NCBI GenBank assembly: GCA_022571415.1
Contig: JACZXW010000008.1
Location: 1 to 48,514, forward strand
Source of the DNA: Pseudomonadota bacterium
Lineage (GTDB): Bacteria; Pseudomonadota; Gammaproteobacteria; Pseudomonadales; Azotimanducaceae
Length of the DNA stretch: 48,514 bases
Direction: 5' to 3'
Program-made: the position numbers and the translations under genes
Shown here: positions 1 to 48,514 of the stretch, one piece after another
Layout of the letters: each line of letters begins with the position of its first letter
Numbering within the stretch: position 1 is the stretch's first letter
Notes under the pieces: model-generated
Databases searched by the model: none
What the model was told of the DNA's origin: nothing
Seen by the model: only the letters and a program-made list of their open reading frames with translations

Positions 1-552
1 AGTAATTTTATTCAGGTTCCAGAATGCTGATTGTTGACTGGAGAGGTCAACGACCACATTGTCCACTGAATGCACCCAGCCAGTGACTGAGCGATCGCCA
101 GTCGACAGATAAAATTCTATAGAATCAATAAGTTGTGTCCTCGTCAGGAAAATGAGTGGCTGCAGGCGAGTGCCGTCGTGAACAACGGCCAGTGCGTGGC
201 TTTCCATTGGCGTCATTAGTTGGGCAATGATATCAAGAGGAAGTCCGGGTATGTCACAGGGCAGGACGAAGGTAAGATCAGTGGAGATCAGTTCCCGGCA
301 GCTCAATATCCCCATCAATGGCCCCAGGTAACCTGGCGTTCGATCAGTTGTACCCTTGTAGGGAAGAGCCGTGTAGCGCGCTTCGTTTTGGTTGTAGCTG
401 ATCACTATGTCCTGTACCTGGGGCGCAACGATGTCGATGGCGTGCTGAATCAGTGGTTTGTTCTTATAGGAAACCCAGCCTTTGTCCTGGTGCTCCATCC
501 GGCTCCCTTTACCACCAGCAAGGATCAACGCGGTTACCGCGGATGCTCTCAT
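1..552 (-). CDS. mobA: MobA-like molybdenum cofactor guanylyltransferase (C-terminus cut by window edge)
   Basis: Transfers GMP from GTP to molybdopterin to make the guanine dinucleotide form of the molybdenum cofactor, in the cytoplasm. Reading the minus strand from the ATG at 550-552 gives 184 codons without a stop to the window edge. The N-terminus carries the nucleotidyltransferase loop LAGGKGSRM, then DKGW (usually DKGL), a GPLMGIL segment and the metal-binding PCD motif around residue 98. The family is about 190-200 residues long, so only the tail is missing. It diverges from yoaA; the 69-bp gap between the two starts shows no promoter I would defend. Family assignment is firm; whether it is MobA or a close molybdenum-specific nucleotidyltransferase rests on motifs only. 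Confidence 0.85.
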   Translation of the reverse strand, partial: MRASAVTALILAGGKGSRMEHQDKGWVSYKNKPLIQHAIDIVAPQVQDIVISYNQNEARYTALPYKGTTDRTPGYLGPLMGILSCRELISTDLTFVLPCDIPGLPLDIIAQLMTPMESHALAVVHDGTRLQPLIFLTRTQLIDSIEFYLSTGDRSVTGWVHSVDNVVVDLSSQQSAFWNLNKIT

Positions 553-621
553 ATTGTTAAGTCAGAAATCGTTGATATGATGGTTGAAGAATAACACCCT
601 TCTGGGAATTGAATTTACCTG

Positions 622-2565
622 ATGCAGATGTTGAAAGATTTTCTCGGCAAGGAAGGTGAACTTTCCCGCGTCGTTCCCGATTTTATCTCAAGACCAGTAC
701 AAATTGAGATGGCTCAGGCTGTTCGTGATGCGATCCGCGAGGGAAGGAATGCTTTGTTGGAGGCAGGAACAGGAACAGGTAAGACATATGCTTATCTGAT
801 CCCACTGATCGAATCCGGTAAAAAAGTGATTATTTCAACCGGTACCAAAAATCTGCAGGATCAACTTTTTTTCCAGGACCTGCCGCTCATCACTAGCCTG
901 GTCAATGACGGATACCGAATCGCATTACTAAAGGGTCGTGGGAATTACGTTTGTCCGGAACGGCTGGATAAAAGTCTAAAGGTTATTTCTGGAAACGGAG
1001 ATTCAGATTTCCTGGACAGGTTAGTAGGTGTAAGGGAGTGGTCATCGAGGTCGCGTTCCGGGGACATTACTGAACTGTCTGATTTCCACGATGATACGGG
1101 TATTGTCTCCATGATAACCAGTACTCGGGATAATTGTCTTGGCAGCAGTTGTCCGAGGTTCGATGAATGTCCGTTGTACCGGGCGCGCGATGCGGCAAAT
1201 GAAGCGGATCTTGTCGTGGTTAATCACCATCTTCTGTTTGCAGACCTGGCGTTAAGGGAAGAAAATCTGGTGCAACTATTGCCGACGGTTGAGGTTATCG
1301 TCGTTGATGAGGCCCATCAAGTGCCGGAAGTTGCCAGGCAGTTTTTTGGCACCCGTTTGGGTAGTGGACAGATTCTTGAATTAGCAAGAGACATCAAGCA
1401 GGAATTGTTCCTGCTTGGAAATGATGATCGTGAACTTCTTACCAGTACGAACCAGCTGGAGCAAGCAGTGGAAAACATGGTTACGCTTGTAGCCGCCTCT
1501 GGTGAAATACAAGATCTGTCAGACTGGCTGGAGTATCAGGGATGTGCCGTGGTGGAGGGGGTCGATCTAGCCCTTGGTGATCTCATCCTGGGTCTTGAAG
1601 TCGCTGCGGTTAGAAGCAGGGGTCTTCAACATTGTCTGCAGAGAGCGATTCGACAGGTTGATCAGTTCGCGCTGCTGACCGAACCTACATCATTAGATCA
1701 GAATTACGTGCATTGGATACAGGTACACACGCGGGGATTTGTAGTGCACGTTTCACCGGTTTCTATTTCCAGTGAGCTTTCGTCACACTTTAATAATCCA
1801 GCACCCGTGTGGGTATTCACTTCTGCGACCTTGGCTGTTGGTGGAAAATTTGATCATATACGTGAATCGCTCGGACTCGAGGATGTCATCGAAAACCAGT
1901 TTGCCAGTCCGTTTGAATATAAAGCCCAGGTTCTAGCCTATGTGCCTGAAGAATTGCCACACCCAGGTACAGATATGCATACCCGGGCGCTGATTGAGAT
2001 TCTTCTGCCGTTTTTTAAAGTTAATCCAGGCAAAACGTTTTGTCTCTTCACCAGCCACAGGGCACTTAAATTAGCCGGGGAATTATTGGCCATGGAAGAG
2101 GACCTGCACGTCCTGTCACAGGGGCAGTTGCCAAAATCCGAATTGTTACGGCAGTTTAGAAGAACATCCAGGTGTATTCTGCTGGCGACCCAGAGTTTTT
2201 GGGAAGGGGTTGATCTGCGTGGTACGGGGCTGAAATGCCTGGTTATTGACAAGCTGCCTTTTGCCAGCCCGGAGGAACCTATATCCAGGGCGATGATAAA
2301 TTCCATAGCCTCGACAGGCGGCAATGGTTTTATGGAATACTTGTTGCCTCAGGCCATCATTTCGTTAAAACAGGGATTTGGTCGATTGATCAGGCAGGAA
2401 TCTGATGAGGGCCTGTTTGTTCTGGGTGATCCAAGGGTCATGAGTAAATCTTATGGCAAACTGGTCCTGGCGAGCCTGCCGGAAATGTCATGGACCAGCG
2501 ATAAAACCCAGGCTCTGGATCATCTGATGAAGATCAATGAAAAAAACGCAGGGCGACAGGAATGA
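622..2565 (+). CDS. yoaA: DinG/XPD-family ATP-dependent DNA helicase YoaA
   Basis: Superfamily 2 iron-sulfur helicase of the DinG/XPD group, 647 aa, close to the length of E. coli YoaA. Walker A GTGTGKT lies at about residues 50-56 and the DEAH box at 229-232. Between them sit four cysteines (C111, C172, C177, C183) placed as the 4Fe-4S cluster ligands of this family. A SATLA motif follows around residue 400, and the C-terminal helicase domain has the QSFWEGVD and GRLIRQ signatures. The family unwinds DNA 5' to 3' and is linked to replication-damage tolerance. The next gene is tsaB, overlapping by 4 bp, the same adjacency as yoaA-tsaB in E. coli; this favours YoaA over DinG. An alternative ATG lies two codons downstream. 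Confidence 0.9.
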   Translation: MQMLKDFLGKEGELSRVVPDFISRPVQIEMAQAVRDAIREGRNALLEAGTGTGKTYAYLIPLIESGKKVIISTGTKNLQDQLFFQDLPLITSLVNDGYRIALLKGRGNYVCPERLDKSLKVISGNGDSDFLDRLVGVREWSSRSRSGDITELSDFHDDTGIVSMITSTRDNCLGSSCPRFDECPLYRARDAANEADLVVVNHHLLFADLALREENLVQLLPTVEVIVVDEAHQVPEVARQFFGTRLGSGQILELARDIKQELFLLGNDDRELLTSTNQLEQAVENMVTLVAASGEIQDLSDWLEYQGCAVVEGVDLALGDLILGLEVAAVRSRGLQHCLQRAIRQVDQFALLTEPTSLDQNYVHWIQVHTRGFVVHVSPVSISSELSSHFNNPAPVWVFTSATLAVGGKFDHIRESLGLEDVIENQFASPFEYKAQVLAYVPEELPHPGTDMHTRALIEILLPFFKVNPGKTFCLFTSHRALKLAGELLAMEEDLHVLSQGQLPKSELLRQFRRTSRCILLATQSFWEGVDLRGTGLKCLVIDKLPFASPEEPISRAMINSIASTGGNGFMEYLLPQAIISLKQGFGRLIRQESDEGLFVLGDPRVMSKSYGKLVLASLPEMSWTSDKTQALDHLMKINEKNAGRQE

Positions 2566-3239
2566 ACCTGCTGGCGATCGATACCTCATCGAAGACCAGT
2601 GCCATCGGCTTGCAGATAGGTGAGAAACGATGGCAATCGGTTGTCATGTCCGATCGTTCTCACAGTAGAGACATTCTGTCCAATATAGTTGATCTCACCG
2701 ATAAAGCAGGTGTGAACCTTAATGACCTGGATGCGATAGTTTTCGGAAAGGGTCCCGGTTCATTTACCGGACTGAGAATCACGGTTGGTGTCGTGCAGGG
2801 GCTTGGCTTTGGTCTGCAAATTCCCGTTATCCCGGTATCCAGTCTCGCTTGTCTGGCACAGGGTGAATACAGGGAATCTGGAGCAACTGACATTTTTGTG
2901 GTGTTATCTGCAAGGCAGGAAGAAGTCTACTTCGGCGCATATCATATGCGTGATGGGATACCGAATCTGACCGGTGAGGAGGGTGTCTTACCGGTATCCC
3001 ATATCCCTGGTCTTGAATCTCGCGATTGGGTGGGTGTTGGAGATGGTTGGCGTCTTAAAAAGCAGCTTGAATTGGCGGCTGGTAACAGGATGCAGCACAT
3101 TCGCATGGAGGTTTATCCCCAACCCCAGGATCTGCTCGACATTGGCGTGGTGAAATTGGCTCGGGGCGAAACCATCGATGCAATGCAGGCGAGGCCGGAA
3201 TATCTGCGCGAGAAGGTCGCGAGTAAACCAGGCGGATGA
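2562..3239 (+). CDS. tsaB: TsaB, tRNA threonylcarbamoyladenosine biosynthesis partner protein
   Basis: Non-catalytic ASKHA-fold partner of TsaD (with TsaE) in making the t6A37 modification of ANN-decoding tRNAs. The 225-residue length matches the family (231 in E. coli). It opens with LAIDTSSKTSAIGL, the family N-terminus, followed by GKGPGSFTGLR around residues 63-73, which is diagnostic of TsaB/TsaD-type proteins. The C-terminal part has the usual short family ending with YLRE. Its ATG overlaps the yoaA stop (ATGA) and its stop overlaps the rsmJ start the same way, so the three genes form one translationally coupled operon. Confidence 0.93.
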   Translation: MNLLAIDTSSKTSAIGLQIGEKRWQSVVMSDRSHSRDILSNIVDLTDKAGVNLNDLDAIVFGKGPGSFTGLRITVGVVQGLGFGLQIPVIPVSSLACLAQGEYRESGATDIFVVLSARQEEVYFGAYHMRDGIPNLTGEEGVLPVSHIPGLESRDWVGVGDGWRLKKQLELAAGNRMQHIRMEVYPQPQDLLDIGVVKLARGETIDAMQARPEYLREKVASKPGG

Positions 3240-3880
3240 GTCGCTACCTCTTACAGAATTCTGATATGGGCTTGCGTCTGGTTGATCGTTTCAGTCACCA
3301 GCATCCACTGCATATCAGTTTTTCAGATGCTGGATTTAGCTATCGCCTGAAACGAAGTGGTCCGAAGAAGGAAATGATTGCGAAAGCTGTGGCTGTAAAG
3401 CCCTCACTGAAGGTTATCGATTGTACCGCGGGACTTGGCAGGGATGCCTTTCTGCTGGCTTCACTTGGGTGTGAAGTGACCATGTTCGAGCGCTCTAAAG
3501 TCATGGCGTTTCTCCTTGAAGATGCCCTTAATCGGGCATTGTCGGATGAGCGACTTGCAGAGGCGGCCAGCAGAATCACGCTTGTTCAGGGTGACGCCAT
3601 TACCCTGCTTGGGCGTCAGTCCACAAGATCCGATGTTATTCTTATTGATCCCATGTTTCCCATAAGGAAAAAGAGTGCCCAGGTAAAGGGGACAATGCAG
3701 TTCCTGCAGCGATTCATCGGTAAAGACGAGGACGTGTCGACTTTGATGAAGTGTGCGATGGCAACCGGCAGCCAGAGGATCGTCTTAAAACGCCCGTTTT
3801 CAGCGGTAGAACTCGACGGCTTTACGCCTACGTTTTCTCTGAAAGGAAAATCGAGCCGCTTCGATATCTTCCTTCAATGA
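3236..3880 (+). CDS. rsmJ: RsmJ, 16S rRNA (guanine-N2-)-methyltransferase
   Basis: SAM-dependent methyltransferase that forms m2G1516 in 16S rRNA. The 214-aa product has the SAM-binding segment DCTAGLGRDAF near residue 62, the acidic residue in MFERS that ends the second strand, and the catalytic-type motif DPMFP near residue 140. The ending SRFDIFLQ matches the family tail. It is about 35 residues shorter at the N-terminus than the E. coli protein; no in-frame upstream start is needed because the ATG overlaps the tsaB stop. The 3' end overlaps the 3' end of the convergent plsB by 7 bp. Confidence 0.9.
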   Translation: MSRYLLQNSDMGLRLVDRFSHQHPLHISFSDAGFSYRLKRSGPKKEMIAKAVAVKPSLKVIDCTAGLGRDAFLLASLGCEVTMFERSKVMAFLLEDALNRALSDERLAEAASRITLVQGDAITLLGRQSTRSDVILIDPMFPIRKKSAQVKGTMQFLQRFIGKDEDVSTLMKCAMATGSQRIVLKRPFSAVELDGFTPTFSLKGKSSRFDIFLQ

Positions 3881-6297
3881 GGAATAGCCTGCAGCACGTT
3901 GTACTGAACATCGGCTGCCAGTGTATGACTGATGAGTTGGGCGAGGTCAGGAAATCCGACCTGCTTTTTCACCAGGTTATCTTCGGTGGAAACAAGGCCT
4001 TCAGATTTCAGGGTGTTGATGAAAGTTGAGAAAAGTGATCGCTCAAAAAAGTCCGGGGAATTGATTCCATAGATTGCGGAAAGTTGTTGCGCGATCGCTG
4101 CCGCATCGGATTCCAGATGATGAACAGAGCGATTCTCTTCATGTATCAATAAGGCGGAAACAATATGAAATCGTTCCAATGTCGGTTCAACTATTTCTGC
4201 CAATTCGATTAACGATGCAAATCGGTCACTGCCGTGAGTCGCTGCCGTTACATTATTGTCATCTATGATCACCAGCCTTGTCGCGGCGAACAATTTTATG
4301 ATTAGTCGGCACTGTACTTCCACCTCGGCTGGCGAGCAACGCAGAAAATACTCTGCCTTGAGAAATGGATACAGGTTTTCGCAAAAAGACACGATTTTAT
4401 CTGGTGTCGTCACCCGTTCAGTTTTGATGTACCCGGCTATCAGTGAAGGTAGTGCGAAGATGTGTGAGATGTTGTTGCTGTAATAGGTAAGAAGTATGGA
4501 AAGTTCAGCAGATGCGCTGATGGTCACACCGAAAGGATGTTCTTTACGACTGATCCCCGTAATAGTCGCAGCACTTTCCAGTATTTTTTCCGCTGACAGG
4601 GGCGTGACAGAATAATCGTTGCTGTATTCCAGGGATCTTGCAAGTTCAGTGAGAAGTTCGATCTGGTTCAGTAGATGCTTCTCTTCAATGGTTTGCCTGG
4701 GCGTGCTGAGCAGGGCGGTTGCTACAATACCCACCACTTTAACAGCTGTGGCACTGTTTATACGTGTAGCCAGTTCATTTGCCAGACTAAAACAGACTCT
4801 GGATACATCCGCATTGTTCGGCTGTTGTTGCCAGTCCGGTAGTTCCTGGTCAAGAAATTCAGTTAACAGAAGCGGCTCGCCAAAGTTAACGGTGACCTGA
4901 CCGAAGGAGTACTTGAAAGAGCCGAATATTCTGAACACATCAAAAATTGATTCGGATTTCTTGTCCTTGCCGGACAGTTCACTCATGTAGGTGGAAGATT
5001 CGAGTACTCGTTCGTATCCGAAATAAATCGGCATCAGGCAGATAGGTCGGGATGAATTCTTTTGGAAACTGCGCACAGTCATGCTTAGCATACCCGTTCT
5101 GGGGTTCAGGGTGCGTCCCGTTCTGCTACGACTACCCTCGATAAAATATTCCACCGAGTAACCCCTGGAGAACATCTGGTGAATGTATTCGTCAAACACT
5201 GCTCTATACAGTGCGTCGCCATGGAAAGATCGTCGCATAAAGAAAGCACCTGCACGACGTAGCAGGGGGCCGATGATAGGGAGATTGAGGTTGTTACCGG
5301 CGGCGATATGTGGTGGCGTGAGACCGTTATGGTACAGGACATAGGACAACAGCAGGTAGTCGATATGGCTTCGGTGGCAAGGGATGTAGACGATTTCATG
5401 TGTTGGTGCAAATTTTTTCACACGGTCAATATTGTGGACCTCTATGCCGTCATAAAGGTTGTTCCACAACCATCTCAACAGCACATGGAACATGCGGATA
5501 ACGCGAAACGACTGGTTTGATGCTATCTCGTTGGCGTGAGCGACAGCCTTTTTCTCGGCCTGCATTAAAGTAATGTCTTTTCGGGAAGCTTCTTTCTCTA
5601 TGGCATGGCGAATGTCGTTGCCGCGAATCATAGAATCTATCAAGGTTCGGCGATGAGACAGGTCGGGTCCGATAATCGCCTGCTTCTGGTTGTTGAAGTG
5701 CACGCGCAATACTCGCAAGAGCTTGCGTACTTGTTTTTCATGATTGTCTTCGTTTGCTGTGATTGTTCGAATACTAAGTGGTGTACTAAACTGAAGAAGA
5801 ATGTGGTTCGGGTGGAATAAAATTGCCAGCAGTTTTTTGAAGCGGCTGGTCACTGTCCAATTTTCAGAAAGTATCAGTTTGAAAATTGACTTCTCCTGAT
5901 CTGGCTGATGCCCCCAGAACAGTGAGGCTGGAACGATTTTAATGTCGCATTCGTTGTTTTCCTGGTGCGCAAACAATCGCACCATACGTTCGGACTGTTG
6001 CCTGAGTGTCTTGCGACCAAACCGGCCTTCAGGATGTCCGAGGAAAAAAATGGCACGTTTTTCGCCCAATGAAGCAATCCCGTCAACAGGCCTGGGTAGC
6101 CCTGCCTGTTCGCAGGCCTTGTCTGTCACCATCAGGTCAACCGTGGATCGAAACGGCAGGACGTAACAAACGAGGTCGGATGAGTCCAGTTGCAGTTCGT
6201 CGATACTACAACCAAGAATAGTCGGCTTTATCCAGGTAGATAGAAGCCACCGGGTCGCGTGGTACTGGTAGGATTTGACCCGATCAATAAATTCCAT
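3874..6297 (-). CDS. plsB: PlsB, glycerol-3-phosphate 1-O-acyltransferase
   Basis: Inner-membrane acyltransferase that makes 1-acyl-glycerol-3-phosphate, the first step of phospholipid synthesis. About 807 aa, the usual PlsB size. The acyltransferase HX4D motif is seen as HRSHID near residue 325, followed by FIEGSRSRTG (glycerol-3-phosphate binding) and a later PIYFGYE segment. The open frame extends upstream to 6480, but the sequence before MEFIDRV has no PlsB similarity, so I place the start at the ATG at 6295-6297. This gives a 14-bp overlap with gspD, so translation is probably coupled to the secretin gene. No strong ribosome binding site is seen. The gene is an odd tail to a secretion cluster and converges on rsmJ. 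Confidence 0.92.
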   Translation of the reverse strand: MEFIDRVKSYQYHATRWLLSTWIKPTILGCSIDELQLDSSDLVCYVLPFRSTVDLMVTDKACEQAGLPRPVDGIASLGEKRAIFFLGHPEGRFGRKTLRQQSERMVRLFAHQENNECDIKIVPASLFWGHQPDQEKSIFKLILSENWTVTSRFKKLLAILFHPNHILLQFSTPLSIRTITANEDNHEKQVRKLLRVLRVHFNNQKQAIIGPDLSHRRTLIDSMIRGNDIRHAIEKEASRKDITLMQAEKKAVAHANEIASNQSFRVIRMFHVLLRWLWNNLYDGIEVHNIDRVKKFAPTHEIVYIPCHRSHIDYLLLSYVLYHNGLTPPHIAAGNNLNLPIIGPLLRRAGAFFMRRSFHGDALYRAVFDEYIHQMFSRGYSVEYFIEGSRSRTGRTLNPRTGMLSMTVRSFQKNSSRPICLMPIYFGYERVLESSTYMSELSGKDKKSESIFDVFRIFGSFKYSFGQVTVNFGEPLLLTEFLDQELPDWQQQPNNADVSRVCFSLANELATRINSATAVKVVGIVATALLSTPRQTIEEKHLLNQIELLTELARSLEYSNDYSVTPLSAEKILESAATITGISRKEHPFGVTISASAELSILLTYYSNNISHIFALPSLIAGYIKTERVTTPDKIVSFCENLYPFLKAEYFLRCSPAEVEVQCRLIIKLFAATRLVIIDDNNVTAATHGSDRFASLIELAEIVEPTLERFHIVSALLIHEENRSVHHLESDAAAIAQQLSAIYGINSPDFFERSLFSTFINTLKSEGLVSTEDNLVKKQVGFPDLAQLISHTLAADVQYNVLQAIPH

Positions 6298-8164
6298 CGA
6301 AAAGTTCGGATATGGACTCGGCGGGATCTGTACCCTCAATCTCCACTTCGTAAAGATTGAGGAATTTACGCTTGGTTTGAGTTGCAATGTCACCTTTGGT
6401 CGCAAGAACTGTGGGCCGAAGGAAAACGAGGAGGTTCTGTTTTTCCATTGATCTGATTTCGCTCCTGAATAAAAAGCCAAGGAAGGGAATGCTGCCCAAT
6501 ATGGGAACCCTGGAAGATGACACCGTTTCCTTGTCCCGGGTCAGACCACCGAGAATGATGACTTCCCCATCGTCCACCAGCACCGTGGTTTCAATGGTAC
6601 GTTTATTGGTGATCAGGTCGGCGGCAGCATTGGTTCCGATGCCGCTCAGGCTGGCGGGATCAACTTCTGATACTTCCTGGTATATTTCTAGTCTTACCAG
6701 GTTGCCTTCATTGATATGCGGTGTAACTTCCAGGGTCAACCCTACATCTTCCCTTTGGATAGTTGTGAAAGGATTCGATGCGCCTTGACTGCCGGTGACG
6801 GTTGAACCTGTTCTAAACGGCACCGTCTGACCGACCACGATTTTTGCTTGCTCATTGTCCATAGTCGTGATACTCGGAGTAGACAATAGATTGACATCAC
6901 TATTGGCAGAAAGCGCTCTGATAATGAGGGCAAAACTTGTACCGCGTTCATTGATTCTTCCGCCACCGATAAACGGCGCCTCCCCGAGGGATGTGGCCTC
7001 TGGGGAACCCAGCGCCAGGTTTTGCAGGAGCTGGGCGAGGATTCCGGTGGGCGCGGTGAAGCCAATCGGCGTGTTGCCGCTGGAACCGTCTCCCACAAAT
7101 AGTTCCGTACCGAGTCGCCTGCTGAAGTCCGTAGTGACTTCAACGATAGCGGCTTCAATTAGCACCTGTAGCCGCCGTACGTCGAGACTTGAAATGACCT
7201 GCTTCAGGTCCAGCATGGTCGAGGGATCTGCCCTGATAACGAGTGCGTTAAGGGATTCATCCGCCTGAATACTGGTGCCTACCCCCTGGGAGGACTTGTC
7301 CGCCGAACTCTTGTCTGCAATCAGGTTGTTCAGGATTTCCGCCATCTGAGTGGCGTCCGCATGCGCCAATCGAACTACCTGAATACTGCCGGAGCGGTTT
7401 GCGGGTACATCCAACCTGGTTACAAGAGACTTCACCCTGGCAACAGTTTCTCTCTCACCCTTGAGTACAAGGCTGTTGGTTCTGGCGCTGGCGACAATAG
7501 TTATCTTGTTGGGACCTTTTGAACTTTTACCTATCTGGTCAGGCGCCAGTTGTTCCAGCAGGGCAATCATATCCTCAACCCAGGCTTCTTTGAGGCCGAT
7601 GATTTCAATTTCAAGGTTATCGGCAACATCAATCCTGCTGATAATTTCTGTCAGTCGATTGATATTGGAAGCGTGGTCACTGATGATCAGTACATTGGGT
7701 TGCTGCAGTCCTGCCACGTGGCCGTACTGGGGTATCAGCGGGCGTAATATTTTCACCAGGTCTATCGACAGCGCGTTTCTGATGGGAATAACACGGGTGA
7801 TGAGTTCCTCCGTGTTTGAGCTACCAGCGAAGTCCAGGGGATTGCCGCTTTGTTTTGCAAGAACCTGTTGCACGATTTTAGTCACATTGCCTGCGGGGAC
7901 GGCAGCGTATCCGTGCACTCGAAGCACACTCAGGAAAAGCTGGTAAACACCCTCCGTATCCATGAAAGTATTTGAGATAATTGTCACATTGCCCTTGACC
8001 CTTGGGTCAACGATGAAGCTCTTGCCGGTAATAGTCGAAACCTGGGTGATGAATATGCGGATATCAACATTTTTGAGATTGATTTTCACATCATCCTGAT
8101 TTGACGCCGACACGGGCGCAGTCAACAGGAAGCACAGTAAGAAGCAGCGCTTAAACAGCCACAT
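6284..8164 (-). CDS. gspD: GspD, type II secretion system outer-membrane secretin
   Basis: Forms the outer-membrane channel of the type II secretion system. 626 aa with a cleavable signal peptide (hydrophobic residues 6-18, then APVSAS). Next come an N0 domain (NLKNVDIRIFI), repeated N1-N3 domains with IIGL and VVRLAHADA segments, and the C-terminal secretin domain with VGQTVPF and the GGLTRD signature near residues 555-560. A serine/glycine-rich stretch in N3 (SSADKSSQG) is the usual linker. The start at 8164 is 67 bp after the gspC stop. It overlaps plsB at its 3' end. The domain order is complete, so this should be a functional secretin. Confidence 0.95.
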   Translation of the reverse strand: MWLFKRCFLLCFLLTAPVSASNQDDVKINLKNVDIRIFITQVSTITGKSFIVDPRVKGNVTIISNTFMDTEGVYQLFLSVLRVHGYAAVPAGNVTKIVQQVLAKQSGNPLDFAGSSNTEELITRVIPIRNALSIDLVKILRPLIPQYGHVAGLQQPNVLIISDHASNINRLTEIISRIDVADNLEIEIIGLKEAWVEDMIALLEQLAPDQIGKSSKGPNKITIVASARTNSLVLKGERETVARVKSLVTRLDVPANRSGSIQVVRLAHADATQMAEILNNLIADKSSADKSSQGVGTSIQADESLNALVIRADPSTMLDLKQVISSLDVRRLQVLIEAAIVEVTTDFSRRLGTELFVGDGSSGNTPIGFTAPTGILAQLLQNLALGSPEATSLGEAPFIGGGRINERGTSFALIIRALSANSDVNLLSTPSITTMDNEQAKIVVGQTVPFRTGSTVTGSQGASNPFTTIQREDVGLTLEVTPHINEGNLVRLEIYQEVSEVDPASLSGIGTNAAADLITNKRTIETTVLVDDGEVIILGGLTRDKETVSSSRVPILGSIPFLGFLFRSEIRSMEKQNLLVFLRPTVLATKGDIATQTKRKFLNLYEVEIEGTDPAESISELFDGIY

Positions 8165-8231
8165 TATTTATTTCTTGGTCCTTTGAAAAACATCGGGATG
8201 GATACGCGCAATGTTACTTTAATTTAACCTC

Positions 8232-9173
8232 TTAGGGGATAGGCACAGTCAGGAAGAATCTTCTCGAACCTCTTTGTACTTCAACACGAACACGTTTACT
8301 CGCCATTGTCTGTTCGATGAAAGCGCCATCGTTGATCACATCGCCCACTGGTTTGCCGTTAACTGAAAGTATGATGTCACCTTGCTGTAAACCTGCCCGC
8401 ATCAAGGATGTATGTGAAACTGCGCCATTTACCTTGTATCCCTTCTCCTTACCCTCGGATACAGGTGATATCCCTAATTCAACCAGCACCGCGTGAGGGT
8501 CCTGCTGGAATCTGTCCCGGTTTTTGTCCATATAGTTTCGTAGAGACGAACCCGGGAGGTTGAAGCCGGTCGGAGTAGCGGTATTCCGATTGCGCTGGGC
8601 GATTCTTTCTCTGACCTGCCGTAACCTGCTGGACACTGGTTTAGGGTTCGTTTTGCCATCGAGGCGAGTATTGGAACGGCTAGCGCTGGATCGCGGGTAG
8701 ATGTCGCTGAACATTAGTTTTTCGGTACGCGAGCCGCGCCGGATCAGGATATGGTCGTTGTAGACCGCGGACAATACTGCGTTCCCGGGAAGCCTGTCTC
8801 CAATGTGGAATAATTCTCCAGGTTTGTTTTTCTCGGAAACGATAGCGCTAGAAGCTTTCTCGTTTTGTGAGATAAACACACCTTGCAGTTCGAGATTCAG
8901 CTTGGTTTCCGGTGCGTCGACAATTTGCGGAGTCGCGGTTTCCCGGACACGGCCAAACAGGTTTAGGCTCGAAAGATCGATCTCGTTGCTCTTTCGGGTC
9001 GTCACTTCAGGTTTGTTGCCTGTCACGCCAATATCTGCCCTTTCATCCATATTCTCGACGATAAAGAGTAGGGTGTTGGCGACGGAAAGGCTGATTAATA
9101 CGACAAATCCAATGCTGGCGGCGGTCGCCAGTTTTCGGCTATATTGTTGAAATAAATCGAAAAAAAGGTCCAG
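8232..9173 (-). CDS. gspC: GspC, type II secretion inner-membrane protein (likely CTG start)
   Basis: Links the inner-membrane platform to the secretin through its homology region. The first ATG in frame (9048-9050) would leave out the membrane anchor. Upstream in the same frame there is a transmembrane helix (residues about 18-38, LATAASIGFVVLISLS) preceded by a short cytoplasmic segment MDLFFDLFQQYSRK. No ATG, GTG or TTG lies in that extension. A CTG at 9171-9173 has AAGGA seven bases before it, so I take it as a non-canonical start giving 313 aa. After the helix come the periplasmic homology region (LELQGVFIS, FHIGDRLPG) and a C-terminal PDZ domain (GLQQGDIILSVNG). An ATA further upstream is a weaker alternative because it lacks a ribosome binding site. 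Confidence 0.82.
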   Translation of the reverse strand: MDLFFDLFQQYSRKLATAASIGFVVLISLSVANTLLFIVENMDERADIGVTGNKPEVTTRKSNEIDLSSLNLFGRVRETATPQIVDAPETKLNLELQGVFISQNEKASSAIVSEKNKPGELFHIGDRLPGNAVLSAVYNDHILIRRGSRTEKLMFSDIYPRSSASRSNTRLDGKTNPKPVSSRLRQVRERIAQRNRNTATPTGFNLPGSSLRNYMDKNRDRFQQDPHAVLVELGISPVSEGKEKGYKVNGAVSHTSLMRAGLQQGDIILSVNGKPVGDVINDGAFIEQTMASKRVRVEVQRGSRRFFLTVPIP

Positions 9174-9211
9174 GGGAAAATCCTTGGTTATGCCCGGGGT
9201 GTCGCGGTACC

Positions 9212-9952
9212 TTACAATATTTTTTCTTCTATTAGCAGGATAGTTTCGTTTCGGTCAGATCCCCCTGGTATTGGCAGGTTGGCGAGAACGAACATCCTGG
9301 CCTTGATGGCAATTTCCGCCCAGCCGCCTTTTCGTAAGATAATGCTGATTAATGTCTGTTGCTGATGCGTGATATCGAGGATTAACTGTTGCTGCCGCAT
9401 AAGGAACAGTGCCTGCAGGGGCGGAAGTACGAAGGATTGAGGCCCGGCAGCAGTTTTGATAATGATTCGCCCGCCAGTCCAATGGGCTGTGCCGGCAGCG
9501 CCGGTGATCCAGATTCGATCGGCTAAGATGGATAGTTCCCTGATTTCAAGGTTGCCGGAAAAGGTAAACCCGAATTCCTCGCTCACGACATTGACGTAAT
9601 CGCTGTCGATGGTGCCATGCAGGGATTTGATGTCTGCGTTTGATGCAGTAAGCGCTACTTCGGCTTCAAGTAAGTGACCTTCGCCTTGCGCTCTCACCCT
9701 GATCTTCGCGACACCTTTTATCAAGTCTACTGGAGACAGTTGCCATGTGACCAGAGAGGGAGGGAATCGGCGAAATTGAATTTCGCTTTCTCCACTCCAG
9801 ATAGTGCCCGAGACACGGTACACATTCAGGTCAGGTACGCGCTCGTGAACGGTTTCCCGGATCAGGGACCACACTGGCGCAGCCGGGGCGAAGACAGCAA
9901 TAAACACCAGGAAACTGGTGACGGCTATGCAGAAATAAAGTAGCGGTTTCAC
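9212..9952 (-). CDS. gspN: GspN, type II secretion system protein N
   Basis: Accessory inner-membrane protein of some type II secretion systems. A bitopic N-terminus (PLLYFCIAVTSFLVFIAVF) is followed by a periplasmic beta-rich region with VYRVSGTIWSGE, LPPLQALFL and a final PIPGG segment, matching GspN. The open frame runs into dapE, but the sensible start is the GTG at 9950-9952, four bases after AAGGA, giving 246 aa. Another GTG at 9971-9973 would add seven residues. It lies between dapE and gspC on the same strand; the N-C-D order and the absence of gspE-M here show that the rest of the secretion apparatus is encoded elsewhere. Confidence 0.85.
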   Translation of the reverse strand: MKPLLYFCIAVTSFLVFIAVFAPAAPVWSLIRETVHERVPDLNVYRVSGTIWSGESEIQFRRFPPSLVTWQLSPVDLIKGVAKIRVRAQGEGHLLEAEVALTASNADIKSLHGTIDSDYVNVVSEEFGFTFSGNLEIRELSILADRIWITGAAGTAHWTGGRIIIKTAAGPQSFVLPPLQALFLMRQQQLILDITHQQQTLISIILRKGGWAEIAIKARMFVLANLPIPGGSDRNETILLIEEKIL

Positions 9953-10019
9953 AATATCCTTGCAGTCGCACACAAGGGATTCCGATAATCGAAATAGCGC
10001 CGTGATATTTGAAAGCAGA

Positions 10020-11180
10020 TCAGGAATCCCCCAGCATTTTCTGCAGGATTGATGTGTATAGGCGCGATAGTTGCTGTAACTCCTTGATCGAAACGCACTC
10101 GTTAATTTTGTGGATGGTCTTGTTGCAGGGACCCAGTTCGACAACCTGGGCGCCATAGGGTGCAATGAATCGTCCATCAGAAGTCCCGCCCGAGGTTGAA
10201 AGTTCGGTTTCGATTCCCAGTGATTCTTTAAGACACGATTGAACTGCCGGGATTAGTTCGCCGCCTTCTGTAATAAACGGTTCGCCCGAAAGCGACCAGT
10301 CGAGATGGTATTCGAAATTGTAATTCTCCAGGATATCCATGGTCCGCGATTTCAATGATTCCATTGTAGATCCGGTTGAATAACGGAAATTGAACAGGAC
10401 AGTCATCTCACCGGGTATTACGTTGTTTACACCTGTACCGCTATGGATATTGGAGATCTGCATGGAGGTGGGCGGGAAGAAGTCATTACCACCATCCCAG
10501 GTTATGGCGGCGAGGTCGGCTAGTGCCTGAAGCGCAGAATGAATTGGGTTGCTTGCATCATCCGGATAGGCGATGTGACCCTGCTGACCTTTAATCGTCA
10601 GGGTGGCGTTGAGTGAACCCCGACGGCCGATCCTTACAACATCTCCCAGCTTTTCGCTGCTGGAGGGTTCTCCAACAATGCACCAGGTGATAGGTGTGCC
10701 GCGAGTTCTAAGTTCTTCTATAACTTTTGCGGTTCCATTGATGGCATCTGCTTCCTCGTCGCTTGTGATCAGAAAAGCAATCGTGCCGTTGTAGATTTTT
10801 GTCGTCGCGAGATACCTTTGAACACCCGTTAGCATGGCTGCCAGTGATCCTTTCATATCAGCTGCGCCTCTGCCGTAAAGGACATCGCCTTTGATAACAG
10901 GTTCGAACGGATCTGTTTGCCATTCGCCAAGTGGTCCAGGAGGGACAACATCAGTGTGACCGGCGAATACAAAAACAGGGCCGCTTGTGTTTTCCCGACC
11001 CTGGCTCCGGGTCGCCCATAGATTCTCGACGTTGCCAAATGGCATGTGTTCAATGTCGAAACCGAGATCGGCAAGGAACCGTGCGATCAGCTTCTGACAT
11101 CCAGCGTCGACAGGGGAAACTGATGCCGCGCGAATGAATTGTTTCGTTAGTTCGAGAGTGGTCTCGTCGAATGAATCCAT
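10020..11180 (-). CDS. dapE: DapE, succinyl-diaminopimelate desuccinylase
   Basis: Zinc-dependent M20-family hydrolase that converts N-succinyl-LL-diaminopimelate to LL-diaminopimelate and succinate for lysine and peptidoglycan synthesis. 386 aa, standard for the family. Motifs seen are FAGHTDVVPPG (first zinc histidine and catalytic Asp, about residues 71-81), YGRGAADMKG (bridging Asp), TSDEEADAINGT (catalytic Glu and zinc Glu), GEPSS, and the C-terminal zinc histidine in NKTIHKINE. It follows dapD on the same strand, separated by 139 bp that hold an inverted-repeat element. Starts at the ATG at 11178-11180. Confidence 0.95.
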   Translation of the reverse strand: MDSFDETTLELTKQFIRAASVSPVDAGCQKLIARFLADLGFDIEHMPFGNVENLWATRSQGRENTSGPVFVFAGHTDVVPPGPLGEWQTDPFEPVIKGDVLYGRGAADMKGSLAAMLTGVQRYLATTKIYNGTIAFLITSDEEADAINGTAKVIEELRTRGTPITWCIVGEPSSSEKLGDVVRIGRRGSLNATLTIKGQQGHIAYPDDASNPIHSALQALADLAAITWDGGNDFFPPTSMQISNIHSGTGVNNVIPGEMTVLFNFRYSTGSTMESLKSRTMDILENYNFEYHLDWSLSGEPFITEGGELIPAVQSCLKESLGIETELSTSGGTSDGRFIAPYGAQVVELGPCNKTIHKINECVSIKELQQLSRLYTSILQKMLGDS

Positions 11181-11194
11181 TAAACGAAGATTCC

Positions 11195-11323
11195 CTGGCC
11201 CGGACTATTCATTGATCAGGACCAGACTGTATAATCGAATTATCCATAAAAACAGACATAAGCTATTGATTTATATTAACCTAACAATAACGCTAAACCG
11301 CCTTCATGAATAGTCCGGGCTAG
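11195..11323 (-). repeat. Inverted-repeat element (MITE-like) between dapD and dapE
   Basis: Two arms, CTGGCCCGGACTATTCAT at 11195-11212 and its reverse complement at 11306-11323, match at 17 of 18 positions; the inner 15 bases are perfect. They enclose 93 bp of AT-rich sequence without a coding frame. The right arm overlaps the dapD stop codon. No target-site duplication is evident. Its small size and terminal repeats suggest a miniature mobile element or an intergenic repeat; a long-loop RNA structure between the two genes is the other option. Confidence 0.6.
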
Positions 11324-12336
11324 TTGTGAGCGTGCAGGGATTCGTTCAGAGAAATAGCATGGTGATTGGTCCTGCATTCGACAACCCCGGTCTGGGAATT
11401 TCGAATAAACAGCATATCCGAATGCCCGGACAACTCCCTTGCTTTCGCTGTCTTGACGGGATTCTTGTTCTCGTCGAGTACCTGCACTACAGTCCCTGCA
11501 GTGATATAGAGACCGGCTTCAATGGTGCAACGATCTCCGAGGGAAATACCACAGCCTGCGTTGGCGCCAATCAGGCAATCCTTGCCGATTGATATTACAA
11601 GTTTACCGCCTCCAGACAGGGTGCCCATGGTGGAGCCGCTGCCGCCAAGATCACTGCCGGCATCTAAAAGTACGCCCTGGGACACCCTGCCCTCGATCAT
11701 GTTTGGCCCGACGGTGCCAGCGTTGAAATTCACCAGTCCTTCATGCATGACGGTGGTGCCCTCGCCCAGGTAGGCGCCGAGCCTGACTCTGGCTGAATGA
11801 GCAATACGCACCCCTGTGGGTACTACGTAGTTGGTCATCTTCGGGAATTTATCGATGCCTGCAACTTCCAAAACACGGCCCTGGATACGCGCTTCAAGTT
11901 GAAGATGGTCAAGCTCCCTCAGGTCTACTGCGCCGATATCGGTCCACGCGACATTAGGCAATATGGCATAAAGGTCGTGGAGATTCTGTTCGTTGGGTCT
12001 GACATACCGATAGGACAGTAAATGCAGTTTGAGATAGGTTTCCGGCGTTGAACTCAATTCAGTGTCCGATTCGATAAGTGTGGCAACGCAAGGTTTAACT
12101 GAACCCTTCATCGCCGAGAGGATCGCTTTTTGCTCTGGTTCACCGATGCTGTCGATGAGCTTTTGTATTTTATCACCGTCGAGTTCGATATCCCGATTGC
12201 CACCCTCGTAGTTAATTGCCCCGGCAATCTGTGAAACGAGTTCGCTGCTGGGTCTGAAGATTGGTCTGGGGAAGAAAACCTCGAGCCATTCATCTTGTGA
12301 ATTTCTGGTTCCGATGCCAAATGCAAGACTGTACAT
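11320..12336 (-). CDS. dapD: DapD, tetrahydrodipicolinate N-succinyltransferase (long Pseudomonas-type)
   Basis: Makes N-succinyl-2-amino-6-oxopimelate from tetrahydrodipicolinate and succinyl-CoA, the step that commits lysine/diaminopimelate synthesis to the succinylase route. About 338 aa, the long form found in Pseudomonas, with an extra N-terminal domain (YSLAFGIGTRN onward) and a C-terminal left-handed beta-helix of hexapeptide repeats (for example VRLGAYLGEGTTVMHEG, then SIGKDCLIGANAG). The frame is open to 12393, but the family begins at the LAFGIGT segment, so I use the ATG at 12334-12336. It lies between glnD and dapE, the order known from Pseudomonas, though dapC is missing from between glnD and dapD. 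Confidence 0.93.
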   Translation of the reverse strand: MYSLAFGIGTRNSQDEWLEVFFPRPIFRPSSELVSQIAGAINYEGGNRDIELDGDKIQKLIDSIGEPEQKAILSAMKGSVKPCVATLIESDTELSSTPETYLKLHLLSYRYVRPNEQNLHDLYAILPNVAWTDIGAVDLRELDHLQLEARIQGRVLEVAGIDKFPKMTNYVVPTGVRIAHSARVRLGAYLGEGTTVMHEGLVNFNAGTVGPNMIEGRVSQGVLLDAGSDLGGSGSTMGTLSGGGKLVISIGKDCLIGANAGCGISLGDRCTIEAGLYITAGTVVQVLDENKNPVKTAKARELSGHSDMLFIRNSQTGVVECRTNHHAISLNESLHAHN

Positions 12337-12446
12337 AGTGGTACTCACTGAATGAATGAAATTTACGCAGGCAGGATAGTCCTCTTCGGACATTATGACG
12401 ACTTTTACTGGTCTGGAGAAGGTGCGGGTAGGGCTAAAGAGCTCTC

Positions 12447-15170
12447 CTAGGACGCGACCTTGTCGATATGATAATCAAGCTCATCCTTGATGCGCTGCTC
12501 CAGGACGGCTTGCAGTGTTTCGTCCCGAATAGGGTTACCGCCCTCATCGGTAATATGGAACACGTCCTCGACCCTTTCGCCGAGGGTTGTGATCTTGGCA
12601 TTCTGCAGAATAATATCCAGGTCGACGAAAATGTTGGCTATAATGGAAAGCAGTCCAGGACGATCTGGCGTTATCACTTCCAGAATGGAGTGATCGCCAG
12701 TGGAATCTTCCCTGAGGTGGACCTCCGTCTTGAGCACAAACTGCTTTAGCAGCCGCGGCGTTCTTCTCTGGCTCAGGCCTACAGATGCGTTCCCTGGTTG
12801 CATGTATTTTAAAAGTGTTGAGCGAATTCGTTCAATTCGTCCAGGTCTGTCTCCAATCGGCTGACCATTGGATTCGAGTACGACAAAGGTATAGAAAGAA
12901 CGGTTATTCGCGGCTCCGGGGATGCGAGCATCCACGACGTTGAGAGCCAGTTGATCCAACGCCGTCACAATGGAAACGAAAAGTTCTTTTGTGTTTTCCT
13001 TGTACACAAAAATCTGGGTTGAACCCTCGTCCGCGCGTCTCTTGAGGGTATCGTCCCGTATTAGTATTAGTGGACCATCAACGAGGCTATGTTTACTGAT
13101 GGCTTCGGCGTGCCAGACAATGTCATGCACGGACTCACGTAAGAAGTAGTCATCATCCACGTCTTTCCACATGGCAAGGATTGATTCTCGTTTTATGTTT
13201 CGTTCTTGCAGGCGCTCCAGTGCACGATTCTGTGTGTCAGTAATGTAGTGAAAGCGATCTACATGGGATTCCAGTCCCTGGCGTAACAGACGCTTGGTGC
13301 TGAGATACAGGTGACGCATCAATGATGCACGCCAACTATTCCACAAGGTCGGATTGGTTGCGTTGATGTCCGCGACCGTTAGTGCATACAAATAATCCAG
13401 ACGTACCTGATCTTGTACGAACAGCGCAAACTCGCGGATAACTTCCGGGTCCTGAATGTCTTTTCTTTGCGCTGTGGTAGACATCACAAGGTGATTCCGC
13501 ACCAGCCAGCACACAAGATTGGTATCCCATGTGCCCAGGTTGTGTCTGCGGCAAAAGTCTCTGGCTACTGCCACCCCTAATTCTGAATGGTCCCCGCCCT
13601 GGCCCTTGGCTATATCATGGTAGAGCCCGGCGACATAAAGTAACTCCACTTTGGGAAGGCGATGGTGAATGTGTGCAGCGATTGGAAACTGCTGCTCCTG
13701 GTTCTTGTAGCGAAATCGTCTCATATTTCGTACAACCTGAAGCGTGTGCGCATCCACTGTGTAGATGTGAAACAGGTCGAACTGCATTTGGCCAATGACT
13801 CGTCCGAATTCCGGTAGATAAGCGCCGAGGATCCCGTAACGGGCCATCCTGCGTAATTGTGTGAAAAGGTGATTTGTACACCCGAGCAAATCCAGAAAAA
13901 GTTTTGCTGATTCAGGGTTGGCGCGAAAATCCTCGTCAATCAGATCAACGTGGCGACGAACGAGGCGGATGGTTGCGGCGCGAACTCCTTCAATATTATC
14001 GCTGGAACCCATAATCACGAACATTTCCAGCAATGCTTGCGGATACCGCTTAAAAATATCGTCGGATGTTACTTCCAGATAATTATTACGGATTCTAAAT
14101 CGGTCGTTAATCGGTTGTATTTTTGCGCGCTCTGATGAGCGGACGATGGCTTCGTCAAAGTGCTGCAATAGCAATTCGTTAACGGCACTGAGTTCATGTG
14201 CGGTTCGATAGTAATCCTGCATGAACTGCTCAACCGCCAGTTGATCACCATCGACGTAGCCGAACATGCTGGCCAGATTCTGTTGATGTTCAAACAGTAA
14301 ACGATCGTCGTCCCGACCAGCAAGCAGGTGCAGACCGAACCTGATTTTCCAGAGGAACTTCCTGCCCTGATTCAGCAATTCGCTTTCCGTCGCGGTGAGG
14401 AAGTTCTGCTCCACGAGGTCTTCAAAATCGACGGAACCGAATTTTCTGCGGGCGATCCACATCACTGTCTGGATATCTCGCAATCCTCCTGGGGAGGTTT
14501 TTACATTTGGCTCCAGGCTATATTCGGTGTGGGCTGATTTTTGGTGCCGTTCGACCTGCTCCTTCCGTTTTGCCCGGTAGAAGGCCTTGGGTGACCAGAT
14601 TTTTTCCGGGGCTATCTTCGCGTTCATCCGGACGCTTAATTCATCGTCACCGCACAGGGTGCGGGACTCCATCATTGAAGTCAGAACTGTCACATCATTC
14701 TTCGCCTGTGCCCGGCATTCCTTGACTGAACGCACGCTATGGCCGACTTCTAGTCCGATATCCCACAAAAGAGCGAGGAAGGACTGTATATTCCCGGAAT
14801 GCAAATCGTAGCTGTTCCGTTCCAGCAGGATTAACAGATCGATGTCAGAGTGCGGATGTAATTCCTTCCTGCCATAACCGCCCACCGCCAGCAGCGAGAT
14901 TCTTGTCTTGCGCCAGCTGGCCTTGTTCTCATCCCAGTTAAAACGACCCCAGGCAAGACGCATGATCTCGTCTATAAACGCCGCTCTCTCACGAACCAGT
15001 TTTTCCGCATCCTCTCCCTCGCCAAATCGCGTTTTATGATCGAGTCGAGTGTCAAGGATGGCTTCCTTGAACAGGGGTATGGGTTGTTTTGTACGGGCAA
15101 GGTCTGATTCGAGTACTTCAATTAAATACTTGATCAGAGGCTCCCTAGACGCAGCGATCGATTGTGTCAT
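12447..15170 (-). CDS. glnD: GlnD, bifunctional uridylyltransferase/uridylyl-removing enzyme
   Basis: Nitrogen sensor that uridylylates PII proteins when glutamine is low and removes UMP when it is high. 907 aa, slightly longer than the usual 890. Domains in order: nucleotidyltransferase with GGYGRKELHPHSDIDLL (about residues 107-123), the helical PII-binding region, an HD phosphohydrolase domain with YHDIAKG, and two ACT domains at the C-terminus (the second with VITPDRPGLLS). GTG and ATG codons are adjacent at the start; I use the ATG at 15168-15170, which lies inside the 3' end of map, so the two are coupled. Confidence 0.95.
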   Translation of the reverse strand: MTQSIAASREPLIKYLIEVLESDLARTKQPIPLFKEAILDTRLDHKTRFGEGEDAEKLVRERAAFIDEIMRLAWGRFNWDENKASWRKTRISLLAVGGYGRKELHPHSDIDLLILLERNSYDLHSGNIQSFLALLWDIGLEVGHSVRSVKECRAQAKNDVTVLTSMMESRTLCGDDELSVRMNAKIAPEKIWSPKAFYRAKRKEQVERHQKSAHTEYSLEPNVKTSPGGLRDIQTVMWIARRKFGSVDFEDLVEQNFLTATESELLNQGRKFLWKIRFGLHLLAGRDDDRLLFEHQQNLASMFGYVDGDQLAVEQFMQDYYRTAHELSAVNELLLQHFDEAIVRSSERAKIQPINDRFRIRNNYLEVTSDDIFKRYPQALLEMFVIMGSSDNIEGVRAATIRLVRRHVDLIDEDFRANPESAKLFLDLLGCTNHLFTQLRRMARYGILGAYLPEFGRVIGQMQFDLFHIYTVDAHTLQVVRNMRRFRYKNQEQQFPIAAHIHHRLPKVELLYVAGLYHDIAKGQGGDHSELGVAVARDFCRRHNLGTWDTNLVCWLVRNHLVMSTTAQRKDIQDPEVIREFALFVQDQVRLDYLYALTVADINATNPTLWNSWRASLMRHLYLSTKRLLRQGLESHVDRFHYITDTQNRALERLQERNIKRESILAMWKDVDDDYFLRESVHDIVWHAEAISKHSLVDGPLILIRDDTLKRRADEGSTQIFVYKENTKELFVSIVTALDQLALNVVDARIPGAANNRSFYTFVVLESNGQPIGDRPGRIERIRSTLLKYMQPGNASVGLSQRRTPRLLKQFVLKTEVHLREDSTGDHSILEVITPDRPGLLSIIANIFVDLDIILQNAKITTLGERVEDVFHITDEGGNPIRDETLQAVLEQRIKDELDYHIDKVAS

Positions 15171-15927
15171 CACTACGGTAGGTTAGTATCTCGTAGCCTG
15201 TTTCGGTAACCAGGATGGTGTGTTCCCATTGAGCGGTTAATTTGTGATCCTTGGTCACCACGGTCCAGTCGTCCGGCAGCAGTTTCACCGCGGCTTTGCC
15301 TGCATTGATCATCGGTTCAATGGTAAAGGTCATCCCGGGTTTCAATTCAACCCCGGTGCCGGGTGTACCGTAATGAAGAACCTGTGGCTCATCGTGAAAA
15401 ATCGTGCCAATACCATGCCCGCAATACTCCCGAACCACAGAGAACCGGTTCTGCTCCGCATGAACCTGGATTGAATGACCTATATCCCCCAGCCGGGCGC
15501 CAGGTTTAACGGTCCGTATGCCCCGGTACAGACATTCCTGGCAGATTTTTACCAGCCTTTCGGCCAGTACCCTGGGTTTACCGACGAGAAATGTTTTGCT
15601 GGTATCACCGTGAAAGCCATCCTTGATGAGGGTCACGTCCACGTTGATGATGTCACCATTTTTTAAGATCTTGTCGTCAGTTGGAATACCGTGACACACC
15701 ACATGGTTGACTGAGGTACAAATCGATTTGGGGAATCCCCGGTAATCGAGTGGTGCCGGAATCGCATTTTGTTCGCCCACCGTATACTCATGGCAAATTC
15801 GATCAAGCTCACCGGTACTGATCCCCGGCTTGATATGTTCCTCGATCATTTCCAGTTGCCGCGCTGCCAGCGCGCCCACAACTCGCATTTTCTCGATTTC
15901 ATCCGATGTTTTTAAGTTAATCGCCAT
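15145..15927 (-). CDS. map: Type I methionine aminopeptidase
   Basis: Removes the initiator methionine from nascent proteins. 260 aa, pita-bread fold. The five metal ligands are visible: Asp in NVDVTL and Asp in GFHGDTSKTF, His in YCGHGIGTIFHDEP, Glu in FTIEPMI and Glu in AQWEHTILV. It diverges from rpsB, the usual arrangement in gammaproteobacteria, and heads the map-glnD-dapD-dapE run. Start at the ATG at 15925-15927. Confidence 0.96.
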   Translation of the reverse strand: MAINLKTSDEIEKMRVVGALAARQLEMIEEHIKPGISTGELDRICHEYTVGEQNAIPAPLDYRGFPKSICTSVNHVVCHGIPTDDKILKNGDIINVDVTLIKDGFHGDTSKTFLVGKPRVLAERLVKICQECLYRGIRTVKPGARLGDIGHSIQVHAEQNRFSVVREYCGHGIGTIFHDEPQVLHYGTPGTGVELKPGMTFTIEPMINAGKAAVKLLPDDWTVVTKDHKLTAQWEHTILVTETGYEILTYRSDDTIDRCV

Positions 15928-15983
15928 AGTTTCGAATACAGGGTTTGCGGATACGGGGGGAGCAGACTATACCAGAACTCTAG

Positions 15984-16085
15984 TTGGGGTCGGAGTAAAT
16001 GCTGGGGAGGACACTCGTAGTATAAGCTGGCTGGCTGCGGTTTTACCCCGGCCCAATGAGAGTCTAATTTTTACTCCGATCCCGA
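15984..16085. repeat. REP-like inverted repeat pair upstream of rpsB
   Basis: GGGGTCGGAGTAAA at 15986-15999 reappears inverted as TTTACTCCGATCCC at 16070-16083, 13 of 14 matching. The outer arms flank about 70 bp with a second, weaker pair (GACACTC near 16010 and GAGAGTC near 16058). The arrangement resembles a REP doublet, and the TTGGGGTCGGAGTAAA core looks like short palindromic repeats common in gammaproteobacterial intergenic regions. The right arm contributes the -35 box of the rpsB promoter candidate. Confidence 0.5.
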
Positions 16086-16098
16086 TTTATGGTATAAA
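16070..16098 (+). promoter_or_regulatory. Sigma70-type promoter for rpsB-tsf
   Basis: TTTACT at 16070-16075 and TATAAA at 16093-16098 with 17 bp between them. The -10 box matches the consensus at five of six positions and the -35 box at four of six. Transcription would begin near 16105, giving an rpsB leader of about 210 nt. Confidence 0.6.
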
Positions 16099-16104
16099 CC
16101 GCGC

Positions 16105-16316
16105 CTGCCAGCTGGGCTGGCAGATAAGTTAACTGACTTTCCCGCCAACCGGGACCCTGTTTAGGGTCCCGGTGGTGGGATAAAAATTCTCACACCTATC
16201 GACACATGATCCGGGTGCCTTGAGTCCTTGAGTTCCTGAGCCTTCGGTTCAGGACAGGCAGGACACGGGTTGGATCATGGGATACGTGGAGGCTTAACCC
16301 AAACATTGGAGTATGT
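16105..16316 (+). ncRNA. rpsB leader, ribosomal protein S2 autoregulatory RNA
   Basis: Untranslated leader in which excess S2 is expected to repress rpsB-tsf. It opens with a hairpin at 16105-16123 (CTGCCAGC/GCTGGCAG) and a second at 16151-16170 (GGGACCCT/AGGGTCCC). The conserved-looking part spans about 16185-16300. There CATGATCC (16205-16212) pairs with GGATCATG (16272-16279) around an inner hairpin with a UUCG-type loop at 16234-16254. It is followed by the stretch ACGTGGAGGCTTAACCC that I know from pseudomonad rpsB leaders. The rpsB ribosome binding site GGAG sits at its 3' end. Confidence 0.7.
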
Positions 16317-17165
16317 ATGACTAGCGTATCCATGCGCGATCTGCTGGAAGCAGGCGCACATTTCGGTCACCAGACCAGATACTGGAACCCAAAAATGAGG
16401 GAGTACATTTTCGGGGCCAGGAACAACATTCACATTATCAATCTTGAGAAAACCGTCCCGGCGCTGAATGAGGCGCTGGAATATATTCAGAGCGTCGTCT
16501 CGAAACGGAACAAGATCCTGTTTGTTGGTACGAAAAGGAGTGCCGGCAAGCTGATCAAGGAACACGCCATTCGAAGTGGCATGCCTTATGTCGACAAGAG
16601 ATGGTTGGGCGGTATGCTCACGAATTATAAAACGATCAGGCAATCTATTCGACGTTTGCGCGACCTTGAATCGCAAAGTGCTGATGGTACCTTCGAGAAA
16701 CTGACTAAAAAAGAAGGACTGTCCAGGCAAAGGACCCTGGATAAACTCGAGAGAAGTCTGGGCGGAATTAAAGACATGGGCGGCTTGCCCGATGTCCTGT
16801 TTGTCGTTGACGTTGATCACGAGCGTATTGCCATTACTGAAGCCCAGAAACTGCGGATTCCCGTCATCGGTATTGTTGATACTAACAGCGATCCGGAGGG
16901 AGTCGATTATGTCATTCCGGGTAACGATGATGCCATTCGTTCCATAAGGCTCTTTCTGCTCGCAGTTAGCGATACGATTCTTGCCGTTAAGGCGGAAATT
17001 CAGGGTAGCGTCGATGAAAATGACTTTGTAGAAGTCGTTACAGAATCCTCAGGGACCGTTGAGACGGCGGAAGCAAAAGAGGAACCTGCTGCCGAAGTCG
17101 CGTCACAGTCGGCAGGAGAAGAAGTCGCTGCGCCGAGTAGCGAGGCAAGCACAAGCGAGAACTGA
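16317..17165 (+). CDS. rpsB: 30S ribosomal protein S2
   Basis: Component of the small ribosomal subunit head, needed for S1 binding. 282 aa. The N-terminus [20 protein letters not shown] and later [17 protein letters not shown] and PDVLFVVD are classic S2 signatures. The last 45 residues form a Glu/Ala/Ser-rich acidic tail longer than in E. coli S2 (241 aa), a low-complexity extension seen in various relatives. GGAG lies five bases before the ATG. First gene of the translation and envelope run. Confidence 0.98.
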
Positions 17166-17211
17166 AATACATTTGAAGGTAAACCTTCTGCGACAGAGAG
17201 AGGATTGAAAG

Positions 17212-18063
17212 ATGGCTATTGCAGCATCACTGGTTAAAGAATTAAGAGAGCGAACCGGTCTCGGCATTTTGGATTGCAGGAATGCGTTAGCGGAGTCTGA
17301 TGGCGATGTGGATCTGGCAATTGACACGCTGCGCAAGGCCAGCGGCATGAAAGCTGCAAAAAAGGCCGGCCGTATCGCCAGCGATGGATTGATTGGCATG
17401 AAGATAGCGGAAGATGGCAAGCGTGCAGTCATGGTGGAAGTGAACTGCGAAACAGACTTTGCGGCGCGTGATGAGAACTTTCTTGGTTTTATGGAGACAG
17501 TGACAGACCAGATTTTCAAATCCGGGGAAACAGACATCTCGAAACTGCTTGAATCCGGGCTGGAATCCACCAGGGAAAGATTGGTACAGAAAATAGGCGA
17601 GAATTGCTCGATTCGCCGGGCGGAATGTTTTGAGGGATCTGCCGCCAGCTATATTCACAACAACGGTAAGATTGGTGTCCTGGTTGCCATGGAGGGTGGA
17701 TCCGAATCGTTGCGCAGAGATATCGCTATGCATATTGCGGCGATTGGACCGGCTGTCATTTCTCCGGATGACGTGCAAGCTGATGTGATTGCCAAAGAAC
17801 GTGAGATTTATACGGCCCAGGCGAAGGATAGCGGTAAGCCACCTGAAATTATCGAGAAGATAATAGAGGGCAGAATCAGAAAATATCTGGCAGAAATCAG
17901 CCTGACCGAACAGCCTTTCGTCAAAGATAAGGATATCAAGATTAGTGCTCTCCTGAGCGAAGCGGGGGCAAAGGTCAATCGTTTTGTTCGCTTCGAGGTT
18001 GGTGAAGGTATCGATAAAGACGACGACGACTTTGCTGCAGAAGTAGCCAGACAAGTCTCCTGA
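17212..18063 (+). CDS. tsf: Elongation factor Ts
   Basis: Guanine nucleotide exchange factor for EF-Tu. 283 aa, same as in E. coli. N-terminal UBA-like region with LRERTGLGILDCR and the exchange core CETDFAARDENF (the TDF residues insert next to the EF-Tu nucleotide site). The C-terminal module ends with FVRFEVGEGI. GAGAGGATTG precedes the ATG. Follows rpsB after 46 bp in the standard order. Confidence 0.98.
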   Translation: MAIAASLVKELRERTGLGILDCRNALAESDGDVDLAIDTLRKASGMKAAKKAGRIASDGLIGMKIAEDGKRAVMVEVNCETDFAARDENFLGFMETVTDQIFKSGETDISKLLESGLESTRERLVQKIGENCSIRRAECFEGSAASYIHNNGKIGVLVAMEGGSESLRRDIAMHIAAIGPAVISPDDVQADVIAKEREIYTAQAKDSGKPPEIIEKIIEGRIRKYLAEISLTEQPFVKDKDIKISALLSEAGAKVNRFVRFEVGEGIDKDDDDFAAEVARQVS

Positions 18064-18071
18064 TTTAAGCC

Positions 18072-18797
18072 ATGCCAGGTAAAAGCACCCCCGGATACAA
18101 GCGCATTCTGCTCAAATTGAGTGGTGAAGCACTGGGTGGTAAAGGCGTTGGTATTGATCCGGCAATATTGGATCGAACTGCGCTGGAGATAGGGCAGCTG
18201 GTCGGTATTGGTATTCAGGTGGGACTTGTCATCGGTGGCGGCAACTTGTTTCGAGGTGCCGAGTTGCATGCAGCGGGATTGGATCGCGTTACCGGTGATC
18301 ATATGGGGATGCTAGCGACGGTCATGAATGCACTGGCCATGCGAGATGCATTGGAGAGGGCAAATATCCACACGGTCGTCATGTCTGCCATACCCATGAG
18401 TGGCGTTGTTGAACATTATGATCGCCGCCTTGCGATCCGGCATCTTGATGACGGTGATGTTGTGATTTTTTCTGCCGGTACCGGCAATCCTTTTTTTACT
18501 ACTGATTCCGCCGCGTGTTTACGCGGGATTGAAATTGACGCGGACATTGTTCTGAAGGCCACGAAAGTTGATGGCGTTTATTCCGCTGACCCGATGGTGG
18601 ATAAGAATGCGTCAAAATTCGATCGTTTGACTTATGACGAGGTGCTGGATAAACAGCTTGGTGTAATGGACTTGACGGCAATATGTCTTGCCCGGGATCA
18701 CGATATGCCGCTGCGCGTATTTGCCATGGATAAAACCGGAGCTTTGCGTGATGCGGTTATGGGAAATGACGAAGGAACGCTCATAGTCAGTCGCTAA
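18072..18797 (+). CDS. pyrH: UMP kinase
   Basis: Phosphorylates UMP to UDP for pyrimidine nucleotide and UDP-sugar synthesis. 241 aa amino-acid-kinase fold with [19 protein letters not shown] and [13 protein letters not shown], all diagnostic of bacterial PyrH. Lies 8 bp after tsf and is probably co-transcribed with frr. Confidence 0.98.
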
Positions 18798-18811
18798 AGA
18801 GGGGAAAAAGA

Positions 18812-19369
18812 GTGATCGAAGACATCAGACAGGACGCCGACGAGCGGATGAACAAGACCTTGGCTTCCCTGGAATCAGCTTTCATCAAGATCCGCACTGG
18901 CCGTGCCCATCCGGGTATTTTGGATGGCATCACCGTCGAATACTACGGTAATCAGACTCCCCTCAACCAGGTCGCCAACATCCTGGTGGAAGACGCCAGA
19001 TCCCTGCTGATTACGCCATGGGAAAAAGCAGTTATTCCGCTTATTGAAAAAGCGATTTTGAAATCTGATCTTGGTCTTAATCCAGCGACAAGCGGTGACA
19101 ACATTCGCCTGCCCATGCCGCCGCTGACAGAGGAAAATCGTAAGGACCTGGCTAAAGTGGCCAAGAATGAAGCTGAAAACGCACGTATTGCCATTCGAAA
19201 CATTCGGCGGGATGCAAACAGCGACCTGAAGGAATTTTTAAAAGAAAAAGAAATTAGCCAAGATGATTTTCATCGAGGTGAGGAACTGGTTCAGAAATTA
19301 ACCGACCAGAAGATCAGGGCAGTTGAATCTGCGCTTGAATCGAAAGAATCTGATCTGCTGGATTTCTAG
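18812..19369 (+). CDS. frr: Ribosome recycling factor (GTG start)
   Basis: Splits post-termination ribosomes together with EF-G. 185 aa, standard. Family segments seen are FIKIRTGRAHPGIL, VEYYGNQTPLNQVA and RDANSDLKE. It uses a GTG start with AGGGGAAAAAG upstream. The stop codon is followed by a short tandem repeat and then cdsA; uppS, usually next, is not present. Confidence 0.98.
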   Translation: MIEDIRQDADERMNKTLASLESAFIKIRTGRAHPGILDGITVEYYGNQTPLNQVANILVEDARSLLITPWEKAVIPLIEKAILKSDLGLNPATSGDNIRLPMPPLTEENRKDLAKVAKNEAENARIAIRNIRRDANSDLKEFLKEKEISQDDFHRGEELVQKLTDQKIRAVESALESKESDLLDF

Positions 19370-19371
19370 TT

Positions 19372-19399
19372 GGGGACGCCTAGTCGGGGACGCCGAGTC
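19372..19399. repeat. Tandem 14-bp repeat in the frr-cdsA gap
   Basis: GGGGACGCCTAGTC followed directly by GGGGACGCCGAGTC, 13 of 14 identical. It fills most of the 38-bp gap where uppS is normally encoded and leaves cdsA without a clear ribosome binding site. Confidence 0.7.
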
Positions 19400-19407
19400 G
19401 ACTGCAA

Positions 19408-20217
19408 ATGTTGAAGCAAAGAATAATCACCGCACTGATCATTGCACCGATTTCGATTGCCTGTGTTTTCTTCCTGGCTGTTCCCGGTTTTTCCTTGTTT
19501 GTGGGAATGATCATTGTTGTATCAGCCTGGGAATGGGCGAACCTGGCAGACTTTTCGGGGACTGCCAGATATATGTACGCCGGGTTTATTGCCTTGCTGC
19601 TCGGTGCTGCCTGGTTCGTGCCGCCATTGTGGATTTTAGCCACAGCGTTTGTGTGGTGGATGACCGCGCTGTGTTTGGTCGCCCGGTATCCTGCGTTGGA
19701 AGATACGTGGAACGCGAAAGAGACCCGCTTAGTCATTGGTGTGTTGGTGCTGGTGCCTGGATTTGTTGCGCTGGTTCAGCTGAAACAGAGCGTGGATAAC
19801 AATTTTCTAATTCTGCTGTTGTTTTTTCTCATCTGGGGTGCAGATATCGGCGCATATTTTAGTGGCAAGGCTTTCGGCAAGCGCAAGCTGGCACCCAGGG
19901 TAAGCCCCGGTAAATCCTGGGCGGGCTTTTGCGGGGGTATGGTAACGGCATTGGTGATCGCTGCTGGGATGTCATTGTGGCTGGGTAAGCCGGATCTTAC
20001 GACCCTGCGAGGAGTCGTATTCCTGATGGCATGTCTTGCCGTCGCTGTTATTTCTGTTCTCGGCGATTTGACCGTTAGTATGTTCAAACGCAATCGGGGT
20101 ATTAAGGACTGCAGCAATTTGTTGCCTGGTCATGGCGGATTTTTGGATCGCATTGACGGTTTGTTGGCTGCAGGCCCGACCTTTAGTCTGTTTATTCTGA
20201 TATACGGTTGGCAATGA
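19408..20217 (+). CDS. cdsA: Phosphatidate cytidylyltransferase
   Basis: Integral membrane enzyme that makes CDP-diacylglycerol from phosphatidic acid and CTP. 269 aa with about eight hydrophobic segments. The C-terminal family signature is present: SMFKRNRGIKD, then LLPGHGGFLDRIDGL (around residues 230-250), with RVSPGKSWAGF before it. The stop overlaps the dxr start. The start ATG has only a weak ribosome binding site. Confidence 0.97.
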   Translation: MLKQRIITALIIAPISIACVFFLAVPGFSLFVGMIIVVSAWEWANLADFSGTARYMYAGFIALLLGAAWFVPPLWILATAFVWWMTALCLVARYPALEDTWNAKETRLVIGVLVLVPGFVALVQLKQSVDNNFLILLLFFLIWGADIGAYFSGKAFGKRKLAPRVSPGKSWAGFCGGMVTALVIAAGMSLWLGKPDLTTLRGVVFLMACLAVAVISVLGDLTVSMFKRNRGIKDCSNLLPGHGGFLDRIDGLLAAGPTFSLFILIYGWQ

Positions 20218-21404
20218 CCGTGCCGTTAGTTAAAAAACAAAACGTCACAATATTGGGATCCACCGGTTCTATCGGTGTCAACACGCTGGATGTGATCGCT
20301 CGCCATGGGGATCGCTATGCGTTGCATGCGCTTACAGCGAATTCAGACTGGGAAACACTTGCCGAACAGTGCGCTACATTTAGCCCGAAATTTGCAGTTC
20401 TGAAACAACACGAAGGAGTGCCTGCACTAGAAGAGCGATTGCTGCAGGCGGGATGTAAGACGCAGGTGCTGTCTGGAAAGGACAGTCTTTGCGCGGTAGC
20501 GGCACACGAGGAAGTCGATGTGGTCATGGCCGCGATTGTGGGAGGTGCCGGGCTCGAACCCACCTTGTCTGCGGTGAAGGCGGGGAAAAGGCTACTTCTT
20601 GCGAACAAGGAATCGCTGGTGATGTCCGGCAGTCTATTCATGCAGTCAGTTGAGCAGGCAGGGGTCATCTTGTTACCCATTGACAGCGAGCACAATGCCA
20701 TCTATCAGTGCCTCGCCAATGGTGCCCCTGACCATGCGAAGGGGGTTCGGAAAATATTGCTGACGGGCTCCGGCGGACCGTTTCTCAGGAAACCGATTGA
20801 ATCCCTGGCGAAGGTTACTCCCAATGAGGCTTGTGCCCATCCCAACTGGAAAATGGGCAGAAAAATATCAGTTGATTCGGCCAGCATGATGAATAAAGGG
20901 CTCGAACTGATAGAAGCAAGCTGGCTGTTTTCCGTGAATCCGCGGGATATAGAAGTGGTTATCCACCCCCAGAGTATCGTGCATTCCATGGTGGAGTATG
21001 TAGATGGGTCATTGGTCGCCCAGCTAGGCAATCCCGATATGCGTACGCCTATTGCCCATGGGCTTGCATGGCCGGATAGAATTGAATCCGGTGTGCCAGG
21101 CCTTGATTTCACTGACCTGGTGGACATGCACTTTGAGGCAGTGGACCTGAACCGTTACCCGTGTCTCGCCCTGTGCCAGCAGGTCGCCGGTCAGGCGCAA
21201 AGCTATGCCATTGCGCTCAATGCGGCTAATGAAATTGCGGTCCAGTATTTTCTGGATGAACTTATTCCCTTTACGGATATCCCAATAATTATTGAATCTG
21301 TACTTGAACAGACAAGCTGTGAAGAAGCACATACAATAGAGAACATCCTGGCTTTGGATGAAGAAGCGAAACACCGGGCGTTACAAAAGATACGAGCGAG
21401 ATAA
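20214..21404 (+). CDS. dxr: 1-deoxy-D-xylulose 5-phosphate reductoisomerase
   Basis: Converts DXP to 2-C-methyl-erythritol 4-phosphate with NADPH in the non-mevalonate isoprenoid pathway. About 396 aa. NADPH-binding GSTGSIGVNTLDV, LLANKESLV, metal-binding DSEHNA, HPNWKMG and the flexible-loop region SASMMNKGLELIEA are all present. I use the ATG at 20214, which overlaps the cdsA stop as ATGA; an in-frame TTG at 20208 is the alternative. Confidence 0.97.
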   Translation: MTVPLVKKQNVTILGSTGSIGVNTLDVIARHGDRYALHALTANSDWETLAEQCATFSPKFAVLKQHEGVPALEERLLQAGCKTQVLSGKDSLCAVAAHEEVDVVMAAIVGGAGLEPTLSAVKAGKRLLLANKESLVMSGSLFMQSVEQAGVILLPIDSEHNAIYQCLANGAPDHAKGVRKILLTGSGGPFLRKPIESLAKVTPNEACAHPNWKMGRKISVDSASMMNKGLELIEASWLFSVNPRDIEVVIHPQSIVHSMVEYVDGSLVAQLGNPDMRTPIAHGLAWPDRIESGVPGLDFTDLVDMHFEAVDLNRYPCLALCQQVAGQAQSYAIALNAANEIAVQYFLDELIPFTDIPIIIESVLEQTSCEEAHTIENILALDEEAKHRALQKIRAR

Positions 21405-21412
21405 CCGATTTC

Positions 21413-22834
21413 ATGATAGAAATTCTGCAAAGCATATTGGCACTGATAGTGACCTTGTCTATTCTGGTCACCATACACGAGTTCGGTCATTACTGGGTCG
21501 CCAGAATGTGCAACGTCCATGTCCTCAGGTTCAGTGTTGGTTTTGGCAAACCCATTTATATCAAGCGTGGACCTGCGCCGACTCCGGTACCGGTTCCTGA
21601 TGATCAGGAGATCCGCACTCGCAGCAATGAACCGCTGATGGGAACGGAATTTGCCATAGCTGTTATTCCTCTCGGCGGTTATGTGAAAATGCTGGATGAA
21701 CGCGAAGGTTTTGTGCCGGATGACATGAAGCACCTTGCGTTTAATCGCAAACCTTTGTCGCAGAGAATCGCCATCGTTGCAGCGGGTCCTGTCGCAAATT
21801 TCCTGCTCGCTATCCTGGCCTACTGGGTTCTCTTCAGCGTAGGTGTCACTGGTGTTGTGCCACTCCTGGGTGATATTGATCCGGATTCGAAAGCTGGCCG
21901 GGCCGGATTTAAAGCAGGTCAGGAAATTGTCGCCATAGACGGAGCAGAAACACGAACCTGGTCTGACGTCAATTTAAGGCTTTTCAGACGATTGGGTGAG
22001 AGCGGCGACATCGTGATCACGGTAAATCAAGCCGGTAGTTACGACTCGAGGATCGAATTACACGTGGCAATCAATGACTGGATGTCTAATATTGAAGAGC
22101 CCTACCCGACTTCAGACCTGGGACTGGTGCTGAAGTATCCGAAAATACCAGCCCGGATTGGCGGCATCATTGCTGATGGTCGCGCAGAAGCGGCGGGATT
22201 GCTGGCAGGTGATGAAGTGATTACTGCCAACGGCAGGCGCATTTCGTCATGGATTTCCTGGGTAGAAGTCATCAAAGCTAATCCTGAATCGCCCATCGCA
22301 CTTAAAATTATGCGCGACCATGAAATGATTGATCTCACCGTGATACCCGCGCGAATAGAACGCGAGGGTGAGGTTTTCGGATTCATCGGTGCTTCGAGAG
22401 AAGCGATAGTGTTGCCTCCCGAGATGCTGCGTGAAGTCAGCTATCCCCTCTATTATGCGTGGATACCTGCGATCAACAAGACCTGGGAGATTACGGTTTT
22501 CACGTTGATTTCCATTAAAAAAATGATGGTTGGGGCCATTTCGCCTAAAAATTTGAGTGGTCCGATTACAATTGCCCAGATAGCAAATCAAACCGCGCAA
22601 TCAGGGCTCGCCAGCTTTATCGGGTTTATTGCATTGCTCAGTATCAGTCTCGGTGTCCTGAATCTTTTACCGATCCCGGTGTTGGATGGCGGACACCTGC
22701 TGTATTATTTTATCGAGCTTGTGGTAGGAAAACCTGTGCCAGAACGGGTTCAGGTCTGGGGCTTGCAGATGGGTATGTTTCTTATCTTTAGTATAATGCT
22801 GCTGGCGTTCTACAACGATCTAACAAGATTATAA
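21413..22834 (+). CDS. rseP: RseP, site-2 protease of the sigmaE pathway
   Basis: Inner-membrane zinc metalloprotease that cuts RseA and remnant signal peptides. 473 aa, slightly longer than E. coli RseP (450). HEFGH zinc motif in the first transmembrane helix (about residue 23), two PDZ domains (GFKAGQEIVAIDG and GLLAGDEVITANG), and the C-terminal LLPIPVLDGGHLL with the third zinc ligand. A proline-rich insert (PTPVPVPDD) near residue 60 is the only unusual part. Upstream of bamA as usual. Confidence 0.96.
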   Translation: MIEILQSILALIVTLSILVTIHEFGHYWVARMCNVHVLRFSVGFGKPIYIKRGPAPTPVPVPDDQEIRTRSNEPLMGTEFAIAVIPLGGYVKMLDEREGFVPDDMKHLAFNRKPLSQRIAIVAAGPVANFLLAILAYWVLFSVGVTGVVPLLGDIDPDSKAGRAGFKAGQEIVAIDGAETRTWSDVNLRLFRRLGESGDIVITVNQAGSYDSRIELHVAINDWMSNIEEPYPTSDLGLVLKYPKIPARIGGIIADGRAEAAGLLAGDEVITANGRRISSWISWVEVIKANPESPIALKIMRDHEMIDLTVIPARIEREGEVFGFIGASREAIVLPPEMLREVSYPLYYAWIPAINKTWEITVFTLISIKKMMVGAISPKNLSGPITIAQIANQTAQSGLASFIGFIALLSISLGVLNLLPIPVLDGGHLLYYFIELVVGKPVPERVQVWGLQMGMFLIFSIMLLAFYNDLTRL

Positions 22835-22850
22835 AGTCTCACTGTTTTTT

Positions 22851-25193
22851 ATGATGCGTTTTTACGAAAAATCCTTGTACCGAATAATATTGGGAGTTGT
22901 CATTTTTATCAGCTCTCTGCAAGCCTATGGCTTCGTAATTTCAGATGTTCGTGTGGAGGGTCTGCAGAGAATTTCGGCGGGAACGGTATTCGGCGCGATC
23001 CCGTTTAATGTCGGCGATGATATTGATGAAGTTGATCTTCGCCTGATAATTCGCGCCCTGTTCAAGACCGAGTCTTTTGACGATGTACAGGTCGGGCGCG
23101 ACGACAATGTTCTGGTCATTCTGGTGAAGGAGAGGCCCTCCATTGAGGTCATCGAGTTTGAGGGCAACAAGGCGATCAAGACAGAGGCATTGCTCGAGGG
23201 GTTGAGCGATTCAGGGCTATCCCAGGGCCAGATATTCAAGAAAGTCACGCTGGAGCACATGACCGGCGACCTGGAACGTCAGTATGTAAGCCAGGGCCGA
23301 TATGACGCGAGAATTTCTACAGAGGTTGAGTACCTGCCCCGGAACCGCGTTGCAATCAAAGTATTTGTCAATGAGGGTAATGTTTCCGGCATCAAGCACA
23401 TCAACATCATCGGTAATACCATGTTTGACGATGAAACACTGCTTGAAATGATGGAGTTGAAACTTCCGTCTCTGTTTTCCTTCTATACCAAAGATGACCA
23501 GTATTCCAGGGAAAAGCTGAAAGGTGACCTGGAAAAACTTGAGTCCTGGTATCTGGATCGCGGGTACCTGACTTTCGTCATCGATTCCACCCAGGTATCA
23601 ATTGCGCCGAACATGGAAGACGTCTATATCACCATCAATATCATTGAAGGGGAGCAGTTTAAAGTCTCGGATGTGGATGTGGCCGGTGAACTGCATGACG
23701 TCTCTGAGAGGGTTATCCGTTCCCTGCTGCTGACGCGCAAAGGTCAGATATTCTCAAGGGAACTGATGACCGTGTCTGAAGAGCGCATTGAAAGAGCATT
23801 GGGGAATGCAGGATATACCTTTGCCAGCGCTACCGGTCAACCTGTGATTGATGAAGAAGGTGATACTGTAACCGTGAAGTTCTTTGTTGATGCGGGGAAA
23901 AGGGCATATGTACGAAGGATCAGCTTCCGTGGTAACACCCTGACACAGGATGAGGTTTTACGCCGTGAACTTCGCCAGATGGAAGGAGGATGGGCTTCCA
24001 ATGCAGCAATTGAATCATCCAAGGTGCGGCTTGAACGGCTAGGATTTTTCAAGGAAGTCAATGTTGAAACTCCACCGGTTGCGGGCTCTGACGACCAGAT
24101 CGATGTTCAGTATACCGTTGAGGAACAACCTTCCGGTTCCATCTCTGCGACACTGGGATTTGCACAGGACACCGGTCTGATCCTGGGACTGTCGTATCGG
24201 GAATCCAATGTTTTTGGCACCGGTAACAGCGTGAGTCTGGGAGTTAATCGCAGTAGCTTCCAGACGGCGTATAATTTCTCCTATTTCAATCCTTACTACA
24301 CTGTTGACGGTGTGAGCCGTGGCTACTCGGTCTTCTTCAGGAGTAGTAATTTCGACGAACGTAATATTGCCAGGTTTTCCACAGATTCTTTTGGTGGCTC
24401 GGTCAACTTTGGTTACCCGATCAGTGAAATTTCAAGGATCAGTTTCAGCGTGGGGTATGAAAATACAAGAATTAAGGAAGGTATTTTTCCGGCGCAGGAA
24501 ATATCACAGTTCCTGGACGCGGAAGGGAAAAAGTTTAACCTGGTAAATGTATCAGCATCGTACAGTATGTCTGCCCTTAACAGGGGTCTTCTGCCGACGG
24601 GAGGTAGATCCCAGAGCCTGTCGTTTGAAATGACAGTGCCGGGAAGTGAGTTGGAATATTTCCGTATAAACTATAGTGGTCAGATATTCTTCCCCTTAAC
24701 TAAATCGTTGACGCTACGGCTTAGAACAGATTTAGGTTACGGAAACGCATATGGCAGTTCTGATTCGTTTCCGTTTTACAAGCACTTCTTTGCTGGCGGC
24801 ATGGGATCTGTGCGGGGTTATGAGACCAACACTCTGGGTCCGAGGACTACGCCTTCGCCGCTGGATTCCTTTGGTGAACCTGATCCTATCGGCGGGAACG
24901 TACTGATTGAGGCAAACGCCGAAATTCTATTCCCGCTACCGTTTATCAAAGATCAAAGACAACTGAAGTCGGTTATTTTCCTGGATGCGGGCAACGTATT
25001 CAATACAAATTGTCCCGCCATCAGTTCCTTCTGTCTGGACATCGATGAGGGTGAATTGCGCTACAGTGCGGGTATTGCCATTACGTGGATTACGGGCTTT
25101 GCTCCCATCAGCTTTGCCTTTTCAGTGCCTTTTAACGAGAAAAGGGGAGATGAGAAAGAATCTTTTCAGTTTGAGTTAGGAAGAACTTTTTAG
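22851..25193 (+). CDS. bamA: BamA, outer-membrane protein assembly factor
   Basis: Central component of the BAM complex, which inserts beta-barrel proteins into the outer membrane. 780 aa. A signal peptide is followed by five POTRA domains (each ending in a segment like VKFFVDAGKRAYVRRISF) and a 16-stranded barrel. The barrel has the lid-loop motif VRGYE at about residue 660 and a terminal Phe. Two adjacent ATGs are possible starts. Sits between rseP and skp as in most proteobacteria. Confidence 0.97.
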   Translation: MMRFYEKSLYRIILGVVIFISSLQAYGFVISDVRVEGLQRISAGTVFGAIPFNVGDDIDEVDLRLIIRALFKTESFDDVQVGRDDNVLVILVKERPSIEVIEFEGNKAIKTEALLEGLSDSGLSQGQIFKKVTLEHMTGDLERQYVSQGRYDARISTEVEYLPRNRVAIKVFVNEGNVSGIKHINIIGNTMFDDETLLEMMELKLPSLFSFYTKDDQYSREKLKGDLEKLESWYLDRGYLTFVIDSTQVSIAPNMEDVYITINIIEGEQFKVSDVDVAGELHDVSERVIRSLLLTRKGQIFSRELMTVSEERIERALGNAGYTFASATGQPVIDEEGDTVTVKFFVDAGKRAYVRRISFRGNTLTQDEVLRRELRQMEGGWASNAAIESSKVRLERLGFFKEVNVETPPVAGSDDQIDVQYTVEEQPSGSISATLGFAQDTGLILGLSYRESNVFGTGNSVSLGVNRSSFQTAYNFSYFNPYYTVDGVSRGYSVFFRSSNFDERNIARFSTDSFGGSVNFGYPISEISRISFSVGYENTRIKEGIFPAQEISQFLDAEGKKFNLVNVSASYSMSALNRGLLPTGGRSQSLSFEMTVPGSELEYFRINYSGQIFFPLTKSLTLRLRTDLGYGNAYGSSDSFPFYKHFFAGGMGSVRGYETNTLGPRTTPSPLDSFGEPDPIGGNVLIEANAEILFPLPFIKDQRQLKSVIFLDAGNVFNTNCPAISSFCLDIDEGELRYSAGIAITWITGFAPISFAFSVPFNEKRGDEKESFQFELGRTF

Positions 25194-25267
25194 GTCTTTA
25201 CGGTTCAAACTAGAGGCTCGTGATTGAATCACGGGGGTGAATGTGTAAATATCTGCGCCCATCGTAA

Positions 25268-25417
25268 ATGCAGGCTAGTAAAACCGGCAGGCTTTATTTA
25301 TTAAGTACCGCTGAGGGCTCTGTAAAAACCGCTGAAGGCTCTATAAGAACCGCTGAAGGCTCTACAAGAACCGCTGAAGGCTCTCTAAGAACCGCTGAAG
25401 GCTCTCTATCCAATTAA
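25268..25417 (+). CDS. Possible 49-aa repeat peptide between bamA and skp
   Basis: An ATG at 25268 opens a 49-codon frame whose last 35 residues are five copies of a seven-residue unit TAEGSxR, produced by the 21-bp tandem array. The array length is a multiple of three, so copy changes keep the frame. There is no ribosome binding site and no hydrophobic segment, and I recognise no family. It is more likely a by-product of the DNA repeat than a real gene, but the intact frame ending just before the skp ribosome binding site is worth recording. Confidence 0.2.
   Translation: MQASKTGRLYLLSTAEGSVKTAEGSIRTAEGSTRTAEGSLRTAEGSLSN
25306..25410. repeat. Five-copy 21-bp tandem repeat upstream of skp
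   Basis: Units begin at 25306, 25327, 25348, 25369 and 25390, each with the core ACCGCTGAAGGCTCT followed by a variable five- or six-base linker. Copies 2-5 share a perfect core; the first has GAGGG for GAAGG. A period of 21 bp puts the cores on the same helical face. The rest of the 243-bp bamA-skp gap holds a palindrome CGTGATTGAATCACG at 25219-25233 without a T-run, so it is not a clear terminator. Confidence 0.9.
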
Positions 25418-25436
25418 AGCACTTAAGGAGAAAATT

Positions 25437-25973
25437 GTGCAAATCAAACAACGTATGTGGGCTGCCGTGGCTATTAGCGTGCTCGCGCTTGCATCGCCGA
25501 TTGCTCTCGCGGAAGTAAAGATAGCTGTCGTTGATGTGCAACGCGCCATCCTGAATTCTGAGGAGGCAAAGAGGCTTCTAGTACAAATCCAGGAAGAATT
25601 TAAAACTGACGACGCCAAGATCAATACCATAAAAACCAATGCAGCTGCGTTGCTTGAGCGTTTGCAGAAGGATGCCGAGGTGATGAGTGTCGATGAAAAA
25701 CGTCGCATCCAGCAAGAAATAGAATCCTATAATAACGATTTTGTTTACGAGCGGCAGAAGCTGCAAAAAGCGATTAATGCTCGTCAGACGGAACTCTTTT
25801 CCGGGACCGAGGCGAAGATCCAGAGAGCAATTGAAGATCTCGTCCTAAAAAATGACTACGACCTGATTTTACCGAGAGGGGCAGCCCTGTACGTCGGCGA
25901 TCTCTACGACATTACGCGCAAGGTCACTGAGAAGCTTAACGAGATGGACGCATCGTCAAGACCAAAGTCATAA
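25437..25973 (+). CDS. skp: Skp/OmpH periplasmic chaperone (GTG start)
   Basis: Trimeric periplasmic chaperone that holds unfolded outer-membrane proteins on the way to BamA. 178 aa. A signal peptide (hydrophobic residues 8-22, ending ALA-E) is followed by KIAVVDVQRAILNSEEA, the family opening. A long charged coiled-coil follows, and then the return strands (YDLILPRGAALYV). GTG start with AAGGAG six bases upstream. The tandem repeat array lies just before it. Confidence 0.93.
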   Translation: MQIKQRMWAAVAISVLALASPIALAEVKIAVVDVQRAILNSEEAKRLLVQIQEEFKTDDAKINTIKTNAAALLERLQKDAEVMSVDEKRRIQQEIESYNNDFVYERQKLQKAINARQTELFSGTEAKIQRAIEDLVLKNDYDLILPRGAALYVGDLYDITRKVTEKLNEMDASSRPKS

Positions 25974-25992
25974 AGGCTCTCCAGCCTTGAAA

Positions 25993-27006
25993 ATGACGCT
26001 TGGGGAAATTGCCGATCAATTTGATCTAGAGCTTATTGGCGAACCGTCAACAGAAATTAACGGTATAGCCAGTCTTGTGGATGCTAAACCTGGTGATCTG
26101 ACGTTTCTGTTCAACTCCTCCTACAAGCATCAGCTGAAGGACACATTGGCGTCTGCAATTGTACTGCGGCAGTCAGACGGCGCTGAATGTGACATACCGA
26201 TTCTGATATCGGAACGACCCAGGCTCGCCTGGGCGAAAATTGCGACAGCATTCGACCCCGCTCCGCTACCTGACTTCAACATTCACGAGACAGCGATTGT
26301 GAGCCGCAGCGCCACCCTGGGCAAAGGCATTTCGATTGGTGCCTACACCATTGTTGAGGACGGGGTGGTTCTGGCCGATGGCGTGTGTGTTGGTGCAGGA
26401 TGTTTCATCGGCGCAATGACAACCATTGGCGAGGGGACGAGACTTTATGCCAATGTCACGATTTATCATAACGTGCATCTGGGTAGCCAAGGTATTATCC
26501 ATAGCGCCGTTGTGCTGGGTGCGGATGGGTTCGGGTTTGAATTTGACAAGGAAACCGCCTCGCTGGTAAAGATACCGCAAATTTTTGGTGTGCATATTGG
26601 TAATAACGTGGAGATAGGTGCTGGCACAACCATTGACCGAGGAGCGCTTAATCACACGGTTATAGGGGACGGGGTGAAGTTGGACAACCAGGTACAAGTC
26701 GGTCATGGGACCTCCATCGGAAATCATACTGCTGTTTCGGGATGTACTGCCATTGCCGGCAGTACACGTATAGGTTCTTATTGTTTGATTGGTGGTGCAG
26801 TAGGAATCATTGATAATATAGAAATTGCAGATCATGTTGAAATCACGGCGATGAGTCTTGTGAGCCAGTCAATCACAAAAAGGGGGCGGTACTCTTCAGG
26901 AACAGGGATGATGCCTGGTGGTGATTGGAAGCGAAGTGTCGTAGGGTTCCGTAAGCTCCCTGAATTGATAAGGCGTATCGGGAAACTCGAGAAAGATAAA
27001 AATTAG
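25993..27006 (+). CDS. lpxD: LpxD, UDP-3-O-acylglucosamine N-acyltransferase
   Basis: Adds the N-linked hydroxyacyl chain in the third step of lipid A synthesis. About 337 aa. N-terminal uridine-binding domain (TLGEIADQFDLELIGEP), then a left-handed beta-helix of hexapeptide repeats. The catalytic His lies in LGADGFGFE / HNVHLGS, with VEIGAGTTIDRGAL and the ending MPGGDWKRS. An in-frame TTG at 25987 is an alternative start. A short hairpin AAGGCT-CTCC-AGCCTT lies just upstream. Confidence 0.95.
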   Translation: MTLGEIADQFDLELIGEPSTEINGIASLVDAKPGDLTFLFNSSYKHQLKDTLASAIVLRQSDGAECDIPILISERPRLAWAKIATAFDPAPLPDFNIHETAIVSRSATLGKGISIGAYTIVEDGVVLADGVCVGAGCFIGAMTTIGEGTRLYANVTIYHNVHLGSQGIIHSAVVLGADGFGFEFDKETASLVKIPQIFGVHIGNNVEIGAGTTIDRGALNHTVIGDGVKLDNQVQVGHGTSIGNHTAVSGCTAIAGSTRIGSYCLIGGAVGIIDNIEIADHVEITAMSLVSQSITKRGRYSSGTGMMPGGDWKRSVVGFRKLPELIRRIGKLEKDKN

Positions 27007-27043
27007 TCCATGCAGGATGTCTTGTAAAAATAAAGAGAAGGTT

Positions 27044-27481
27044 ATGGAAGTCACGGAAATCCACAAATATTTACCGCACAGATACCCGTTCCTGTTAGTT
27101 GATCGTGTGATTGAATTCGAAGCCGATAAACGCATTGTTGCGATCAAGAATGTTACCGCGAATGAACCCATGTTCGCCGGTCATTTCCCTGCCAATCCGA
27201 TTTTTCCAGGCCTCTATATCGTAGAGGCCTTAGCTCAGGTTTCAGGTATCCTGGCCTTCAAGAGTCGAAACAGAACTCTGGATGATGGATATGTTTACTA
27301 CCTGGCAGGTACCGATAAAACCAAATTCAAACGTTCGGTGATTCCCGGCGATCAGCTGCGTCTTGAAGTTGAAATCGTGAGAATGCGAAAACACTGGATG
27401 AAGGTCTCAGGCAAGGCTTATGTGGGCGATACACTGGCCTGCTCCACATTATTAACCTGCGTTGAGCAGAAGGTCAGCTAA
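27044..27481 (+). CDS. fabZ: FabZ, 3-hydroxyacyl-[acyl-carrier-protein] dehydratase
   Basis: Dehydrates 3-hydroxyacyl-ACP in fatty acid elongation. Hot-dog fold, 145 aa from the ATG at 27044. LPHRYPFLLVDRV near the N-terminus, catalytic His in FAGHFPANPIFPG and catalytic Glu in LYIVEALAQ. An ATG at 27017 would add nine residues that do not look like the family. The next gene is lpxB; lpxA, which normally follows fabZ, is absent. Confidence 0.96.
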   Translation: MEVTEIHKYLPHRYPFLLVDRVIEFEADKRIVAIKNVTANEPMFAGHFPANPIFPGLYIVEALAQVSGILAFKSRNRTLDDGYVYYLAGTDKTKFKRSVIPGDQLRLEVEIVRMRKHWMKVSGKAYVGDTLACSTLLTCVEQKVS

Positions 27482-27547
27482 CAGGCCGATGGCCAATTCG
27501 TCCGAGGCGGCACCCACAGCGATAAAAGCGCCTGTGGCAATTGTGAA

Positions 27548-28720
27548 ATGTCTCTGACTATCGCCCTGGTGGCTGGAGAGACATCGGGAGATAATCTTGG
27601 TGCTCCCCTCATTCGGGAAATAAAACGTAAACATCCGGAGGCGCGATTTGTGGGCGTTGGTGGGCCTGCGATGATTGCGGAAGGGTTGGATTCATGGTTC
27701 GACATGGACCGGCTTTCGGTTAACGGTTTTATTGACCCGATCAAACGTCTTCCCGACTTGTTGAATATATTGCTGACAGTCCGATCCCGGTTGTTGGCAT
27801 CGCCGCCCAGTTGTTTCGTCGGAATAGACTTCAATTTTTTTAACCTGCTGCTTGAAGGCCTGCTGAAGAGGCGTGGAATTAGGACGGCGCACTATGTCTC
27901 ACCCACTGTATGGGCATGGCGTTCTGGTCGTATTAAGGCGATTGCGCGAAATGTTGATTTGATGCTCACACTCTATCCTTTTGAAACGTCTATTTATGAG
28001 GAAAACGGAATAGGCGTAAAGTTTGTTGGTCACCCAAAGGCACATGAAATTGATTTGCAGGATGGGCTACGCAATAAACCCGAAGCGCGGCGATTACTAG
28101 GTTATCAAACTGATGATAAGGTCGTCGCCATCCTTCCCGGGAGCAGGGGAAGCGAGGTCAGGTACTCAGGACCGGATTTCTTTGCCGCGGCAAACATGGT
28201 CAGGATTGCGATGCCGGAATGCAAGTTTGTTGTAGCTGCGGCTAATGCCAGGCGAAAAGACCAGATTGATCAGCTGCTGCAAGAAATGGGGCCCGAGGGT
28301 ATAAAGGTGGTGATAGGACTATCAAGAGAGGTAATGACTGCAGCAGATGTTGTCCTGGTGAACTCCGGAACAGCGACCCTGGAGGCCATGTTGCTCAAAA
28401 AACCGATGGTGATGTCCTATCGGCTGGGACCCGCGACCTATGCGCTTGTTTCGAGATTAGTCAAGACAAAATACTTTGCGCTCCCCAATATCCTGGCAGA
28501 ACACGAGTTGATTCCGGAACTGATTCAAGATGCTGCAACATCCCAGGCGTTGTCTGAAGCTGTACTCGCCATGTTTAAACCGCAGGTGCGTGACAAGCTG
28601 GTGACCGAATTTGATGCCATCCACCGGCAGCTCAGGTTAGATAGCGGCGATCAGGCCGCTCAGGCGGTGCTGGCGCTTTGTATTGAGAGCAGAGATGGGG
28701 ACGCTGATGTATCGCCGTGA
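27548..28720 (+). CDS. lpxB: LpxB, lipid-A-disaccharide synthase
   Basis: Glycosyltransferase family 19 enzyme that joins lipid X and UDP-diacylglucosamine to the lipid A disaccharide at the inner membrane. 390 aa. Opens with ALVAGETSGDNLG, then GVGGPAM, YVSPTVWAWR, GHPKAHE and ILPGSRGSEV, all LpxB signatures. Nucleotide binding is in the C-terminal half (NSGTATLEAML). It starts 66 bp after fabZ in a spot where lpxA should be, with no clear ribosome binding site. Confidence 0.96.
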   Translation: MSLTIALVAGETSGDNLGAPLIREIKRKHPEARFVGVGGPAMIAEGLDSWFDMDRLSVNGFIDPIKRLPDLLNILLTVRSRLLASPPSCFVGIDFNFFNLLLEGLLKRRGIRTAHYVSPTVWAWRSGRIKAIARNVDLMLTLYPFETSIYEENGIGVKFVGHPKAHEIDLQDGLRNKPEARRLLGYQTDDKVVAILPGSRGSEVRYSGPDFFAAANMVRIAMPECKFVVAAANARRKDQIDQLLQEMGPEGIKVVIGLSREVMTAADVVLVNSGTATLEAMLLKKPMVMSYRLGPATYALVSRLVKTKYFALPNILAEHELIPELIQDAATSQALSEAVLAMFKPQVRDKLVTEFDAIHRQLRLDSGDQAAQAVLALCIESRDGDADVSP

Positions 28721-29276
28721 ATTATGTGCCGGGGTAGATGAGGTTGGACGTGGTCCGTTGGCCGGAGCCGTCTTTGCCGCTGCCGTCGTTCTGGATCCTT
28801 TCACCAGCATTGAGGGACTGCGCGACTCGAAACAATTGACTGCCAGGCGAAGGGAATTTCTTGACCAGGTTATCAGGGAGCAGGCAATTTCCTTTTGTAT
28901 TGCCAAGGCAGATGTAGCGGAGATTGATGAGATCAATATCCTCCAGGCGACTCTAAAAGCCATGCAGCGTGCCGTGCAAGGCCTATCGGTGACAGTGGAT
29001 TTTGTTTTGGTGGACGGTAACCGTACGCCTGAATTTGATTGTGAATCAGAATGGCTGATAAAAGGGGATACCAAGTTTGACGCCATTAAAGCAGCGTCCA
29101 TCATTGCCAAGGTCGCAAGGGATAAGGAAATGGTAAAACTCGATGCGAGGTACCCGGTGTACGGCCTTGCTCGACACAAGGGTTATGCCACCGCCTATCA
29201 TCTCGACGCCCTGAAAAAACATGGCCCTTGCCCGGTGCATCGAATGTCGTTTGCACCATGTGGTCACAGAGGATAG
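28695..29276 (+). CDS. rnhB: Ribonuclease HII
   Basis: Removes ribonucleotides and RNA primers from DNA-RNA hybrids. About 193 aa. GVDEVGRGPLAGAV carries the first catalytic Asp and Glu; the third Asp is in VDGNRTP and the fourth in IIAKVARD. The start lies inside the lpxB 3' end: ATG at 28695 is used here, ATG at 28707 (after GGGGA) and TTG at 28683 are alternatives. Last gene of the envelope run; it converges on the selenoprotein gene. Confidence 0.95.
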   Translation: MGTLMYRRELCAGVDEVGRGPLAGAVFAAAVVLDPFTSIEGLRDSKQLTARRREFLDQVIREQAISFCIAKADVAEIDEINILQATLKAMQRAVQGLSVTVDFVLVDGNRTPEFDCESEWLIKGDTKFDAIKAASIIAKVARDKEMVKLDARYPVYGLARHKGYATAYHLDALKKHGPCPVHRMSFAPCGHRG

Positions 29277-29294
29277 GTCAGGGATTCCCCGGAT

Positions 29295-29768
29295 TTACTT
29301 TTTTTTGGCTGAAACAATAAAGTTCAACAGGAGCAACGCTTCTTCCGGGTCGGTTCTGCCAACTGGCGAAGAAGAATAAGTCGAGGAAATCACACGTCCT
29401 GAATTTGTTACAATAAACTCCGTTGGCTGTATGAAGTCCCGACGTTCGTCCCAGAAAGACCCAAGCTTGTTGCCCGTTGCGCGATCAACGCCCCATGCGA
29501 CCGGGAATGAAAGCTTGTCGGCCACCTCCGCAGCTTTATCCAGGGTATCGACGCTGGCAGCATAAATTGAGGCGCCAAGTTCCTTGAACTTGTCCAGCCT
29601 TGCCTCATAGCCATCTAACAGACGGCGGCAGAAGGGTCACCAATGACCGCGGTAGAAAAGAATAATGGCGTAGTCGGATTCAATATCCGAGGGTAGCAAT
29701 ACTGATTCGTGCTCACCGATCTTAAGGGTAATGTCCGGGAACGTATCGCCACTGTCTAGCTGGGGCAC
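29295..29768 (-). CDS. AhpC/TSA-like redoxin selenoprotein with Sec-x-x-Cys centre (in-frame TGA)
   Basis: Reading from GTG at 29766-29768 gives 157 residues with one internal TGA, codon 44 at 29637-29639, and a TAA end. The residues around the TGA read FYRGHW-U-PFCRR. Thioredoxin-fold peroxiredoxin-like proteins have FYRGxWCPFC here, so the TGA falls exactly on the first redox cysteine, with the second at residue 47. The rest has family features (GDTFPDI near the start, FPVAWGVD, PTEFIV, a GRTDPEEALLLL tail) and no other defect. GGAGGG lies seven bases before the GTG, inside the end of the GST gene. A SECIS-like hairpin follows the TGA. Simple translation would split the gene at the TGA. A nonsense mutation is the alternative. 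Likely a peroxide or disulfide reductase; no selABCD genes are in view. Confidence 0.85.
29601..29639 (-). promoter_or_regulatory. Sec codon and bacterial SECIS-like hairpin
   Basis: The UGA is 29639-29637. After it GCCGUCU (29626-29620) pairs with AGAUGGC (29616-29610) around a GUU loop. A lower stem UGCC (29630-29627) pairs with GGCA (29604-29601), with a five-base bulge on the 3' side. Seventeen nucleotides separate the UGA from the loop, within the known bacterial range of about 16-37, and the loop starts with GU as in the E. coli fdhF element that SelB reads. Confidence 0.7.
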
Positions 29769-29772
29769 TTGT

Positions 29773-30426
29773 TTACCCTCCCGGGATCTGGGACATGAAT
29801 TTTTTATCTTCGGCAAGGCGGTTCTTGACCAGGTCAGTGTTCAAGGTGTAGTCAAGGTAGCGTCTGATTTTAGGATATTTACTGCCATCGACGTCAAAAT
29901 CTCCATGTAAGCCCTGGATAAAGCAGGTGACGACGCTAATATCAGCGATAGTCACGCTGCTGCCCACAAGCAAGCCTTCTTCAGGCGTGATCGATTCCAT
30001 ATAGTCGAGTACTGCGGGCATCAGGTTGTCCAGAATGTTGGCGACTACTGTTTCGTCGGTCTTTTGTCCAAGCATGGTCGGATTCAGGAACCGTTGTACA
30101 AACAACCCAGCACAGGCTTCCACCAACTTTGTATCGGCAAATTCCTCTATCCACAGGACAGTTGCTTCTTCTTTTGGATCATCGGGGTAGATGGATCTGT
30201 CAGGATATATTCGATCAATATAGCGGCAAATTGCGCTCGTATCGGGAACCGTAAAACCGTCATGTTCCAAAACCGGTATCTTACCCAGAGGGCTGATCGT
30301 CCGAAAAGCCGGGTCATCTGAACCTGGAAATACCGGTTCGATTTCATACTCCACTTCTTTGTACTCCAGGGTAAGCAAAGCCTTCCTGACAAATGGAGAT
30401 AGAGCGACACCGTGGATTTTGATCAT
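29773..30426 (-). CDS. Glutathione S-transferase family protein
   Basis: 217 aa with an N-terminal thioredoxin-like domain and an all-helical C-terminal domain. The active-site region is LSPFVRKALLTLEYK, so a Ser is the candidate catalytic residue. SPLGKIPVLEHDG carries the cis-Pro, and DTSAICRYID binds the glutathione gamma-glutamyl group. C-terminal SVTIADISVVT is the usual N-capping segment. The substrate cannot be read from sequence. It lies directly upstream of the selenoprotein gene, whose ribosome binding site is in this gene's last codons, so the two are very probably co-translated. An inverted repeat precedes the start. Confidence 0.9.
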   Translation of the reverse strand: MIKIHGVALSPFVRKALLTLEYKEVEYEIEPVFPGSDDPAFRTISPLGKIPVLEHDGFTVPDTSAICRYIDRIYPDRSIYPDDPKEEATVLWIEEFADTKLVEACAGLFVQRFLNPTMLGQKTDETVVANILDNLMPAVLDYMESITPEEGLLVGSSVTIADISVVTCFIQGLHGDFDVDGSKYPKIRRYLDYTLNTDLVKNRLAEDKKFMSQIPGG

Positions 30427-30431
30427 GGATA

Positions 30432-30464
30432 ATACTCACTTAACTTCAGGAGACGAGTGAGTAT
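30432..30464. promoter_or_regulatory. Inverted repeat upstream of the GST-selenoprotein pair (operator candidate)
   Basis: ATACTCACT at 30432-30440 and AGTGAGTAT at 30456-30464 form a perfect 9-bp inverted repeat with a 15-bp spacer, ending five bases before the GST start codon. It could be a repressor site or an RNA hairpin near the ribosome binding site. Confidence 0.35.
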
Positions 30465-30535
30465 CCTCCGTAGATGTTCTGAGGGCAACGGTATTGAGGG
30501 AATATAGCTTATTCCGCCATTGTTGCGACGGATGA

Positions 30536-31003
30536 TTACTGCAATATTTCCTGCGCTTGTTTCTTAATTTCTTCCGGGTCTGAAACGTCTCCTGCAGCAA
30601 GGCGTTCAATAAATTTCCGATGTCTGTTGGCGCTTAAATGAACTTTTACCCTGGCTCTTACAATTTCTACAGAAGGAGGTTTGGGAATGTAATCGACCGC
30701 GCCAGCCTTGAGAGCTACCTCTTCATTATGTTTGTCGTCCATTGAAGTGACAAAAATGACTGGTATTTTTTCAGTGATCGGGTCTGCCTTGAGGGCTTTG
30801 CATGCCTCAACGCCCGTCATCCCTGGCATGATGATATCCAGCAAGATGAGGTCAGGCTGCTGATTCCGGGCGACGTCGATAGCCCTGCTGCCATCGGTCG
30901 CCACGCAGACAGCATAGTCTGGCTGTAGCATGTTGGTCATAATACGGATGATCGTTGCCTGGTCATCAACGATCAGTATGAGTGGTTTATCTCTGCCTTC
31001 CAC
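30536..31003 (-). CDS. CheY-like single-domain response regulator
   Basis: Receiver domain with the phosphorylation pocket: acidic pair in LIVDDQ, phospho-acceptor Asp in LILLDIIMPG, Thr/Ser in FVTSMDD and Lys in DYIPKPP. A 45-residue helical tail follows, with no DNA-binding or enzymatic output domain. I use the GTG at 31001-31003 with AAAAGG upstream; a TTG at 31051 would add 16 residues. No histidine kinase lies nearby, so its input is unknown. It sits between the di-haem peroxidase gene and the GST on the same strand. Confidence 0.85.
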   Translation of the reverse strand: MEGRDKPLILIVDDQATIIRIMTNMLQPDYAVCVATDGSRAIDVARNQQPDLILLDIIMPGMTGVEACKALKADPITEKIPVIFVTSMDDKHNEEVALKAGAVDYIPKPPSVEIVRARVKVHLSANRHRKFIERLAAGDVSDPEEIKKQAQEILQ

Positions 31004-31078
31004 CTTGACCTTTTCCCCAGTGAACTTGTGTTGCTCATGATAGCCCAGCAATAAATTAGTATCACCTGGCCCTCCGAC

Positions 31079-32176
31079 CTAGTAATCGCCGATTTCAGTA
31101 TTCCTGGCATCGTGAATCAGTCTCTCGACATAGGGAGATGTGAGGGATTCGAGGAACAACAGAAGCTGCTGGATTTCCATCTCATCCAGGGCGAATGGCA
31201 GTATCTTGGGGTCGAGACCCTCATTGCTGATACCTCCCTTCATATAGAAAAGCAGTACTTCCCGCAGGGACGATATTGATCCGTCGTGCATATAGGGTGC
31301 CGTCAGTGCAACATTGCGTAAGGTTGGGGTGCGATATTTCCATTTGTCTGACGACTTACCGGTCATCTCGTATCGACCCAGATCGTTCAGGGTTTCTACC
31401 TGGAAGGGTGGGGATGTTTTAATGGCGATGGTTTCTGACAACCGGATCGATTGTGTTTCTCTTAGCGGTGTATTCATGGATCTTTCGAATCCAATACCGG
31501 TGTTGTGGAATTTGTCATCTGTAAACTGTGCAAACGCTTCACTTAAGGTATGGCAATTGCCGCATCCGTGGCGGATGAAGAGGGTAAATCCTTGCTTTGC
31601 CTGCGCACTGACAGCCGATTTGTTATTGCCGAAATACCATTGGTCGAACGGCGATCCCGCTGCAATAAGCGAGCGTTCGTATGCGGCCAATGCAATGCCG
31701 ATGGTGGTGATGCTGATTCCTTCATCGAATACCATTTCAAAGGCCGCCTCATAGTCGTCAAGGCCCTGCAAGCGTTTGATGACAGCGCCGATTGATATAT
31801 TGCCCATCTCCCGCGCACTCAGTAGTGGCGACCATACCTGATTAGCCAGGGTGAACTCCCGACCGTCGTGGAACAGGACTTTTCTGTGAATGACATTCAA
31901 CAGTGTGGGCGAATTGCGTTTTACGGTCCGTCCATTGAATCCTACTGGCGTGGCAAGTTGGTTTTGCGCAAATCCCTGTTCCGGGATGTGGCACATGGCA
32001 CAGGACAAGGTGCCGTTTGCGGACAGGCGGCGGTCCAGAAAAAGTCTCTTGCCGAGGGCAACCTGACCCGGTTCAGGTGTGTTGGTGGCAGGCAGTCCCA
32101 GGTCCGGTAATGCCGCGGCGGTAGTCGATGCCAGCATGGTGGCGAACAGAAGAATATAGCGATAAAGCATTTGCAT
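31079..32176 (-). CDS. MauG/cytochrome c peroxidase-like di-haem protein, periplasmic
   Basis: 365 aa with a signal peptide (hydrophobic residues 5-22, TAAA cut region). Two covalent haem c sites, CAMCH (about residues 59-63) and CGNCH (about 205-209), mark the di-haem peroxidase/MauG family, which reduces H2O2 or matures a partner protein by oxidation. GKRLFLDRRLSANGTLSC is the family opening, and TLRNVALTAPYMHDGS near the C-terminus carries the second half-domain signature. It diverges from mtoX. A MauG gene next to mtoX and a SCO1/SenC gene is known from methanethiol oxidisers, where it is thought to help maturation of the oxidase. Confidence 0.9.
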   Translation of the reverse strand: MQMLYRYILLFATMLASTTAAALPDLGLPATNTPEPGQVALGKRLFLDRRLSANGTLSCAMCHIPEQGFAQNQLATPVGFNGRTVKRNSPTLLNVIHRKVLFHDGREFTLANQVWSPLLSAREMGNISIGAVIKRLQGLDDYEAAFEMVFDEGISITTIGIALAAYERSLIAAGSPFDQWYFGNNKSAVSAQAKQGFTLFIRHGCGNCHTLSEAFAQFTDDKFHNTGIGFERSMNTPLRETQSIRLSETIAIKTSPPFQVETLNDLGRYEMTGKSSDKWKYRTPTLRNVALTAPYMHDGSISSLREVLLFYMKGGISNEGLDPKILPFALDEMEIQQLLLFLESLTSPYVERLIHDARNTEIGDY

Positions 32177-32221
32177 CTAATCTCACAGGTATTGCTATGA
32201 TAGGCTTTCATAAAGCTGAGC

Positions 32222-32265
32222 AACAGCCCTGAGCTGTTCTTGTAGACAGCCCTGAGCTGTTTTTA
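32222..32265 (+). repeat. Two direct-repeat hairpins in the mtoX leader
   Basis: ACAGCCCTGAGCTGTT occurs at 32223-32238 and again at 32246-32261, 23 bp apart. Each folds as AACAGC or ACAGC against GCTGTT with a five-base loop. The second runs into TTTTTAG, so it looks like a weak intrinsic terminator 23 bp before the mtoX ATG. Upstream, TGCTATGAT (ending 32201) fits an extended -10 promoter. An attenuator or a tandem operator are both possible. Confidence 0.55.
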
Positions 32266-32283
32266 GATCAATGGAGAATATCG

Positions 32284-33615
32284 ATGAAGAGAATCGCACT
32301 ACTACTTAGCCTGCTGGTTCCCATTACTTTGCTGGCTGATGAAACCTGTATGTCTCCCTATATGGCGAAAATTGTCGGCCAGGAAGATTTCGTTTATGTC
32401 TGGACCCTGGGCGTGGTGGGTATTGGGGATGAACAGGACAAGCTGGTCACTGTTTCAGTTAATCCCAATACCGACTCCTACGGTAAGGTGATCCACAGCC
32501 TGTCTGTCGGTGGGCGCAACGAGGCGCACCATTCCGGTTTTACGGATGATCGTCGATACCTGTGGGCCTCAGGGCTCGATACCAGCAAGATCTTTATCTT
32601 TGATGTACACACTGACCCGGCGAAACCCAGATTGCACAAGGTCATAGAGAATTTCGTTTCCATGTCAGGTGGTGTTGTTGGACCCCATACGTCCTATGCC
32701 TTGCCGGGGCGCATGATGATTACCGGACTGTCTAACAACAAGGACCATGGCGGCCAGACCGGGATGGTTGAATATACCAACGCTGGTGACTATGTCGCGA
32801 CCTATTGGATGCCCAGAGATGGCGCCCTCAATGGAGCGGAAAAATCCGGCAAGTTCGCCGGAGGTTATGGTTATGACCTGCGGGCGTTTCCGCGTCGCAA
32901 TGTCATGGTGACGTCATCCTTTACCGGTTGGAACAACTACATGATGAATATCGGCGCCATGATGGCGAGCCCGGAAGCGATGGCACAATTCGGCAACACG
33001 GTGGTGATCTGGGATCTGCATGCGCGCACTCCGAAAAAAATACTGGATGTGCCGGGCGCCCCTTTGGAAATTCGTTGTGCATGGGGAGTCAAAAATAACT
33101 ATTGTTTTACCACCACGGCGCTGACTTCCGAGATCTGGCTTATTTACGAGGATGAAAACCTGGAGTGGCAGTCTAAGAAAGTTGCTGATATAGGGGATGC
33201 TTCAAAAATTCCGCTGCCGGTGGATATTTCCATCACTGCCGACGATAAATTGTTGTGGGTCAATACCTGGAATGACGGACTGACGCATTTGTACGATATC
33301 TCTGATCCTCACCACCCGGTGCAGCTTTTCGAGGACAAGATAGGAGAGCAGGTGAATATGGTTTCCCAGAGCTGGGATGGACAAAGGGTTTATTTCACCT
33401 CGTCACTACTGACAAACTGGGACAAGACCGAATCTACCGGTGCAGATCTGCAATATTTTAAGATCTATGATTTTGATGGCAAGAAGCTGGAGCACAAGCT
33501 CACCATTGATTTTCTGGCGGAGAAGTTGGGCTATCCACATCAGATGCGATTTGGTGCCTATTCCCTGTATGGTATGAAGGCGCCCCAAGAGGTCAGCTTG
33601 TCGTCCGCCAGTTGA
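32284..33615 (+). CDS. mtoX: SBP56-family protein, candidate periplasmic methanethiol oxidase
   Basis: 443 aa with a signal peptide (LLLSLLVPITLLA, cut before DET). The mature part is the selenium-binding-protein/methanethiol oxidase beta-propeller: VSVNPNTDSYGKVIH, the histidine pair in EAHHSGF, GPHTSYALPG, DLRAFPRRNVMVTSSF, YDISDPHHP and YPHQMRFG. Family members oxidise methanethiol to H2S, formaldehyde and H2O2 with a copper centre. The stretch after HHSGF reads TDDRRY, without the vicinal cysteines that bind selenium in SELENBP1-type proteins, so this is a divergent branch. GGAG lies seven bases before the ATG. SCO1/SenC follows with a 4-bp overlap and a MauG-like gene diverges, as in known mtoX loci. 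Confidence 0.82.
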   Translation: MKRIALLLSLLVPITLLADETCMSPYMAKIVGQEDFVYVWTLGVVGIGDEQDKLVTVSVNPNTDSYGKVIHSLSVGGRNEAHHSGFTDDRRYLWASGLDTSKIFIFDVHTDPAKPRLHKVIENFVSMSGGVVGPHTSYALPGRMMITGLSNNKDHGGQTGMVEYTNAGDYVATYWMPRDGALNGAEKSGKFAGGYGYDLRAFPRRNVMVTSSFTGWNNYMMNIGAMMASPEAMAQFGNTVVIWDLHARTPKKILDVPGAPLEIRCAWGVKNNYCFTTTALTSEIWLIYEDENLEWQSKKVADIGDASKIPLPVDISITADDKLLWVNTWNDGLTHLYDISDPHHPVQLFEDKIGEQVNMVSQSWDGQRVYFTSSLLTNWDKTESTGADLQYFKIYDFDGKKLEHKLTIDFLAEKLGYPHQMRFGAYSLYGMKAPQEVSLSSAS

Positions 33616-34340
33616 GGCTCTTACCTTTTCTGGTCCTGACGGCTGCTGTTGTGACCGTGGATATCTTCGCGGCGCCCCATCAGCGGCAGGTCAATGCCGT
33701 GCTGGCACCAGGATATGGTGATCTTGAATTCATCCCGCCCGCTCCCGGCAGTTACAGGCTGCCCGTTCTGGGGCAGGCAGCAGATGCGAAACTTGTGGAT
33801 AGCAAAGGAGATTCGCTCACCCTGTACGACCTGATCGGCGATAAATTCACCCTGCTTAGTTTTATTTATACCAGCTGTTCCGACGTTAACGGATGCCCGC
33901 TGGCTTCTTATGTCATGAGCAGGGTGCAGCGTCGGGTGATGACCGATGAGGCGCTGAAGGACCTAGTTCGCCTGGTGAGTTTCAGTTTTGACCCGGCGAA
34001 CGATACGCCTGAAGTTCTGGAACAATATGCCGGTCATTTCAGGAAGCCTGGTTCAGATTGGCATTTTGTGACGGCCGACTCTGCTGACGAACTTAACGCA
34101 ATGCTCGAAGCTTATGATCAATTCGTTATCAGGGAGTATGACCAGGAAGGGAATCTTCTGGGATCCATATCACATATACTCCGTGTCTACCTGATCGACC
34201 ATAATCGCGAGATTCGCAATATCTATTCGGTATCCTTCCTGCATCCCGATACCGTGATCAATGATATCAGGACCATCGTTGGCAGGAACCTTGCCGAAAT
34301 CGTTGCAGGAAATTACCCGGGTAACCCGCGGGAAGAGTGA
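33612..34340 (+). CDS. SCO1/SenC-family copper chaperone, exported
   Basis: 242 aa, TTG start overlapping the mtoX stop (TTGA). A signal peptide (residues 3-20) is followed by a thioredoxin-fold domain: LTLYDLIGDKFTLLSFIYTSC, a copper-site cysteine pair, VSFSFDPANDTPEVL, and the distal His in SHILRVYLID. The cysteine motif is CSDVNGCP, with five residues between the cysteines instead of the usual three. SCO proteins deliver copper to CuA or other copper sites and reduce disulfides; next to mtoX the likely client is the oxidase. Coupled to the ridA-like gene by overlapping stop and start. Confidence 0.85.
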   Translation: MRLLPFLVLTAAVVTVDIFAAPHQRQVNAVLAPGYGDLEFIPPAPGSYRLPVLGQAADAKLVDSKGDSLTLYDLIGDKFTLLSFIYTSCSDVNGCPLASYVMSRVQRRVMTDEALKDLVRLVSFSFDPANDTPEVLEQYAGHFRKPGSDWHFVTADSADELNAMLEAYDQFVIREYDQEGNLLGSISHILRVYLIDHNREIRNIYSVSFLHPDTVINDIRTIVGRNLAEIVAGNYPGNPREE

Positions 34341-34705
34341 TGAGTATAAAAAGGATCAAGGTTGGATCACGCATGAGCCAGGCCGTCGTGCACGGAAGCG
34401 TGGTATATACAGCGGGCCAGGTCGCACTTAATGCCAGGGGTGAAGGTGCTGCAGCACAAACCAGGGACATACTGGATGCCATTGATGGTCTGCTGGCCGA
34501 AGCAGGGACGGATAAATCCAATCTGCTCACAGCCAATATCTGGCTGTCTGACATGGCTGATTTCAAGGCGATGAATGAAGTGTGGGATGCCTGGGTGGTG
34601 GAAGGTAATACGCCCACCAGGGCCTGCGTCGAGTCGAAATTGGCGGCGCCGCAATTCAATGTGGAAATCGCCATAACTGCAGCAATAGTTGCCGCCATTG
34701 AATAA
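34340..34705 (+). CDS. RidA/YjgF-family protein
   Basis: 121 aa, single chorismate-mutase-like Rid domain. VVYTAGQVALNARGEG and the catalytic-type Arg in TRACVESKLAAPQFNVEI are present, so enamine/imine deaminase activity is possible. Start ATG overlaps the SCO stop; a GTG one codon earlier is an alternative. Fourth-to-last in the mtoX-side operon. Its link to sulfur metabolism is only by position. Confidence 0.9.
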   Translation: MSIKRIKVGSRMSQAVVHGSVVYTAGQVALNARGEGAAAQTRDILDAIDGLLAEAGTDKSNLLTANIWLSDMADFKAMNEVWDAWVVEGNTPTRACVESKLAAPQFNVEIAITAAIVAAIE

Positions 34706-34716
34706 GAAGGAATGCC

Positions 34717-35412
34717 ATGCCGGTTGAAGATGCTCTGACTGTTGACGATGAACTGATTATCGAACAGATCCCCGTGGGCCCGATGCAGAATTTTGCCTAC
34801 CTGGTGGGTTCACGCAGTACCCGGGAAGTGGCCGTGGTTGATCCCGCCTGGGATATTGATGGCCTGCTGAAATTTATCAATGATCGGGACTACAAACTGG
34901 TTGCGGCACTGGTTACGCATTATCATCCCGATCACTGTGGTGGCTCCTTTGGCAGCAACAGTGTCACCGGCGTCGCAGAATTACTGGAAGCCAATCCCGT
35001 CAGGATTTATGCGCACAAGCTTGAGGCAGAAGGGCTAAAGAAAGTTACGGGTATTTCCGACAGTGATATTAAAAAAGTGGAGTCAGGGGACAAGCTGAAA
35101 ATAGGGGATGTTGAAGTAGAGTTCCTGCATACACCGGGACACACGCCGGGTTCGCAGTGTTTCATGATCAAGCGCGCGCTGGTGTCTGGCGACACGTTAT
35201 TCGTTGATGGTTGCGGTCGAGTGGATTTACCCGGTTCCAATTCGGAGGATATGTTTCACAGTCTGCAGAAACTGGCCGCCCTGCCGGACGATACCCTGCT
35301 GCTGCCGGGCCATAACTACAGCCAGGTTCCCCACGCCACCATGGAGGAAACCAAACGTATCAACACCTACATGCGGATCGACAGCCTGGAATCGTGGAAA
35401 ATGATGGTCTAA
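34717..35412 (+). CDS. Metallo-beta-lactamase-fold hydrolase (glyoxalase II/persulfide dioxygenase-like)
   Basis: 231 aa. The metal-binding motif [10 protein letters not shown] (HxHxDH, about residues 67-76) is followed by [11 protein letters not shown] with the next His, then [16 protein letters not shown] with the bridging Asp and LLPGHNY with the last His. The GCGRxD segment occurs both in glyoxalase II relatives and in ETHE1-type persulfide dioxygenases, so the substrate is open. Ends the mtoX-side operon and overlaps the asnS stop tail to tail. Oxidation of sulfur released by methanethiol oxidase would suit the neighbourhood, but this is inference. Confidence 0.85.
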
Positions 35413-36803
35413 AAACTCGCGTTCCCTGGGGTCCTGGGAAATGGAATCACATCGCGAATATTTTCCATACCCGTGACATAACTCAGGAGCCGTTCAAACC
35501 CCAATCCAAAACCGGCATGAGGCACAGTGCCGTAACGTCGTAAATCACGATACCACCAGAGTTCATCTTTCAGTATTTCGTCAATGCGTGAATCCAGCAC
35601 ATCGAGGCGCTCCTCTCTCTGGCTGCCACCAATTATTTCCCCGATACCCGGGGCGAGAACATCCATAGCAGCGACTGTTTTTTCGTCGTCATTGAGTCGC
35701 ATGTAGAAGGCTTTGATTTCCACCGGATAGTTCATCAGCACAACCGGCCTGCCTACATGAGTTTCCGTCAGGAATCGCTCATGTTCCGATTGCAGGTCCA
35801 GACCCCACTCCACCGGGAATTCGAATTTCTTACCGGACGCCTTCAAGATGTTGATCGCTTCCGAGTACTCCATGCGTTCGAACCGGTTGTCAACCACGGA
35901 CCTGACCCGGGTGATGACCTCCTTGTCGATACGTTGTTCAAAAAAAGCCATGTCGTCTTCGCATTCATCCAGTATCTTCTGCAGGATATGGGTCAGCAGG
36001 TCTTCAGAGAGATCAGCAAGGTCATTCAGGTCTGCGAAAGCGATTTCCGGTTCAACCATCCAGAATTCGGCGAGATGTCTGGATGTGTTCGAATTTTCAG
36101 CCCTGAAGGTTGGACCGAAGGTATACACTTTGCTCATGGCAAGACAGTAGGCCTCCACATTGAGTTGCCCTGACACGGTGAGAAAAGACTCCTTGCCAAA
36201 GAAATCCTGTTCAAAGTCCACAGCACCATTGCTTAAAGGTAAATTGGCGAGATCCAGTGAACTCACGTGAAACAATTCCCCCGCACCCTCGCAGTCGCTG
36301 GCGGTGATAATCGGCGTATTAATCCAGTGAAATCCCCGATCATAGAAATAGTTGTGGATAGCGTTTGCCAGCGTGGTCCGTACCCGGGTAATGGCACCAA
36401 AAGTGTTGGTGCGTGGACGCAAATGTGAAACGGTCCTGAGATATTCGAACGTATGTCGCTTCTTGGCGATTGGGTAAGTTTCGGGGTCCTCGACCAGGCC
36501 AATGACCTTGACCTCTGTGGCCTGTATTTCAACTGACTGTCCCTTGCCCTGTGACACGACCAGTTCCCCAGTGATGCAGACTGCGCTACCGGTAGTGATA
36601 GACATAATTTCATTATCGTAGTTGTCCAGATCATTCGGCACGACGGCCTGGATAGCATCAAAACTTGAACCATCATGGACTGCAATGAAGGAGATCCCGG
36701 CCTTGGAATCTCGTTTGCTGCGCACCCAACCCTGTACGGTAACACTCTGTCCGACAGGCACTTCGCCCTTGAGCATTGAAACAACGGAACTCGACTGCAT
36801 CAT
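35409..36803 (-). CDS. asnS: Asparaginyl-tRNA synthetase
   Basis: Class II synthetase charging tRNA-Asn. 464 aa, as in E. coli (466). N-terminal OB-fold anticodon-binding domain ([14 protein letters not shown]), then motif 2 ([22 protein letters not shown]), seen here as [15 protein letters not shown], and motif 3 [15 protein letters not shown] near the C-terminus. Two ATG codons at the start. The 264-bp upstream region contains the inverted-repeat element at 36925-37037; no strong promoter is obvious. Confidence 0.97.
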
Positions 36804-36924
36804 AAAACCCGATTTCTAAAAGTGCGCCATAATAACAAAGCAAACACGAAAAATAGAACCCAAGGATCTCAATCTCTGCACAATGATTGCTATCACGCAG
36901 CGCTGATTAGACTTAGATAACCGA

Positions 36925-37037
36925 GCGAAGAAAGCGTATGGGGGTTGTTCCTCCTCTCCATGGGCCGTCCCTGGCCCGGTCCCGCGTCCGTCCATGGCGC
37001 TAGTCGCTCCAGAACAACCCCCATACGCTTTCTTTGC
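36925..37037. repeat. 113-bp element with 26-bp inverted ends between asnS and the P450 gene
   Basis: The left end GCGAAGAAAGCGTATGGGGG... (36925-36950) matches the reverse complement of 37012-37037 at 25 of 26 positions. The 61-bp GC-rich centre contains CCATGG twice and no gene; a frame through it on the minus strand (36893-37153) looks like a by-product. No target duplication is visible. A miniature transposable element or repetitive intergenic unit is the best reading. The ends could also form a strong RNA stem between the P450 and asnS genes. Confidence 0.7.
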
Positions 37038-37067
37038 GGGACAACCAGATCTCTCTGCAAACCAGTC

Positions 37068-38336
37068 CTACCTCGGATGAACCTGTACAGGTAACTCGGC
37101 GTACCCTCTGACAAAGTTGGAGGCGACGCGAACCGGTTCGCCCATGACTTCAATGTTGCGAAAACGTTTGTGGATCTCTTCCCAGATGGTGCGAAGCTGC
37201 ATTTCGGCTAGACGATTGCCCATGCAGCGATGAATGCCGAAACCGAATGAGAGATGATGGCGCGGTTTCTCTCGATCGATAATAAAATCGTTTGGCCGGT
37301 CAATAACTTCCTCGTCTCTGTTACCAGATACATACCACATGACAACCTTGTCGCCTTTCCTGATCAGCTTGCCATTGATTTCCACATCGTTGATTGCCCT
37401 GCGGCGCATATGGGTGAGGGGTGTTTGCCAGCGAATAATTTCCGGGATCATATTCGGAATCAACCCCGGATTTTCCCTAAGTTTGTCGTATTCCGCGGGA
37501 AACTTATTGAGTGCGTAGACACCGCCGGAGATCGAATTACGAGTGGTATCGTTGCCGCCGATGATCAACAGTATCAGGTTGCCCAGGTATTCCATGGGGG
37601 TCATGTTTTTTGTCGCCGGGCTGTGCGCCATCATGGTGATCAGGTCGTAGTGTTCCGCCGGATCCCATTTCACACGCTCGTTCCAGAGGCGGGTAAAATA
37701 CTCCAGGCACTCCAGCAGACCCTCGCGTCTGGACTCTTCAGGCATGGTGCCGCCGGTTGCGACGGTGGATGTTGCCAGGTCTGACCAGGCAGTGAGTTTT
37801 CGTCTTTCTTCAAACGGGAAATCAAATATTGTTGCCAGCATCTGTGTTGTAAGTTCAATAGAGACCCGGTCCACCCAGTCAAAGGTTTCACCAACGGGTA
37901 GCTCGTCCAGAATTTTTGCAGCCCGCTCGCGAATGATTGGCTCCAGCTTGGCAAGATTGTCGGGTGCGACAACACCGGTTACTGCTTTACGCTGATCGCC
38001 GTGTTTTGGTGGATCCATCGAGATGAAGTTGGGAGTCTCGAAGTCTGGTGGTCGGTCACCAATGCTGACACCGCCGACGGAAGAAAGGTCCTGGTGATTT
38101 TTATCGGCCTGCATGATGTCGTTGAATTTTGTAATTGACCAGAAGGGTCCGAACACACTCTCCTTGCAGTAGTGCACAGGGTCTTCTTTGCGCAGTCGCT
38201 CAAAATAAGGCCAATGGGTATCTGTTTTGTATAGCATGGGGTCAGAGACATTGATCTCATCGAGAGGGATGGACCAGGGGTCAACTGCCTTGATCGTTGC
38301 CTCGGCTCCGGTGGTGACCGGCATGGATTCACTCAT
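37068..38336 (-). CDS. Cytochrome P450, CYP153-like
   Basis: About 422 aa, soluble bacterial P450. Haem-binding loop FGFGIHRCMGNRLAE near the C-terminus with the Cys ligand, the ExxR pair in PEIIRWQ, and the I-helix GGNDTTRNS, a form I associate with CYP153 alkane and fatty-acid terminal hydroxylases. AEMQLRTIWEEI and a GYAELPV ending also fit. AAGGAGG precedes two adjacent ATGs; I use the second (38334-38336), which leaves a four-base gap. The redox partners (ferredoxin, reductase) are not in view. Divergent from the serine hydrolase gene. Confidence 0.88.
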   Translation of the reverse strand: MSESMPVTTGAEATIKAVDPWSIPLDEINVSDPMLYKTDTHWPYFERLRKEDPVHYCKESVFGPFWSITKFNDIMQADKNHQDLSSVGGVSIGDRPPDFETPNFISMDPPKHGDQRKAVTGVVAPDNLAKLEPIIRERAAKILDELPVGETFDWVDRVSIELTTQMLATIFDFPFEERRKLTAWSDLATSTVATGGTMPEESRREGLLECLEYFTRLWNERVKWDPAEHYDLITMMAHSPATKNMTPMEYLGNLILLIIGGNDTTRNSISGGVYALNKFPAEYDKLRENPGLIPNMIPEIIRWQTPLTHMRRRAINDVEINGKLIRKGDKVVMWYVSGNRDEEVIDRPNDFIIDREKPRHHLSFGFGIHRCMGNRLAEMQLRTIWEEIHKRFRNIEVMGEPVRVASNFVRGYAELPVQVHPR

Positions 38337-38451
38337 CATGCCTCCTTCTATATAAATAATCCTGTCATCGTCGGGCATTCTGCAAATTCGTTAAATCCCT
38401 GATCAGAAGCCCGTGTTCAGTTAATATGACGCACTCTCGCAAGGAGATCAA

Positions 38452-39704
38452 TTGCTTTACATCAAGAGTTTATTGGTGACAACCACCGCATTAGTGGCGT
38501 GGACACTAGTGGTCGGCTATGTGGCATTGAATGGCTGGGGACGCAATCCTATAGCAACACCAGGTGACAGCCGTTCCTTTGCCCATGCGGCGATCGAAAT
38601 TATCAAAAAAGAAAATCGTGGCAATGTTGCCTTTCTCCTGATTGAGGGCGGGAAAACTTTTGAAGAATTCTATATTGGTAATGAAACTCCTGATGAGGAC
38701 ACGATTTTTGCAACCGCCTCCATGAGCAAATGGATTACGGCCTGGGGGTGATGAAGCTGGTACAGGACAGGAAGATTGACCTTGACGCTCCCGTATCGAC
38801 TTATCTTACTCGTTGGCAACTGCCCGAAACTGAATTTGATAACGAGGGCGTGACCGTACGTAGGCTGCTCAGCCATATGTCTGGGCTTAACGATGGTCTT
38901 GGTTTTGCCGACTACGGAGCCGATGAGGTTGTGCCGCCTTTGACCAGGACCTTGTCCGGACCAAGAGCGTCTTCGGGAAATCCGGTGAAGATTGCAGTGG
39001 GCGTCGAGCCTGGTTCTGAATTTCAGTACTCGGGTGGTGGTTACCTGATTCTCCAGTTGCTCATCGAAGAAGTATCCGGTGAGACCTTTCAAGATTATAT
39101 GTGGCAATCGTTGTTCCGACCACTTGGCATGACCCGTTCGACCTACCAGTACCTTGGTGAAGTCGAGAATGTTTCAAAGTCCTATGATGAACAAGGACAA
39201 ATAGCTCCCCTGTATCAATATGCTGCAAGCGGCGCCACCGGCTTTGCCACGACCCTCGCCGATATGGGGAAGTTTATTCGAGCCCAATTAAAGATTAATG
39301 CCATGCCTAATCCCCTTAACCAGGAATCGATAAAATCAATGCGCCAGACCCATGCCTCCGTCTACGGTAAGGACATCTGGGGACTGGGAACCATCCTGTA
39401 TGCAGCGACGGCAAACGGAGACCTGGTGTATGGTCACGATGGCCGAAACGAACCCGCCATTAATAGTACCGTCAGGATCAACCCTGACAATGGCGATGCC
39501 ATTGCTGTCCTGGTTTCAGGGAGGAAATCATTAGCCACGAACCTCGGTTTCGAATGGGTGCTCTGGCAAACGGGATTGCCAGGTGTGCTGGGTACGGGCC
39601 GCGTAATCCGGGAAGCGACGAAGCCATTTTTTGCCGGTTGTGTTCTGATTCTATTTCTAGCGGTCGCGACAACCTGGTGGCTTCGTCGCCGGGTCTGGAG
39701 GTGA
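38452..39704 (+). pseudogene. Beta-lactamase-family serine hydrolase split by a frameshift
   Basis: A TTG start with AAGGAG upstream opens a frame with an N-terminal membrane helix and the catalytic SxxK motif (SMSK, about residue 92). It stops at 38749-38751 in a run of five G (38743-38747). The next frame continues the same protein without a gap: GVMKLVQDRKIDLDAP, LLSHMSGL, YSGGGYLILQLL, GHDGRNE and a C-terminal membrane helix. One missing G would account for the break, just after the catalytic Ser and Lys. It may be a real inactivating change, a -1 slippage site or a homopolymer base-call error. The restored protein would be about 417 aa. Confidence 0.8.
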
Positions 39705-39719
39705 GCCGTGATTCGCGTT

Positions 39720-41366
39720 TCAGCTAGTCGGTTGCCCTGCCGTCAAAGATGGGCTTGGAGTTAATGTAAACCCTTCGTAGTGGTTGGCCACAACTTCTTC
39801 GCATTTTTTCCGGTATCGACCGACACCGCCGACGTAGGGCATAAAGACACGGCTCTTACCGGGAATATTTGCTCCCAGGTACCAGGAATTGCAGGTGGGT
39901 GCGGTGAACATGGTTCCTTCGGCCACCTGGTTTACGTGTTCCACCCAGGTTTTTTCCGCATCCGTTGTTGCTTCAATTTCCCTGACCTGATGTTGCCCGA
40001 GATATTCGATGCAGTCAGAGATCCATTCAACATGCTGTTCGATGGACACCAGCACGTTGCTCAAAACAGACGGACTACCGGGGCCGGTAATGGTAAACAG
40101 GTTTGGAAAGCCGTGAACCTGCAGCCCAAGGTAGGCGACCGGTCCGTCCTGCCATTTATTGACCAGTGCCTGACCTTGCCTGCCGCGGATATCGATCCTG
40201 TTCAATGCACCGGTCATGGCGTCGAATCCGGTGGCGTAAATCAGGATGTCGAACTTGTATTCGTCGTCGCGTGTTCGCAGGCCCCAAGGTGTGATGCGAT
40301 CGATTGGGTTGTCTTTCACATCTACCAGCGTGACATTGTCACGGTTAAATGCCTGGTAGTAGTCAGTATCAAATACCTGACGTTTGCAACCGATTGGATA
40401 ACCTACGGGTTTCAATTTTTCCGCGACTATCGGATCACTGACCAACTGCTCCACCGTGTCCCGGTACAGATTACAAGCGACTTCATTGGCCTCGAGATTC
40501 GTGTAGACATCACTGTAAGTCCTGAAGACGCTGAAGCCGATGTCATGCAGTGCTTCAAGCCTTTCTTCTTCTGTGGTGTTGAGAATACTGGCTGGCGGAG
40601 CTGCATCAGGATCAGGTTTGGGCAGCATAAATGTGGACATGCCGACAGGTGAATACCGTTGCAGATGACGTACCTTCTGATAGTTTTCCTTGTAGCGCTT
40701 TTCCATGGTGGTGTTCAGGGGACGATTGTTGGCAGGAAAGGTGTAGACCGGCGTTCGCTGAAAGACGGTCAGGTGCAATGCTTCTTCGGCGATAACAGGA
40801 ATAGCCTGTACGCCTGATGATCCTGTACCGATGATGGCGACTCTCTTGCCCTTGAAGTCCACTGCATCTTTCGGCCAGAGACCGGTATGGTAGCTGGGTC
40901 CTTCAAACTCATCCTTACCGGTAAAATCTGGAATGTTGGGTGCAGACAGGCAACCCGTGGCCATGATGCAATATTGACACAGATAGTGATCGTCCTTGTC
41001 GGTGACGACTTCCCAGAGGCTGGCGCTTTCATCGAAGACAGCGGAGGTCACCCGGGTTGAAAATTGTATGTCCCGACGCAGGTCAAACCGGTCTGCGACA
41101 TGATTGGCATAATCGAGGATTTCCGGTTGCGCTGACATGACTTCCGGCCAGTGCCATTGCTGTTCCAGCTCCTCTGAGAAGCTATAGGAATATTCCATGG
41201 TGGGTACATCACAACGGGCACCCGGATAGCGATTCCAGTACCAGGTGCCACCAACGTCATCTGCAGTCTCGATCACCAGGGCGCTGAGTCCCTGGCGTCT
41301 GAGCCGAAACAGCATATACATGCCAGCGAACCCGGCGCCGACGACGACAACATCAAATTTCTTCAT
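39720..41366 (-). CDS. Baeyer-Villiger-type flavin monooxygenase (CHMO-like)
   Basis: 548 aa from the ATG at 41364-41366; the frame extends upstream to 41423 without family sequence. FAD-binding VVVGAGFAGMYML at the N-terminus, VGGTWYWNRYPGARCD (the Tyr-rich segment of cyclohexanone-monooxygenase types), the fingerprint FEGPSYHTGLWP (FxGxxxHxxxWP) near residue 160, and NADPH-binding IGTGSSGVQ. The family inserts oxygen next to a ketone using NADPH and O2, giving esters or lactones. Substrate cannot be read here. Divergent from the MaoC-like gene. Confidence 0.92.
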   Translation of the reverse strand: MKKFDVVVVGAGFAGMYMLFRLRRQGLSALVIETADDVGGTWYWNRYPGARCDVPTMEYSYSFSEELEQQWHWPEVMSAQPEILDYANHVADRFDLRRDIQFSTRVTSAVFDESASLWEVVTDKDDHYLCQYCIMATGCLSAPNIPDFTGKDEFEGPSYHTGLWPKDAVDFKGKRVAIIGTGSSGVQAIPVIAEEALHLTVFQRTPVYTFPANNRPLNTTMEKRYKENYQKVRHLQRYSPVGMSTFMLPKPDPDAAPPASILNTTEEERLEALHDIGFSVFRTYSDVYTNLEANEVACNLYRDTVEQLVSDPIVAEKLKPVGYPIGCKRQVFDTDYYQAFNRDNVTLVDVKDNPIDRITPWGLRTRDDEYKFDILIYATGFDAMTGALNRIDIRGRQGQALVNKWQDGPVAYLGLQVHGFPNLFTITGPGSPSVLSNVLVSIEQHVEWISDCIEYLGQHQVREIEATTDAEKTWVEHVNQVAEGTMFTAPTCNSWYLGANIPGKSRVFMPYVGGVGRYRKKCEEVVANHYEGFTLTPSPSLTAGQPTS

Positions 41367-41491
41367 CGTTAAAATCGATTTCCGTTGAAAATTATCTGGC
41401 CAGTCTGCCAAGGTCGCTGGCACTACTTAATAGTTCGCCTGGTAAGACGGTAAATTGCTACTATCGAGCCAAGCCAGTTGCGGAAACCACG

Positions 41492-42322
41492 ATGACAGAA
41501 CAACAGCCAGATCACCAGCCAGACAAACCGATGCAATGGAAGGTGCCAGAGGAAGGCTTCGAGTTCGAGCCGGACACTGTTGTTGTGACACAAGAGCACC
41601 AGGAGGAAAAGCTAGCAGCCTGTGGATTACAGGCCAGTACATTCGCTGGATTTGTAGATGCATCATTCTATATAGGCCTCGGAATTCACGCAGGTATTAA
41701 CAACGGTATCAGCGCGGAGGGTAACGTCAATATGCTGCAGAGCCTGATACAGCATAGGCCTGTCCGTCTTGGAGAAGAGCTCACGGTCAAGGGTTACATC
41801 AGAAAAATTACTGAAGTACCCCGCGGAGTCACGGTGGATACCGAGGTGTGGTTTGAAGGCGAAGATGGCCACAGGGCGATTTCTGCGTCCAGACGGTCCC
41901 TGAAACCGGACCCACGCAAGAAAAGTGCTCGCGGCGCTGGAGACAGGCCGGCGCCGGTAGTGAATGCGCCTGGTCAGTTGCAGCAGTTCGACCGATACCA
42001 GCTAACTCCTGAAGCTGTAAAAAGTTACAGCCAGGAAGGAAACAGCATCCACTATGAGATGGATGCTGCGAACAAGGCTGGTTTTCGTGCACCGATCATT
42101 GGCGGCGGTATGGGTGTCCATTATCTGGTTCATACGTTGATGCAGCACTTCAAGGCGCAATCATATGAACTTTCCATTTATTTCAGGCGGCCCATTTTCT
42201 GGGATGATGTATTTACCGTTGCAGTGGACACAGCCGGTGAATCGTGGCGTGCGCTTTGCCTTTACAGGGAAGATAAAGTGTTGACCGAGGCAAAAATCGA
42301 AAGCCTTGTCATGGGGATTTGA
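41492..42322 (+). CDS. MaoC-like double hot-dog hydratase/dehydratase
   Basis: 276 aa with two hot-dog domains. The second has a hydratase-type motif, QEGNSIHYEMDAANKAGF, in which the usual GDxNPIH reads EGNSIH: the catalytic Asp is replaced by Glu and Pro by Ser while the His is kept. IIGGGMGVHYLVHTLM follows, the usual helix. The N-terminal domain carries FAGFVDASFYIGLG. Expected activity is reversible hydration of an enoyl-CoA or a related thioester, if the Glu is tolerated. Between a divergent Baeyer-Villiger gene and the haloalkane dehalogenase. Confidence 0.8.
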   Translation: MTEQQPDHQPDKPMQWKVPEEGFEFEPDTVVVTQEHQEEKLAACGLQASTFAGFVDASFYIGLGIHAGINNGISAEGNVNMLQSLIQHRPVRLGEELTVKGYIRKITEVPRGVTVDTEVWFEGEDGHRAISASRRSLKPDPRKKSARGAGDRPAPVVNAPGQLQQFDRYQLTPEAVKSYSQEGNSIHYEMDAANKAGFRAPIIGGGMGVHYLVHTLMQHFKAQSYELSIYFRRPIFWDDVFTVAVDTAGESWRALCLYREDKVLTEAKIESLVMGI

Positions 42323-42387
42323 AAGCTGACGCCGGGGTAGCCGGGTCTGTAATGAGTGTTAAGGGAACCAATCAGCGGGAGTTCAAG

Positions 42388-43383
42388 ATGATAAGAAGTT
42401 TTTCAGTCCTTGTATTGATATTAATTTCTGTAACTGGTTTCGCGGAAGAAGAAACACCGCTAACGCCCATGCAGATCGCTATCTCTGATGAGATGAAATA
42501 TGACTCCAAATTCGTCAGCGTTCATGGCAGCGCCATGCACTATGTGGAAGGCGGAAATCTTGCGAGCAAGGACGCCCAGGTATTTCTTTTCCTGCACGGA
42601 AATCCCTCATCATCTTACCTATGGCGGAATGTCATGCCACACATTGAACCTCTGGGTCGGGTGATCGCCGTGGATCTGGTGGGCTTTGGCCAGTCGGATA
42701 AACCGGATATTGGCTACACCTACCAGGAGCACAGCAAATACATTGATGGTTTTATCGAAGCCCTGGATCTCAAGGACATCACGCTGGTCCTCCATGACTG
42801 GGGCTCAGTGTTAGGTTTGGATTACGCCCGGCGAAACAGTGGCAATGTAAAAGCGATAGCGATGATGGAAGCCATCATACCCCCGACGTTTCCTGCAAAG
42901 GACTACGAGGCATTGGGTGGCCTTGCCGACTTGTTTAAGAATTTCCGCAACCCTGAAACAGGAAGACCGCTGATTATCGAGCAGAATATTTTTATCGAAG
43001 GCATACTCCTGCAGGCGACAGTCACGCGGACCTTGTCTGAAAAGGAAAAAGAAACCTACCGCAAGCCTTTCCTGGATGCGAAAGACAGGGAACCCATTTA
43101 TGTCTGGCCGAACGAGTTGCCGATCGGCGGTGAGCCGGCACGAAATGTTATGGTAATTAATGCGGTAGCCGACTGGCTCAAGGAATCTGCGACGCCAAAG
43201 CTGTTGCTTTACGTTAATCCAGGTGCAATCGTGTCACCCCAGGGTGCCCGGTGGATGCAGGAAAACTACCGTAACCTGGAGGCTGTGTTTGTTGGTTATG
43301 GTGCGCACTACATCCAGGAAGATAATCCTGAGGCGATAGGACGCAATATTAATCTATGGTTTCAGCGCAAGTTTGGAAGCTAG
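42388..43383 (+). CDS. Haloalkane dehalogenase-like alpha/beta hydrolase with signal peptide
   Basis: 331 aa. Start ATG at 42388 with GGGAG six bases upstream; the open frame from a TTG at 42319 has no family sequence. A signal peptide (SVLVLILISVTGFA, cut before EEE) is followed by HGNPSSSYLWRN (halide-stabilising Asn), VLHDWGSVLGLDYA (nucleophile Asp and halide-binding Trp), AMMEAIIPP (catalytic Glu) and GAHYIQEDNP (catalytic His), the full set of haloalkane dehalogenase subfamily II. It would release halide and an alcohol from haloalkanes. Most enzymes of this type are cytoplasmic, so the export signal is unusual. Confidence 0.88.
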   Translation: MIRSFSVLVLILISVTGFAEEETPLTPMQIAISDEMKYDSKFVSVHGSAMHYVEGGNLASKDAQVFLFLHGNPSSSYLWRNVMPHIEPLGRVIAVDLVGFGQSDKPDIGYTYQEHSKYIDGFIEALDLKDITLVLHDWGSVLGLDYARRNSGNVKAIAMMEAIIPPTFPAKDYEALGGLADLFKNFRNPETGRPLIIEQNIFIEGILLQATVTRTLSEKEKETYRKPFLDAKDREPIYVWPNELPIGGEPARNVMVINAVADWLKESATPKLLLYVNPGAIVSPQGARWMQENYRNLEAVFVGYGAHYIQEDNPEAIGRNINLWFQRKFGS

Positions 43384-43396
43384 CTGCCGGCCGAAA

Positions 43397-44917
43397 TCAG
43401 GCCGCGTCAGCAGCGCTCTCTTCAATTTCTGGAGCCGTTTCCACCCGCTCCATTCGATTGAGGGGATTGGTGAACAGCAGGGCGCCATCTTCCAACGGTG
43501 CAGAGCGAATCAGTTTTTTATCCAGCGCATAGTTTTGAGTGTTTCTCCAGGGTCCGCGATCGCCTTGCCTGGGCAGGAGATGCATCATGCGTTGCATGTA
43601 TCCTGAGGAGAAATCTTTGATCCATGGCAGCAGTTCCATGTCTTTATCTTCTTCGCGAAGCCTTGGCGTGCACTGACGCATGCCAGTTTCATCCATGCGG
43701 TTAAGTAAGCGACAGACATATTCTGCAATGATGTCAGCGCGCAAGGTCCAGGAAGCATTGATATAGCCAAACGTCTGAATCATATTCGGAACATCTGAGT
43801 ACATCATGCCCTTGTAGGAAACAGTATCCGGGAAGTTAATATTTTTGCCATCCACGCTGATCTTGAGTCCAGCGACGACAGATAGAATGAGCCCCGTGGC
43901 AGTCACGATAATATCGGCTTCGAGTTCCTTGCCAGAATCCAGTTTGATACCTTTTTCTGTGAAAGTATCGATCGTGTCTGTGACTACAGTTGCTGTTCCA
44001 TCCTTGATGACATCGTACAGGTCACCATCAGGGATAAGGCAAAGCCGTTGATCCCAGGGATTGTAGGTCGGCATGAAGTGGGTATCCACGTCATAGTCCG
44101 GCAACGACTTGCGCACCATATCGAGAAGTTTTTCCTTCACCTTCTCGGGCTGGGTGCGTGTCTTATTGTAAAAGAAATTTCCGAGCTTGACGTTTTTGAA
44201 TCGGGTGATGGCGTAAGCCCAGGTTGCTGGGAGAAACTTTCGAAGTGTATTGGCAATCTTGTCAACAGCTGGTACGGATACAACGTAGGTTGGAGATCGC
44301 TGTAGCATGGTGACCTGGGCGCCTTTTTTTGCCAGGGCAGGGACCAGGGTCATGGCGGTCGCGCCTGAGCCAATAACGATGACTTTTTTGCCTGAAAATT
44401 CGAGATCCTCGGGCCAGAACTGAGGGTGGACTGTTGTCCCTTTGAATATGTCTGCCCCTTTGAATTCTGGCGTGTAGGCCTCATCGTATCTGTAGTAGCC
44501 ACCACACATGAAGAGGAAGTTGCAGTAGAACTCGACGGTATCGCCGGTATCAGCCAACTCGACCTGGACACTCCAGGTGGCGTTTTTTGTCGACCAGGAA
44601 GCTGACTTCACCCGATGCTTGAAGTGAATGTGTTTCCTGATGTCGTTCTCATCAGCGGTTTCATTCACGTACTTCAAAATGGAAGGCCCATCAGCAATGG
44701 CCTTCGCCTCGGACCAGGGCTTAAAGTTATAACCCAGCGTGTGCATGTCACTGTCAGAACGGATGCCAGGATAGCGGAAGAGATCCCAGGTACCACCGAT
44801 GACTTCCCGGCCTTCTAAAATGACGAAAGTCTTACCGGGGCATTTATGCTGCAGGTGATAGGCGGCGCCAATGCCCGACAGTCCAGCGCCAACGATGACA
44901 ACATCGAAGTGGTTCAT
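43397..44917 (-). CDS. EthA-like Baeyer-Villiger/flavin monooxygenase
   Basis: 506 aa. FAD-binding FDVVIVGAGLSGIGAAY, GGTWDLFRYPGIRSDSDM (the EthA-type segment), the fingerprint FKGTTVHPQFWP near residue 158, and NADPH-binding VIGSGATAM. This belongs to the EthA subgroup, distinct from the CHMO-like enzyme at 39720-41366. The last 20 residues are acidic and Ala-rich. Converges with the dehalogenase gene (13-bp gap). Substrate unknown. Confidence 0.92.
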   Translation of the reverse strand: MNHFDVVIVGAGLSGIGAAYHLQHKCPGKTFVILEGREVIGGTWDLFRYPGIRSDSDMHTLGYNFKPWSEAKAIADGPSILKYVNETADENDIRKHIHFKHRVKSASWSTKNATWSVQVELADTGDTVEFYCNFLFMCGGYYRYDEAYTPEFKGADIFKGTTVHPQFWPEDLEFSGKKVIVIGSGATAMTLVPALAKKGAQVTMLQRSPTYVVSVPAVDKIANTLRKFLPATWAYAITRFKNVKLGNFFYNKTRTQPEKVKEKLLDMVRKSLPDYDVDTHFMPTYNPWDQRLCLIPDGDLYDVIKDGTATVVTDTIDTFTEKGIKLDSGKELEADIIVTATGLILSVVAGLKISVDGKNINFPDTVSYKGMMYSDVPNMIQTFGYINASWTLRADIIAEYVCRLLNRMDETGMRQCTPRLREEDKDMELLPWIKDFSSGYMQRMMHLLPRQGDRGPWRNTQNYALDKKLIRSAPLEDGALLFTNPLNRMERVETAPEIEESAADAA

Positions 44918-45006
44918 GTACCGCTTATTGTTCCAGGGAGGAGCGCGCTAGTGTAGCAGAAACAGCGGAATAGCAATTGAGAGAGAATTTCCCCGCAGTT
45001 CAAAAA

Positions 45007-45573
45007 CTAGTTACCGCTTTGCCCTGTGTAACTGAATTCGATCTCGCCTTCGAGATAGCCTTCAATCGGTTGTTGTCCAAAGTTTACGGCGCGGCCAACT
45101 GCCAGTGCTTCATCCATGGGTATGCCCTTGTATTTGACGAGATAGGCAACCCAGAGATGGGTGGCGCGTCTTGCGCTGTTGCAGTGAAGCAAGACCTTGC
45201 CTTTACTTTGTTCAAGTGCATTAGCGAAGGAAGCAAGGGTTGCCGGGCTATAGGGGTTTTTCTCACCGCCGGACGGGATACGGATGTAGCTCAGCCCGAG
45301 ATCTTCCAGTATCTTTTTTTCATCGATCGGAGTGGACTTATGGTTGTTCATTTCCTCGTCGGTACGAAGATTAATGACGGTGGTTAACCCTTCGGCCTTG
45401 AGTTTACGCAGTGCATCTTCCACCAGCGGTTGGCCTGCGATGTACAGGTTGCCAGATATTGCAATTCCGCCGCGATATTCCTTGGTGTCCAGCATCTGCG
45501 GCATTGGCACATCCGCAAACAGAGGTGACCCTATTGTGATTGTCAGGATGAAACCTGCTATATGGTATTTCAT
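45007..45573 (-). CDS. Exported dual-specificity-phosphatase-like protein
   Basis: 188 aa with a signal peptide (GFILTITIGSPLFA, cut before DVP). GNLYIAGQP and VINLRTDEE, then LLHCNSARRAT, match the DUF442/DSP-like group with a C-x4-R type P-loop (Cys and second Arg of CNSARR). Such proteins are found as phosphatases or in sulfide-related fusions; activity here is not proven. It follows the MFS gene after 6 bp on the same strand. Confidence 0.8.
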   Translation of the reverse strand: MKYHIAGFILTITIGSPLFADVPMPQMLDTKEYRGGIAISGNLYIAGQPLVEDALRKLKAEGLTTVINLRTDEEMNNHKSTPIDEKKILEDLGLSYIRIPSGGEKNPYSPATLASFANALEQSKGKVLLHCNSARRATHLWVAYLVKYKGIPMDEALAVGRAVNFGQQPIEGYLEGEIEFSYTGQSGN

Positions 45574-45579
45574 TTTTTG

Positions 45580-46791
45580 CTACTCCCGGTGAAAGGTTAT
45601 TGAGCCCCGCTTGAATGCGTTCACGGCGGCCAGCAGTCCAATTGTATAGAGGAATGCGCCGAGGATGAACGCCAAATCCGGAATATCCAGCAGTTCGTAG
45701 CCCGTCCAGCCGATGACCGGACCGAATGCTGCGCCCAGATCGGAAGCCGTGGCGTAGCGGGCATAGAGTCTTGAACCCAGGCGACTGGCTTCAGCCGATA
45801 CGACGGTGGCCAGTGCCGTACCACACATAAAAAAGACAATGATACCCACAGCCAATGCTGCAAGGCTGTTACTCATGCTAAGTAACAGCATGACGGATAG
45901 GCCAAGGAAGAAGCACAGAGGCGCACCGATGTGCAGTCCGGCGCGGTCCATCAGTGCGCCGTAAATGGGTGCGCCAAGGGTATCGAGAATCCAGCGACAA
46001 CCGAGCAGCAAGCCATTGAGTGTTGCGATGCCGATTACGATTCCGAAAAAGTCGACTTCATGCCCATAACGGCCAAGCAGAATAAAGCCAAGCGTGGACA
46101 TGAGCAATCCCGGGCCGACGCTGCCGATGCAGAAGCCACAGGTCAACAGGGCAAGGTGGGTCGATCTTGACCGGTTATCTTTCCATTGGGTGTGGTGAGC
46201 CCCTGCGGATTGAATACCGCTGGATAAGGCAAATGGAATGGCAACAAATGAACACAGGCAAAACACGACCATTGTGGTAGTGAAGCCAAACACATCGAAC
46301 AGGATTCCGCCCAGCACGATTCCCACGACGCTGCCGATTCGGGAAATACCATTGTAAAACCCCATCATCTGGCCGAGATCCCGGGGTTCACTGGTCGAGG
46401 CCACCCCCATGACGCTGATATGTCGGATAAATGACCAGCACAGGCCCCACAGACAACGGGCGACCAGCAGGATGAGGAAAGAAGAAACGAACGAATAGAC
46501 AGCGGTGAGCAAGGCGCCCAGAGCCAGGCTCGCGGCCAGCATCAGGTGCGCGGGGTACTGACCCATCATGCGTTCCGCCAGGTGATTGGTGAACAGTCGA
46601 ATCCAGCGATTGGCGGAGAGTAAGATACCCACCTGGATGGGCAGGAGGCCAATTTCCTGGAAGTAAAGCGGTAACAGGGCGTACAGCGCCTGATCGCCCA
46701 GCAAGGACAGTGCCGTGGCAGTCGCCGTAAAAACAGTGGTGCGGGATGGTCGCCTGAGCAATGTTCTTAAAAACCCCGGGTTTGAAGGCAT
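45580..46791 (-). CDS. Major facilitator superfamily transporter
   Basis: 403 aa with about 12 hydrophobic segments and a central hydrophilic loop (QWKDNRSRSTHL), the MFS pattern. ALLPLYFQEIGLLPIQVGIL is the first helix pair. The motif-A region between helices 2 and 3 reads HLAERMMGQ, only partly like the consensus. Substrate and direction cannot be told. Between an aminotransferase and a small phosphatase-like protein, all in one direction with short gaps, so probably one operon. Confidence 0.9.
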   Translation of the reverse strand: MPSNPGFLRTLLRRPSRTTVFTATATALSLLGDQALYALLPLYFQEIGLLPIQVGILLSANRWIRLFTNHLAERMMGQYPAHLMLAASLALGALLTAVYSFVSSFLILLVARCLWGLCWSFIRHISVMGVASTSEPRDLGQMMGFYNGISRIGSVVGIVLGGILFDVFGFTTTMVVFCLCSFVAIPFALSSGIQSAGAHHTQWKDNRSRSTHLALLTCGFCIGSVGPGLLMSTLGFILLGRYGHEVDFFGIVIGIATLNGLLLGCRWILDTLGAPIYGALMDRAGLHIGAPLCFFLGLSVMLLLSMSNSLAALAVGIIVFFMCGTALATVVSAEASRLGSRLYARYATASDLGAAFGPVIGWTGYELLDIPDLAFILGAFLYTIGLLAAVNAFKRGSITFHRE

Positions 46792-46809
46792 TGAGCGCCT
46801 CCATGGATG

Positions 46810-47985
46810 TTAGCCGACAAATTTCTTGATTCTGTCGAATGCTTCCTCTAGTTCCTTGACTGAATGCGTAAGAGACAGGCGCACAAAGTTTTTAGTGATT
46901 GCGCCGAAACCTTCGCCTGGCAGCACCGAGACACCCTGTTCATGCAACAGACCCTGAGCGAACTTGAGTCCGTCCGCTGCGACCCCGGAGACATCGACCA
47001 TCAGGAACATACCTGCCTCCGGCTTATGGCATTGCAGGCTGTCAATCTGCTCGATGCGCGCGCAGGCATAGTCACGTCTCGCCTTGTATTCGCGGGTAAT
47101 GGATTGAATGTATTCGCCGTCATTCTGCATGGCAAACGCTGCGGCGTCCTGGATAAACTGGCTGCAGCCAAATATGGTCGCGGAAGTAAAATTCAGCAGT
47201 TTTGCAACCACGTTCACCGGAGCGACCGTCCAGCCCAGCCGCCAGCCGGTCATGGCATGAGATTTTGAAAGCCCATCGATGACGATAACGTTTTCCAGGC
47301 TGGCAGCGGCGGTCCTTGCAGAAATGTGTTTTCGCTCAAAAGTAATCATCGAGTACACCTCATCGCATATCAGCCAGACGTTGTTTTCAAGGCAGAAGTT
47401 GGCCAGATAGCGCAGCTGATCTCCCGGTATCATGTTGCCTGCAGGGTTACCGGGTGTGTTCAGCAGCAGGGCTTTGGTTTTACCGGTTACGGCGCGTTCG
47501 ATCGCGGCTGCATCGAGGGCGAACCCGTCTTCGGCTTTGCCTGGAACCTTGACGATTTGAACACCGATAGCCTGGAATATCCCCTGGTAGCCGATGTAGG
47601 TGGGTTCTGCGACGATGAGTTCATCATCGGCATCAAGCAGGCAGGATAGTACGCTGTAAACCGCATTGGTGGCGCCGGGAAAGATAATGACTTCGTCGGT
47701 TGTGGTGAGCTTGCCGCTTGACTGGGTCTCAATGTCTGCGATCGTCTGGCGCAGATTCAGCTCACCCATGCCGGGAGAATAATGGGTACGACCACGATAC
47801 AAGCTGGTGACGGCGTGTTCGATGATTCGTTCTATCGTGGCGAGATCCGGGTCTCCCACGGACATCATGATAATGTCTTCGCCGTCAGCCAGGCGCTGCA
47901 TCGCCAGCGTATGGACCTGACACAGGTCAGTACCGGTTGCTTCAAGCCGGCCGGCGGCGAGACTGAATCTTGGCTCGAAACTCAT
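46810..47985 (-). CDS. Class I/II PLP-dependent aminotransferase
   Basis: 391 aa, fold-type I. Family motifs: SVGDPDLAT near the N-terminus, YSPGMGELNLR, FPGATNAVYSVL, LNTPGNPAGNM (PLP-contacting Asn), CDEVYSMI (Asp binding the pyridine N, Tyr) and the PLP lysine in GLSKSHAMTGWRLGW, about residue 233. Substrate unknown; it resembles the aspartate/arginine-pyruvate type group. Follows the acyl-CoA synthetase after 3 bp. Confidence 0.93.
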   Translation of the reverse strand: MSFEPRFSLAAGRLEATGTDLCQVHTLAMQRLADGEDIIMMSVGDPDLATIERIIEHAVTSLYRGRTHYSPGMGELNLRQTIADIETQSSGKLTTTDEVIIFPGATNAVYSVLSCLLDADDELIVAEPTYIGYQGIFQAIGVQIVKVPGKAEDGFALDAAAIERAVTGKTKALLLNTPGNPAGNMIPGDQLRYLANFCLENNVWLICDEVYSMITFERKHISARTAAASLENVIVIDGLSKSHAMTGWRLGWTVAPVNVVAKLLNFTSATIFGCSQFIQDAAAFAMQNDGEYIQSITREYKARRDYACARIEQIDSLQCHKPEAGMFLMVDVSGVAADGLKFAQGLLHEQGVSVLPGEGFGAITKNFVRLSLTHSVKELEEAFDRIKKFVG

Positions 47986-47988
47986 GCG

Positions 47989-48514
47989 CTAGACTTTCCT
48001 GTCCTGGATTTCCCTTAACGCCAGTTCACGCAGCTCACGTTTGTTTATTTTTCCGGAAGCGATCCTTGGCAGAGATTCGGTAACGATTTTGAAGTAGCGA
48101 GGAATTTTGAATCTTGCCACTCGTGCCTTAAGAAAGGCACGCAGATCATCCAGGTCAATGGCAGCGGGGCAATAGATTGTGGCGCCAACCTCTTCTCCCA
48201 GTCGCTCATCGGGTACGGCATACACGGTCGCTTCGAGAATATCCTCATGCTCGAGCAAGGCGGCTTCCACTTCAGCGCAGCCGATATTTTCGCCGCCACG
48301 AATCACCAGATCCTTGATGCGGTCCACGATGTACAGGTATCCATCATCGTCAATATAGGCGACGTCTCCGGTTTTAAGCCAACCGTCGCAAAAAGACTCT
48401 TTGTTGGCTTCCGGGTGTCGCCAGTAACCCTGTATGACTGTCGTGCCGCGTACGCGCAGTTCGCCGCGTTCTCCCTGGGGTAGTTCATTACCCTGCTCAT
48501 CAAAAGTCGCGAGG
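47989..48514 (-). CDS. Acyl-CoA synthetase (AMP-binding), N-terminus beyond window edge
   Basis: The frame is open from the right edge to the TAG at 47989-47991 (174 residues visible). It shows the C-terminal half of an adenylate-forming enzyme: GERGELRVRG, GYWRHPEAN, DGWLKTGDVAYIDDDGYLY, the hinge DRIKDLVIRGGENI, and the catalytic Lys near the end in ASGKINKREL. Such enzymes activate a carboxylate to an acyl-CoA with ATP. An internal GTG at 48325-48327 is not the start. Substrate unknown. Confidence 0.9.
   Translation of the reverse strand, partial: LATFDEQGNELPQGERGELRVRGTTVIQGYWRHPEANKESFCDGWLKTGDVAYIDDDGYLYIVDRIKDLVIRGGENIGCAEVEAALLEHEDILEATVYAVPDERLGEEVGATIYCPAAIDLDDLRAFLKARVARFKIPRYFKIVTESLPRIASGKINKRELRELALREIQDRKV

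Follow-up and report, generated by a model that had tools for sequence, protein, structure and literature searches.

Selenoproteins of the peroxiredoxin (Prx)-like type with a UxxC motif have been catalogued since 2005–2008, and the sequence-only reading of this DNA had already mentioned their occurrence in marine bacteria. A Sargasso Sea set contained 22 such sequences (PMC1088965), and the GOS family "Prx-like 1" (PF00578) comprised 225 Sec and 2,740 Cys forms (PMC2398784). A 2026 inventory includes Prx-like UxxC thiol:disulfide oxidoreductase selenoproteins, assigned to PF00578, in its Table 1 (PMC13188914). None of the Prx terms searched for occurs in the main text on deep-Sep (PMC12013277).

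The locus analysed here belongs to a window of 48,514 nucleotides, the whole stretch of DNA under study. The redoxin gene (29295..29768) lies on the minus strand, which the sequence-only reading had not specified. Translated from 29768 to 29295, it reads VPQLDSGD...LFYRGHW*PFCRRLL...SAKKK*, with 157 residues from a GTG start, followed by a TAA stop. The sole internal stop is a TGA (29637..29639, minus strand) at residue 44, within LFYRGHW-U-PFCRRLL, where Sec44 would form the first residue of UxxC. The fourth position of the motif, its second catalytic residue, is Cys47, encoded by TGC (29628..29630, minus strand); its counterpart in Prx is the peroxidatic Cys. Translation reproduced at the same coordinates the intact 157-codon frame previously described, with one in-frame TGA on the first Cys of FYRGxWCPFC. 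The proposed GGAGGG ribosome binding site was also present, as a Shine–Dalgarno-like sequence on the minus strand (29776..29781) located 7 nt ahead of the GTG (29768–29766), at the end of the upstream gene. The expected truncation by standard gene calling was borne out as well, with table 11 yielding a single ORF in the same frame, a 76-aa fragment at 29295–29525.

Open frames bridged by a TGA are common in the window (n = 48, with at least 30 codons before and at least 60 after the TGA), so that the claim of Sec in the redoxin has to rest on comparison. A redox motif like that of the redoxin was found in none of the other 47. This abundance of chance frames, together with the single base that separates TGA from TGC or TGT, could suggest that an ordinary Cys redoxin has acquired a nonsense mutation, has become a pseudogene or was misread in sequencing. 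The redoxin frame is nevertheless raised above chance by homology and by the conservation of its TGA. Translated through the TGA, the sequence hits PF00578 (AhpC-TSA) with an E-value of 1.2e-18 and 67.6 bits (cut-off 26), in agreement with its earlier identification as a redoxin. PF08534 (Redoxin) is a weaker match (1.2e-9), and all NCBIfam models stay below their cut-offs.

In a genome collection at species level, a pattern scan recovered 297 relatives, of which the best 80 loci were kept. The target codon is TGA in 79 of these 80 and TGC in the remaining one (L056), and the only other in-frame stop in the matched stretch is a second TGA in one locus (L094). In the family genomes, TGA likewise occupies this codon in every intact close homologue (45–74% identity); the copy in G002 is frameshifted, and its N-terminal piece also has one TGA. 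U44 and C47 are invariant in the family alignment, and remoter homologues carry Cys, such as FYRGGWCPYC in L020. The comparison with U placed at residue 44, proposed earlier as a check, came out in favour of Sec in both sets of homologues. The recurrence of TGA at this codon, also in independently assembled relatives, refutes a nonsense mutation, a pseudogene or a sequencing error. Selection past the TGA and the covariation of the adjacent hairpin, both presented below, argue in the same direction and leave this explanation with a negligible probability.

Most of the best 80 of the 297 relatives are MAGs of Gammaproteobacteria, in many cases marine and labelled Pseudomonadales, with a few labelled Myxococcota or Deltaproteobacteria. 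The cultured marine gammaproteobacterium HTCC2143 has the gene too (L060). A scan of a viral contig collection gave no redoxin relative, and a class-wide search of 369 genomes, mostly outside the order, gave only distant stop-free homologues besides the window itself. The second in-frame TGA of L094 (L015, G012:C112), a Sec form, lies close to the 3´ end and is probably a true stop, because the family ends near there. In the comparison with the orthologue L052, the codons 3´ of the TGA show a pN of 0.158 and a pS of 0.60, a constraint as strong as that found 5´ of the TGA. These values indicate that purifying selection at the protein level persists past the TGA.

Bacterial SECIS (bSECIS) elements have been defined by a loop of 3–9 nt, a stem of 4–16 bp, a distance of 16–37 nt from the UGA, a G in the first two loop positions and an energy of −7.5 kcal/mol or lower (PMC13188914). 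The hairpin GCCGUCUGUUAGAUGGC of the window (29610..29626, minus strand) falls within these published limits. It begins 10 nt past the TGA with a spacer of 16–17 nt, forms six named stem pairs at −8.1 kcal/mol, and has a G at the start of its loop. Taken by itself, the window sequence gives a 66-nt RNA fold without statistical significance (z = 0.49), and 4% of its protein-preserving recodings likewise form all six pairs. The case for an RNA element therefore depends on the alignment. At the Rfam gathering score, the window gave no SECIS match. The only RNA reported there is a t44 RNA (RF00127) elsewhere in the window, at 16171–16298 on the plus strand (56.8 bits).

The 48 nt from the TGA onward align without gaps among the homologues. 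In the alignment of 76 distinct sequences, the stem corresponds to columns 14–19/25–30 (window 29626–29610), in which 90.1% of the cells are paired, compared with at most 53% in slid registers. Changes on both sides of the stem were found in 26 cells versus 6.6 ± 2.2 after shuffling (0 of 500 shuffles, with kinship ignored), and four of the six stem pairs show compensatory changes. Furthermore, Leu51 is encoded by TTA in 45 of 79 homologues, as against 23 of the 359 Leu codons across 13 window genes. A strict contiguous hairpin of the model type is present in 51 of 78 UGA homologues, reaching −7.5 kcal/mol or better in 30. Judged on this alignment, the conserved hairpin after the TGA fits the bacterial SECIS model.

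The Cys form provides a natural counterpart. Close relatives with Cys at this site, accompanied by other nonsense mutations, had been named as possible counter-evidence; the sole Cys relative among the best 80 of 297, L056, is free of nonsense mutations. In the maximum-likelihood tree, its sister is L055, a Sec form (98/93), and it is nested inside the Sec group, so that its Cys is derived. The L056 gene pairs just two of the six stem positions and lacks the hairpin, and neither tRNA-Sec nor selA was detected when its genome was searched for both. These phylogenetic and genomic data identify L056 as a putative reversion from Sec to Cys. As for the Sec forms, tRNA-Sec scores over the cut-off in 25 of the 30 genomes tested; among the other five, selA is over the cut-off in two and partial in one.

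The genome of the window (G000), a MAG of 2.56 Mb in 159 contigs with 94% completeness, was searched family by family for the Sec machinery. The presence of the sel genes, suggested earlier as a check, was confirmed in part: selC and selD are present, while selA and selB were not found. The tRNA-Sec gene lies at C68:825–914 (69.3 bits), with the anticodon TCA (UCA) according to ARAGORN, and selD at C68:2658–3560 (278 bits). The selD match sits in a frame of 738 codons (C68:2550–4763, L045) with a long N-terminal part, about 1.6 kb from the tRNA-Sec gene. This frame resembles the Ndh-SelD fusion described in PMC2398784.

The presence of tRNA-Sec and selD without selA or selB, despite the completeness of the MAG, could mean that the family encodes a selenoprotein that this strain can no longer make. 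The gene would then be decaying after the loss of selA-selB and would yield a 43-residue fragment. However, selA adjoins selB, within about 3.4 kb, in the same-genus genomes, and selB is over the cut-off in all of these other genomes. Since the two genes form one adjacent pair in the relatives, a single assembly gap suffices to explain both absences. In G003, the 12-kb selA-selB stretch matches G000 only from position 7696 of L043 onward, at C114:273. The beginning of contig C114 thus roughly coincides with the end of ApbE, and it is this end of the contig that points towards the selA-selB locus. On that side, G003 carries a deaminase-like gene, selA, selB and an SDR gene, and a DNA search of G000 found no match to this part apart from a 45-bp stretch located elsewhere. 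An assembly gap is therefore the simplest reading of the missing genes, with the reservation that diverged flanks could also escape a DNA search. The redoxin frame, moreover, is intact and shows no decay. On balance, loss of the machinery in this strain is highly improbable.

Decoding of the UGA as Cys or Trp, by a suppressor tRNA or under an altered genetic code, is supported only by the open frame. Yet TGA terminates 3 of the 13 window genes checked, the tRNA-Sec found in this genome has the UCA anticodon, and the hairpin beside the UGA is a SECIS signature. Such decoding is scarcely credible. Taken together, the conservation of the TGA, the covarying hairpin, the selection downstream and the presence of selC and selD support the earlier proposal that the TGA is read as Sec. 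On this comparative sequence evidence, the locus is very probably a functional selenoprotein gene, with its TGA decoded as Sec44 in a Prx-fold UxxC protein.

Directly upstream of the redoxin lies a GST-like gene (29773..30426, minus strand), whose stop is 4 nt before the redoxin GTG. It sits between a receiver-domain gene and the redoxin, and the two neighbours may be co-transcribed in the window. The neighbourhood of L052 keeps LpxB, RnhB and the receiver-domain gene in synteny with the window, and no GST-like gene was found at the syntenic place beside its redoxin orthologue. A conserved GST-redoxin operon was therefore rejected.

The AlphaFold model of the protein, with Cys in place of Sec, has a pLDDT of 96 and a pTM of 0.91. 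The solved folds nearest to this predicted model are peroxiredoxins, including Bcp4 (3hjp; Z 21.9, rmsd 2.0, 152 aligned) and 6q5v (Z 20.7), with Prx6-type and AhpE structures also among the top matches. Aligned to 6q5v by HMM profile, the redoxin has Arg40, Sec44, Cys47 and Pro115 where Prx has its active-site Pro, Thr, Cys and Arg; all four redoxin residues are invariant in an alignment of 31 sequences. The predicted model thus has the Prx fold and the sequence lacks the canonical signature PxxxTxxC with its active-site Arg. Since the catalytic Pro, Thr and Arg are replaced by Arg40, Sec44 and Pro115, the canonical peroxide-binding site is gone. A CxxC or UxxC motif combined with an invariant Pro is a thioredoxin-type arrangement. 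According to the model, the redoxin retains the Prx fold and has lost the canonical site except for Cys47, with UxxC and an invariant Pro instead.

These features suggest a thiol:disulfide or peroxide reductase working through a Sec-Cys selenenylsulfide intermediate. In the proposed mechanism, SelB and Sec-tRNA(Sec) would bind the hairpin 10 nt past the UGA, and selenocysteine would be put in at residue 44. The product would be a cytosolic protein of 157 aa with no apparent signal peptide, a Prx fold and a thioredoxin-like site, Sec44-Pro-Phe-Cys47. Sec44 would attack a disulfide or a peroxide and Cys47 would resolve the intermediate as a selenenylsulfide, which a thioredoxin- or glutathione-type system could then reduce. 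The same selenoprotein might instead be a true Prx-type selenium-dependent peroxidase and not a general thiol:disulfide oxidoreductase. The full Prx fold, the peroxiredoxin structures that head the list for the predicted model, and Cys47 at the peroxidatic position are consistent with this activity, whereas the replaced catalytic residues and the thioredoxin-type site speak against it; it seems possible rather than probable.

A gene split at its TGA by mechanical calling would thus encode an unbroken enzyme that numerous genomes of marine bacteria have in common. Its UGA homologues, with their covarying SECIS and one Sec-to-Cys reversion, offer a training or test case for selenoprotein annotation, and the same set bears on why Sec persists in small redoxins of marine bacteria. 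A broader and rather doubtful proposal is that the redoxin represents an almost obligately Sec-based branch of Prx-fold enzymes that spans a clade of marine Pseudomonadales and has had its peroxidatic site remodelled into a UxxC site like that of thioredoxin. Such a branch would be distinct from Prx-like 1, with its own substrate or reductant, and would revert to Cys upon loss of the Sec machinery.

Several known selenoproteins are related to the redoxin to different degrees. The Sec-containing peroxiredoxin (PF00578, TxxU) shares its fold and Pfam family, but in the redoxin Sec takes the place of the Thr that precedes the peroxidatic residue by three positions, in a UxxC motif. The AhpC/TSA peroxiredoxin-like selenoprotein (cd02970) has a related thioredoxin fold and likewise opens its motif with Sec, although this motif is UxxS instead of UxxC. 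The Redoxin family selenoprotein (PF08534, UxxC) is also a related thioredoxin-fold protein with Sec first, and PF08534 matches the redoxin less well than PF00578. Moreover, some relatives encode a second Sec family, exported-looking proteins of about 350 aa with FYRGHWUPAC (L021, G005:C70; L025, G019:C153; L026, G022:C14); a strong hairpin comes after their TGA, with the sequence GCAGCTC-GGT-GAGCTGC in L021. This family, which was not found in the genome of the window, shares the FYRGHWUPxC motif and the layout of UGA and hairpin with the redoxin, and differs from it by a signal-peptide-like N-terminus, a C-terminal extension and a separate tree branch.

The closest likeness is to the Prx-like thiol:disulfide oxidoreductase selenoproteins, with which the redoxin shares PF00578, UxxC, marine origin and a single Sec. 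By the two defining features given in the literature, PF00578 and UxxC, the redoxin is of this already published Prx-like UxxC kind. This particular branch, with Sec almost fixed in it, may be undescribed so far. Cys homologues of "Prx-like 1" are abundant in GOS, whereas Sec occupies the site in 79 of the best 80 redoxin loci.
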